Assembly (NCBI GenBank): GCA_020543525.1
Contig: JAHYIO010000005.1
Span: 1 to 64,000 of the forward strand
Origin: Coriolopsis trogii
Taxonomy: Eukaryota; Basidiomycota; Agaricomycetes; Polyporales; Polyporaceae
DNA length: 64,000 bases
Reading direction: 5' to 3'
Part shown: positions 1 to 64,000 of the stretch, one piece after another
How positions within the stretch are numbered: position 1 is the stretch's first letter
Layout: each line of letters begins with the position of its first letter
Made by a program: the position numbers and the translations under genes
The notes under the pieces: generated by a model
What the model was told of the DNA's origin: nothing
What the model saw: the letters and a program-made list of their open reading frames with translations, nothing else
The model's database searches: none

Positions 1-2898
1 GAAGGCCCGGTGCCAATTTGTGTGCTTGAGGATTGCGAGGGCCGCATCAATCTTTGTGGACGGATTGTCGACGTAGAGGTCGTCGGGTGACCACACGTTG
101 TCCGTTGCCAGGTCGCGATGCGTTAAGCACATCCGAATGCCGAGGTAAAACGCCTGTCACAACAGTGTTCAGTATTCATAAGAGATTGGCGTCTTCGACG
201 CCTCACGGCAGCCTGGCCTCGATGCGTCCAGGGATACGCATTGAGGGCACAGGATGGCATCGCGCGGGCGGCGTCAAAGACGCCCCCACCCGTGATTGCT
301 CCTCGGAGGTACAAGGGACCAGGCTGCAACTGAGGGACGTCATAGCATGGAATAGAACTCACGTGCAGCTGTCGCACCCCTGCGCCTTCCTTCACCACTT
401 GTTCCGCCAGCTGATCGAGAACGCTGCGCTCCTCCTCCGTCAGTGTCAGCAACAACGGATGCTCGTGATATGGGGGCAGGCCGGAGATTGGTTCGCCCTT
501 CCAGTCGAGGGAGTCGATCGTGTGGCGAATGATGTGCTCTTGGAACAGCTCACGGAGCTTGTCAATCCATTCCTGGAGCGAGCGGTCGTACTGCGTTTCG
601 TAGTCCTGCCTCTTGGTCTTCTTGCCTTTTACGAACGCCCGAGCGACCGTGGCTTCATTGATACCCCCGCTTTGCGCTCGGCACGATCCTTGCGCTTGAA
701 TTTATCCGTCATACGGCGGTATTCGTCGAGCTCGTCCGCGTCTTCCTCAAATCCACGGATTCCCAGGAAGTTGCCTATATTGACGAGATCCTGTAAGAAG
801 TTAGTGTGATAATGGGTAATTTGTGCAGGCGGACGTACCTGAGGGGTTGACATCACCGGGGTAGCTGACATAGCGACCGTGAATAGTGCGCGATGCCGAA
901 GCTCCTTCGCCCGATGTGGAACTTGTTCGGCAGGCGGAGCATATGGGCCTCGTCAAGGATGAAGTTGTCGTATTGACGCCCCGCCCCGAATAGAGTCTGA
1001 GCAGCGAGCCCGCCGCTGAGATTCTGCGCAGGACGCGCCCGGTTGTGTACCTCACGAGCAGATTGGTCGAAGAAGCAGTGCTGGGCATCCGACTTGACAG
1101 CCTACAAGTATATCAGTTCGTGTTCGGTGAGGTGATAATCCGGCTACTTACAGATATCGTCGCAACAATGATGCGCCTGTTCATCGGCACAGGAAGCTGA
1201 TTGAACTCTCTCCAGAACGCGTCCCGATTCTGTTCCCTGCACGCGGCGGTGTACGGAGGACAGCGAAGGCTCCGAACATGAGAAAGCGATGCATCTCGGA
1301 AATGACCTGATCGAGGAGGTTCCCTGGGACGACGAGCAGCTGAGGCAGATTTCCCGCGTTCGCGGCCACAGACCCGAACTTGTCCTTCTCCGCTGTGAGA
1401 GAAGAGTTATTACTGCACCTGCAGGGCCTGGACTAAAACATACCAAACGTCCCTGGAAAATGCCCTAGTGTCGCGAAGGAGGCTTGATAGTAGACCGAGG
1501 CAGCGATAAACGCTAATGCCTGCCCCGTCTTTCCAAGGCCGACCATGTCCGCGAGGGCAGTGTTCCTCCCAGCGAACTTGTTCTCGAGGAGCGCAAGAAC
1601 GCCCACCTTCTGGTGCCAACGGAGGCGAAGAGGGACGCCATTCCCAGCAGTCTGCATGGCGCGTCCCTCTGTGGACCACCCGTCGATGAGGCCGTTTGGA
1701 TCGTCGACCTTGTTGAAGTCAGGGAACGTGTCCTCGATGCCAAGAAGTTGGTCTATAGCCTCTTCGTCGAGAGACGCGTATTTCTCGGTACCCTCTTTCC
1801 AATTCTTGAGGTCAAGTCCTGCGGCGGGCTCCGGGAGTGGAGTGTCGTCTGCGTCCTCCTCCGCGGCCTTGAGAGTCGCGCCCACGAGAGCTAGGATGCT
1901 TCTGACGTCCTCTTCAGTCGGGATGGTGAGCAAGGCGCGTCTGAGACAGAGGGGCAGGCCTGCGCACGGTTAGTCTAAGAGTCGCCCGCGTCACCCAGGT
2001 GAAAGAGATTACTCACGACCGGGGGGTGCCTTGTCACCCTCGATGAGCAGCAGCTTAATCTCCTCAGCCTGTTCGCAGTAGTGCTTCACGCGTTGACCAC
2101 TCTCCGCGTCGTGGAAGAGCTTGAGCTTCTCAATGAGCGTGGACACCTGTTTCAGGTATTTGCGGACAGCGGCCATTTGCGGCGTCTTCGACCCCACTAT
2201 CTCTATAGAGACCTACAGTTAGCACACGTAATAATGGTAGTAGTCGGGAGCCTGCGTACTCTGATACAATTGATCTGCAGCGCTCCGAGCCCTCTTGACA
2301 TACCCACGGCGCGTACTGTAGGACTTGCGCCATCTGTGCCACGTGTGCGCGCAGAGTTGTGTCACGAACCGCGAGACCTGGTAGTGGGGCATTCCATCGG
2401 GCTTGAATCCGTCGGCGCCGAACAGCCTTGTGACAATGTCATTGAAGGCCATGCCAGCCCAACTCTCCTCCATGGTCATAAGCTGGCGAAGACAGCCTTG
2501 TAAGCCCGAGCAATTGTGAACCGTCGCACGCAGCTTACCGAAGACCCGTCGGGGGTAGCGACCGAGTACATAGTGCGCCCATGGGCGGCCATGGCCTCAT
2601 CAATGATTGTGTTCACACCCCAGGATTTCCAGCGATCGCCGACCCATTCACGGAGCGCGTCGCGGCCCTCGAAGTTGGCTTCGGACTTCCTGTAGAACCT
2701 GAGACGTGCATCCGCGCTCGAGTGCGCGTAGTACTTGTGAACAAAAGCCCGGATGGCGGCGAGTTTGTCCTCGTCCAGGAGCACGTCCTCCGGATCGGCC
2801 TCGAGGACCCATGGGGGGTGTTGGACATCGGTGAGGTTGCGCCACTGATCCCAATACCAGGGGGCAGGGTGGTCAAAGGGATCTGAACCTACGCTCAT
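1..2898 (-). CDS. SNF2-family ATPase/helicase, 3' end outside window
   Basis: Superfamily 2 DNA-dependent ATPase of the SNF2 type, a nuclear chromatin or repair remodeller by family. Minus-strand exons carry the motifs in order: DMVGLGKT (Walker A, near 1540), PQLLVVPGNLL (Ia, near 1340), DEAHMLR (DEAH box, near 950) and SATPVMSTPQ (motif III, near 850). The first exon is 2898-2539, followed by a 56 bp intron ending at 2483. The helicase C-terminal lobe continues off the left edge, so the gene is incomplete here. The chosen start is the ATG at 2898 (MSVGSDP); an in-frame ATG at 2946 is an alternative. The intron at 154-312 holds two GGCGTC-NNN-GACGCC palindromes. Family call is firm; subfamily is not resolved, and several exon joins are by eye. 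It is transcribed divergently from the 5779 gene and shares an upstream 18 bp motif with it. Confidence 0.82.
188..284. repeat. Pair of GGCGTC-NNN-GACGCC palindromes inside an SNF2 intron
   Basis: Perfect 15 bp palindromes at 188-202 and 270-284, 82 bp apart, lie inside the 154-312 intron of the SNF2 gene. The same motif recurs at 3475, 3563, 3836, 9071 and 9247. Confidence 0.7.
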
Positions 2899-2968
2899 GG
2901 TCAACGCGAGTTCGAGGAGCGCACATGCCGGAGGTGGGGTGGGCATCTTTGGACGGGCACACAGAAAC

Positions 2969-3056
2969 GTGAAGAACAATCCTCACGAGACTGGCGATGG
3001 GCGGTGTAACGGTGACGGTGGCGGTGATCCGCAGAAACGTAAAGAACAATCCTCAC
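2969..3056 (+). repeat. Two copies of an 18 bp quasi-palindrome (GTGAAGAACAATCCTCAC)
   Basis: Copies at 2969-2986 and 3039-3056 (one base differs in the second), just upstream of the SNF2 start. The arms GTGAAGA and TCCTCAC pair with one mismatch around a 4-base centre. Read in the SNF2 transcription direction the motif is GTGAGGATTGTTCTTCAC, the same orientation it has upstream of the plus-strand 5779 gene. Confidence 0.75.
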
Positions 3057-3474
3057 GAGACTGCAGAGGGGGGAAGGGGTGGAAAGGTAAACTATGAGCT
3101 CGCCTGGCCCGTGGCCTTATATATATGTGTGTCGGGTTAGTACTGGCGGCATGAGATGGGACATTGTTCTGCAAGGTGATAGGAGGTGAGATATGGGCTA
3201 ATCGCTGATCGCAGAGATATCATACCCACTCGGTTGTGGCTCCATCGAGACTACGCGACTCGGACCATACGATTTGCGGCCCTAGAATCCTCTGATGGAA
3301 AGGAAAATCGGTTAGTGTATGATCGGTGGCGTTGTCCAGTATGTTTAAGCAGCGGGTGGTCTTGGGTAGCGACGCGTAGATTGATGCGGGCGGTTCCTCG
3401 TTAGAAAGGCGGCGGCTCAGACGCCGCGCGCCGCGGGTCAAAGAGGCACTGTGGCCATAAACGTTGCGCACGGA

Positions 3475-3850
3475 GGCGTCTGTGACGCCGCCTGTCGCGG
3501 GGGACTACTTCTGCGCACTGAAGCCCTCGGGCGAGCAGCCATGGCGTCGGGAAGCGGCGCGCGGCGTCGAGGACGCCTCACTCCTGTGTGCGTGTGCGAA
3601 ACGTGAGAACTTACCTAGTGAGAGGATCGTAATCTCGCATCAGAGACGTTGTGTGTGTATGTATGGCAGGGAATGGCGCCGTGACAATGTCGTCAATCGG
3701 GGGCAAGCCGGCCGAGCATAGGCTTGGCATGTTTGCGCCAGTTGCCGAGGGGAATGGTCGCCGCGCGTGGGCCGTCCAGGACGGCGAGATGGTGTGTCAA
3801 ATCTGTACGCAGCGCCACAGCCGTGCGTGTTGCGAGGCGTCTTGGACGCC
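3475..3850. repeat. Three GGCGTC-NNN-GACGCC palindromes
   Basis: Perfect copies at 3475-3489, 3563-3577 and 3836-3850. The first two are 88 bp apart, close to the 82 bp spacing seen at 188-284. The intervening sequence is GC-rich and only loosely alike between the pairs. Confidence 0.65.
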
Positions 3851-3973
3851 GTCAGCTTCGTCCGTGGGCCAGTATTCAGCCGCGGTGCTCAAGAGTCGGA
3901 CAAGCATCGGCTCAGAGTTTACGGAATCGTTTGGCGGGAGTCGCTTACATAGTGGTGTGGTAAGTGGGTACTA

Positions 3974-4303
3974 GGGCTGCTCAATTCTTGTGGACGCTGG
4001 ACGTTGGACGCGTTCAGAGCACTTTGACGTCTTGCTCCTCCCTCTCCTCCTCAAAGCTCTCGCAGCGAGCTAAACTAGCCTTGGGATGACGTCGGAATTC
4101 TTCTGTGTTCGTGAAATACGGCACCCTAGCCGATGCATGTGTTTCAGGGATATGCATCTTGCGGGAGCTGGTGGGACAGCGTTGACGCCACCGAAAGGGC
4201 AAAAGCGCGCGGAGGATGTCAGCTGTTCTCGCTTACACCATTGCGTCCATCAAAATGCTCTGAACGCGTCCAACGTCCAGCGTCCACAAGAATTGAGCAG
4301 CCC
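3974..4303. mobile_element. 330 bp MITE with 48 bp perfect terminal inverted repeats
   Basis: Positions 3974-4021 and 4256-4303 are exact reverse complements over 48 bp (ends GGGCTGCTCAATTC...). The element is flanked on both sides by TA (3972-3973 and 4304-4305), as expected for a Tc1/mariner-type target duplication; the flanks TACTA/TACTT also leave room for an imperfect 5 bp duplication. No transposase is encoded, so it is non-autonomous. Identical arms point to recent insertion or amplification. Confidence 0.85.
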
Positions 4304-4310
4304 TACTTGA

Positions 4311-4780
4311 GTGTCTTGCCGAGATGGCTGACGTGTCAGCAGAGGTCGCCAGATTGGCCGAGACGCAGGAACGTGAAGAACAATCCTCACGAGGCTGCAA
4401 GAGAGTCGCCAGGAGGTGCCAGTTTTGCGCATGGTCCGGCGGAGAGTGTGCGGGACGGCAGCAGGGTTTGACCTCCCAAACACTTCGAAACGAAGCCGGC
4501 GCCGCGCTCGTCTTCAGATCCACCGGACGGGGAGGGAGGAGGAGGAAGAGGGAGGAGGAGGAGGAGGAGGAGGGAGGAGAGCACGTGTACACGGATAGGG
4601 GCCGAGATAACCAGACACCGAGAAAACATGGATACACCAGAAGAGAAAGGGTGCCGCAGGACTATTGTCCCGTGTCTTGCCGAGACGGTTGACGTGTCGT
4701 CAGAGGTCGCCAGATTAGCCCGAGACGCAGGAACGTGAAGAACAATCCTCACGAGGCTGCAAGAGAGTCGCCAGGAGGTA
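4311..4780 (+). repeat. ~110 bp direct duplication carrying the 18 bp motif
   Basis: The blocks at about 4311-4420 and 4671-4780 are nearly identical, from GTGTCTTGCCGAGA through GAGTCGCCAGGAGGT. Each carries GTGAAGAACAATCCTCAC (4373-4390, 4735-4752). A further degenerate copy follows at 4797-4814. Confidence 0.8.
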
Positions 4781-5425
4781 CCCGAGACGCAGGAACGTGA
4801 AGAACGATCCTCACGAGGCTGCAGGAGGGGAGACGAGCCGAGCCGCGAGATGTCAGGAGTAGGCGTTGAGTATGAGTATGTTCAATCGAAGTCGCTTCGG
4901 TCCACGTGGCGATCTGAGATGCCATCTTCCTCACGTGCTGCGGACTAATCTTATCTCATAGAAGTCTAATCGCCATCTCCACATGGAGATCTTCATTATC
5001 TTCTTCGCACAGCCACCGGCATGGCAAAAGCCAAAAGGCCGACTTCCCGGCACAGCCACCCCCACCAAACAGCGCCAAACACAAGCTCGAAAATCGCTAA
5101 GTCCAACATCGTCGCTTCCACGTACCCGACATCTGTTCCGCATCCCTCATCCCTAGGTTTTGGAGGGTAAATCCTTCCATCTCCTTTCCCACTTCTCTAC
5201 TCACTTCTGGCGCCCCCCCTTGCTCTTTGGCTCTGATCATCATCCCACCATCTCCGACGGTTCGCCACGTAGTCACCCTCACGCGACAACCGACGTTTCA
5301 CCCACCAACTCGCCCAGTCGATACGGCTCCGACCACCATCTATCAAGTATCCAGTCCGGAACTTCTGCGATCTTTGTCCAACAAGATCCCCGTCTCCCCT
5401 CTCCTTCCCCTTGCTTCCGGGTTCT

Positions 5426-5613
5426 GTGAGGATTGTTCTTCACACCTCCCGTCGACTCATACATCTCCCTCTCTCTCTCCCACCCACTGTGTGTTGTCAT
5501 TCCGGGTTCTGTGAGGATTGTTCTTCACACCTCCCGTTGGCACCTACCTCTCTCCCTCTCTCGCATATCTCGCGTATCTCGAACCTCTGGGTTCTGTGTG
5601 GATTGTTCTTCAC
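5426..5613 (-). repeat. Three reverse copies of the 18 bp motif, 85 bp apart
   Basis: Copies at 5426-5443, 5511-5528 and 5596-5613 (one base differs in the last) are spaced exactly 85 bp. Each sits in GGGTTCTG...CACCTCCCGT. They lie 166-353 bp upstream of the plus-strand ATG at 5779, in a CT-rich leader. They are candidate transcription-factor sites or leader hairpins shared with the divergent SNF2 gene. Confidence 0.7.
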
Positions 5614-5778
5614 ACCTCCCGTCTCGCCCTCTGCCGATTTTCGCTGTTCGTACGTGCTTATCTCGCGATTCCATTGCCCATATGTCACATAGCTCACCTT
5701 GCTTGCGCACAGGATATTCTGCTTGTGTCCTCGTCCGACTGTCCATTTCCCTCGCTTGCTCATCCGACCATTGAAAAT

Positions 5779-8700
5779 ATGGAGCTGTCTACTCTGTAAG
5801 TTGCGACACTTGTGAGAATATATATCCGCATGCTAAACTGTCCACAGGCAAAACTACCCGCTCAAGCGCCTCTTCTTCCAAGAGGACAACTCTATGTTCG
5901 TCCTCATCAACCCATCCGAGATTGAGTCCTACCCCGGAATGATTCTCGAGTGCCCGTACGATGGTGGCGCATCAGGTCGAGACCTGCGCAAGGCCCTGTG
6001 GGTCAACAAGAAGTGCCCGGAGCTCGCATACATGCTCCGATCGTTTGACATCGAGAATCAATGGATGGCTCAGGTTGGCGTCAATGTCAAGAAGCTTGAG
6101 TTTGAGCGGTATGGGAATGGCGTGCGCATGAAGAAAGACATGCTCGACAACTGGGACCGCGTCGAGAAGGCTCTCCTTTGGCTCAGCGAGACTCTTTTCG
6201 CAGCCCTCCCGCCGTCCCCTGCCTCGAAATTCCCTCTCGATCCTTTCTGGCCCCTCCCCAGAGAGTACAAGTATCAATGGATCCATCCTCACGAGACGGC
6301 CGCGCGCATTGCAGCTGTGCGCGCGCGAGACGCCATGGGTGTGCTTGCAGCTCGGTGCACCCTCGCGATTGCCCTGACGAAAACCCTCCTCCCTCCTCCG
6401 CCTGCCCACTATCCTCCCTCCTGGGTACAAATCATCATGCCCAAGGTATCCGGCAACTGGCTCACCATTTTCCAGAACAGTTTCATCCCCGACCTATCTC
6501 CCGGCATCCGCGTTGGTGCATATTGCTCCATCACGAAAGACGAGCGCCGGTAACCCTAACCCTAACCACCTCCCCGTGATGGCTGCTGTCGGCCTCCCCA
6601 TCTACATCGAGGTCCCCCGTTCCGAGCAATTGTTTGAGACACTGTTGGATCAGCCCTGGTTCCAGAGTATCTGTAGCTCTGGCCAGCAACACTACATACC
6701 TGCTCCTCGTCGTTTACCAAATGTCGACCCCGCCAAGGTCGCTGCCAATTCTGTGTATGGCTTGGCTCGCACGTTCCGCTGGGACCGGTTAAAACCCAGG
6801 TTCGATTTCCAACTGGCAGTTCCCCAGAGCAGTGAAGGCCCTTTGCCAGTCCCAGGCGACGCTCCACCCGCTCAAGATGCACCAGCAGTCGCGGACATCC
6901 CGCACGGCAAAGGACAACGGCCGGGGGAATCCTATGCGGAATTCTTCAAGCGACGAGAGGAAAGGGCAAAGGACATCATGGCGCAAGAGTCGGACACGGC
7001 GCGGGCTGCCCGCCTCGAGCGGGAGCAGGCGAACGCTGCGTTCAAATATCCCCCCCATAAAATTCCCATCTTCCTTTGGGTAGAAGTCGGCGAGATCGAC
7101 CCGAACGTCAACCCGGACTTCCTTGAAAAGGATTATCGCCAACTTGTCGGGAGGCGCAAGCGAGAAGAAATCTGGCACCAGTATACTGTCAAACAGAAAC
7201 GCTACGACTCTTTCCACAACGAGTGGGATATCTGTCCGAAGTTGTGCCCTGATGACGAGCTATCCGACGACCACTCCGACGACGAGTTCTACGCCCCGTT
7301 GACCTTCGCACCCCTAGCCCAGCCGCTCATGAATGGTCCTCCAACCGCGACCTCTTTTGTTCACCCGACGGCTCCGCCTGTGCCTTCGTCATCTCACGCT
7401 GAGCAGCCACTTCCATCCAACTCCAAGTCGAGAGCTGAGGGGAAGTCGTCGGGAGACATGTCTGCGCCCTCGTCGGTACCTGTCGCGGAGGCCACGGAGG
7501 AAGGGGAAATCCCTACCTTCCTCATGGCATCATTTGGCTATGACTTGAGCGAGTTCAGTCAGGCCGACACCGTCAACTTCCTCCCGAAGTTCGATTCCGC
7601 GTCCGAGCTCTTCTGTCAGCGCTATGGAGTGCTCCCTCTCGAGAATCCACCGGCTGAGTGGTTTGAAAACGACTACACCACCGAGCTCCTCCGCAAATCC
7701 ATTGGGTACCTCCGCTCGGACCGAGAAGATGGTGGTGTTTTTGCGGTCAATGAGGCGTACATGATCTGCTTTGGAGCCTTCATCGACGGTCTCCTCAAGA
7801 AGCCTCCCGCAATCCCCCCTGCTGTCTGGGACCTCCATCCAGACAACGAACAGAACATCCTGCGCGCCGGGCTTATACATCCTTCCCTGCAAGTTACCAG
7901 GAGAGAACTGTCGAGGAATTCGTGGTACTTTCTACGCTACACCAACGACGAGGTCCTGCAACTGGACTGGGAGCTCATAGTTCCTCATGCGGCCACCGTG
8001 GTCACCCTCCTCCGTGTGCATAACATCGACAACCGCCAAGAAGCCGCAGAGTACCTCGTCAGCAGAGGTATTCCGTTCCGAACAATCTATCAGCCCGATC
8101 ACAGGACACCGATGAACCTCAGGCCCGCCCCCCCAGTGACACTTGGATGGCGCGCAGACAGCATGTCTCTCAATGCGTACGACTACACGTTATACGAGAG
8201 GCGGGTTTACGACCTCCTTTCGGGTCCGAAAGGACGTGCTGCTTTGCTCCGGGGAGGCATTGTCTGGAGGATAGCGATGGAAGTCATGCATGGCGGGCTG
8301 GTTGACGCAGCGGTCGATGGGCCTTCGCAGGACGTCTTTGTGTATGGCGAGACGTTCCGCCCAAACAAAGGCGACGATTGGTACGACGATGGGCTCACCG
8401 CAGACGAGATTTCTCTCATTTGCGGTGTCTACAAAGTCTGTTCCAGTACGTATCCTTTCCTTCATTCATTCACTATCGCTAACGAAACGAATGTTCTCCT
8501 CTTATGTAGATGCCCACAACACGCAGACGTCGGATATGTCGTGGTGGCCCCAACCTCACTATTGGGACCGCGGCACATACAACAACGGGTTCTGGAGTCC
8601 CTGGGCCGAAGGCTGGTTCCTCGCGCGATTGAGCTCCATTCGCAGCAACGAGGCCAAACTGTACGGGTCAAAGCTATGGGGAAAAAACCTCAAGTCCGCC

Positions 8701-8787
8701 AAGATTGCAGGTCAGGTCCGGGATGCGGTGGAGGACGCTAGCGTGCAGTTCCTGACCGACCAACTCCGTGTCTTTGTGGTTGAATAG
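5779..8787 (+). CDS. Large protein of unknown function
   Basis: I do not recognise the family. The first exon is 5779-5795 (MELSTL...), with a 52 bp intron at 5796-5847; the second exon runs from 5848 to about 6549. The last intron is 8446-8509 (GTACGT..TAG, 64 bp) and the stop is at 8785-8787. The join near 6512-6611 is unresolved: the upstream frame stops at 6553 inside a telomere-like CCCTAA tract, and no GT..AG pair there keeps frame cleanly; a phase-0 donor at 6512 joined to the AG at 6610-6611 would work. The central part (about 7230-7500) is acidic and Ser/Pro-rich and probably disordered. The C-terminus is Trp/Tyr-rich (MSWWPQPHYWDRG). No signal peptide or membrane segment was seen. 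Codon use and splice sites look genuine, and the protein would be about 900-950 residues. Confidence 0.65.
6551..6567 (+). repeat. Interstitial telomere-like tract (CCCTAA)n
   Basis: TAACCCTAACCCTAACC, about 2.8 units of the standard fungal telomere repeat, lies exactly where the reading frame of the surrounding gene is lost. It could be an intron branch-site run or a repair scar. Confidence 0.6.
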
Positions 8788-9070
8788 GTGAGGTGCTTTG
8801 CCTATGTGTTACCATTTCTCCATACATTCAGACTGATGATTGTTTCCTCGTTGCTCTATTATATCTTCAGCTAAGCATCAAGCGCCGTGCAGAGGTTGCA
8901 TCTCGTGCTCGTGATATTGTACACTCGGACATGTATTCTCGAACATAATGTATCATAGAATGTCTCTCGACAGATTCAATTTGTGTGCTATATCGACAAT
9001 GGCATCCTCAACACACCACGCTCGATGCTGCTCTGGGTTGCCTCACCTGAAATGCGGAACACCCACCAGC

Positions 9071-9261
9071 GGCGTCCAAGACGCCGCAGGTCCCGCATGT
9101 GTGCACATTGGATGCAAGGGTGCAAGTACCACTCCCAGGGGTGACGCGCAGAGTGCGTCTAGGACGCCGCGTGCCTCGCATGGAGCGAGGACGTGGGGGA
9201 GCCATGGCGGATGTGCCCGAGGGAGTAGAAGCGAAGCGCAGTGAGGGGCGTCTTGGACGCC
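9071..9261. repeat. GGCGTC-NNN-GACGCC palindromes, third cluster
   Basis: Perfect copies at 9071-9085 and 9247-9261, with degenerate ones near 9150, 9376 and 9447. Same motif as at 188-284 and 3475-3850. Confidence 0.6.
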
Positions 9262-9649
9262 CGGTTCAAAATGGTGTGATTCACACACATGCAATCCAAG
9301 CACACTGCCCGATCGAGTCTTACGACCAACTGAGTTCTACAGTCTGGGATCCCGCGTGCAGGCCCGCGGTGCAGGGCGTCCAGGACTCCCGCATCTCTGT
9401 GTGTTCCGCATTTCTCGGACCCCCGCGTGCCGGCCCGCGCTGCAGGGCGTCCCGGACTCCCGGATCTCTGCGTGATAAGATTGAGCAACTAGATAAGCGC
9501 GACCATGTCCCAGATAAGATAACTACAGTGTTAGAACCGCTGCATTAAGACATAAGAACACACTGATTACAATGTCACTCTATACAAGTAAGAAACAATA
9601 ATCCTGCCATATTACTATATGAGTTACCTTTCAATGGTGTGATTTGATA

Positions 9650-9788
9650 TGGCCGCTGCTTAAAAGTCTAAGTTTGGCATTCACAGTGACAGAATATCTA
9701 TACACCAAAGCATGCAAGTTGCATGCTTTGGTGTATAGATATTCTGCCATACTGAGAATGCCAAACTTGGACTTTTAAGCAGCGGCCA
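9650..9788. repeat. 139 bp near-perfect palindrome (hairpin)
   Basis: The outer arms 9650-9682 and 9756-9788 match with one mismatch. The inner arms 9690-9717 and 9719-9746 match perfectly around G9718. Small unpaired bulges lie at 9683-9689 and 9747-9755. As RNA it would form a long hairpin; as DNA it resembles a fold-back element. No clear target-site duplication flanks it. Confidence 0.85.
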
Positions 9789-10068
9789 CGATCAGAGTGC
9801 AATGGGGGATTTATTGTATGCTGTTTGCCTATAACTGCTATTTCAATTCACTAACCAGAATAAAATCCCAGTCCAGTATATAGATGAACCTAGTGTATTT
9901 GAGTATATAGACATAGTAACTCAGTATAAGTTGAGAATATATGCCTATTTGCTATAGAGTGTAGATATGATGCTGCGTGAGATATTTAAATCTACATGAG
10001 TTGGTACCCATGGCTGTCTGTAGTATCTGTGTGACATACGTGGGACGGGGGTGGGAAAGTCTTATTTA

Positions 10069-10107
10069 AACCCTAAACTAGGGTTGTAAGACCCTACCCT
10101 AGGGTCT
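10069..10107. repeat. Two adjacent telomere-motif hairpins downstream of the helicase gene
   Basis: 10069-10085 is AACCCTA-aac-TAGGGTT and 10089-10107 is AGACCCTA-ccc-TAGGGTCT. Both are perfect inverted repeats built on CCCTA/TAGGG. They lie 100-140 bp beyond the stop codon of the minus-strand helicase gene, so a 3'-end or transcript-stability role is possible. Confidence 0.65.
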
Positions 10108-10206
10108 AATCTCAACCCAGGGACCCTCAGAATCTCTCATAACCCTAAACAATCAACCAACACTTCTTACAACACACAACTAATCCAATACACCACAAAC
10201 ACTACC

Positions 10207-13200
10207 CTACTGCCTTAGCCAACACTCCACCAACCACAACCAAAACCTAGCAATATTTAGATACCTCTCATCCTTGTTCCTACTCACCAACCATGCTGCA
10301 AATGACGTATCATTCGCCCAACTTATCCCAAACTCCCTCTCTGCCAACCTACACCACTCATTGGAGTAGTATGCCCAGTATACCATCGGCCCTATCATGT
10401 CCAGCCATGCCATGTTGCAGCTTGTCCCCTTGCCCTTCCCAGCATTCGTAGGATGAAGAAGATCTTGAAGGAACGGTATGTGGCACTTTGAGCACGCACC
10501 CATTGACCCATAGTACCTCAGCTGCTTCCTCCAGTCCAAGTACTCTCCACCAGTCCGCCGACTGTCCTCATTTGTCTTCTTCAGCAGCTCCACCATGGTT
10601 GGACAATGAACAATGTTGTGCTGATCTTGCACCGGGTAGTTCTTCGGCCTTGTAATCTGGCACAATCCACAGTGCCCAGAAAACTTGTCCAAAGCCTTCC
10701 TCCACCGCTCAAGTAGTGGCTGTAGTTGTGCTTCCCTATCTAGCCTTGCCCGTTTCGCAGCCTGTACAGCTTCAGCAAATGCTGCTCCACGTTGAACGTC
10801 ATCCTGGGCAGAGTGGTGGCTGGCTGTAGCTGTGGTACTAGAAGGTCCTAGGGCAAGAGTTGTCGAAAGAGCACGTGCTCGAACTGCACCAACTTGGGGA
10901 GATAACACAGTGGAGGAGGAGAGCAGAGGGGCTGGAGGAAGGGTGGGCACAATGTTGGTAGACTCATTATTGACAATGGTGATCCATCGAGGTGGTCGAG
11001 GACTGTTGGACCGCTTAGCACAAGCAGGGCACCGCCAGTCAAACTCGCTGTCCAAGCATCCATGCTCTTGCCCATCCAAGAACTTGGTGAACAGGCTACG
11101 CCAACATCGATCCTCCGGACGCATCAGCACCACCTTCAGAGTAGTAACTCCGAGATGATCGGCAATTGGGCCAGTTAGATTGCTGAATCCTGGGCTGCTG
11201 AGGAGGAAGACTTGGACTGTGGCTTTGTCTCCATCCCGACCACCACGGCCAGCCATCTGAAGAAAGTCCACCACACCACGAGGTGCACCAACAAAGTACA
11301 CCCAGCGGACATGCGGGTAGTCATTCCCTGGTCCAAACGCATCCGTAGCCACCATGACTCTGTCTTGAACCTTGGCCCCCTCCCACCATTGGCGAGCAGT
11401 GACATCCCGGTCTTGGTTAGTGAAGTCCTTGTCACTCGACCCTCGGTAGAACCCACAATCTAGAAGTTTTGCCAACTTCTTGCCATCTGCAATGCGCTGC
11501 ACAAAGACCAAAGCACGGCTGCGAGGATCACAGCGTGAGCTTCTGAGAGGTAGCATGACCTCTGTAGTAATACGATGGGCAGCCTATTATTTTGTTTAGT
11601 ATATTGTTGATATATGTAATATGAGGCAACTTACAGCATCATCAAGACGTGGCAGTGTTTGTGGGCGCATAAAATGAAGTTCTGGCCGGTTGGAGCTAGC
11701 TCGAATGACTTCAAATCCGGAGGTGAGATTGAATGCGGCAGGAAGAGAGTTGATAGATGTAGGAGCAATGGTGGCTGAGAGAAGCATGACTTGGAGATTT
11801 TGAACACGTAGCTCTTTGACCCTGACCATGACTTCTCGGTATTCGACCTCCGTTAGAACCAAGTGAGCCTCATCAAAGACAAGTCTGCACAGTGGAATCT
11901 CGGTTCGTAGACTTGCAATAGCTTGTTGCCAAGATACCGTGGTAGAGATGTCAAGAGAAACCAGGACTAGTGAATGTTGGTCATTGATCTGGCGGTGGGT
12001 AGAGTCGAATACAGAGTGAGGAATGTCAAGTGCAGTAAGACGCCGGTGCCAGTCTTGAAGGAGAGAGCGTAGAGGACACAGAATGGCAGTAATTCTGTTT
12101 GTCTCCAGATGAGCAATTGTAGCAGCAATTGCACTCTTGCCTGACCCAGTAGGTAGAATCACTACTACGTCTTTTTCCCACAAAAGACCTGCCATGATAG
12201 CAAGTTTTTGCCCCTCATTACGCCACTATGCCTGAGAGTTATGAAGAACCATACGGAGGCCTTGTAAGGCCTCGTTCTCAGAAGGAACTGTACAAATATA
12301 TGTTAGCAATTAGTATTGTAGGACTCAGTTATGCTTACCTCTCTCTGGAGGTGGCACAATCGGTGTGGGTAGTATAGGTAGTTGTTCTGCATCTTTAGGA
12401 GCTGTGCGTGTAGTATTGATAGATAGAGAGGGTAGTATGGGAGGCGCTGGTTGTTCAGAACTTTCATGGTGTATAGAGGGTTGAACTGAGGTAGAGGGCG
12501 CTAGGATGGGAGCTGAGGGTTCAACTTGTTGAGGTATAGGGTCAGCATACAGATCGTCAATGTTATGCTCTGTTGTTAGAAAGTTAACAATTAGAATATA
12601 TAATATATCAACTTGCACTATACCTTCATGGTGTTGAACAGATCTAGGTGGGTCAGCAGCTGGTGCTGCAGGTCTTGTGTTCCACATTTGTTGCAATTGT
12701 GTGAACATGTGTTGCAGATCTTGAGCAGTTGCCACTTCTCCAAGTCTCTTCTCCATTGCGTCCAGTCTAGGCTCAATCTTCTCCCACACAGCCTGTGCAA
12801 CCAAGTCCACCTCTTTTTGCTTAACCTCACTAAGAAGGGAGCGAGAAGTAGGAGGCTGGAACTTGTTGCGGGTAGCCTCGCTAAGCATAAGACGCTGTCC
12901 ACCTATATAATATATATTAGAACATTTATAGCAGACATGATAAAAACACAAACCTGGTACAAGATGGAGAACTTGATGCCATAGAACGGATGTGGTGAAA
13001 AAAGGACCAATATAATCCTCGGCTAGACCAGTTGAGGCCCGATCTGTGACCCCATAGCGTAAAAAGTCCACTCTATGAGAATGGCCAGCTTGTGCAGAGT
13101 CCACGGTGTCCAACTCCTCCTCCAACCACATCTCCTCCAGACCAGCATGTTCACGGCGCAGCGGAGTGGACACTTGGCGCCAGTCACGAACTCCCAGTTG

Positions 13201-16158
13201 TATACCAACGTACTTGCCTGTCCAAACCTTCATTTCATGGGACAGATTGTCACCAGTAAATGGTTTGTCATAGTTGACAAACAAAAAGGTCTGGTACAGG
13301 TGCTTGACAGTCTGGTTCCCAGGGTAAAGGATGCTTGCACAGAGCTGAGCAAAGGGGCGACAGATAGCCTCTTTGTAGATCATGACTGCACCCAGAGCCG
13401 CATTGAGAGAGTGAGGGATAAGACGATCATGGCCATGAGCTGCACGCATCTTGTGGTACGTGCGCATAAGGGCAATATGATCATCTATAATCCGCAAAGC
13501 ACGTGGCATTCCACCTGTAGTGTTGATCCGAGGCATAGCAGTCAGCTCTGTGGTCCGGCCGGGAGCTCCACAGTTCATCTCCACCTGAACAAGGCAGAGA
13601 AGATCTAGGGTAGCATATTCTCTCAGCCAGTCAGCAAGAGCGATAGCGTTCCAGAGAGGTTGGCCATTGGAGAAGATCATGAACCGGTTCCGAAGGGCAG
13701 GGGTATTGAGAATATGCTGGGCCAGAGCATCTATAGGGCCAAAGACATGGGTGTTGGCACGATCAGTAAAGAGGGAGTAGCCAGGTGTGGTGTTGCCCAT
13801 ATCATCCTTGAGCTGTGTGAGGTCGATGTGGAAAGAATGATTGAACAGCAAGTCCTTGAGAACCTGGATGGTTCTGTCCTCCAAAGCCCCCTGTGAAAGA
13901 CGCAGTTTCTCCAAACTGACTTCACCACCCTTGAAAATAAGAGCAGTCTTCTTCGATCCCTGCTTCCACTTCATGTTTGGCTCATTCTGGGTGGACATGA
14001 CGAGGCTGGTAGCCCGATGCTGAAGAGAACGAATGGAGTGGAAGGTAGAGTCTGTTCCAACTGTGAAGAACTGGCGATATTGGAGAATAGTGTCCACAGG
14101 TGGTGCATCATTCTCCTCAAACTCCAGCATGGCTGCACCAAGGAATGATAGCCGCTGTGTAGTTTGATTAATCAACTAATAGCTAACAATCAAATACAAA
14201 CACACCATAATGTACGTCAGCTTGGCCAAAATACCAGTCACTTCACGAGGATCCTTGAGTGTCCCATCTGCCTTGACCTGAGTGTGGATAATGAACCGGA
14301 TAGTTGGATCAGGGAAGAGATTGTTGTGTGTGAGAGGCCACTTTTCTGTCCAAAGAGTAAGAAGAACATTCTTGAGATGTTCATCAAACTCGCTAGGATC
14401 CTGAAGATTGACATCTTCATAGCGGATACTTTGTGCAAATGTCTCCATCATTGCAACAAAGCCATCATTCCAGCCACAGTGATAGGTAGGATGAGTGGAA
14501 GCACGGATGAGAAAGGCAAGAAGTTGAACAGCGAGGCGGCAGTATGAGTTGAATGAATCCTGGACTTGATGTTGGCCAAATGGAGTGTGGTTGTAGTCAC
14601 TACAAATTGTTAGTATCAAGATAGTTTTCAATCTAGCATGGCTTACCTTGTTTGAGTCTCCGTATTAAGAACCTGACAGCACAGTTCACCAGCTACTGGA
14701 ATAAACTTGTATGCTCGATCAAGGAAGTGTTGGACCACAGAGGCTAGATTGGCCAGATCACTGTCTGCCTTGGGATATTCGACTAGCTGGACCATAAGAG
14801 CCGGGTCTTGAGTAGCCACCCATTGGTTCCAGCGAGTGCTTGCCTGCCAAGGGTTGACTTGACGATGGTCTATCTCGGTAGGGGCAAGAACTGCAGGAAT
14901 ATCCAACTCCTTGCGCAAGCCAGACAGATAGGTGGTGAATGGAGTAATAGGAGGAGGAGAAGTGCGATGAACACGGAACCAGGAGTGTGCATCAGGATGT
15001 TTACTGAGACGTTGAGCATCAACGGTGTGGTAACGGCCATTGGCTGATAGAAGGATATTGTGAACCTTGCTTCCATGTCGCTTCAGAGAGCTTAGATTGT
15101 TGAGAATGCTAGGACAAACTGGACAGCATAGGCCAGTAATAGATTCCAGACCTTGATATTGAATAGGAGTTGATGAAGAGGGAATTTGTGGCCATGTGGT
15201 ACAGAGATCTTGTTTTTCAACAGCTCGAGCAATAGTTGTCTTGTCTACCTGAAGCTTAGCAGATTTGTGCTCCTTGGTAACATGACTGGGGATATGAGCT
15301 GGAAGAACAACTGCCTGACATGCTAGACAAATAAAGGCCTTGAGACGACGGTTAATCTGGAAACCCCAAGCAGCGAGTGGACTGTCTTCCAAATCATAGA
15401 GCTAAAAGACTAATATTGAGATAAAGCTTCTTATAAATATTCTGAGTTGTACCTCTGGCATATTGGAGTTGGGTAGTATGTCAAGCACCAAGGGCATAGG
15501 ATCCAGAGACATATATGAGGACTGAGATTGAGGACTGTTGACTTGTGCAGATAAGGAGGGAGAGGCTATAGGGGTAATAACATTGGAAGATGGGTTCTAT
15601 CAATAGTAATATAAGCATATATAAATACTACATATTATATAGCACTTACTGATTCATGAGCAGAGACATGGTCAATTGAAATGGCAGATAAAATGGGTGA
15701 GGCAGCCACATCTTGAGCCATTGGAGAGCCAGGATAATCCTAGCATGGATATGATTTAGTATTCAAATTGGTTTGCTAACTAAACAGCATACTTGGTTTG
15801 TAATTGAGTTATGGGAAGAGTCAGAGTTAGAATCAGAAGTAGTTGTCACCTGTATACCAGTAAGAAAATAATATCTTGCATAATAGTACTTCATACATAC
15901 CAGCCAGATACAGTTAGGTGATCTAGCAAGATGTGCCCAGAGTACTTTTTGATTTTTGAAGGTGAGAGAGCAAGTTTCTCCTTTAGAATCAACACATCTA
16001 CAAATGATTCTATCCTCTGCATCTCTTTCAATCTGAGTGACAGCACCCTGTTTGGTGAGTGGATGCTCATGAATATCAAAAAGATACTTGGTGCACTCTC
16101 TGAGATGCACAGATGGAGCCTTGGAGAAGGACTGCTGGCAGTATTGGTAGATAGGCAT
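10207..16158 (-). CDS. OrsD zinc-finger / RecQ helicase, telomere-linked helicase type, one in-frame stop
   Basis: Large DNA helicase, 3'-5' RecQ type by family. The start is the ATG at 16158 (MPIYQYCQQSF), and about nine 45-60 bp introns were read (for example 14600-14646, 14155-14205, 12903-12953, 12570-12623, 11584-11634). Domains in order: an N-terminal Cys/His region; an OrsD-like (DUF3505) zinc-finger region with CLACQAVVLPAHIPSH and CCPVCPSILNNLSSLKRH (15.0-15.4 kb); a long middle region; then RecQ motifs PTGSGKS (I), VFDEAH (II), LSATIAP (III) and QMAGRGGRDG (VI). The stop is at 10207. A TAG at 12226-12228 lies in frame about 24 residues before motif I, where CAG would be expected, so this copy may be inactive or the base may be an error. 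Such helicases are often subtelomeric in fungi. Its divergent partner starts at 17324. Confidence 0.8.
12226..12228 (-). other. In-frame TAG stop in the RecQ gene
   Basis: The frame is open on both sides (EALQGLRMVLHNSQA, stop, WRNEGQKLAIMAG). The exon enters in phase from the donor at about 12341, and no reasonable intron removes the codon. A single C-to-T change (CAG to TAG) would explain it. Confidence 0.7.
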
Positions 16159-16447
16159 GTTAGAAGGTAGGAATAGCAAAATGTTAGGCTGGAAGATGGG
16201 CAGTGAGTGGGGAGATGAGAGGGAGAAAGATCAGAAACTGATAATCAGATAGAGCTTTATATATGAGAGCTTTGTTGATATTTGTTTGTTTGCTTGATGA
16301 GACTTGCCCACTGTTAGCAAGTTTAGTTACCTGACGGAGTATGCTCAGCTCTAGCATGACTATGCTACCCTCCATAATGTAGACATAAATGAGTGCTTTC
16401 AGATGACACCAGTCTCATGTCAAACCAATCATTATTGGTAGAGCTAT

Positions 16448-17200
16448 GGGCAATACAAACTTGCCCAAATGCGGAAATTTAGACTGTGGTAGGACGCCTT
16501 TTTGGGCGCTTACATAATCATATTGTAGGCGCGGTTGTACGCTTTCTAACGGTACTAGTCTCTACTTAAACGGACTAGTATTGACTGGGCTAAGGGCAAT
16601 ATAAACTTGCCCAAATGCGGAAGGTCAGGACAGTTTGCAACGAGATTGCGCGCCTACGGGGGTTGCCACGTGACAGTCTGACGCTGCGTCAGTTTGTCAC
16701 ATGACCATGTCGCAAGCGCCGGGCACACGTGACAGTCTGACGCTGCGTCAGTTTGTCACATGACCACGTCACAGGCGCTGAGTACACGTGACAGTCTGAC
16801 GCTGCGTCAGTTTGTCACATGACCATGTCACAAGCGCCAGGCACACGTGACAGTCTGACGCTGCGTCAGTTTGTCACATGACCACGTCACAGGCGCTGAG
16901 TACACGTGACAGTCTGACGCTGCGTCAGTTTGTCACATGACCACGTCACAAGCGCCAGGCACACGTGACAGTCTGACGCTGCGTCAGTTTGTCACATGAC
17001 CACGTCACAAGCGCCCATGGGCGTTGAAGAGGCCCTGGGTTTCCGCATTTGGGTAAGTGTATATCGCCCATAACTCGGTCAATAATTGTCCTATTACTAT
17101 GAGACTAGTAGCATTAAAAAGCGTTCAGCCATGGCTACAACATGCTTACATGAGTATCCTAGGTTGTTGTTTCCACTCTATCGGTACGGCGCTTATTTTG
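16448..17200. promoter_or_regulatory. Mirrored bidirectional control region
   Basis: The motif GGGCAATAYAAACTTGCCC followed by AAATGCGGAA occurs at 16448-16476 and 16594-16622 on the plus strand. It recurs in inverted, diverged form at 17041-17070. Similarity extends outward: about 100 bp at 16524-16622 aligns with the reverse complement of 17041-17139 (shared blocks ACGCTTT, ACTAGTCT, TATTGAC), and GGGCGCTTA recurs further out on both sides. The two divergent genes therefore have homologous, inverted upstream arms around the central palindrome array. Confidence 0.7.
16666..17019. repeat. Six 59 bp tandem repeats, each with a perfect palindrome
   Basis: Units start at 16666, 16725, 16784, 16843, 16902 and 16961. 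Every unit contains CTGACGC-T-GCGTCAG within a longer imperfect inverted repeat (GTGACA...TGTCAC). The core is invariant. The unit tails differ: units 2 and 4 end CAGGCGCTGAGT, while units 1, 3 and 5 end in CAAGCGCC plus GGGC or AGGC, suggesting amplification as 118 bp dimers. The array lies midway between the helicase and ParB-like genes. Confidence 0.9.
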
Positions 17201-17323
17201 CAAATAAGCGCCCAAGCGCGTCTTCAGAGCAATCTGAGTTTGAATTCCCATCAACACAACTTGATCTTGAACCACCACCTTCCTCATTTGGTTGTACTCA
17301 CTTCAGCTCTCACTTCACACACT

Positions 17324-20300
17324 ATGGAGCTACAAACTGCTATCACCCCCACCTCCTACACCTCTGCCTCTATCCAGGATATCCAAACCTTGGTTACGAA
17401 TGCTCTTCCCTTCTGTCTCTCATCCGATCTCACTGAGATCAAACAAATTATGGAGGCAATAGGCCGAGGGCCGTATCTTGCCTCTATTCTATCTTTCGAG
17501 CCATACATCTCTGAGCGACCTCTCAATAAGGACCACGTCAAAAAACTCCTTTCTAGCCTTGCAGACCTTGATCTTCGTATGGCATATCCTGCTTTCATTT
17601 TTGTCGACGACAACGAGTGGCTTCGCGCTTTACCTACCTATGCCACTCAGCCCCAAACTCCTGCTGCTTGCCAACGTTGGAACTTTCCTCCTGATATGCC
17701 TACACCTCCTCTGTATATCACTCATGGTCATCGCTTTGCGGCTCTTAAGCTGGGCATCGACGTTGAAGAAGACTCGGTGCATACGGCCGACTGTGTGGAG
17801 CGTTATACTGAAGATCTTTTATGGGTGGTTAAGTTTTTGCCACGTTGTGAGTAATCATACTTTTCTTATATCCAATCTATCTAATTTATATTATACAAGC
17901 ACTTCTTACCTTTATTCCCCAGTCTATCTGGACGTCTTATGGGGTTATTGTCAATCAACGTGATCCTCTGATGCAGGAGCCTTCAGAGGAACAAGGCATC
18001 GCAGCTTGGATTATGCAAGGCTATCGCCTATACCGCCACACCCTCTATCCCCCACCTCTCCACTCTTACTCTCATGATCAACGAGAGTCACCCTCATTTG
18101 CTGAAAGCTGGGAAAAGATGAAGCTTTCCTGTGCGGGAGGGACCCGATTCCGGGGCGAGTTGCTTCTCACACACCCTAGAATCCTTGCTGCTCTTGCACA
18201 AGCTTTTGACGCACCTATGGCTCGAGACTATTTTGTCAAAAGGCGGTTTGAGGAGTTGAGCAGTGCATTTTGCTGGGTATGTATATTTGAGCTTCATACT
18301 GAAGCGTAGTACTAAGTAAAATTATAGCCCAACTCTGCCTATCTCGAACTTGCAGCCTATCAACTCCGGAAGTTCACCAATATGCCATGGCGTACTTGGG
18401 CACACTACACTGCTTCCAATGGCAAACATGGCAAACTAGTGTTCAAAACTGGTCGCAGTTACTCCATCGCCCACTTTACCAATCTGTTATCTGATCCCAA
18501 CTTCTCATTCACCTTTGACGACACCACACTATCTCATGCTATGCAAGTGGAAAAGACCCGGGATCTTATTGGTAGTCTTTCAACACTGGACGAGGATGCT
18601 CCATCTGAACTTGTGGAACTTTGGAATACTGTCGGCAAATCATATCGGGTGCTTTCATGGTCGGAAAAAGATGTGCCAGAGGGTGAGACACCTATAAGTT
18701 CTCAATATATTTCTCCTATTGATATATTGGCTAATACTACTATTACAGCTCTTGTGGCTTTCATACAATCTAAACAAGACTCTGGCAAGCGACTTGCAAC
18801 AAATAGCCCGTATTGTGTACATTGTAAGTTATTACTGTATTATGTCATGTATAATCATACTAATTGTGTTCTAATATAGCTTGTCTGGGTGCTTATGGGG
18901 CCAGAATGGTGCAATTGGCTTGTCTCTCACATAACAGTCCGGGGAAATGGCAAGAAGAAGGTCCCTGGTCTACTTCGTTGGTCGAAAAGCCCCGACTCTA
19001 TCATCCTCCAATATCTCAAAGCCGCTCGCAATGCTCGCACAGCCTATTTGGCTGGTGGGCATGTTCCTCAGTTTGCTTTCTCTCCGGATGAAGACACGGT
19101 CGACAAGATGTATGCAGAAGCTCACACAGAGGATCTGAATCGGCTGTATCGAGTAAGTCTAATTTGCTTGATTTATATAAGATATATATAATAAGAAATT
19201 ACACTATAGGTGGCTGGTTTCCTTCTCCAATATGGCACAGGCATGTCTCAGGAGCTTCAGGGTCTGGAGCAGTGGTTTCCCAAGAATACTCCAAAAGTAT
19301 TCAGCACATTCCCAGGATACAGTCAGTCCGGAGCTGGGGACAACATCAAGGTCCATCACCGTGCTATCAATGAAGAGGAGTTCCTGATAGCAGTCAACAA
19401 TCTGATTGTTAGCAATCTTCGTTGGCAGCAATTGCTCTTCGAGGTGCTTGAAATCGACCTACTTGCTGTTGATGGAGTTCCATTTCTTTTGAACACCGAC
19501 TGCTACGTTTTCCGATCCAACTCCCAACCCACTCTCCATCCCCTTCCAATAATACAGTCCTCTCAACCAGTTTCTGAGCCCTCTCAACCTGCTCCTGGGC
19601 CTTCTAATCCTGCACCCAAAACATCTCAACCAGCTCTCGAGTCCTCTCCACCACTTGCCTCTCCACCAGTTGCAGCCCAGACTGCACTTTCCACTTCCTC
19701 TGGCCCTCAACAGTCTGTCCCTCAAGAATCTGGTCTATTTCCCCCTAACCCTTCCCCACCCTCCATTGCCAAGATTGCTACTCCTCCCCAGACCAACACG
19801 CCTTCAGAGAATGGAGAAGTAGCACCAGTTGAGGAAGCAGATAATGCTGCTATGGTGGAGCAGCCAACAACCCCATCTGAGTGGCCTGTCTCAGCCAAAA
19901 ATACTCCACATTTGCAGTCTCATCACTCTTCCAGTCGTGCGGCAACTTCTCCTCTGACCACTCCACCTGCTACCCGTGGAAACACTCCGGATATTGAGCC
20001 TATCAATTCTGCCACTCCTCCACCTATCACCCACCCTTCACCAGCTTCTTCACGCCCTTCTACTCCACCCCACTCCACCAAGCGTTCTCAAGCTGAGGTT
20101 GATATCTCTCCACAGCGACGGGCATCAGCATCCCACCCACCAAAGCGCCCTCGCTATCAAGTCTATGTTGAGATTCCAGAGATGCAGAGGCCTAAGAAGA
20201 AGGCTCAAGCACCATCTCAATCAGTGGAAAGTGAAGATGATGATGCAGTAAATGTGCTGGTATGTAACTTATTTTGGCTTATGATCTAGTCTTATATATC

Positions 20301-20813
20301 ATTGGCTATTAGGGTCCAGATATTCAGCAATGGAAAGAGGCTCTGAATGCCAATGCACAGCTTCAGAATGTAAGTATTGATTATTTTGTCAATAATGTGC
20401 TATATACTGAACCTAGTATATTATAGGCTGTTGATATTGAGCAAGAAACTAGAAAGCAAAATGTGGCATCAGCCTCCCAGTCTTCCCAAGTCTCCTCTGG
20501 CAATCCAGATTTCCCCAGTGCAATGCTGCGTCAAGATCCACAGCAGTTGTTGCAGTTTATGGTGGAGAACTTCCCTGCTGGTATCGCGGATCAAATGAGC
20601 CACACATTCCACAAGATCATGACTACAGCTGATCGCCTTCAGCGTCCCAATGATCCCAACTCTCAGGCTGTAGGGAGATTTTTAGAACTGATAGACCGGT
20701 ATGTGGACTTGGTATCATTTGATGAGGCAGAGATTGAGGAAGAGGTGGACAATGAGGAAGAGGTGGACAATGAGGAAGAGATGGATGATGAGGATCTAGA
20801 AATGGGGTTGTAA
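17324..20813 (+). CDS. ParB/sulfiredoxin-fold-like protein, divergent partner of the RecQ helicase
   Basis: The start is the ATG at 17324 (MELQTAITP). Exons read: 17324-17846, 17900-18276, 18328 to about 18682, about 18749 to 18856, 18880-19152, 19210-20259, 20313-20369 and 20427-20813; the joins at 18.68-18.75 kb are uncertain. Residues about 55-170 resemble the N-terminal ParB/Srx fold: PYISERPLNKDHVKKLLSSL, then PAFIFVDD, then ITHGHRFAALKLG, matching the G-x-x-R-x-x-A box of ParB and sulfiredoxin. The middle is a conserved unknown region, followed by a Ser/Pro/Gln-rich linker (19.5-20.1 kb), a basic KRPRYQV stretch and an acidic tail (EEVDNEE repeats). It is probably about 1050 residues and possibly nuclear. 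The fold call rests on motif pattern only. The gene could instead be a component of a mobile or subtelomeric unit with no DNA-partition role. Confidence 0.6.
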
Positions 20814-20937
20814 GTAATAATAGAATGATTGTGTGGGTGATATTATTCTCTACACCATGATGTATATGATGCAATGAAGTTGTGTGGACCTATCAAGCTC
20901 TACTTCCCATAAACTGTGAACTTTTCCATAATCTGGT

Positions 20938-21442
20938 CAATAACCACTCTTGAAATTAGCTTGGCTGTATTGGCTACAATAGTGTCACCTTGTCATCATA
21001 GATCTGAGCAACAGACAGCTAGTAATCAAGCTATATAGTGTAGTATCTACCGCATAGCACTTAGGCATATAGGCAAGAGGTAACTCTTCATATCTCTATG
21101 AGAACCTGGTACACAGCCACAATTCATATACTGTTGGAAAGCTAGTCTTTGAGGCTACAATATGTCTCCCTTGCTACCACAGATCCAAGCAACAGGTGGG
21201 TGTCAACAGAGCCATGCGTAGTGGTTCTGCATAGTACTTACGCTCATCTGCACCAGGTGGCAAGCCATATCTCCATGAGGATCTGGTGCACAGTCACAAT
21301 CTATATACCGTTGGAAAGCTGTCCTCTGGGGCTACAATTGGTCTCCCTTGCCACTGCTGATCCGACCAACAGTTGGTCTGCAACAGCCCCATCTTTCCCA
21401 CTGATGGCAAACTCAAAAACTGTAACTCGGCAATGGGCAAGC
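20938..21442 (+). repeat. Satellite-like tandem repeats, left part
   Basis: About three diverged ~180 bp units share the blocks CATATCTC, TATACCGTTGGAAAGCT, GGGGCTACAAT, GTCTCCCTTGCCAC and CAACAGCCCC. The last unit is cut at 21442 by the copia insertion and resumes at 28816. Confidence 0.75.
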
Positions 21443-22009
21443 TGATGAACTCTGAACCTGGAAGGCTTGGAGCGACCTGTAAGTCACACAAAGAGAGATC
21501 TTCAGTCAGTGAGCGAACGACTATATTGCATAGTTTAGTACCTGTAAGTCACACAAAGAGAGACTACAAGTACTAGTAAGTAAAGTGTAGTAGAGCATAA
21601 GTAATGAGTGAGACTTACTCTTCAGTCAGTGAGCGAACGACTGAAGAGCAGAGGGGCAAACAGACTGCCTTATATACTGGAGAGAGGAGTGCATGAGTAA
21701 GCGAATGAAGCAGTCACATGTTAACCATAGAGCGATGAGTAAGAGTCCGTACTCGGCGTATGAGTAAGAGCCGAGAGTATTCTGAGTAAGACATAAGGTC
21801 TAGAATGTTCCGGTGCATTGTAGAACGCACAGGAAGACAAGGGAACCATATGGTCATGGGAATGTACAGTAGTTTCGTAGAGAAAACCGTATATGGTAAG
21901 TAGAAACACAGCCTATAGTAAGCGCTATCTAAACATAGGTAAACATGACCATACAAAGGTTGTGTGCACAACTCCGGACCGGTAGAGCCGTAAATCCAGA
22001 ATGTCAACA
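21443..22009 (-). repeat. 3' LTR of the copia element
   Basis: 567 bp, TGATGAACTC...TGTCAACA on the plus strand, with no difference seen from 28244-28810. Internal duplicated blocks (CTTCAGTCAGTGAGCGAACGA, CCTGTAAGTCACACAAAGAG) may be promoter repeats. Confidence 0.95.
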
Positions 22010-22020
22010 CTCCCACTCGT
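22010..22020 (-). other. Polypurine tract of the copia element
   Basis: On the minus strand CGAGTGGGAG directly precedes the 3' LTR. It is the expected plus-strand primer site for a copia element and abuts the RNase H stop codon at 22021. Confidence 0.6.
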
Positions 22021-25000
22021 TCAAGATGCAACGGACACAAGACCTATCTCCTCAACGAATTTGGCCTGATTGGAGTAAGGCACGTTCTTCGTGAGGGGGT
22101 CGGCCAATTGGTCCTCAGAAGCGACATAGTAGATCTCGACAGATCCCATCTCGACCTGTTCACGAATGAAGTGATAACGGATCTCTATGTGCTTGGTACG
22201 ACGGTCAATGACTGGATTGACAGACAAGAAGATCGAGCCTTGGTTGTCGAGACACAAAGGCGTCGGATCAGTCACGTCATCTCCGAGTTCATTGCCGAAG
22301 GTCCTCAGCCATGCCAACTGACGACAAGTGTCGGAGGCCGCTTTATATTCCGCCTCGGTCGAGGAGAGCGAAATGGTAGGCTGACGCCTCGATGCCCACG
22401 ATACAGCACCACCTGCCATCAAGAAGACAAAGCCAGAGGTTGAGTGCCGATCATCACGGTCTTCCGCCCAGTCCGAATCTGAGTACGAAATCAGACCGTC
22501 ATTAGACGCTCCCTTGTAGCGCAGCCGGTACGCCTTTGTTCCCTGAAGGTAACGCAGGACATACTTGGCATAGTTCATGTGCGCTTCAGAGGGATTGGCA
22601 TTGTACTTGGATAACCGTGTGACAGCGAAAGCAATATCAGGGCGCGTCCCGAGCATGGCGTACAAAAGACTGCCAATAAGACTCTGGTAGCGTTGCCTGA
22701 ATGAATCGGAAGCGGGCTGATCGGTTTTCACCAAAACAGCACCAGCAGGGAGAGGAGTACGCGACGGTTTACAGTCTGCCATCTGGAAACGCTCAAGGAC
22801 AGACTGGATATACTCTTCCTGGTCGATGTCGAGTGTTCGAGTAGAACGATCTCGAGTGATGCGAAGACCAAGGAAGCGCTTGACTGGTCCCAAGTCCGTC
22901 ATCTTGTACTGCTTAGAGAGAGAGCGCTTGACGTGCTTGATGTGACTAGACTGATCGCCGATGAGAAGTAGATCGTCGACATAGAGTACGACAATCGTTA
23001 CGTGTTCCCCCCTTGTCGCCGATATACGTAGATCCCGGCATCAGAATAGGTCCGTTGGAATCCCAAGTCAAGAAGCGACTGATGAATCTTCGCATTCCAT
23101 TGACGTGACGCCTGTTTAAGACCATAGATAGCCTTTTTGAGCAGACAGACGTGGTCTTCCTTCCCAGGAACGACCCAGCCTTCGGGCTGTTCCATGTAGA
23201 TCTCCTCTTCGAGATCGCCATTCAGAAACGCGGTCTTGACATCCATAGATTCGATGTCCCAGTCCTCAAGTGCAGCATGCGCAAGAAGATACCGGATAGA
23301 CTCGAACCGCGCAACCGGAGAGAACGTCTCGTGATAGTCCTCACCCCATACTTGAGTAAAACCGCGAGCAACAAGACGAGCTTTATACCGCCCATCATGT
23401 TTAATGTCATAAACCCAGCGGTTTGAGACGACGTGTCGACCTTTAGGACGAGGAACAAGTACCCAGGTCCTGTTCTCGATGAGCGAGTCATACTCCGACT
23501 TCTCAGCTTCGCGCCACTTAGGAGCATCAGGCGATCGCATGGCCTCCTTGTGGGATTGAGGAATACCAGCTTTCGACTGAGCAGCAGCGAGAAAAGCGAG
23601 GAAAGTCTCTGCCTCCCACTGATCTCCATCCGGATCTGTCCGAGCGTCAACATGAACCGGGTTCTCGTCACCATAGATGTTGTCCTGAGTCCTACTCGGG
23701 TGGGGAATGCCTGCTTTGTCACGACGAGGACGGTCACGAGCAATGCTAGGCTGATTATCTCCCACTGGTCTGTTACGACCACGACGGTGAGGAGGATGAG
23801 GAGCAGGAACAGGCGGTGGTGTTGGAGGACGATCAGGGGCATTAGCTGGAGCAGGTGCTTCAGGCGCATCATCGTCTACAGAGTGATCAAGCGGTGGTGG
23901 GACATCAAGCGGAATGGGAAGGGAAATGTCCAGGATGTCGTTGGGATCGACCGAGTCAGAGTCGTCGTTCGAGGACTCATCCGACTGGTCATTCACAAAC
24001 GGATTATCACTGGGGGCGACAGGTTGATTGCCAGGAAGTTTTCGTGCAGGGAAAGACTCTTCATCGAATGTCACATCGCGGGACACGACGATAGAGCGGG
24101 TGGCCGGATTCCAAAAACGATACCCCTTGGAACCCTGCTCATACCCCACGAAGATCATCTCGACTGCCTTCTTGTCGAGCTTCCCTTCGCGCTTCGCCTT
24201 CTGCACATGCACAAAGGCTTTGCACCCAAACACGCGGAAGTAGGAAACGTCCGGTATGGTACCATCCCACAATGTGATAGGGCATTGCCATTTGTGTCGT
24301 CGCATAGGTTGACGATTGTAGATATGGGGATGGGCAACGTCTCTGACACCCGTGGATGGCTTAGTCATCAGACGCCGGCACGAAATGTGGTCCTCTTCTA
24401 GCAAACGCCTTTTTGGCGCCCGATGTGTGTCCATAGGATGGACGGGTTTCTAGACATTCATGCACGAGATACGTGCAGAATTTCATGTGAATCATGCAGA
24501 AACAGCATGTCCAGCAAGGAATACTATGATATAAGGCTATCTGCAAGGAAAAGTAACATACACACTCCACAAATGCAAAGTGACCCCAAGCTATGACTTC
24601 GGAATGGCTGCAGACAGCGCAGAAACTGTCAACAGGGAGATAATTCTGCACAATTAAGTTTAAACTATCTATTGGCAATATACGCGACGGTCACATCATG
24701 TATGCAAGCCATGGAGCGGAAGGGGGCCAGTGCGTTAGTTGCGCGCGACCATGCGCGCGCGAAGTCGCGAACCACGTGACGGTATGATCACACACGTCGC
24801 GCCCCGCTCGCGCAGGGCGTCTGGTGAGTGTCCGAGCGTGCGCGAAGTTTTGCAGCATGTCCACTTGGAGTTTCACCATCAAAACACTTGCGCTCTCCGT
24901 TTGAGTACATAATCTAGTGCTCCGCCGTCGAAAATCCCGTTTAGTGGCTTTGTGAACACCAAATTCCAGGTGTAGCTTGGCGATTAGGGAACCTATTTCG

Positions 25001-27190
25001 ATATTTTTACGGCCGATCACTAGAACAATACCTTTCATTCCAAATGCACCATTGAATGAGGCACTCAGAGGTGTCAAGCAAGCAGCATTCTTCGCGCACG
25101 TTTGGTACCACCTTTCACGAGCGTCTCATGACATACCAAATATGAACAAACAAAACTGGTCTGGCGGGCGTTGCCCATCCCCAGTAGATATGAACGGCTG
25201 CATCGATGGCAAGTTGCCAGAAACCGTGACTAAGTCCAGCCTGATGTAACATACACAAAGCCTTCTCGGTGATGGTACGGTTCCAGCGTTCAGCACGTCC
25301 ATTCTGTTGAGGTGAACCCGCAACTGTCTTCTGGTGCTCGATGCCATGCGAACGAAGAAGCTCGCTGAACTCGCTAGACGTGTATTCCCCCCCTCGATCA
25401 GAGCGGACTTTCTTGATCTTTTTACCGGTCTGAGTCTCAGCCCATGCCTTATAGTCGAGGAATGCTTTGATAGCATCCGACTTGTGCTTAAGGTAATAGG
25501 CGCGAGCAAGACCAGAGTAATCGTCAATGAAACCGGCAAAATACTTCCATCCTCCGATAGCCTGAGTACGCATCGGTCCATCGAGATCTGTATGGATGAG
25601 CTCGAGAACTTCAGTCGCACGCTTCTCAGAAGGTGGAAAGGGGGCGCGAGTGGATTTGCCAAAGGCACATCCGTCACATGGCTCTTCATCCGCAGGATCA
25701 ACGGCATCAACTCCCTTGGTGTTCTTAGGAAGATGACGCAGCACGTCCTTGCCCGCATGACCAAAGCGACGATGCCAGGTCTTGAAGCGACGGACATTGA
25801 GGTGGACACGCTGACCATTACGGAGTTCGAGGAGCGTCCAGTACGTGTTGCTATTCGGGTTGTACCTCGCTTCAAGGATCTTTCGACCCATGATACGAAT
25901 CGTCGAACCATGTTTGACAGCACCATCAGGTAGCTTGTCAAAGATACACATGCGACCTTCGCCTTGGAACAAGGAATAACCATTGCGCTCGATGGAGCCC
26001 GTCGAGAAAAGACGACCTTCCACATGCGGGATGTAGTAGACGTTGTTGAAGGTGACAGGGACCTTCTGATTATCGATGTAAGTGAACCCTTCAACCGTTC
26101 CCGATCCAAGCGCATGGATAACACTACTTTCCCCTGACGCAGCCGTTCCGAAAGGAACAGTGGTCTCGAAAGGCTGGTAGGTGGAGAAGTCAGACATGTC
26201 GCCGGTGATATGTTGAGAGGCTCCTGAGTCCATAAGCCACATGGTCCACTTCGAGCTGTCCGAGGCCATAGCCTCATCATAGAAAGAAGCAGCGATGTTC
26301 GAGGGACCCGAAAGTACGTTTACAGCAGATACAGACTCAGAGACGACATGCGCATGACTATGAGAAGTAGTGTCCTTGTTCTTCCCCTTGTCCTTGTCCT
26401 TATCCCTCTCCTTCTCCTTCTTCTTGCCCTTGGGACGCTTGTCTGGATGCTTCTTATAGCAGTTGGACTCGTGGTGAGAACTACCGCCACAGAAGGAGCA
26501 AGGACCCTTAGGCTTCGGCTTGGTCTGGGAGACCTTGTTGGCGGACTGTCCGTTCTTGCGCAATGACTCCTCGGCCAAGGTCTTCGACTGGATGTCGTCG
26601 AGGGTGACCTTGTCGATGTCCGTAATAGCCATTAGCGCAGAAACCATGGACTGGTAGGACTCGGGGACCTTCGACAGCAACAGGAGAGCCTGCATGGTCT
26701 CGCTGAGCTTGACGCCGTTGCTATCGATGTCGCGAAGGCGGTTGATGATCTTCATCATCTGGTCCTGGAGAGGCTTCGAATCGTTCATGCGAGGCTCTGC
26801 AACGAGCGACTCGAACATGCCCCAGACGTGAGCACTGTTGGGCGTGCCAAACTTCGTCTTGATGGCGGCCCAGGTCTCAGCGGCTGTCATGGTACGAGGA
26901 GCAGCACCACCTTGACCCAGAACCTTCGCATCGAGGACGTAGTGGAAGTTCGGTGAGACCCGCATATACATCATGCCGCGAGCCTGCCCATTGAGCTTCT
27001 GCCATGCCTCTATGGCGACTAGTTCCGCCGCAGTGGCAGTGGTACCGGCAGGAGAGGGCTCAGTCTTGGTGCCTTCGACAATCTCCCAACAGCCCATGAA
27101 GATGAAGTACCCCTTGAGCTTTGCAGCCCAGTCATTGTACTGGTTCGCCGAAGAAAGGATAGGGATCGAGTCGATCTTGACGTCTCCCAT
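22021..27190 (-). pseudogene. copia gag-pol, disrupted by insertion and frameshift
   Basis: Polyprotein of the copia element. The likely start is the ATG at 27190 (MGDVKIDSIPI); an open frame continues upstream to 27541 without an ATG. Domains: gag; CX2CX4HX4C zinc knuckle (CSFCGGSSHHESNC, ~26500); aspartic protease DSGASQH (~26225); gag-pre-integrase HHCC region; integrase catalytic core with HTDLDGP, IDDYSG and GRAERWN; reverse transcriptase with KARLVARG and KTAFLNG, and YVDD just past the frameshift; RNase H with YSDSDWAED and SSTEAEY. Two breaks are seen: an 859 bp hAT-like insertion between HIY and NRQ of the integrase (24325-25183), and loss of one base in a six-C run at 23007-23012 just before the YVDD block. 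Otherwise the frame is intact, so inactivation is recent. Confidence 0.9.
24325..25183. mobile_element. 859 bp non-autonomous hAT-like element inside copia integrase
   Basis: The terminal inverted repeat TGGGGATGGGCAACG is perfect over 15 bp at both ends, and TGGGCAA-type ends are typical of hAT elements. Target duplication GTAGATA lies at 24318-24324 and 25184-25190; the next base is T at both ends, so it reads as 8 bp GTAGATAT if the first terminal base is excluded. No transposase frame was recognised inside. Confidence 0.88.
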
Positions 27191-28224
27191 GATTGAAAGC
27201 AGGTACTGAGAAGAGTGGAGATAATCCTCGTCGTCGAAGTCTAGAGTGAAGGATATAGGCGCAACAGATGGAAGCGCAGTGACGAGAGGAGGAGGAAGAG
27301 TTTCGATTGGAGAGAGATGCGGAGATGCGACGAGAGGGGTGTCGTATGGGGTGTTAGAGGCGAGAGGAAGCGCTACGACAAGTGGTGTGTCGTAGGGTGT
27401 ATCGGATGCGACTGGAAGAGCTGTGTTGACTCCAGCAAGAAACTCCTCGTCTGCTTGGTAGGGAGAGATAGGTTGCCAAGCGAACGATGTGGGGTCTTCC
27501 GGTAAAGCAACGTTGTTGTACCGATGAGGACAGGGGCTCACTGCACAATTGTACCAACCGTCGCTTTGAAGGTGGGCGTCAACTTGTTCGTCAGAGTCCC
27601 AAACGTGTGGAAGATCCTCGCAGGATTCCTCGTTGCCTGAGCTGTCAGAGGATGCTTCTGTCGAAGTATCAACGATGTCCTCGACTTCAGACTCAGAGGA
27701 ATGAGGAGATGCTGGAAGAGTCGGCTCCAGAACGGTGGTTCAAAGTATACGCGATGATTGACGTGCCACGTGCGAGGAAGGTGGACAGGGGCACCTTTTG
27801 AGGTGAACCAGAGAGCCAGTAAGCCGAAATTACCGACAATCCGGGTAGAAGTCGCCAACTGTGCCCAAGAAACGCTATAGTAACTACCGAGGCAAAAAGG
27901 TATCGTAAGGAGGGTCCGAACGGTTGTCCTCCGGTCCAAAGGTGCTAACCACCCCGGGTACAACAGCTGGCGGGCGCAAGTGCGTGGCCTGGCTGAGGGA
28001 TGCCTGAATCACCCAGGTGCCTCGAGAGCACAACAGGTGTTACAACGATAGTAGACTAGAGACTGACTACGAAGCGCTCAGGGCTGCGTCACGAGCGCAG
28101 AAATGTCCCCCTGGCAGCAGTGTCGGCGGGCACAGTCAAGAGAGTAGGAAAGTGGGATGCACGGGCAGAGAGTCGACGTACAAAGAGTTGCGCGCAGAGG
28201 TGTCGACAGGGAAGCAACCGATTA

Positions 28225-28243
28225 GAGCGCAGGGCTCATAACC
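28225..28243 (-). other. Primer-binding site, initiator tRNA-Met half-molecule type
   Basis: The plus-strand stretch GAGCGCAGGGCTCATAACC next to the 5' LTR matches the anticodon-arm region of fungal initiator tRNA-Met. The element would therefore be primed by a tRNA fragment cut in the anticodon loop, as known for copia-type elements. Confidence 0.75.
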
Positions 28244-28810
28244 TGATGAACTCTGAACCTGGAAGGCTTGGAGCGACCTGTAAGTCACACAAAGAGAGAT
28301 CTTCAGTCAGTGAGCGAACGACTATATTGCATAGTTTAGTACCTGTAAGTCACACAAAGAGAGACTACAAGTACTAGTAAGTAAAGTGTAGTAGAGCATA
28401 AGTAATGAGTGAGACTTACTCTTCAGTCAGTGAGCGAACGACTGAAGAGCAGAGGGGCAAACAGACTGCCTTATATACTGGAGAGAGGAGTGCATGAGTA
28501 AGCGAATGAAGCAGTCACATGTTAACCATAGAGCGATGAGTAAGAGTCCGTACTCGGCGTATGAGTAAGAGCCGAGAGTATTCTGAGTAAGACATAAGGT
28601 CTAGAATGTTCCGGTGCATTGTAGAACGCACAGGAAGACAAGGGAACCATATGGTCATGGGAATGTACAGTAGTTTCGTAGAGAAAACCGTATATGGTAA
28701 GTAGAAACACAGCCTATAGTAAGCGCTATCTAAACATAGGTAAACATGACCATACAAAGGTTGTGTGCACAACTCCGGACCGGTAGAGCCGTAAATCCAG
28801 AATGTCAACA
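28244..28810 (-). repeat. 5' LTR of the copia element
   Basis: 567 bp, indistinguishable by eye from 21443-22009. The flanking CAAGC at 28811-28815 completes the target duplication. Confidence 0.95.
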
Positions 28811-29345
28811 CAAGCCATTTCTCCACGGGGATGCGGCGTACAGCCATGTATCATATACCATTAGAAAGCTATAGACTGGGGCTACAATCGGTCTCCCTTA
28901 CCACCACAAATCTGACCATCTGTTGGTACACTACAGCCCCATCTGTTCAAGAACTGCATAACACTTGGGACATACCTGCGTGAGGTGGCAAGCCATTTCT
29001 CCACGGAGACATGGCGTACAGCCATGTATCATATACCATTGGAAAGCTATGGACTGGGGCTATAATATGTTTCCCTTGCCACTGCTGATCCGACCAACGG
29101 TTGGTCCGCAACAGCCCCATCTTTCCCACTAATGGCAAACTCAAAAACTGTAACTCGGCAATGGGCAAGCCATATCTCCGCGGGGATTCATGGTATGGCC
29201 TCAGGTAAGGTATCGTTCGATTTGTATGCTTTCTAGCTACAATAGTGCTCCCTTGCCACCGCGGATCCGAGCAACGGATGAGCCGCTATGGCCCAAAACA
29301 GTTTGCCACCTGGGGGCCTTGGGGCAAGGCCCCCGGCGCATAACA
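28811..29345 (+). repeat. Satellite-like tandem repeats, right part
   Basis: Continuation of the array split by copia: units with CAAGCCATTTCTCCACGG, ATACCATTGGAAAGCTATGG, GGGGCTATAAT and CAACAGCCCCATCTTTC. Together with the left part there are at least six units of about 180 bp, increasingly diverged to the right. Confidence 0.75.
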
Positions 29346-31249
29346 CTATGTCGTGCGGTATGGTGGACAGGTGCTGATGCGTGTTTTGTTATGTTTGCAG
29401 GTGTTACACACTCGATTGAAGGTCACAGTGGTGGCAATGTTGCAGATCTTGTGCAGGTACTTGAGGATGTGCATGATACCTGCAGGCAGAGGAAGATTGG
29501 CTAATGGTCTGCAGAGTGCATTACACATTTCTATCATTGACGAGCAAGAAGTGTACTGATCAGCGGTCTGATATGGTTTGTGGCTCAAACACTTACCTGG
29601 AGGAAGGAATATGGGCATGCCACACTGTACTCCATGTCTGCAGAGAAGGTGAGTCTCCGATCTATCGCTTCAATAGTACATCGTACAAGGCAAGTCACCT
29701 CAGCTATTGTTATTTGGTTGCAAAGGCTGCAAATACTTCTACTCTTACTGGCGGGCCCAATGGATGCTGACTCGGACTTCTGCCTAGGTCCCAGAAAGTT
29801 CACGTTGCAAACCTGAAACCCTCGATGCTGCCCAATGTCGGGATCACCAGTGGGACTAGAAAGGAAGTTCAAGCCCTGCCATCTCTTTGTACTGATAGCA
29901 GTGCGCCGTTCACTTCACAGATAATCATCACAGGTATGATCAGCAGCCATCCTCTGTGACGCACAATGGCTCTTCATCATGTGAGTGCTCATCTCGCATA
30001 CGCAGAGTCACACTGCTGAAGTATTGTTCCGCCAAACATGGATCCACTCTGCACGTTTGGACACCCTCATCACTGTGCGTATGATGTCTCTTATACTGGC
30101 GTACTGCTATACAACTCAGTCAAAGACTGTCACATTCAGAATGAGGCAAACCCATCTAGAGATGAGCACAAGACCGACGAACGAGCGGCACAGAAGGTAC
30201 AGTATGTGCGACGAAGGAGCCCCAGCAGATGGGGGAAGAGCAATGGGGTATGCTCTCTGGACAAATAGATATGCTTTCACAGCCTGTATGTACATGACTA
30301 GCTGAATACATTTTGTTGTGCCAATTGCGCCGGTGGTGCCGAGAACGAGCCATTTCGAACCGGTGGAGGAGCTGCATATGGCAAGTCAGCGCTAGCCGCT
30401 ACTGGACGTGAGCCTAATTAGGGATACACCACGTGGCTGGTCGGTGTATGCTGGGGTCAACCTGGTGCCATCCTGAGGTTATGATCTTACCGACTCACCC
30501 CTGGTACAATACTTTCAAAATTGTGCTGGTCATATCCCTGCTTCAACCTCTGGTTGTCCCGGGCTGGGTGAAGCCCTGCCTCGTGATTTCCGCCCCGTGT
30601 ACTGTGCTCGTTCAAGATGAACATATTATAGGCCTACGCATGCGGAGGATTTGGGAACGGACCCCTTGATTGTGCGCTCGGTCCTCCATTGCTCTAGCAG
30701 CTGACGAAGAGTCTCGAGGGGCCGTGTTGTGTACGGTCGAGACCCTGCAGAGGATGGACGTACCGGTAATCGGCTGTTGTCGCTAACGACACGGAGATGA
30801 GGAAAAGGGCAGGAGACGTACGAGATGATCAGCGAGCGGTACATGCCGACGAGGAGGATTCCAGAGACAGTCACTGCGTGGCGTAGCAGCATGTGGCGCA
30901 ACGTTGGGAGGGCAGGGCCAGGCCGACCCAGTGACGATTTTGACCGCTCGCTGTGCGTTATGGCAGCGTTCAGAATGGCAGAGAGACGAGGAGAGGGTAT
31001 AGATTTGCACCAGAGTGTCCGGGCCCAAGACAGCTAGGCAGACGATTTACGGACTTATTGGATGGAGGTCCTCAACAGACAGGATACGGTGAGGATGGCA
31101 AGACGTGGTGAAGAGCGGCGGACGAGCGAAGATGAGAGGGATGGGGAGGAGGGTACTGGCAAGGACTGGAGGCGGAGGTGGCGGCGATGGGAGCGGGAGA
31201 GCGAGCCGGTGATCCGGACACAGCCTGACCCTAACCTTGTCGCTTCCGC
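29346..31249. other. No gene recognised
   Basis: About 1.9 kb of intermediate GC content with only short frames on both strands. Intron-like splice consensus appears in places (for example GGTGAGTCTCC near 29647), but no exon chain with a recognisable protein was found. It may hold decayed repeats from the adjoining array. Confidence 0.45.
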
Positions 31250-31349
31250 CTCTCCTCCCTCTCCGCCCTCACCACCTCCGCCCTCACCACCTCCGCCTCC
31301 ACCACCTCCGCCTCCACCACCTCCGCCTCCACCACCTCCGCCGCCTGCT
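31250..31349 (+). repeat. 12 bp minisatellite (CCACCTCCGCCT)n in the G-alpha leader
   Basis: About eight imperfect units end directly before the G-alpha ATG at 31354. In the 5' leader this tract is a plausible length-variable modulator of expression. Confidence 0.8.
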
Positions 31350-31353
31350 CACC

Positions 31354-34080
31354 ATGGCCGCGATGACCGCAAAGTCGTTCTGGACGTCGCCCGACCCCGA
31401 CGACCCGCTCTCGAAGGCCTTCCAGCCGCCGATCGACGAGACCCCCGAGGAACGCGCCCTCCGGATCCGACAGTACGAGGACGCCGCACGCGTCTCAAAG
31501 GAGATCGACGACGAGCTCGCCCACGCAAAGCGGGCCTACGACAGACGCAAGAAGGCCGTCAAGATCCTCCTCCTCGGTCAGTCCCTCCCTCCCCGCCCTT
31601 CCACCTCACGTTCACCCCCACCAGGCCAGGCCGAGTCCGGCAAGAGTACCACTCTCAAGAGTCCGTCCCGACCGTCCCCTCTCTCTCCCTCAGCTCACGC
31701 TCTCCGCACAGACTTCCAGCTCGCCTTTTCTCCTCAGCACTTTCACAAGGAGCGTGCGGCCTGGAAGACCATCGTCCAGCTCAACCTCATCAGGTACGTC
31801 TCCCCACCTCTCTCTCCCGCATCCCCTACAGCCCCGCCCAGGAACGTCAAGCGTCTCCTCGACGTCCTCCAGGAAGAGTGGGACTCGTCCATGCAGACCA
31901 CCACCGTCTCCTCCATCGCAAAGGGCAAGGGCGTCGCTGGCCGCACCCCCTCCTCCCCCGGCGTCCGCTTCTCCACCTCTCCCCTCACGGACAACCACAA
32001 GCGCATACGAATGCGTCTCTCCGCCCTCATTCCCATCGAACAGGAGCTCACCAGGAAGCTCCACCCCGACGGTGCCCCTACGGACAAGGACGTCTGCGTC
32101 CGCGCAGGCTCCGGATGGAAAGGCATCCTCACCGCCCTCAGCGCCAACACCAGTACCGTCCTCGCAGAAATGCCCCCAAAGAACCCGCCTCTCGTCTCCG
32201 CCTTGAAAGGCGCCTCTCGCCCCAGTACCGCAGACGCCTCCAGAAACAAGGACAATCCCGCCGCCGTCCTCGCCGCCTGCAAAGACGACATCGTCACCCT
32301 CTGGGAGGACTCCATCGTCCGCTCCGTCCTCAAGAAGCACAACGTTCGACTGCAGGACATGCCCGGCTTGTGAGTCTCGCCCTCCTGTGCGCGTCCTACC
32401 AATTTTCACGCTCCGTAGCTTCCTCAACGACGCTGCCCGTGTCGCGGCCCTCAATTACGAGCCCACAGACGGTGAGTCTTCCCCTCGCCCTCCCCACTCG
32501 CACACTCACTCTCCCAGACGACATTGTACGAGCACGAGTTCGCACGCTCGGCGTCGAAGAACATCACTTCACCATGGAGAGCGGTACGTATGAACCCGAA
32601 CCGCATCCATTCGGATCTTATCGTCTTCTCCTGTGCAGGTGCGCTTCCCGGAACAGAGTGGTACATCTACGACGTCGGCGGCAGTCGAAGCTCTGTCCGT
32701 CTTCTCTTCCCTCTCTGTTTCGCTCTCCGTTCCTGATCCCATCTCCATTCCCTCCCTGATCCACAGCGCCAACACTGGATACCGTACTTTGACGACGTCC
32801 AAGCCATCATCTTCCTCGCCCCGCTCGTCTTCAACCAAACGCTCGAGGAAGACCCGAAAGTCAACCGCCTGGTGCGTGCATCGCCCCCATGTCATCGACA
32901 TGCGCTCCGCGCTCCACATTTCCCTCAGCGCGCCCCTCTGATCCTGATCTCGTTCCGTAGGAGGACTCGATCATGCTCTGGCGGGAGGTGTGCAAGAACC
33001 CGCTGCTCGCAAAGACGACGCTCATCCTCTTCTTGAACAAGGTCAGTCTCCGCTCCTCTGCGAACGCATCGTCACCCGGACTGGGCGCACGCCGGACGTG
33101 GATCGTCCTTCCCTTCCAAGTCCTGCAACGCTCGCCCGCCTTCCATGCCTATCAGCACATCAGACCCCCAAATGCCCCGTGCACCGCATACCGCGCTAGC
33201 TACTACTCACGCTTCGGGCGCATGTTCTCGTAAAGCTAGTCAGGCAGGTTGCCATGGCTGTGCGACGTCGCTGTCGTGTTTGGCAGCTCTGCCTGATGGA
33301 CGCGCGCGCGCGACATGATAACCCCCGTGTCTTTGCTCTCCAGCGTCTGTCGTCGAACCTTGCTGAGGCTGCGGTGCGCGCAGCACGGGTGAACATACTG
33401 ATTTGTCCCCATCTTCCCTCCTGGGTTTTCCTGGTGTGGTCCCTTCCGGATGCTGTGTTTTCTCCGCCGTGGATGAGCGTGCGTGCTGACTACCATCCGC
33501 AGATGGACCTCTTGCAGGCCACGCTAGCCGCAAACATCCAGGTCGTCAAGTACGTCCCGAGCTACGCCGGCCAGCCAAACGAAATCGGGCACGTCACGAA
33601 ATGTACGTCCGTCCGCTCGCCTGTTCTCGCAGACTGTGGACGCTGAGCATGGCACAGACTTTAGGGATAAATTCAGGGGATACCACGTACGTCATGATCC
33701 ACAGGGACCTCTCCTCGATCGTCTTTGTGGGTGCGAGCTGACGAGTGGACTCGTTTCGGCTGGCAGAAACGACTGTCGCCAAAGGCGCGCCCGTTCTATT
33801 GGTACGAGACCTCTGTCATCGTGCGTCTCTCTTCCTTCTTGCGTGCATCCGACATAGCCATGGCTAACTCTGCACGTGGACAGGACACGCGCGCGACGGC
33901 CGCGATCCTTGTTGGTGGTGAGTGCACGCACGGTGCCTACGTCGAGTGCCGTCTACTGATCGTGCATCTGCAACCGACCGCGCCTTAACACGAACGGTGC
34001 TTCCTACACTCAACTGTCCGCGATCTGCAGTACGCGAGGGCATCTTGCGCGCCCATCTTCAGAGCGTCAGCGTCATCTGA
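31354..34080 (+). CDS. Non-canonical G-protein alpha subunit (Gα, 498 aa)
   Basis: Heterotrimeric G-protein alpha subunit, a membrane-associated GTPase relaying receptor signals. Fourteen exons sum to 1497 nt in frame (31354-31576, 31625-31660, 31712-31793, 31842-32369, 32419-32471, 32518-32583, 32639-32694, 32767-32871, 32961-33041, 33503-33602, 33658-33686, 33767-33820, 33884-33917, 34031-34080). Motifs: P-loop GQAESGKST; switch I RARVRTLG keeps the catalytic Arg; switch II DVGGSRSSRQHW; NKMD base-recognition loop. The TCAT motif is degenerate (TSVIDT). The helical domain carries a large insertion in the 528 nt exon, making it about 150 residues longer than a typical Gα. The N-terminus MAAMTAK lacks the MG start needed for myristoylation. 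The 461 bp intron at 33042-33502 is far longer than the others. Expanded atypical Gα families are known in Agaricomycetes. Confidence 0.9.
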
Positions 34081-35457
34081 GGACGCCCTCGGCTGCCGGG
34101 GAGACTCGTCGCCCGCTTCGGACGCCCCGATCGTTCCACTCTAGACGTTGGCCCTCGACCCAGGCTCTCCGACGCCCGCCCGTTCCAACGACCGACGACT
34201 CCACGATGCTACAGGTGCGACGCGCGCCGCACGTCGCATCACATACCCCCACCCCTACACGTATACCGCACACCGCACACCGCACACGCTCGCATGCATC
34301 TCACGCGCACACACTGAGGAGGGTCCGGACGGAATGCAACCCCCTCGCTGGAACGATTTGTTGTTGTTGTTGTTATAGTATTCCTGCTCTTTGCTCTCGC
34401 GCCCATGCCCGTCATCCCCCTCCCTCAGACACATCACGCCGTTCTCGCCGGTGATATATCGTTACCTTGTATAATCGACCTGTGTCACCTGGCGGCGCGC
34501 TCTCTCGACTCGCGCGCCGTGCTGGCCCGATCTGACACTCGGGATGCGCCTCCTCGGGCGGTTCGACGGGTGGGTGGATGAGTGGATGGGAGCGCTAGGA
34601 GTCGTCGCGCGTGCGTCCCTCTATCTATCTGCCTCGATCATGCCTTCGCCCGTCTCCGCACGCGCACGCGTATCCTCGCTCGCCGCTCCCGCTTCCCGCT
34701 CTCCGTTATCCCCTCCCCCCTGGTCGCGTCCCACACATCACCCACACAGACCCGGTCGACGACGACGACGACGACGATGCCGCCAACATAGATAGATTGC
34801 GCGCTGCGCCCCCCTGGCTCCTGCTCCTCCGCTCTCCCCACTCCCGCTCGCGGTGTATCTATATAAGTATAGTGTGCGTCTTGCATGTCCACGTCTACCG
34901 TACGCTTTGGTTAATATCGGGATGCGTGCTCGGAGCTGATCTCGGTTTGACTTGCTTCGTGAGCCTGGGCGGGGAACGCGCGCTGAGGTTGCTGACTAAG
35001 CAATATCTGGGAACTCGGGAGCGTTGTGACCTTTGCCTCGTACTTATACCAGCTGCCCTCGCTCGCTCGCTTCGTTCGGAGACACATTGGGTATCTGAAT
35101 AAAGTGCCCGATGAGTTGCCGATGCGAAGCCTGGCTTGTCGATGGAGGTGCGAGGAGGATATGAACTCGTCAGGTAAGTGCACACTCATGCTGACTTCGA
35201 GGAGCGGTTGGACAGAGATAGCAAGGTACGGGCAGGCGAATACTCACTCTCCTGCATCCCTCCTCGACCGTTCGCAGTCTGAGCTCGCGCGCAGAGGGCC
35301 AAAACATATCCAGCTAGCGTTTGTCACCTGATACATCCCCATTCATGGCGTTCACTCCCAGGCTCGTCTGTCCACCTCTTATCGCATCTCCTCCCTATCG
35401 TCCGTCTCCCTACCCACCTCCCACCTCCACCTCCACCTCCATCGCGCTCGCGAGACG
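34081..35457. other. No gene recognised
   Basis: 3' flank of the G-alpha gene and promoter of the formamidase. It includes a short TTG run at 34359-34375, a GTGGATGAGTGGATGGG run near 34570 and a (CCACCT)n run at 35417-35441 just upstream of the next ATG. Confidence 0.5.
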
Positions 35458-36816
35458 ATGTCCATCCACGCCGTCAAACGCTCCCAATCCCATCTCGTTT
35501 GGGACAACAGGTATGTCTCTCGCCCATCCCACTCTCCCTCCGCGCCTATCCTCCCACTCCCAGCATCCCACCCGTCCTACACGTCTCCTCGGGCGACACA
35601 GTCACCTTCGACTGTCTCGACGCCTCCAACGGCCAGATCACACCCTCCTCCACCCCCACCGCCCTCGCCAACCTCGTCTTCTCCCAGCTCGACCAAGTCA
35701 ACGGCCCCGTGCACGTCGCCGGCGCCCACCCGGGCGACACCCTCCAGGTCGACGTCCTCGCCGTCGACACCGCCGACTGGGGCTGGACCGCCCTCATCCC
35801 CGGCTTTGGCCTCCTCGCCGACGAGTTCCCCCAGCCCGCGCTCAAGATCTGGTCCCTCGACCGCGCGAACGGGTGCGCGTGGCTCGACGGGGACAATGGG
35901 CAGAAGCGCATCCGGATCCCGCTCAGGCCGTTCGCCGGCGAGATGGGTGTCGCCCCGGGCGAGGATGGCGCGCACTCCACCATCCCGCCCTATGCGACCG
36001 GTGGGAACGTCGACACGCGGCATTTGTGTGCGGGCTCGACGCTCTATCTGCCCGTGCAGGTTGAAGGCGCGCTCTTCTCCATCGGCGTAGGCACTTGTGA
36101 TACAACGGCCCTCGTGCTCATGTGTGTTGCGTAGGACGGCCATGCCGCACAAGGTGACGGAGGTACGTCTGTCCATTCGCTCTTTGGTGAATACGGCCGC
36201 TCAGCCCTGTCCTTGTCCTTGCAGAGGTCTGCGGTACGCACAAGTGTTTCGTTCCAGAGAGGCCACCAGCTTGAGCTTCGTGCCGGCCGTAGGCACCGCG
36301 ATCGAGACACCCATGAAGGTGACCGTCCGGCTCACGGTCGTCAAAGACAAGCCATACGTCCAGACCCCGCACTTCATCGCCCGCTCGCCGCACGGAGAGA
36401 CCGAAGAGTTCTACTGCACGACCGGAGTGGACCCCGGTGAGGTTCAGCTCGGTCGACGAGCTGCGCGTGACTGACCAAGGTGTGCGAAACCCGCCAGACA
36501 TCCGAGAAGCGACGCGGTCCGCGGTCCGGCACATGATCGCCTTCCTCGGGGCTGAGCACGGTATGAGCTCCGTCGACGCGTACATGCTCTGCAGCATCGC
36601 AGGCGACCTGCGCATGCACGAAGTGGTGCGTGTCCGCGTAGTATTCTTGGCGAACACTTGATCTGACGTACGCTCTCAGGTCGATATGCCAAACTATGTG
36701 GTGAGCGTCATGAGACTCTGCTGCCGGGACGGGATACCTGTCTCTGACCTGCGCGTCGGCTGGTTCTGTTGCAGATCGGGATGATGATGCCCAAGTCTAT
36801 CTTTGTACATGCATGA
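35458..36816 (+). CDS. Acetamidase/formamidase (FmdA_AmdA family, 315 aa)
   Basis: Hydrolyses formamide or acetamide to ammonia and the acid in the cytosol, giving access to amide nitrogen. Eight exons sum to 948 nt in frame: 35458-35510, 35564-36086, 36133-36160, 36225-36233, 36293-36436, 36498-36625, 36680-36700, 36775-36816. Family signatures: PVHVAGAHPGDTLQVDV near residue 70, GAHSTIPPYATGGNVDTRH near 170, then LYLPVQVEGALFSIGDGHAAQGDGEVCGT, whose last part is spread over three tiny exons including one of 9 nt. The C-terminus has AYMLCSIAGDLRM and ends IFVHA. Length fits the family and no defects were seen. The start MSIHAVKRSQ follows a CT-rich leader. Confidence 0.92.
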
Positions 36817-38145
36817 GTGCCCAGCGAATATAACATCGAGCGCAGTAAGCTACTCGGAAAAGTCCGCTACTTGCAACCTCATGATCACACAAGCGCATTC
36901 TCTGTCGTTGCTCTGGACTTTACTCCAAGAATATCCAACAATGGACTCTCCCGCTCACCTCAGCTCAAGGTCTGTTGTCCGGCGTCGCCCAAGCCTCCTC
37001 CCAGCAGCGCCATTGTCATTTGCTGTTCACCCCCTGCATGGGTGCTCTGACCCACGTTCTCAAGCATTCGACCAAGTTGTCCACGTATCTCTCGTGTCTC
37101 CCATCTCTCGTCGCTCTCGACTCCGCAACCGAACCACTAGCACGTATGCCTGATCGTAACCACTCGCACGGCGTCTGCAACTTCCAGGAAGAGTTGTTCC
37201 TTCATTACGGATACGGTATCAGGTGGGGTATCCTACACACCGTCGACAATCATCCATCCTGGGGTCTTATGTAGTCAATCATATTGAGGTTTATGGCCGA
37301 CCGCGCGTGTATGGATTGTGGAACAACAGATCGTGTGTTGGAACTCCCCGGTAGCTAGTCTCCGTTAGCACGGCCGTGCTCGCTACTTGGTCAGTTTGAC
37401 TCAAGCTTCAAGTAGCACAATCAGTTTGGGGAGCACAAAGGCTCTCAAGTTCGTTGTGCTCAAAGATTGGATCCTGATGCGTGTTGGTCGGCGCTTATGA
37501 GATCAGCCTAGCGCCCGAACCACGGTGGTCGGGCCGCAATGAACTTCATGAAACTCGAGTCACTCGACAATGTCATGTTCAATTCAGCTCAGAATTTCCA
37601 CAAGTGTGTTTTTGGGCATAAGAAACCTGCATTGGAATTCTCATGGTACGAAATGCATATGCCAATCTGTCGTAGACCGCACAAGTCTAGAGCGCTTCAA
37701 TTTAGTGTACTCATTGTGAATTTTGTACATGTTTATTCCCCGCAAAGTGCGTTCGAGAGCCTCCTATGTATAGTGGGTATGATTTATTCGCTCGCAATGA
37801 CCCGTATGCACCAACGGATCGTTCTATATGTATATGACATCTCGGCGGGACACAGCTACCAACACACTCCTAGAGACGTACCCCTTCGGGAGTCACTCGC
37901 TGACGGTCACCTCTTCCTTCTAACTAAAAAGATCATCGCAACGGTTAACAGCGACAACAAAGAGCTACAAGCTTAATATACTCGGATGAGGGGGATGCAA
38001 GTGGCTGCGAGTGCACGTGATGGAACCCATAAAGGCGCGGCAAACAATGGACGGCAAATGTTCAACGTTCAACTTGAACTCACACCTCAACGTCTCCAGC
38101 TCGTCTTTGCTCATTCTATACACCCGCCGCCGACTGCCCTAACTC
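36817..38145. other. No gene recognised
   Basis: AT-richer intergenic DNA. A 145-codon open frame at 37539-37976 shows no recognisable motif and is probably chance. Confidence 0.45.
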
Positions 38146-39047
38146 ATGGATCGCTATGATCGCGTGCTTGTAAGTGGTATACTATAGCTCATGTTCGCTT
38201 CAACGTGTTCTTATGCGTCTGTGCTGTAGCCAACCCCTCCAAGTTCTTCTCCCCCGCACCCTTCAAGTCCTTCTGTCAGACGGTCTTCACAGCCTGTCCG
38301 GTCTCAGCAACCTCAGGCGCACTGCCTGTTGGACGAATACTTGTTGACCGTGGAGCCGAGGTGGAAACCGCACACAAAGGGGCAAGTGCAGGAATTCCTC
38401 AGGGATGCGTTGGGCGCGACAGATGCCAACATGGCCCAGTATCTAGGGGCATATAACCAGGCGATGCAGCAGGTTATCGACATGGGAGGAGTGAGACCCA
38501 TCGGGGTAAGTTCCTTACATGCTTTCACTGCGCCTCTGCCAACTGAGTACCCCTCCAGCGCAAGCCTGATGCCAGCGACCCCAGCATTCATCACATTCCC
38601 ATCCCCAACTCGCCCTACGCTGTTCGGGTATGGGACGGGGGAATGAATGCGTACGGTCAGTTCTGCCTTGACTTCTTCAACGTGACCCGCCAGACGGCTG
38701 TCAATCTCCCCGCCGGGTACTCTGTCCATTCCGGCATGCCTCCACCCTATGGGAGCCATCCCCAACTCCATGCTCCTGGTGCTCCCTCAGCGTTTGCCCA
38801 TGGCTATGGACCGCTTTCTGTCCCTATACCGATGTCCGGCTCATTGCTCGCAGGCGAGTTGGGTTCATGGGAGCGTAACCTGGGTATGTCCGACTTCCCG
38901 GACGGCGAGGAGAAATGGAGTGTCCCCGAGGGCTCGTTCATTGCCGTCAAGCGGTCTGGCCACCCAGACTTCTGGTTCCAGGTGCCGGTGAGGCCAGTGC
39001 ACCCAAGCTTCAACGTCGCGCAGATGCAGAGGGGTCCGTTATGCTAG
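38146..39047 (+). CDS. Conserved protein of unknown function, paralogue 1 (262 aa)
   Basis: Three exons sum to 789 nt (38146-38169, 38230-38505, 38559-39047). I do not recognise the family. A Ser/Pro-rich N-terminus is followed by a conserved helical block (QAHCLLDEYLLTVEP...QQVIDMGGVRPIG), a Gly/Pro/Tyr-rich middle and a strongly conserved C-terminal block (GELGSWERNLGMS...SGHPDFWFQVPVRPVHP). No signal peptide or membrane helix was seen. The minus-strand gene at 40488-41271 is a clear paralogue with the same second-intron position (after MGGVRxIG), so the pair arose by inverted duplication and is now convergent. Confidence 0.8.
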
Positions 39048-40487
39048 TCTGCGTCGCATCATGTCAGGCGGATCTGTTACCGTTGTCGCCTCATCATCTG
39101 CCACTTTGCACCCAGCACCTTGCACACCTACGCTGCTATGCTGGCTCAGATGATTGGTAGCCTGCATGCGTCCTCTCAACGCCGAACGGGAGGGACTCTA
39201 TGATTCGTCATATGAATGTAGTACATGCCGACGATGGAGTCAAGTAGGTCCGGAGGCGGCAGAGAAGTGTGAGCTGTCTATGTAAGCTACTCGGAACGAG
39301 CAGCGAGGAATGTTTGTATATTGCGTGTGCTACTCGGGATCCACACATACTCTGTCCTGCTGAGAGCTCGCGCAGCAATAATCTGGGTAATCACCTGTAC
39401 TTTCGACTCACTTCGAGCCAACGCGATAAGCTGTGCGCGAACAACTATTGCGACAGCCGTGACACGCAGAGGGACAAGCGTGCATGTGCGCAATATTGAC
39501 GCGACGGCGACGACTGTGGGAGCCGAATGCTCCGCCATGGCTCTCACATGCTCGACCTTGCACCGACGTGAGGTGAGTGAGGTCAGAGGCAAATCACTGT
39601 CGCCCTCAGGCTGTCCGACGAGCAAGCCCTGTTGATCTGCCCAGTCTCTCCGGACGCCACCTACTCCTTAACACGGGTCGTGCATGAGCATGGAAGGCAA
39701 ACTGCTGAGGAGAACTTGCAACGCCCACGACATACGAAGTTCGTACGGCCGAGGAGGTAGGAGCGACACCCGTCGAGTCCGTGTCTGTTTGCCTTTCCAT
39801 CTTCTACAAGATCCTCTACAAGCGGGACGTGACGCGAAAGCGGGCACATCAGTCACACGTCGGGAGGAGGGACGAGGAAGAGCCTTGCTATAAACAGCAT
39901 TCACGCACCTCGAGATCCTCCGGAGGCCTGGTCCTTCCCGCTTGTGGAATACCTGGAAGCCAGGAGAAAATCGTCTCCTCTCGTCGCCCGAGCGACTCGA
40001 GAGCCCGAGAGAGCCATGTATCACCTGGCTCTAGGACCGAAGTAGTAGCCGTCACTTCCAACGACTTCTCGGGGATTGACTTGGGGTCCAGGTGCTACAA
40101 GAAGAGGCCATATTAGCAGCGGGCACGCTCTACAATATCTTGAATGCGGAACTAACAATCATTCTCATCCACCTTTCTGCAGGATCGTGGCCGAGGTTGC
40201 GTGGTGCAGCTACACAACCATGGCCAGATCGTGTGGAGGCATAGGAAGGGCCGGATATGATGCTCACCGATTGAATCATGTTAGTAGGTCTGGAGCGGTG
40301 ACGGAGGAGAGTAGACAGATGGATAGCAAGTTGAGCGTACCGGTTACGAACATATGGTGAGGACTGTGGGACTTGTTGTCGCTGAGCGGGTCAGCGGCTG
40401 ATGTTACGCACTTGTCGCATTGAACCACACACTCAAGACTTTGTTCGCTTTGGATACAACGACAGAAAACGACGAATGTGATGCAGA
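39048..40487. other. No gene recognised between convergent paralogues
   Basis: 1.4 kb of 3' flanks. Open frames on both strands at 39287-40116 overlap each other and show no recognisable protein. Confidence 0.5.
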
Positions 40488-41271
40488 CTAGACCAAAGGG
40501 CCGCTCTGCGCCTGGGCGACGATGAAGGCAGGATGCACTGGCCTCACCGGCACCTGGAACCAGAAATCCGGGTGGCCAGACCGCTTGACGGCGATGAACG
40601 AGCCCTCGGGGACACTCCACTTCTCCTCGCCCTCTGGGACGTTGGACATACCCAGGTTACGCTCCCATGAACCCAACTCTCCAGCTGCGAACGGTGCGCC
40701 ACCCATCGGCATCGGCACAGAAGGCATCCCGTAGCCGTAGCTGAACGCAGCGGGAGCCCCAGGAGCATGGAGCAGCTGCTGGCCGCCGAATGGTTGGGGC
40801 ATTCCGGAGTGGAGGGAGTACCCCGCGGGGAGGTTGACGGCCGTCTTGCGCGTCACGTCGAAGAAGTCGAGGCAGCACTGACCGTACGCACCCATCCCGC
40901 CTTCCCACATGCGGATCGCATAGGGCGAGTCTGGGATGCGGACATGGCTAATGTTCGGGTCGGTCACTTCAGGCTTGCGCTGGAAAAGAGCTCAGGTTGG
41001 AGAGAGCGTGAAGAGCGTACCGGCAACGTACCCCGATGACTCTCACTCCTCCCATGTCAATGATTTGCTGCATCGCGTCGTTGTATCCACCTAGATACAT
41101 GGACATCGTTGCATCCGTTGCGCCGAATTCTTCCCTGAGGTATGCCTCCACTTCTTCCTTTGAGCGCGGTTTATACGCTGGCTCGACACTCATCAAGTGT
41201 TCGTCCACCAAACAGTGCGCTTGACGTTGTTGCTTGCTTCGTGCATGACGGGAGGATACGGGAAGCGACAT
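40488..41271 (-). CDS. Conserved protein of unknown function, paralogue 2 (243 aa)
   Basis: Two exons, 41271-41032 and 40979-40488 (732 nt in frame), with a 52 bp intron at 40980-41031. It shares nearly all of its length with the plus-strand gene at 38146: QAHCLVDEHLMSVEP, MQQIIDMGGVRVIG, MGAYGQCCLDFFDVTRKTAVNLPAGYS-like text and SGHPDFWFQVPVRPVHP. The short first exon of paralogue 1 is absent, and this copy starts at MSLPVSSRHARS. Its ATG overlaps an ATG on the opposite strand at 41270, where F-box-like fragments follow. Confidence 0.8.
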
Positions 41272-41424
41272 GGATATCTGGGATAGCGATGGGGGCGAGA
41301 GCGACGACGAGTTCGACTTTAAGACGGAGTTCAACAAAACTCGGACCGGGCCGACGTGCCCGAGTGTGGCCCCGGGCGCTAACAGGCCCATAGGCTCCCG
41401 TTCTGCTTTGACGAGTAAACCTCA

Positions 41425-41880
41425 GCAGCTGCGTACGTACTCAAGCTTTCCGTCATCAATAGCTTTCGCTCACGTTCACGCTATATGCGATAGTTTGTCC
41501 GGAACCTATACAGCACTGCTCGCGTGTCCGAATCTGCCCTCGCTCGGCATACGACACGACGGCGAGCCCACAATAGACCCTCTGTCGCCCCCTTTGTTCA
41601 AGTTCCTCGAGAAGCTGACCGAACTCCTCGACCGACCCAACAAGCCCTTCTCAAAGCTCGAGAGGCTCTGCTTCGCACTCGTCGCGACAGTCGAGAGTCT
41701 GGAGTCTTGCAAGGACGCATGGGCTACGCTCATCAGCGTGCTCGCCTCGAAAGACAGTATCCGCAGCTGTCCGCGATCGAGATCGAGCTGGAGGATCTGG
41801 ATGGCGGTCCTCACCTACGCGGCCAGTATGAGCCCGAGGAGAGAGCTGCGAAGATTCGAGAGATGCTGGGGCCATTCACG
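41425..41880 (+). pseudogene. F-box/LRR-like gene fragment, copy A
   Basis: Only the C-terminal half of the family is visible: QQLR before a GTACGT donor at 41434, then LSGTYTALLACPNLPSLGIRHDG, FSKLERLCFALVATVESLESCKDAW and YPQLSAIEIELED...EERAAKIREMLGPF. The frame slips by one base after ASKD (about 41756). The F-box and the leucine-rich first half are missing. The layout matches copies B (43912) and C (52507). Decayed duplicate. Confidence 0.65.
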
Positions 41881-43070
41881 TCTGTGCGGGGCATCCCCCT
41901 GCTGTCCTCGGCGCGTCGCAGCGGATGTTCATGATGTAGCTATCGTACTGCCAGGAGCGCTGTACTGTTTCTGTATCAATCTCACGGACATGAGTAGCAT
42001 TGCCTCTTGCGACGACGTTGTCAACATGAGGCGGAGTACGCTGACGCATTCCTAAACCCTCGACGCTATTAGGACTATTGAGATCCTCGCATGCCCTGTA
42101 CCATGGTCGACTCACCATACACTTCAACCTCGTCTCTCATATTCGCTGCTGCAGTCAGGCGCTTCAGTCAGTCTGAATATGCAGGCCATACGTCCTCTAC
42201 TCGCTAGTGAACATATGATATCCCTTGCATGGCGTCAGAGCATCCGCGGCAACGCAGACCAGAACTACAGTAACACCAACACGGGTCAGAAGGAGCGGGC
42301 GAGCGAGGCCGTCGGAGAACTCAAATTCCCTTCTCGACGCTCATCTTACGCCCGGTTGAGAAGCTGCCTGTATTTGTTGCGCTTGTGAACCTAGGATCGG
42401 CCTGCCGCCATGGAGCGGTCGAGGGTTCCGGACGCAGAGAAAACCGTTCGCGCAGTTTTGTCGAAGAAAACGTGCATCAAAGAAGTGGAGCTGAGGACGG
42501 CCCATGGGCGGTTTCATACGTAACCCTCAATGCGACACATTGAACGTGGTTGCCCGCCAATCGTCTGCGGAGTCCATGGAATCTCCGTCAGCGCCTGATA
42601 TTGTACGAAGTGCCGACAGCTTGAATTGTGAAGCTCTATGACGTCGCAAGATGATAGTGCTCGAACGTGGATCAACGGGCTAGCAGCTCTATGAGTATGG
42701 CGGGTAGGTTATGACACTCACCCATCTACACGTACGTTCACACCATACGAGGCTAGACGCAAGAGTCATAGCTATCGGGAGTGGATAAGTATTATTGGCA
42801 AGTGTGAGGTACAAGATCACGACCTTTGACTCGATGCGACCTGGTCGCGCCAATGTGTGCCATGTGGACGTTCCGTGACTGAGCTTGTTACCACCACTGG
42901 CAGACTGCAGGCACAGTGATTTTGAATTGAACGACAACGGGCCAAGCCCATGCTGATTTGCAATGACGGTATCCGAGCAGCGTACAAAACTGCTACCTGC
43001 GAAAGACACAAGTACACAGACGTACCTGTCCAGGGCCTCAACCACCACCACTACCAACACTACCGTCCGC
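41881..43070. other. No gene recognised
   Basis: Intergenic sequence with only short, overlapping frames. The segment at 42950-43070 is the probable leader of the next gene. Confidence 0.45.
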
Positions 43071-43589
43071 ATGCCAGCTCTCGACCTCACCCTCCCTGCC
43101 ACCGCACCCGCCTGGGCCCCATACCTCGACAAGCCCGGAGACGGGCTACCCGCGGCGGTCTATACGCTAGTCGACCTCTCGGACGCCGACCTTGCAGAGC
43201 TCGTCGAAGCCTGCGAGTCAGGCTGCATCGACACAGGCAGCGACCCCGGGGACTGCGTCAAGCTCGCACCAGAACCACGATTCGTCGGCCGCCCGCTCCG
43301 CGACGTGTTCGACGCGCACCTCGAGCTCGTCCCAGAGGGAAATTATGAGCCCTTCTACTTCATCGTCGCCGTCGACAAGGACTGGAAGGAGAAGGGCGTG
43401 CTGCTCGTCGGGCATGACAGGGACGATGAGCTGTACAAGTGCACGGTCGATTCGTTCAAGATCAAAGCAGAGGACTCGGGGCTTGCGATCGTGAACTTGC
43501 AGATCGCGAACGTAAACTGGGGTGAGGAGAAGGAGAACGCGTTGGAGGGTGCGGACGATGAGGACGATGAGGGGGACGAGGACGAATGA
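43071..43589 (+). CDS. DUF6924-like acidic protein (172 aa)
   Basis: Single-exon gene starting at the ATG at 43071 (MPALDLTLPATAP); the upstream frame is open but lacks a better start. The body has alternating strand/helix character (FYFIVAVDKDWKEKGVLLVGHD, then CTVDSFKIKAEDSG and LAIVNLQIANVNWGE), a pattern I associate with DUF6924. The tail is highly acidic (DDEDDEGDEDE). No signal peptide. The function of the family is unknown. Family assignment is from memory of the pattern and moderate; coding status is good because the frame has consistent third-position GC bias. Confidence 0.65.
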   Translation: MPALDLTLPATAPAWAPYLDKPGDGLPAAVYTLVDLSDADLAELVEACESGCIDTGSDPGDCVKLAPEPRFVGRPLRDVFDAHLELVPEGNYEPFYFIVAVDKDWKEKGVLLVGHDRDDELYKCTVDSFKIKAEDSGLAIVNLQIANVNWGEEKENALEGADDEDDEGDEDE

Positions 43590-43911
43590 GCAATTGCCGA
43601 ATCGGGTTCGGGTCTGCTGAGTCATCCACCAACCTTGATTGATCCTGCACTCCAACTTCACTTTGACTGTACCAAACGTTTGCGATTGACGGACTTCAGC
43701 AACATCAGATGCATTCTCATGAAGGTCGGGCTTTACATCTCAAGGCAATGTCAACGTGAACATGTCCATGTCGTAGAAACGAGACGATAGAGACAGATCA
43801 GAGCGCGGCGGGCCCCGTCCGATTTTACAACAAAAGTTGGCTTCTGGGACGCGTCCAAAAGACCAGAGGGATGCCCCGCACAGGTGTGAATGACCTCACG
43901 CCCAGCATCTC

Positions 43912-44920
43912 TCAAATCTTTGCAGCCCTCTCTTCGGGATCATGTCCCTCGACAGAAGCAGACCGCCCGCGATAGCCCGGCTTCTCCTCCAACTTGACCT
44001 CGATCGCAGTCAGGGCCGGATACTTGTCCTTCGAGTCAAGCACGCTGACGAGCGCAGCCCACGCGTCCTTGCACGTCACCAGACTCTCGAATATCATTAA
44101 AATGTCCAAGGTAAGCCTCTCGAGCTTCGGGAAGGGCGCGTTGGGTCGGTCGAGGAACTCGGCCAGCTTCAGCTGGAAGAAGGGCGGCATAAGGGGGCAG
44201 GGCGGCTCCGAGTATTTCTGCGCCTCCGCCTCTGCCAACGCTTTCACGAGTGTTGATCCACCATCGTACCCGATGCAGAGCGAGTGCAGGTTCGGACACG
44301 AGAGCAAGGCTGTGTAGAATTCAGATACATGGTCGCCTAGTGACGGTGCGAAGGTGAGCAACGCGTGGTGGTCGTGGTAGGACTATCGTACGTACGTAGC
44401 TGCTGCTCACTCTTGTCCTTGTAAATCCCACCACGAGGGTATACCGTGACGTCGTTGACGGTGATCGCCAGGTGTCGGAGCTGAGTCCCAATCAAGGGCA
44501 GAATGGGGAGCCAGGTTGCGGTTACATCAGGGCCGCTGAGGAGCTCTCCCCTGATTGCCAGACCCTCTGCGGGAGCAAACGACTCCGTTTGACAAGGGCC
44601 GAGGCGCCCCCAGAGGTCTTTCATGGTGAGGCTTCTGAGCCTCGCAGTGGACGATTGCCTACACGGGTCGCGGATTGAAATTGACACCAGGACTCGGCGG
44701 GGTCCAGGTCGGCTCAGGAATCAATTTGGGAAGAACTAGTACTGCCCGAATCAAGACGAGGCACTCGAGGGACGGGAAAGTGGCAAACACCGCAGCGGTA
44801 GTCGCCATCAACGAGTCGGTGAAAGACTTCGTAATCGTCATGGAGCGAAGGTTTGGGAATGTCGAGGATGACAGGGAGGTGGTACTACTCGACGGCCCAT
44901 CAGCCTGTGAAGCTCGGTGT
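43912..44920 (-). pseudogene. F-box/LRR-like gene, copy B, frameshifted
   Basis: Leucine-rich segments in order on the minus strand: FPNLRSMTITKSF and FATFPSLECLVLIRAVLVLPKL (44.9-44.7 kb), then, after a one-base frame break near 44668, LRSLTMKDLWGRLGP, TWLPILPLIGTQLRHLAITV and EQQLR (44.4 kb), an intron, then EFYTALLSCPNLHSLCIGYDGGS, FPKLERLTLDILMIFESLVTCKDAW and DPEERAAKI with a stop at 43912. An F-box was not found, so the 5' part is missing or beyond recognition. The 3' half is intact, suggesting fairly recent decay. Confidence 0.65.
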
Positions 44921-45462
44921 GTCCTTACCTCAAGAATGATTGTATCTTCATTCTATCGCCGAGGGAACATTCCTGTGCTCCAGTCGACATACAGTCTCGG
45001 TACTTGTATATGTTCAAGGAGCCCACTCATCTCCGTTCACGTCGTCGTCTGACTGATCTATCACGTCCAAAGTATTGTCGGCATAGAGACACGGGTCATG
45101 AATCAAGGACTCACCGGAAGTGAACAACGTCCAGGAGCCGTCCGATATCCATACTCAGACCTCAAGATCGACTGTCGTCAAAGTGCATAGCTCTGCTACA
45201 GAAGATAGTATTCGTGGCGGGACACCACGAGACGTAGCACCGGCGCAATGAGGAGAGGCAGACTACGCAATTCTGAGACGACATCTCCACAACGAACGGA
45301 ACGTGACATCGCGTCGCATACGTCCGGCTGCCCTCCTCACACCTCCGGCACCAGCAAGACCGTCTCGTCCCCCGCACCTCCTATCACGTCGGAGTACACC
45401 TCATTCTCGCACGCCTGAGGCGTAGAGGAGGGCACACTGGGCTCTATCGACAAACGACGCCG
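44921..45462. other. No gene recognised
   Basis: About 540 bp with no supportable frame. Confidence 0.4.
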
Positions 45463-48246
45463 TCAATCGCGCCGTCGTCCATCCACGCCCATCCAGTCAA
45501 CAAGACACTCACCGAACACAACATCCCCCGTCCCAAACAACACCTGGACAGGCCCATATCCCGCGCCCGCGATCCACGGCAGCGCGCTAAGCTCCATACA
45601 CTCGAACCCCTCCTCGTCCCACACAAGCCTGTTCAGGGCGGGCAAGTGGTGCGCGGGGTACACGAGCGTGCGCGGAGGATGCTTCTTCCCGAGCCGTGAC
45701 ACACGTCGACGGGCGGGCTTAGCACCGTTGCCAGACGGCGTATCAGCCACGGCCTTCCCTTTCCCTTTCGTCTTCGTCTGCTTTTTCGCCGGTATCGCAG
45801 TGGCGCCGATGCTTGTGGTCGCGGTCGTGGCGTCGTCCTGCTCCTTTACCGTCATTTTCTCGCCACGAGTGGCCCTCGCGTTCTCACTCTTACTGTTGCC
45901 CTTCGCCGGAGCAGGGCTAGGCGTGTCAGCGACGCCCCAACTCACCACAGGCACGGGCACAAGCACGTCCGCCTCGACGTCCGAGTCCTCATCCTTCTCA
46001 ACAACTTGCTCCACCCCCCTCTTACTCTGCACTTTCTTTGTCGTGACACGAGGCTTCTTCGCCTTCGCCTTTGCCTTCCCCTTCGCAGCCGGAACGGCGA
46101 CAGCGTCCGCGGAAGCCTCGGTTTTGACCGCGACATCACCCGCAGTCGCGGGCGCAGTCTTCTTCTTGCCCCCTCCGCGCTTCTTCGGTGGTTGTTGTCG
46201 AGTGGGTCTCGATATCGACGACGCTATCTCCAATCAGCAGATGCCTCGTGGCGAATCAACGGAACCCACCGACCTGGGACGTCTAATCCATCTCTCGCAT
46301 TATGGATCGTCACGGCTTCTTCGGTCTTGACGCGTGCACGTCCTCGCCGTGCGAGCACGACTGCGAGGGGCTCTTGTAGCCGAACCGTTCTGTCGTTGAA
46401 GTACGAACGTCGGGACAAATAGCCAGCCGTACTCACCATCGTCTTCATCATCATCCAGAACGAAGACCTCATTCGCAACAGGTACGCTCAGCTCTTGCAG
46501 CTCACACTTGAGCAACAAGATATCCTCGCTAGTAGGCGTACTATTCACTGTCTGTGTAACAAATGAGTCACAGCAATTCCATTCCAAACGATGAATAGCC
46601 GCTCAACGCACCTGAACGCGTCCACGCTGTCTTACGACGTCTATATCGTTGGCCGAACCATGGATGTCAGAGACACTCTCCTGTGCCTCTGTCTCGGGCC
46701 GTCCTGGACGACCGGGTTGCGGGGTCCCCGATCGGCTTGGAGGCGGATGCCCATCGGGTGACGGAGGCGAACGGGCCCGGGGCGGAATATCTTCAGGAGG
46801 CGGAAGATGCCCCGTTATGGGGCTGGTAATGGCCGAGGCAGACGGCCATAGCGGTGTAGGCGCGATAGGAGGCGGCAATATGTGCTTCAGACTACGCGGG
46901 TCCCCCTTGGTGGGCGACGAGTAGCGAAAAGGAGACGTCGGAGGAGACGAAGACGGAAGAGCCCTCTCATCGTCTGAGGACGGAGATGTCGAACGAGGCG
47001 AGGGAGAGAAGAAAGTGGGCGAGAAGAACGAGCTCTCGATCTTCACTCTCGGACTTGGGGTCCGCGGTGGAACCGAAGCGATGTTGGAAAGAGGCACAGG
47101 AAGTGGACGGGCACGATCCGTAGGAGTGTGCAGCAGTTTTGCGCGTTTCGGTGAGGGACGGAGAACTGGTACGTCGAAGTGACGACTTGAAGTCCCGGAG
47201 GGCAACGGTAAACGCGAGGCACCGCCTACGGCCGGACGTTGTTCGGAAACCTCAGTCGTCGACAGTTCCACAGAGACAGAAGAGAGCCCCATGGAAGGGA
47301 GAACAGCAGGGGCAAGAGACACGTTTGAACGCACAGCAAAAGTCGGAGCCAAGACACCAGTACCAGGATCGCCAGACGCAGTGGGAGTAACAGGACCAAA
47401 GTTGCCCGTTTGCGTTTGTGCAGCAAGGAGAGCAGCGTGCTTGCGCTTGAAGCGAGGTGGAAGACTAGAGACCGACTGATCTTCGACGCCGGACGCCAAA
47501 ACGCGGGTATATGCGCCTGTACTTGGGGTATCTTGAGCTTTTGGCTGGGTATATGCGCGCGGAGACTCTCCGACGGCTCCGTCAGAGAAGCGTACCTGGC
47601 GAGATCGTCGACGAGCAAGCCGAGCGCGCGAGGGTCGCCTGAGGACTGATTTGAGAACAGGGCCAGCAGCAGAGATCCTACCAGGATTCCGAGCAGGCGT
47701 CGGCGTCGCTGTTGTCGATGCGGCAGATAGTTTCTGTGCACAGGTAGGACAGCCAGGCTGAGGAGCGGAGTCGTGAGCGCGGGTATGACGAGTAGACGAG
47801 GCCTTCTTGGTGGATGACTGGGAATCATGCGGTTTGGCGCGAGTCTTGATCCTCTTGGTGGGAGGAGCAACGAGGGAGGGAGACTCGGCACGTTCGCGCT
47901 TGACGTGAATGTCGTTGACGGGCAGCTCGCACCGTAGCTCTTTCTGCGTCCCGCCTCTGTCTCCAGACAACGCTGTATCGGTACCAGGAACGACATTCTC
48001 CTTGCGCCCTCGGCCGCCTGTACGTCGTCGCAGCCAGTCGTCCACTAAGCGAGGGTCCACGTTGTGTGTTGCAGACCAGTTGGCGCAAAAAGAGGTGGTC
48101 GGCCGCAGCGCCCCAGTTTCCAAGAGAGTGTTGAGCTCCGCGCGATGAGTCCGGGAGATGGGCTGAGTAGGCAGGCGCTGGATGACGGGCTTGACATCCT
48201 CAGCATCGTCTTGCATCGAATGACCTTTGCGTCTCCTCGAGGACAT
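45463..48246 (-). CDS. Disordered nuclear protein with homeodomain-like N-terminus
   Basis: Four exons fit in frame: 48246-46612, 46551-46433, 46389-46274 and 46223-45463. The second intron uses the donor GTACGG at 46432, which is required to keep frame. Residues about 30-80 (ISRTHRAELNTLLETG...FCANWSATHNVDPRLVDDWLRRRTGG) look like a homeodomain third-helix arrangement with WLRRR where WFxNRR is usual. The next ~450 residues are Ser/Pro-rich with basic KRIKTR-type clusters. The second half has GGGKKKTAP and Lys/Ala repeats (KGKAKAKAKK), then a folded-looking C-terminus (YPAHHLPALNRLVWDEEG). A nuclear DNA- or chromatin-binding role is inferred. The homeodomain call is weak. Confidence 0.6.
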
Positions 48247-50528
48247 GACGCCTAGCGTTGCAAGTGAGGGCGAGGCGAGGCGAGGTGACGGTCAGGAGCA
48301 CGAGTCGTCGTCGTCTAGCGCCCATCATCCGTCACGGCAAAACGCGACAACGCGGCACGTGCATGTGACGCAGCGCGTGTCCCCACGACTGGGTGTGGAA
48401 GGCGCGTTGTGCAACTGACCCAACTCCAGACTGCTGCTGCCCGGAAGACTCGATGTACGCGTCACACCACATCCACAGAAGTAGCAGGCATCGCCGTATG
48501 CGACGAGGGAGGTGCAGCAGGCATCCCGTGCCAGAACGGCGGCGCGGTGCCTTAGGACTGCGGGCCTTGCGCGGCCTCGCTGCGGTCTCTTCTCATGAGC
48601 GAGTATGTCACCAGGTATCATCCCCAACACTCTCTCCGCCCCAATTCAATTGCACCCTCGCATGGGAGCGCAGCGGACCGCGGACTGGCCCATTCATCCT
48701 GATCGCCGTGCAGAGCTCGGCGTATTATCTGGTGTGCTCTATGACGACGACGTGAGCTCTTTCGCGCTCGTGCATGTGGAGGCGGCGACAACGTGGCCGC
48801 CTCTCACCGTCAAGAAGCGGCGAGAATATATAGACCTCTCGACACCGGTACCCTCGGACCATCGCGTGTAGACCGGACCTCCGTCGAGACGAGATGGACC
48901 ATCTGATACTATAGATCATGATGAGGAGTTTTCAACACAGGAACAACTGAGAACTTATCGACAACAAATAGACGTTTCTACCTCACATAAGGTATACTAG
49001 CCCGCACGAGCGATGCACCCGAGTGTACGAGCGCATTCGTGGGTGCACATCGAGCTTGCGAGAGGTGAAGTGTGTCTATGACTGGTTGCCAGCACCCAAC
49101 CATCTCCGAGGCGGCACATTAAACCACTCAATTGCACGCGCGGAGATTAACTTCGCGAAGCAAACTCTGCGCAACCACGTACGTGCTTCACCCCAAACGG
49201 GGAAGAGCAGCACAACCCAATCAGGCATCCATGGTCCTCACAAGACCCATGCGTAGAGTCTGCGATCTCCACACAAACACCTCGTTCCGAGCAGTCGCGG
49301 ATCTGCCCGCCACTGGCCAGCATATTTAGGCAGCCATGACCATGGAGTTGGGGACTGTGTCGCCACCGAGCCCCCAATACGCCCATCATGAAGCGACACA
49401 GACCACAACCACCGCTTGTTATGCTTTCGCGCATTCCAATCCTTGTTGCCGCCACCTCCACGCTGGACGCTCCCGAGAGCATGCCACTCCGGCGTTGCAG
49501 CCCAGATCGTCGTAGATCCGGCTGGAGCAGACGTCCCCCATAGCCATACAGGTATGTACCCATCCGTCTCTGCGTCATCGCATACTAAGCACGCTCGTAT
49601 AACGCACAGCCAAACGGGTGTATACGTACGTCCTTGAGCGCAACGCTATCCTCGTGAGGAATTGACGTGTACTCACCGCCATATCTATGACAGGAACTCG
49701 CTCCGTGCCGTTGAGCTGTGACTCCTGCGCTGATTTTCCGAGAACTCTATCCCGCCGTCGTCTGCATATGTCATCAGCTTCCTTTCTTCGCACAACATTA
49801 CTGACACTCACTTACGGACACTATACTTCCCGACCGCCATGCTACCTTCGACGTAAGCTTGAATCTTGATGTACCATATGACATGTGTCGTCGTCGAATA
49901 GAGCCGGTATGGAGCTTCATGGTCAACGCACAAGAGTGGCGTCTATTCCTCCTGCACCTGGGCGCCAAGTGGGCATACATGAGCTTGACGATGACGACGA
50001 CCGCCAACTTGACGGTCATACTTTTGAAACCGCGCTGACCCGGTTATGTCGGTAAGCACCGTAAGTAGCATCTTGGGTGCTGTCACCAGCCGACTCTATG
50101 TCTCCTCATCTGCTCTCAGCTTCGACGTCCTTGCTCCTGCAGGCTGCATAATTTTGAGCTGGCCAAGCGCACAGCCCATGTCGAAGACAAGTGGGTCTAC
50201 TAATTTAAATACAAACTGACTTTGAACCAATCTAGCTACCGTTGGCCTCTAGTCATTCAATTCACACATAGTACCCGCCTCCAGAGGAACACCGCGACCC
50301 CTGTCTCGACCGAGCCACAGCCCGCCTGTTACGACTCTCGCTAGATACGGCGACAATGTGCCCATATAACGCATACTGCAAGCCCGGGGCGTTGTGCACG
50401 CGGTGCATGCACTGACAGAAGCCAATCAACGCCAACACTCATTGCGGACACAGCTTCTCGTCTTCGCATGGCTGGCTACTATCTCAACCGCCTCCCTTGT
50501 CTCATCCTCCTCACGATCTCAGCATACC
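48247..50528. other. Mostly intergenic, no firm gene
   Basis: 2.3 kb between two divergent genes. The only frame with any coding flavour is at 48605-48871 (listed separately). Other frames are short and overlap on both strands. Confidence 0.4.
48605..48871 (+). CDS. Possible small protein (88 aa), unknown
   Basis: Open frame MSPGIIPNTLSAPIQLHP...PSDHRV with balanced composition, ending 10-15 residues after a basic stretch KKRREY. It could be a single-exon gene or the last exon of one starting upstream. No family recognised, and chance is not excluded. Confidence 0.25.
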   Translation: MSPGIIPNTLSAPIQLHPRMGAQRTADWPIHPDRRAELGVLSGVLYDDDVSSFALVHVEAATTWPPLTVKKRREYIDLSTPVPSDHRV

Positions 50529-52214
50529 ATGGGAGCCTGCATTTTGCGCGAAGCAAACGTGCCAGGCGAGAACGAACAGTCCCCCGGCGGACCGAACGCG
50601 ACAAACCCAATCGACAGCTTGCAGCAGGTGAGAACATCTCGACTCGGCAGCTCACCGCTGATATTCACTCCAGATCCCTTGTCTGAAGGATCCCAAGGTC
50701 TGTCAGCCTATACTATCTCCATAGTCTCAGATTTGAAGCCCTGAAAAGAAAATGAAACTGCAAAAAGTTTTTCCGATAAATCCTCCTCCTCGGTTCCAGC
50801 AACTCCGGCAAAACCACCGTCCTCAAACAGCTCTCCGCCTGTTGGGACGGCGGGACATGTGTCCTCCCAGGCACAGACTCCGAGCTCCGCGAGCTGGTCT
50901 TCTTCAGCCTCATCAAGGGCATCCGCGCCGCACTAACCATCATAGAAGACCTCGACCTGGACACGTTCGACCTACGGGACACGCTCGCTCACCAGGTAGA
51001 GGACGAGCCCGCGACGCGGGCGTTTCGCGACAGAGAGCCATTCCCGGCGTTGTATCACCTTCCTATCAAACGTCTCTGCGAAGCGCTGCTCGCCCATCGG
51101 GTGCACTACCGCGCACAGTCTGGGTTCCCTGATAAGTGAGTGTGCCTGTGTACGCGAACAGCCTTCTGCCTATACGCGCAGTCTGACAACCCCCTCTGAC
51201 TACAGCCTCTTGTACTTCTATCGCCACCTCGACCGTCTGTTCTCGGGGGTGTACGTGCCCACAGCCGGAGACATCGCGCACGCATACGTGATGACTACGG
51301 GGATGACCAAGTCGTTCGTCCCGCTCGACTCCGGTGATCGGAGGCGGGGTGACTTTTGTCTTGTTGACGTCGGCGGCAGGAAGAGCGAGCGACGAAAGTG
51401 GATGCACGCATTCCAGAACGTCAGCGCGATCGTCTTCGTAGTCAACCTCAGAGGCTACAGTCGCTCTCTCGCCGAAGATCCAAGCGTAGTGCGTCGTTTC
51501 CCTCATTCTAAATGAAGATGCTCTGATTGTGTGGTGACGTTCGTTCGCCTAGAATGAGATGTCAGATGCGATGGATCTCTGGGAGGCCATCGCCCACTCG
51601 AGGTTGTTCGAGGACACACCGCTCGTGCGTCGCGTCTTTCCCCCTCCCTATCGCAAGTCAAGCAATACAGCGTTCGCGCGCTGAGCTGCATGTATTCAGA
51701 TACTGCTACTAAACAAGAACGACCTCTTCGGGGACGCCATCCAACACGTCGACATCCGCGACCACTTTCCAGTGCGTTCCCGTTCCCGCATTATCCACCA
51801 GGAGCCTTGCATACTCACGTGAGATATCACAGGACTACGATGGAGACCCTCGGGATGCAGAAGACGCACGACGATACTTTCTGAGACGCTTCTTTGACCT
51901 CATGCCGAAATACGTGCAGTCGCCGTCCGAAGACCACACGGAAGACGGACGAAGAGGGAGGACTGTGTACTGCCAGTACGTCATCCCATCCCTTCTCTCT
52001 CTCTCCTTTCCCTCCTCGGTTTGCATGATGCGTGGTGTCTGACGCACGGCCCGCCTGACCAAGTTTCACCACTGCTACTGACGCTGCCACGTTGGAGCCC
52101 GTACTCGCGTCCATCGAAAGTGCGTATCGCCTCTCCAATCTGTACAGTCCCTCTCGTTTTCTCACGTGTTCAGCAGGGTCAGTCCTCATGGAGCGTGTGT
52201 CGCAGCCGAGCTGA
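50529..52214 (+). CDS. Second non-canonical G-protein alpha subunit, broken before the P-loop
   Basis: The start is the ATG at 50529 with an MGACIL N-terminus (Gly2, a myristoylation context; Cys4 is a possible palmitate site). Exons: 50529-50627, P-loop exon to 51135, 51206-51488, 51553-51624, 51700-51771, 51833-51975, 52064-52119, 52177-52214. Motifs: LLLGSSNSGKTT (P-loop), DVGGRKSERRKW (switch II), LLNKND, CHFTTATDA (TCAT variant). In switch I the catalytic Arg position is Tyr (AYVMTTG), so slow or no GTP hydrolysis is predicted. Immediately before the P-loop the frame reads through stops (TAA near 50784), and no splice site cures this; one extra A in the run there would explain it. Either a recent pseudogene or an assembly indel. 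It is only distantly similar to the 31.4 kb Gα. Confidence 0.75.
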
Positions 52215-52506
52215 CTGTGTCCAGCATCCTCCTTTCGTCGTCGGACTTGAACAGCACGGACACTCTCGTCTAGGGATTGTATGGCTTGTTGCGGTATACC
52301 CTCTGACAGCGGTGCTGGGACGCCGTCGCGGTACCACGTTGTAAGACGATGCAGATATGGGTTGGAAACATTGACAACGCTGTACAGTAGTCACACGGAA
52401 CAGCCTGGCGCTCAAGATACTATACCCATCCTTCGGCCATTCTACACACACGCGCACAGCACGTTCCAAAGCGCGAGTCCACGAAATCTCGAGCCGAGAC
52501 ATTGAC

Positions 52507-53640
52507 TCAAACAGCGGGCACATTGAGACCGCTGAGCTTCTCCCAAGCCAGTTGTGTTATTTGCCAATTCTTCATGTCGGTGCCAGTGTCCAGCGTCAGC
52601 GCCTCAAGTTTCCGGAAGTGCTTCTCGGACGGGAGAGGAGAGCTCCGAGAGTGTCTCGATGAAGAAGGGGGAGATGACTGGCTGGGGATCGGTAGCGTTC
52701 TCAGCAAGGGCTGCGTAGAAGGTCGGCTTGCCGTCGTACTGGACAGCGAGCGAAGTGAGGTTGCGGCACACGAGCAGACGACTGTAGTACGTGTTGTCGA
52801 TGCTTTCGCATACAAAGTAAAAAAGAAAAATTCTCAGCGCATGGACAGATGTAGCAGTGCGTATGAACGTACGGAGTTGTTCTTTGCTACGGTCCTTGCA
52901 GAAGCCAGCTATGACGTCTGATGCCAATGTCATAGTCGGGGCCCGAGCGCAGGAAGAAGCGGGAACCATGTCTGTGACACGGCGGGTCCGCTGAGTACCC
53001 CAAGGGACGAGAGAGAAGATAGATCCCCCAGAGGCTCTGCCAAACCCTTAGCGAGCTCCCATGACTGCCATTGCGCATGTCCGTCGTGTGCGAGAAGCGA
53101 CCTGATGGAGAGACTCTTCAGTGTCCTGTCAGCCGACGGTACGCACAGAGGCGGATCAACGGGGATGTTCTCATTTGGGGCCTCCCAAAGCACTCGTTCC
53201 AGTTTACGCTCGCTCGGTAGGGCGATCTGGTCGAGAGCGATAAGTTTGCGCAATCAGCGAGAAGGTCTCGAAGATCGCTCCGGTATCTGCCAGCAAGTCA
53301 CGCGTGCAGAAACGGGCCAGCGACAGCGAGGTGATATAGGGGAACATGGTCATGCGCTCGAGGTGCTCGGTCTCAGGGCCGAAGTCACGCTCGAACCTGT
53401 ATGCGTCTGATTCGATGCTTGAGGGACCGCACGTATCAAACACTGCGCGGCCAGTCGCGTTCGTATTTTCGAGTAGATCAATATGTTCTCCGGGGTGTAG
53501 GAAGTGCATGCCACATGTTGCGGTAGGCTCGGTCGGTCCAGTCCGAGCCAACCAGAGCACACGCGCGAAAGCTCGAGTGCCGTCGTGGAGGTAATCGATG
53601 ATCATGTCAATGATTTCTGTTGGAACACGTGAATTTTGCT
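52507..53640 (-). pseudogene. F-box/LRR-like gene, copy C, multiple frameshifts
   Basis: The 5' part shows an F-box signature (VPTEIIDMIIDYLHDGT, then after a frame slip ACALVGSDWTDRAYRNMWHAL). Leucine-rich segments follow (MFPYITSLSLARF; after another slip LRKLIALDQIALPS; LKSLSIRSLL; TWFPLLPALGPRL). A TGA stop and a further slip occur near 52946-52940, then SKEQLR, an intron and LLVCRNLTSLAVQYDGKPT. At least three frame breaks and a stop make this a clear pseudogene. It is the only copy with a recognisable F-box. Confidence 0.78.
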
Positions 53641-54624
53641 CGTTGAACGGTTAGGTACGTCAATCCAGAGACGCGATATTTAAGCTCACCGCAAAGACTC
53701 GGCGGCGGCCTCGACTCTAAGTGGAGCGCGTCGGTTCGGACGCTTAACTTTTGACTTTGTGGCGCTTTTCTTGCGGGGCGGCATACCAGATATATAGAGC
53801 TGTAAAGCTGGCCTGTGTATGTTAGCTACAAATGACAGCATGGAGGGAGTCCGAGACCAGTACTACTGCGAACCTGTGATGATGACCGTACCACTGGTTG
53901 GGCGCAGGAGCGCTGACTCGAGGGACTGATATGTCCCCGGGAACCCGGGCCGTGACTGATGATCGGGAGATCCCGGCGGCTCATTTTGTTCTCAACTCTC
54001 AACGTGAACTTGTACTCATCCTGCAATGTTTTCCTTTCATAACCGGTCAGGCTTTTTTGTACTACGAGCATGATTCTGACGACGATGATGCTAGTTTTCA
54101 CACAGTTGGCTGCAAAGGCCCTTAGCAGGACCGTCCAACGCGCGAAGAGCTCCTTTGCAATTGCTAGACGACCTCCGCTCCTCCGCTACGCGCCCCGGCA
54201 TAGACTCATCCTTAGACAGACCGCAGCGTACATCCGACACCTTTGACGGACTTACGTTTTGTCATGCCCAAAACATGGTCTTTCAATAGACTATCGCAGA
54301 TGATGCCGCATGGTCTGCCCCCAATCGGCCGCTCGTTCATTCTTCTAGACCGTGCTCGCCGTCTGTTATACCGTCCGTGAGTCCGATGTGTGTCAAAGGA
54401 TTGCATTTCAGGCTGAATTTGACGCCTGCATGTGGTGTATCACCTCCCTGCCTGCAGGTCATACGGTCATTGTAGGCTATCGGGGCGTCAGGTTGCCTAC
54501 TCTGTGGTGATCACACAGATAGGGACGACCCTGCACCAGAGACGTCTGAGGAACATAAAAGCAAGCAAGGACCCAGCTATTATCTCACCGTGTCAGTATC
54601 CGAGTCGCAAGCAACACGCTCACC
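53641..54624. other. Intergenic, promoter of the repeat-peptide gene
   Basis: No gene recognised. A TATA-like CATAAAAG near 54555 lies about 70 bp upstream of the ATG at 54625. Confidence 0.4.
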
Positions 54625-57184
54625 ATGAAATCCGCTCAACTCCTCTCTGTTCTCCTCCTTAGTGTTCTCCTATATGTCAGCCAGGTGAGCACATATGTGC
54701 AAGCGGAGCACGTTGAGGTTCTCAATGTGTGCGTTTAGACTCGAGCCCTCTATACGTCAACGTACGTCATCGTTCAAGATGATCCCGAGCATCAGGAGCA
54801 CAACCATGTCTGGGTCATCGGCGAAGACGAAGAACGTAGGCTGAGCGAGCTGCTCGAGACCGACGTCAGCGAGCTCGACTTCATGGGATTCTGGATGAAT
54901 CGTCCTCCGCAAGTCTGCGGCCATTGCGGGAAGCGCACCGAAGTCATTGACTGGTGAGCACAAACCATCGATCACGGACCGTGTGCTCGGCCTGGACATG
55001 CGCTCAAAAACCCTCATTGACACGGCCCACAGGGTATACACTGCTCTGAACAGAGGCGTCCACTCGAAAGAGTGGATCGTAAACGCGATCCGCGAAGCCC
55101 GCATCTCGCGAAAGGGCTCGCACGATGTCTACTGCTCACGTTGCGGCCATCTGACCCGCTTCCAGGACCATTCGGGCGCAGAGGGTCTCGCTCCTCACAT
55201 CAGTGAAGCTCCGGTACATATCGCTATTCCATTCTTCCGTGCGATATACACCCAACGCCATCGCTGACGCTCCCGTACGTCACATTGACCATCTTAGCGC
55301 TTCAACCGGGCGACAAAGTCGTTCATCAAGCGCGACGCAGTGAGTACAGTGTTTACACCTCACTGCGAATGAGCCTCATTGTACACGATGTTCGCATCAT
55401 GCAGGAGCTTTCAGAGCCCGTGCCCGCGCGTGAACCAGAGTTCGAGAGTGAGGACGCACCCCTGCAAGGCCAGTGGGCCAACTCTGGATGGCTCAAACGC
55501 AAGTCCTCTGCGTCGCACGCTGTCAAGGCATGTCCTTCGTGGCCGCGCGCTCATCACCTCACGTTCATCCCTGATCATATGACACCCAAAACTAGGATGC
55601 TATCGCAGACATGGAGGCGCGTGAGCCCGCCATGGACTCGACCGACGGCGCCCTCAAGGGCGAGTGGGCTAACTCTGGATGGCTGAAGAGGAAGTCTACC
55701 GCGTCTGATGGCATGAAGGTGCGTCGTCCTCTGGAGCCTCAAAGTCGCTCACCTTTGATTCACAACCACCATTCACACGCATGAACTGCGCACTATTCAG
55801 AGAGAAATCGCGGGCATCGAAGCACGCGAGCCCGGACCGGACACAGACAGTGAAGCCGGCGAGCTCCAAGGACAGTGGGCTAACGCCGGCTGGCTCAAGC
55901 GCAGGTCTAGCGCTTCTGAGGGTTTGCAGGTGCGTTCCATATGGCATGCTCCCGCCACAGCGTTGCTCACCTCACGATGGGGTCATCTCCTCTCCTCTAT
56001 TTCTCTTATCAGCGAGAAATTCTCGAACGCGAAGAGCGCGAAGCTGTACCAGTGGCGGACACCGCCGATGGCGAGTTGAACGGGCAGTGGGCGAACTCTG
56101 GCTGGTTGAAGCGGAAGTCCACGGCATCAGAGTCCGTAAAGGTGCATCGTCTCCGCTGTTCGTCACCCGACTCTGATATCCTCACAATTCGTCTCTTGAA
56201 GAGAGAAGTCGCTGATCTGGAAGCACGCGAAGCCGTACCCGGCTCAGACAAGGACGACGGACCGCTTCAAGGTCAATGGGCCAACGCGGGCTGGCTCAAA
56301 CGCAAATCGAGCGCGTCGGAGTCGTTCAAGGTACCGCGTCCTGGGCATGACCTGTCTACGTGCGCTCAGTACCGACCCGTGTTCCTCTTCTCTAGCGATC
56401 TGTCGCGGAACAGGAAGCGCGTGAGGCGGCACCCGAGATGGATACGACTGACGGCGAACTCCAAGGACAATGGGCCAATGCTGGCTGGCTCAAGCGCAAA
56501 TCCACTGCCTCAGACATTCTGAAGGTATTGCTCTTTCCCTCCTGTCATGCCCAGGGCGCTGAACGCAACGGCTGCCTCGGGCCATGTGCCTCTTTCATAG
56601 CGATCCATCGCGGACTTGGAAGCGCGTGAAGCGGCCCCCGAGACGGACAATACCGACGGGGAGCTCCAGGGGCAGTGGGCCAACTCCGGCTGGCTCAAGC
56701 GCAAGTCCGCTACTTCGGGTTCATTCAAGGTCCGCAACCGCACTCTGTTCTGGAGACGTGCAGTCCATTGCTGACTTGAAATTTTTGTTGTGGTACATCG
56801 AACTCAGCGAGTTATCGTGGAGTTAGAAATGCGCGAACGTGCCCCGGGATCGGACAGCGCTGACGCCCTGCTGGAAGGGCAGTGGAACAATGACCATTGG
56901 GTCCTTCGCAAATCCGCCGCTCCGGACGCCGTGAAGGTATGGCTCACTGTCTTCGGTGCCGTCCGTCGCAGCCACATTTGTTTTCTCACTGCTGCCTTGC
57001 ATGCTGTTAGGGGGCTGTCGCGGACATTGAAGCCCGCGAGCCCAACGACGACGAGGAACTTCGCGGCGAGTGGAACAATGTCGCATGGCTGCTGAGGACG
57101 TCGGCTGCTCCTGAGTCCGCCAAGGTTCGTCCTCACACCCATGTCTTAGACACAGTGATTCGTCAGCACTCTGGTAGTAAATGA
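54625..57184 (+). CDS. Secreted precursor with nine exon-encoded, KEX2-type repeats (563 aa)
   Basis: Thirteen exons sum to 1692 nt in frame: 54625-54684, 54739-54953, 55033-55213, 55298-55339, 55405-55527, 55596-55718, 55801-55929, 56013-56141, 56202-56330, 56396-56524, 56601-56729, 56808-56936, 57011-57184. Exon 1 encodes a hydrophobic signal peptide (MKSAQLLSVLLLSVLLY). Exons 2-3 encode a domain with two CxxC pairs (CGHC, CSRC). Exons 5-13 each encode one repeat: acidic ADLEAREA spacer, then GELQGQWANAGWLKRKSTAS. Six repeat exons are exactly 129 nt and all junctions are phase 0. Lys-Arg occurs inside the first seven repeats (WLKR) and is re-created at many exon junctions (K then R), so Kex2 in the Golgi should release a ~33-residue peptide and a ~10-residue linker per unit. 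The last two repeats are degenerate (VLRKS, LLRTS). The intron at 55528 starts with GC. Function unknown; U. maydis Rep1 and fungal RiPP precursors are the nearest known architectures. Confidence 0.85.
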
Positions 57185-58743
57185 ATCTACTGACGCACCG
57201 GAACGTTCTGGGTATCGTCTAGAGGGTCGTAGAAGCCGACTTGGATCAGCTTGATTGATGAGAATTGACGGGCGCGGCACGGTTCCTCTCGCAGCCATGG
57301 CGAAGGTTCTGTCAAGAGTGAAGACGGACGTATAGCTTGTACGACTAGAGTTTGTGTGAGCACGCGAGTCCGTCGACTCAATACCATTGCTTCTTGAGGG
57401 AACGTACATATTCGATCTCGTGTCTCGAGTCGTACAGTCATGCGGAAATAAAGAGACATCTGTTGGGGACTTGAGGTTGCCGAACTCAGTACAACACGAC
57501 AACTCAGTGCATGCCATCGCAGAACGCACCCATAACTGTATATGAGAAGCGGTACCTGGATGAGCTTAAGGAAGCATACCTGTCAGTGTAACAATACGCC
57601 ATCAGTCCGGTTGTGGGAGAGTGCCGAGAGGTCTTGTACAACCGCGGTGAAGCTATTGCGAGTGCGGCGGCCCTGTGACCGCTCGGCATCGAGTCGGATG
57701 AATATGTGTACATCTGCAGAGTGCATTCCTGACCGACAGCAAGAGACGTCATCTGTAAAACATGGTAACTTCCAGAGAACTCACCAGAGTCGAGGGTCAT
57801 TGGAGATGACGTCGCGTGCGCGTCATGCCAGGTTCTTCGAAGATGTACGTGCGTTGGGACTGTCTCAAGGGCAGTATCAGGTAGTCGTAGGACCATTGGA
57901 GGAGTACTTCTCGTTGGGACGAGCGTTCCATCACTCAATTGAGACGACTCTGCTTGGAGGTCGTAGCCGGCTGCCAACGCCAATCACCTGTTGCCAGTGA
58001 GCGCCCCACTGTCCGCAGTGGGTCAATCAAACTTCGGCCAAGTAAGATGGATGTTCGCTCCCGAGACATCGCGTGAGCACCATCCATGTACGACGCTCAC
58101 CTTTGATGAATTGGTGTACTCGCTGAGCTTGTTGGTCCGACTAGAAGCTCCGGCTCGGGTGGCGAGGGAAGCCATATGAGAACGTGTATATTGAACTGTA
58201 GCGGCTGCGAACGCAACGTGCATGATTAGTTTGAACGTTTGCGGTCAATTCTATGGAGTTGTTCGTGTTGCCTCGCTAGTACGAGGTACGATGTTCTATA
58301 TTGAGGGAGACGGTAAGGGCTTACCTTAGGAAGCGCTGTGAGACTGTTCCGCACCAGATGTTTTCCTTCATGATACATGTGACGCCATTGGAAATACCAC
58401 GTTGGTCTTCATTGTATTGAGGACTTCCAGTATTCGGGTCGGCTCTCGGCAGTGGCGTTTGGAATATTTCGGCAGGTCAACATAGACTGACGGATGCGCA
58501 AGGGGTTGCGTTTACTTCGACAAGTCGGTGACGAGCGCGGGTGAGCGAAGGAATACTCGCAGAGGATCTGATTTGAAGTGCAGCAGTTGGCAACGCGGCT
58601 CGTACTAGAGCCCCTGAGAGCGACAGTTGGAGACTAGGAGCAGCATATTCATCGCTGCTCAGGGCCGCCGAAAGCGAGGCGAGGCGGACCCACAAATGTC
58701 TATCAGTCATACATCCTTCTGCATGCGTGCGTGACTTTTCTGT
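57185..58743. other. No firm gene
   Basis: Overlapping frames on both strands at 57504-58000. The minus strand shows short exon-like stretches (for example SRLRPPSRVVSIE near 57970) that soon hit stops. Possibly a decayed gene, but not supportable. Confidence 0.35.
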
Positions 58744-58999
58744 GCGACACAGGAGGGAAGAATGCAAACACAATTGCCTCTAGGGTCAAGCTCAGTGACG
58801 GCGAGCGATACACGAGGATACTAACCTTTCGTTGGTGCTTGTCGTGCAGTGACGTATGTTTTGACGAGGTTGCGACACAGGAGGGAAGAATGCAAACACA
58901 ATTGCCTCTAGGGTCAAGCTCAGTGACGGCGAGCGATACACAAGGATACTAACCTTTCGTTGGTGCTTGTCGTGCAGTGACGTATGTTTTGACGAGGTT
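58744..58999 (+). repeat. 128 bp tandem duplication
   Basis: 58744-58871 and 58872-58999 are identical but for one base (ACGAGG versus ACAAGG). This is a recent local duplication in sequence of unknown role. Confidence 0.9.
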
Positions 59000-59441
59000 G
59001 CTGCGACGTAGTACGCAGAACCCAAGCAGATCGAAGAGCAAGGAGAAGCAATCCCAAGACTCACTAGAGTGTTCTAGTCCAGGGCACAACAGCTGCACAT
59101 CACAGCAGCTTTTCTGACAATGGGAGACGGCGTTGACATTGGTGCACCATGTCGGCGAAGGGAGCTCATATGACACTGCATCCACATGTCAACCTGTTCG
59201 GGGGGTACTCGTCAGGTGTTTGTTTTACCAGTGGATTGAGTGAAGGACATACTCGATCTGTATATGTCTTTCCCATCCGTACGCTGGTGAGTATAAAGAG
59301 GAGGGAACGCGATCGTCTCTAGCAGCAGCAACAGCACACTCGCTCAGCTCTCTCAATCGCTCTCTTTCGTACTCCCAAACGTGAGTAAGGCTCTCATCAG
59401 ACAAACGTATCGACTCATCTTCCTGTTCCCCAGTCTTCGCA

Positions 59442-59830
59442 ATGTACTTTTCCACCTTCTCCAAGATCGTATTGGCGGCCGTGCACGTCGGTATCGTCAC
59501 CGCCAATGTTCTTCCCGTCGGCAGCCGACAGTTGCCAGGTCTCCCTTCGATCATTTGCACGACGGATGCGGAATGCGGATCGCTGCCATTCAGCGAATGC
59601 GTTTCGGTCGACACGGTCAAAGACATAGTCGAGCAAGTGCCGGTCCTGGGTACCTTCCTCAATCCACTCTTGGCTGCGCTTCCGGTGCCGTTGCCAGAGA
59701 ACGCAGTGAGTATTTTATGCTGTACGCTTCCGCATGCCAGGGCTGAGCCTGAGCAATCTACAGGGACTCTGCCTTCCCCTCGGGCTCACAAGCGTTCTGG
59801 GTGGAGGGCTCTAACTTTGCCTTCTCATAA
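59442..59830 (+). CDS. Small secreted Cys-containing protein
   Basis: The start is the ATG at 59442 (MYFSTFSKIVLAAVHVG), a convincing signal peptide. The mature part is short: CTTDAECGSLPFSECVSVD, then the hydrophobic segment VLGTFLNPLLAALPVPLP. The first exon ends at a GTGAGT donor after 59705. The last exon most likely starts after the AG at about 59777 and ends at 59814 or 59830 depending on frame; the second frame (SGSQAFWVEGSNFAFS) reads more naturally, but the phase is unresolved. A 5' leader intron (GTGAGT at 59381) is likely. Such small secreted proteins are common in wood- and plant-associated basidiomycetes; role unknown. Confidence 0.6.
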
Positions 59831-60082
59831 TCGCTGCCCTGAGCAGACCTGCGGCGCAAATCAGGCTAGTAGACTGGTACGGTTGATGTATGCTGAGTGA
59901 ACAGAGGTGGTTCATGTTGGTGTCAGCGAGTTTGTAGTGGATACTAGTATCGATGTCCGGTGGCGACCGCGATTTGAAGTCTATTCAGAGTGTGAGCGTT
60001 TCAAGTAGAAGTTTCAGTTGTCCGACCCCAAGTCGTCGTGGAGCGGCGGGGCGCGGCCAACCGGGAGCATCTTCAGTAGGAT

Positions 60083-60463
60083 GGATGCATCCCAGGACGG
60101 TGGTGTCCGTCACCACGGATGCATCCCAAGGCGCATGCATGTCAGTGAAATTTATTGTCCATGGAGGAATTCAATGTATGTAGTCATGTAGTTTGCGCGA
60201 TTCACAAAATGAGTACATGAACAGAGGGAGATCAGAGGTCACAATAAGCAGTGCAGGGAGATGGCAGAGAGGTACATTGAACATGACGACAGCATGCATT
60301 CAGGACACATACACCGATACACCAATATACGTAAGAAAAGTAGAATACATATTGTCAGCAAACCGCACGCCAATACCAAGTCTTAATCACATACTGAGTG
60401 CTGTCCTCCCGCCGGACGCATCCAGGATGCATCCGAAGGTGACGCTCACTTTAGGATGCATCC
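60083..60463. repeat. Four GGATGCATCC palindromes bracketing 330 bp
   Basis: Perfect 10 bp palindromes lie at 60083-60092, 60117-60126, 60425-60434 and 60454-60463, two at each end of a 380 bp segment. GGTGTCCGTCACCACGG separates the first pair. This looks like a repeat element with subterminal palindromes. It overlaps the 3' end of the AMP-binding remnant. Confidence 0.55.
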
Positions 60464-61071
60464 AACTGCGGTCCTCCGCCGGTCGTGGCCGTTTCCAGTG
60501 TAAGGGAAATCATCCACGGTGATGTACTGAGTCGGCACGGCGTAGGAAGGCTGCACAAGCGAGGCGGCAGCAATCGCCGCCGAAACACCATCCAGTTCTA
60601 CACGGAAGCCCTGCGCAGCAATTGGGAAGCTTCATCGGTGCTTCTAGTTCGTCGTCCCGCGATGACTGACGTACCTTCACCTCCACCTGGTCATCGACTC
60701 TGCCCAAGTGCTCCAGCTCTCCATTCTCGCGCCATCTCCCCAGGTCTTCCGTGTTGAACATAAAGCTCCTGCGACGTGAGACGAGGAGTCATGAGTTTGC
60801 TGCGCAGTCCCAGACGAGGGGTGGAGCGGAGCTACTCACCCGTCGTTTGCGAACGGATCGAGCTTGTATCTCTCGGATGTTTTGTCGGGAAGGTTGACGT
60901 AGCCCTTGCTGACGCACGATCCGCCGGCCCACATTACCCCCGGCCCGCCAACAGGAACAGGCTTCATGTCCTCGTCCAGAACATAGACATTGGTTTTCGG
61001 TACGGGCGCGCCGATCGTGAGGAGTTCACCTGGGGTGTGCAAGCGCACGGTGTTCACGATAGCGTATGCGC
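60446..61071 (-). pseudogene. AMP-binding (NRPS-like adenylation) domain remnant
   Basis: Three exons with good splice sites: 61071-60840, about 60757-60675, and 60610-60446. They encode the second half of an adenylate-forming enzyme: AIVNTVRLHTPGELLTIGAPVPKTNVYVLDED, GYVNLPDKTSERY, FMFNTEDLGRWRENGELEHLGRVDDQVEVK and GFRVELDGVS. The usual catalytic Lys of the C-terminal loop (TGNGK) is His here (TGNGHDRRR). The product stops soon after, inside a repeat with GGATGCATCC palindromes, so the carrier and reductase or thioesterase parts are lost. Upstream, VEQLIENEWGDVLTTL near 61500-61550 is also family-like, but the middle core motifs were not found. Best read as a truncated remnant. Confidence 0.65.
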
Positions 61072-62686
61072 CTGCGTGTGCACGCCGACGGATATAGGGG
61101 GAGAGCGGAAATCGATGTGCCGCAAGAGAGTATGAACGAGAGGACGAGGTCCTCAAAGTGCCGCGGTGGGTGCGGCCGTGAACGCAAGCGTCGGGAAGGG
61201 CGTACACGAGGGCATGAGCGGGGATCAAACCCGACGACAGGCGAACCGTGCCCGTACGTCGAGTTTGCGTGTAAGGGTCAAGAATGAACCAGGAAGGGGA
61301 AGGTTTTGCGAACTGAAACTGTCCGGTGACGAGGTACCAGAGGTTGTAGCGAGTTCAGGGACTCGGACATATGAAAGGTGTAACATGGGTGTGGGGCAGC
61401 GCACGGGGGGAGGAGACCAAGTTCGGAAGGGATCTGATCTACAGTCTGCAGGAGCGTCAGTATATCCTAGTAAATAGGACGTGTGCAACGTACTCAATGT
61501 CGTGAGAACGTCACCCCATTCGTTCTCGATGAGCTGTTCGACTCGCTTCGGGAGAGCGAGTATGGGCTCGCGACGGCATCTGGTGAGGCGGAGACCGTGG
61601 CCGTCGTGATGGCTGTGGTCGGGTTCGAAGGCTTTATGGCGGGCGTGAAGGGCGATGGCTCAGGACAGATGGTAATGTTCGAGATGGCAGAGATCTTGCG
61701 CCTGATGTACGTGTCCACCGGGGAGTCCCGCTGCGCTCTCTGCGTGATGAGCGAGTCAGACGGGAGAGTGGGCAGAGATGGAGGAACCGCCAGTGGAGGG
61801 AGCGGTCGACGTTCGGGGAACGCTACATGTGTCGATCGAGTCGCGAGGGGAGAAGGGAGAAGGCTTGTAGTCGCCGGCGTTCATATCTTCCTGGTTGTAG
61901 GGGGACTTGAAATGCTCTCGCTGTCGCTCTCGGGGCACGTAGAGGCGACGGGTGGCAGACGTGGGTGCGGAAATGGGCGCCGATTGTCGTACAGTCGCTG
62001 GAGTCCCATCGGTGACGTCAGTAACACTACGTCCTTCACTGCTCGAGTTCTGAGAGCCGCGTAGGTTGGTCATCGAGGATCCTGGACGAGAGCGTGTGGT
62101 GCCGTTGCTCTCCAGGCTGGATAACCTCCATAGGAGTCTGCTCGTGTCCCTCCCCGGCTCCCAACTACGTCTCGACTCGTCGAGCGCACTTGGGCAACGT
62201 CCAATGCCCGGGCGGAGAACAGGACAAGGCTTGCCACGTCCACACTGCACGCATGGGGGGCAGTTTGGGACGTGCGCGAAGGCGAAGGCGAGGGTGGGAG
62301 CTCGGGCGATCTCTGGAGGAGAGACAAGGAGACGAAGCAATGGCGAGCTCGAAAGCTCCATTCTGAAGGGCCGTCAGACTGCCGACGAAGGTTCTAATCT
62401 GTAAAGACATCAGTCGTGGTCTCGCAGGCCCAGCAGATACTCAAACGCACCACATTCGCCCAAAGGTGTCGGATTGCTCGGATACCAGATGTCTTGTCGA
62501 CATGCTCACACCCCAGTAACGTGCGGAGATCGTGTAGGCTATCATTATATGCTCACTTCAGCACCACAACACATCTGGATCTCGAGAAAACACGTACCGG
62601 CCCTCCCTTTTGCACTCCAAAAACGCCCTTTCCTCCCACTTACCCCAAGTGTTACAAAGGCTGGAGCACGTTTCGATCTAAGTACA
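61072..62686. other. No firm gene
   Basis: Apart from the short AMP-binding-like stretch near 61500-61550, open frames on both strands at 61483-62404 overlap and are Ser/Pro/Arg-rich, without recognisable domains. Confidence 0.4.
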
Positions 62687-63261
62687 TCAAACGTTCAAGA
62701 ATCCTGACCACTTCTGAATTAACGGCAGTATCACCTTTCTCCAAACTTCAAGCGGTCCATCTGTGCCCCTCGCGTGGAATAAAAACTGTTCACGGTGCCT
62801 TCGTGTGCCTGAGAGGTCGTGTACATGTTAGTAGGGAGTGTATGGTCTGGATAGGATCGCTCACAATCGGGGCAAGTGTATCTCAGATTCGTCGCGAATT
62901 TGGCCAGATTGAGGTGGACCAGTCGCTCCAATCGATGAGTGTTGGATGTTGGTCCACCAGACGACGGCCAGAACCCTAAGAGAACTGGTCGCGTCGACGG
63001 GCAGCTCCGCTTCCATTCGCGCATGCGCCTTTTGACGTCATTAGTCCGGCCGACCTTGATGATATGAGAATGCGACCGGGACGTCTCTGTTGTACATGAA
63101 GTCAGACAGCAACCCCTCCTCCGAAGCGCAATAGTCCTTACTTGGGATGGCGTATGAGTAAATGTATCCATCCGCCTCCGCAAGAGACAACGGCATGGAC
63201 TTGGTTCGCCTCAATAGGTGTTGTACGCTCTTCTTGCACCGAGGACGCGCGATACTAGTGC
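62687..63261 (-). CDS. T5orf172 (DUF1766) GIY-YIG-like protein, 5' exons unresolved
   Basis: Three exons join in frame: 63261-63142, 63086-62865 and 62808-62687. Family hallmarks: GYIYSYAIP, then IIKVGRTNDVKRRMREW, LERLVHLNLAKF, and a split CPDC...RRHREQFLF (Cys-x-x-Cys plus His-Arg-Glu), ending WSGFLNV with the stop at 62687. The T5orf172 domain has a GIY-YIG nuclease-like fold and is widespread in basidiomycetes; activity is unproven. The second intron (62809-62864) contains a perfect CTAAC branch site. The 5' end is open at 63261. An ATG-started frame at 63772-63551 (MDSITRLPCEQE) may supply the N-terminus, but the join is not visible. Confidence 0.82.
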
Positions 63262-64000
63262 CTGAAGAACGGGTGAGGAATAGTCATTCAATGCAGAACA
63301 ACCGTCATTTACGTTGCCGTGCCCTCGCCATGTCAACTTGTCCTGGTCGTGAGTGATGACTTACTCGGAACGCTTCAAATTCGCTGACAATTCAAATTTC
63401 CGAATGTACTCGTGAGCATAGCATGAGAGCGACCACATACCGTGTCGCAGTACTCACAAGTGAATGAAATAACCCAAAAGATGGAGTGAAGAGTGTCCTT
63501 GGAATGTGATGACAGGGATTAGACAGCAGAAGACGGTCAGGGTGAAGTACTCAACTAGCGTCAGCGCGAGAATAGTCTTGTCGCGCTAGTCTTCTCTTGA
63601 GCAAATTGCTAAATGCGGAGTGTTCTCGCGACGAACGTGAAAGGAAGGAGACTAAACCCAGCCCCAGAGCCGTCTGGTCGCTCTTGCTGATAGCTCGGTG
63701 TACTTCGATGGCAAGCACCGCTATTGGAAGCGCGAGCTCTTGCTCACACGGTAGACGAGTAATCGAATCCATTTGCTATCTAACGCAATACGTGCAGTAC
63801 ATCTGTCAAACGCCTAGTTAGTGTCCGTCTTGTGCTGCCCGTCAAGCACACTAACGTACCAGATAACAGAGTTCATCGTTCTTCTTGAACGCGACTGCCA
63901 GATTGCTGTGGTCTCCACGGTCACCGAGACGCATACAGTTGACTACCTGTCCAGCACCTCAGCGAATGCAAGAAACCCAGACGATTGAAAACACGTACTC
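63262..64000. other. Possible 5' exons of the T5orf172 gene, otherwise nothing recognised
   Basis: A minus-strand frame at 63772-63551 could be its first coding exon. No other feature is supported before the right edge. Confidence 0.35.

Follow-up and report, generated by a model that had tools for sequence, protein, structure and literature searches.

The question raised by this locus is what is made from a gene whose protein repeats each occupy an exon of their own: a single secreted protein or a set of peptides cut out of it and, in the latter case, where the cuts would be placed. The window, i.e. the whole stretch of DNA that was analysed, comprises 64 kb and carries the precursor gene on its forward strand.

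Exon chain of the precursor gene

Splicing at AG/GT borders resolves the gene into 14 predicted exons (54625-57184, +) with an open frame of 549 aa, the codons of which are free of stops. The original prediction had proposed nine repeats behind a signal peptide-like start and a two-CxxC domain, and this arrangement is reproduced in the spliced frame. Exon 1 (54625-54684, +) contains the start codon and a signal-peptide-like stretch (MKSAQLLSVLLLSVLLYVSQ), whose hydrophobic core reaches a 9-residue hydropathy peak of 2.87 and represents a putative secretion signal. The first part of the two-CxxC domain is located on exon 2 (54739-54953, +), including the first CxxC (CGHC), both cysteines of which are invariant in the related proteins P0001-P0003 described below. 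According to the splice model and the alignment, exon 3 (55033-55213, +) encodes the remainder of the domain with the second CxxC (CSRC) and a G[AT]EG motif. Exon 4 (55298-55339, +) reads RFNRATKSFIKR followed by DA and holds the end of the domain together with the first Kex2-type site; the KR is likewise placed in P0002 and P0003 and absent in P0001.

The nine repeats correspond to exons 5-13, all on the plus strand. Repeat exons 1 and 2 (55405-55527 and 55596-55718) are 123 nt long, repeat exons 3 to 8 (55801-55929, 56013-56141, 56202-56330, 56396-56524, 56601-56729 and 56808-56936) measure 129 nt each and repeat exon 9 (57011-57124) has 114 nt, resulting in repeats of 41, 41, 43 (six times) and 38 aa. 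Phase 0 is kept throughout with one repeat per exon, and the earlier count of six exons of exactly 129 nt is right. Repeat exons 1-8 are given by the splice model as well as by a repeat finder run on the DNA, which detects the array as 8 copies of 79 nt; repeat exon 9 is given by the splice model and by a search of the genome. The core is degenerate in repeat exons 8 (WNNDHWVLR) and 9 (WNNVAWLLR). A single GC donor occurs in the gene, after exon 5, such that repeat exon 1 is followed by a GC-AG intron. Intron retention would disrupt the frame for 11 of the 13 introns, by length (n=8) or by an in-frame stop (n=6), three of them being included in both numbers; the 60-nt intron at 56142-56201 and the 42-nt intron at 57125-57166 would be frame-neutral if retained. 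The weakest piece of the gene model is the possible terminal exon derived from splicing (57167-57184, +; HSGSK-stop), which we regard as uncertain.

Conservation and age of the repeats

Repeats 1-7 share a common unit that consists of a spacer, a single Arg, E[AP](xP) dipeptides, an acidic stretch, the sequence G[QE]WAN[AS]GWL, a KR and a K/R-S tail. This unit is degenerate in repeats 8 and 9. Ten alignment columns are identical in all nine repeats (R9, E10, P13, L22, G24, W26, N28, W31, R34 and S36), whereby the invariance of P13 hinges on the placement of a two-residue gap. When all six frames of the window (64 kb) are scanned, the pattern W-x4-W-[LV]-x-R is matched 10 times: once in each of the nine repeats and once on the minus strand, where the match reads through a stop. 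A genome search found the repeat array nowhere else.

Within whole repeats 1-7 the uncorrected synonymous difference (pS) amounts to 0.69 vs a non-synonymous difference (pN) of 0.25. For the core block ELQGQWANSGWLKRKS the respective uncorrected values are 0.74 and 0.10 in repeats 1-7, and 0.75 and 0.20 when all nine repeats are considered. Introns between the repeats show no clear mutual likeness (best z of 2.5 in 28 pairs). Judged by pS the repeats are old, and selection on the protein strongly constrains the core block that ends in G[QE]WAN[AS]GWLKRKS in repeats 1-7. Recent tandem copying or an assembly artefact as the source of the array is ruled out by the high synonymous difference, the protein-level constraint and introns without a clear likeness. 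The high synonymous difference further implies that no homogenising gene conversion acts among the repeats.

Age and constraint, together with a spacer and a tail kept in 9/9 repeats, would also fit a structural or wall protein that is secreted and stays uncleaved, its nine repeats carrying tryptophan. We consider such a protein very unlikely. The original prediction had named the placement of the repeats in a known structural domain as a finding that would speak against a peptide precursor; the searches returned neither a Pfam family over cut-off nor a significant PDB relative for them. Of 7998 candidates scored, none was related to the full precursor by sequence at E up to 0.001.

Dibasic sites and a conserved single Arg

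The dibasic sites are a second point against the uncleaved protein, as the repeat region contains 13 KR/RR pairs vs a shuffle mean of 3.75 (13 pairs were reached in 0 of 2000 shuffles). The earlier reading as a Kex2-type repeat precursor, predicted to be secreted, is supported. As predicted, WLKR is present in repeats 1-7 (7/9), and repeats 8 and 9 read WVLR and WLLR. Lys-Arg pairs also re-form across exon borders in the manner claimed: in the present exon order, 5 of the 8 borders that join two repeat exons create a KR site. The general splice consensus AAG/GT favours K at exon ends, and the junction lysines are thus weak and non-independent evidence for protease sites.

The basic site with the highest conservation, which the original prediction had overlooked, consists of a single Arg with Glu behind it in 9/9 repeats. 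This Arg is directly followed in 8/9 repeats by X-Ala/X-Pro dipeptides, known from alpha-pheromone precursors as the STE13 signature, the runs being EP, EP, EPGP, EAVPVA, EAVP, EAAP, EAAP, none and EP for repeats 1-9. Repeat 8 has ER after the single Arg instead of E[AP]. The mean run length is 1.56, and among the start offsets compared the runner-up by mean reaches 0.89 and the runner-up by count 7/9. Compared with repeats 3-8, repeats 1 and 2 lack two residues, which equals one dipeptide in size. The dibasic sites inside the repeats lack such dipeptides after them. P4 of the single Arg reads V, M, I, R, L, Q, L, L and I in repeats 1-9 (L/I/V/M in 7/9) and P2 is Ala in 7/9 repeats; these counts, like those of the A/P residues, are not independent draws since the repeats are homologous.

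Kex2 is described to prefer Leu or another aliphatic residue at P4 and to tolerate other residues at P2, a preference summarised as the LxxR motif, whereby the five P2 alternatives rated best in the respective passage do not include Ala (PMC8528282). In yeast, Kex2 cleaves after KR, and STE13 strips EA or DA pairs (PMC6339444). The single Arg with its dipeptides resembles an LxxR Kex2 motif combined with STE13 trimming, which suggests a peptide shorter than one delimited by dibasic sites. The original prediction of a ~33-residue peptide per unit is therefore unsupported as stated, as the single Arg (9/9) and the X-A/X-P pairs (8/9) favour the shorter product.

The main rival is nevertheless cleavage by Kex2 at dibasic sites only, giving a short linker and peptides of ~32-33 residues that reach from the junction KR to WLKR and might be surface-active in the manner of the Ustilago Rep1 products. 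It can draw on the KR created at 5/8 junctions, on the WLKR of 7/9 repeats and on Rep1, for which peptides of 37 aa are reported (PMC6339444). Yet the junction KR is missing at 3/8 junctions whereas the single Arg is kept in every repeat, the junction Lys is explicable by the splice consensus and the X-A/X-P dipeptides are located at the single Arg. We thus rate cleavage at dibasic sites only as possible, if unlikely. As a counterpoint to the shorter product, the stretch before the single Arg could be a helical spacer and no more.

Proposed processing

Taken together, the secreted protein is probably cleaved into up to nine similar Trp-containing peptides, one per exon, as judged from the conserved sites. 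In our view the gene product is rather likely a KEX2-processed repeat protein (KEP) with alpha-pheromone-type processing. In the Golgi, Kex2 would cleave at three kinds of site, namely behind the CxxC domain, behind WLKR and behind the conserved single Arg. A carboxypeptidase of the Kex1 type would trim the C-terminal K/R, and a STE13-type dipeptidyl aminopeptidase would take off the X-Ala/X-Pro pairs. Genes with a Kex2-type P domain and for DPPIV-type and S10-type peptidases are present in the genome. From repeats 1-7, linear peptides of 17-19 residues would arise, seven in all and each with G[QE]WAN[AS]GWL at its C-terminus. The predicted span extends from the end of the X-A/X-P run to GWL and comprises 19 residues in six cases and 17 in one, ETDNTDGELQGQWANSGWL being an example. 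Two more divergent peptides would come from repeats 8 and 9, if these are cleaved at all. The CxxC domain would act as a pro-domain in folding or sorting.

The two-CxxC domain belongs to a family

A search with residues 1-166 retrieved P0001 and P0002, and a repeat of the search with a longer length range added P0003. These relatives stem from Daedaleopsis nitida (P0001, P0003) and Trametes sanguinea (P0002), with E-values of 1e-34 to 2e-36. Aligned to the window protein they show 42-48% identity, and their precomputed Pfam label is PF26731. With such relatives, the host fungus is likely a polypore or closely related to one. The four CxxC cysteines and HDVYCSRCGHLT are invariant across all four proteins, which also have the G[AT]EG motif in common. 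A KR just after the domain is found in 3/4 members, namely FIKR in the window protein, IYKR in P0002 and ISKR in P0003, and none in P0001; this again counts against an uncleaved protein. The domain thus represents a conserved family and is not incidental to the precursor. The presence of a two-CxxC domain had been noted before, whereas the family in Daedaleopsis and Trametes and the KR after the domain had been overlooked. Structure prediction of the domain (3 sequences) was of middling quality, and no solved structure matched.

About 40 residues past its domain KR, P0003 reads DASYWHSSNWAV-RR-EAEPASYWHSSN, and then the protein ends. Its core (ASYWHSSNWAV-RR-EAEP-ASYWHSSN) has the W-x4-W spacing of the window repeats, and RR-EAEP is a canonical STE13 signature with X-A/X-P directly after a dibasic site. 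P0003 holds one full copy and one cut-off copy, the annotated protein ending inside the second unit. Repeats are absent from the annotated models of P0001 and P0002. The annotated models of all three proteins may be cut short.

Elsewhere in the genome the domain is represented by a broken copy at C5:107.8 kb and by two exon pieces at C6:447.5 kb. The former is a relic (C5:107.8-108.1 kb; L029 3323-3590) in which a broken exon 3 is followed within about 20 bases by sequence matching window positions 58391-58475. It has no repeat exons, and the joined sequence lies 3 kb downstream in the window.

Comparison with KEPs and alpha-pheromone precursors

As the original prediction stated, KEX2-processed repeat proteins are known; as KEPs they form a described class (Le Marquer 2019, PMC6339444; Umemura 2020, PMC7329392; Vogt 2022, PMC9769878), surveyed in 250 fungal secretomes (PMC6339444) and in 1461 strains (PMC7329392). 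Like KEPs, the window precursor is predicted to be secreted and has near-identical repeats with KR/RR sites and X-A/X-P dipeptides; Trp lies within the core or closes it, and there is no UstYa partner nearby. KEPs have at least three near-identical repeats, and nine are present here, seven with the full core; KR/RR between the repeats, which is likewise typical of the class, is represented by the 13 pairs and the WLKR of 7/9 repeats. Two to three nearby Trp are described as typical of the most widespread KEP types (PMC7329392), and a clear STE13 signature has been described for KEPs of basidiomycetes (PMC6339444). When mushroom KEPs were expressed in Pichia, XA/XP pairs were removed, several products apparently resulted from single-Arg cleavage and several of the detected peptides ended in Trp (PMC9769878).

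In contrast to KEPs, the window precursor has a conserved two-CxxC pro-domain, one exon per repeat and dipeptides that follow a single Arg and not KR/RR. Neither "exon" nor "intron" is used in the main text of PMC6339444 and PMC7329392, whose supplementary tables may list the family. In the text of PMC9769878 considered here, intron occurs once, for intron-less KEP sequences amplified from cDNA, which implies that some KEP genes contain introns. In the literature searched, including the main texts of the KEP papers, no description of a one-exon-per-repeat layout was found. Within the same scope and in the sequence searches, the core sequence was not encountered either, in agreement with the original prediction. 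Hence the new parts are the pro-domain, the unit of single Arg plus dipeptides and the exon layout, whereas the KEP class itself is known.

A precursor of cyclised, UstYa-modified peptides (dikaritin-type RiPP) would require a partner for which the genome offers candidates, as 10 UstYa-family matches are listed. However, none of the 10 lies in the window, the nearest one listed on the same contig is ~479 kb away and all nine repeats are devoid of Tyr, which renders this precursor type extremely unlikely. The finding is in agreement with the earlier statement that no UstY-like oxidase is encoded next door.

Ascomycete alpha-pheromone precursors share with the proposed KEP a putative signal peptide, a pro-region, a Kex2-type site, E-A/X-P dipeptides and a repeated linear peptide. 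Unlike alpha-factor, the window repeats have no dipeptides after the dibasic sites; the X-A/X-P pairs of 8/9 repeats would lie directly behind a Kex2 site only if the single Arg is one. The core is unrelated to alpha-pheromone by any search run. The 4 Pfam families with a listed match at E up to 1 include neither MF_alpha nor MF_alpha_N. STE2 gave one match in the genome with 14.8 bits vs a cut-off of 27.2, in an exon-by-exon search that can miss split genes. Basidiomycota are stated not to mate via alpha-type peptides (PMC6339444).

Possible role and exon modularity

Our best guess from the class is that the peptides would serve as a non-mating extracellular signal or in biotic interaction. 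For six C. cinerea kep knock-outs no visible phenotype is reported, and the synthetic peptides tested were not antibacterial (PMC9769878); function can therefore not be inferred from the KEP class. In the passages of the KEP literature considered, function and receptor of mushroom KEPs with pheromone-type processing are not established.

A more far-reaching reading, which we hold to be speculative and rather improbable, would be an exon-modular peptide hormone gene. Its CxxC pro-domain would mark a family of polypore signals that resemble alpha-factor, act outside mating and have W-x4-W cores that change fast, and these signals may be coupled to the divergent G-alpha gene ~3 kb upstream. If the gene is exon-modular, skipping, duplication or loss of repeat exons would alter the number and mix of peptides without loss of frame, since each phase-0 repeat exon comes with its own cleavage-and-peptide cassette. 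The one-exon-one-peptide layout is a clean case in which to study whether splicing or exon duplication serves fungi to adjust the dose or the mix of peptides. Definite peptide ends follow from the conserved sites, and mass spectra can be searched for them; the conserved pro-domain offers a handle on a family whose cores may diverge too fast for sequence search.

Genomic neighbourhood

A divergent G-protein alpha subunit gene is located ~3 kb upstream of the precursor (50756-51494, +; Pfam E 1.3e-24). Its matches cover 50756-50980 and 51171-51494, the P-loop reads GSSNSGKT and the best solved relative is G(i) alpha-1 (E 1.5e-16). A second G-alpha-like gene of the window is found at 32650-33044 (+), and about 17 G-alpha-like places were counted by eye from 51 matches in the genome. 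That the upstream G-alpha gene lies close to the precursor was recognised in hindsight and may be coincidental. Further away, a Copia-type LTR retrotransposon (gag, integrase, reverse transcriptase) is spread across three of the scanned open frames at 22021-27739 (-). A frame with a T5orf172/MUG113 domain, which we take to be GIY-YIG-like, lies at 62731-63210 (-).
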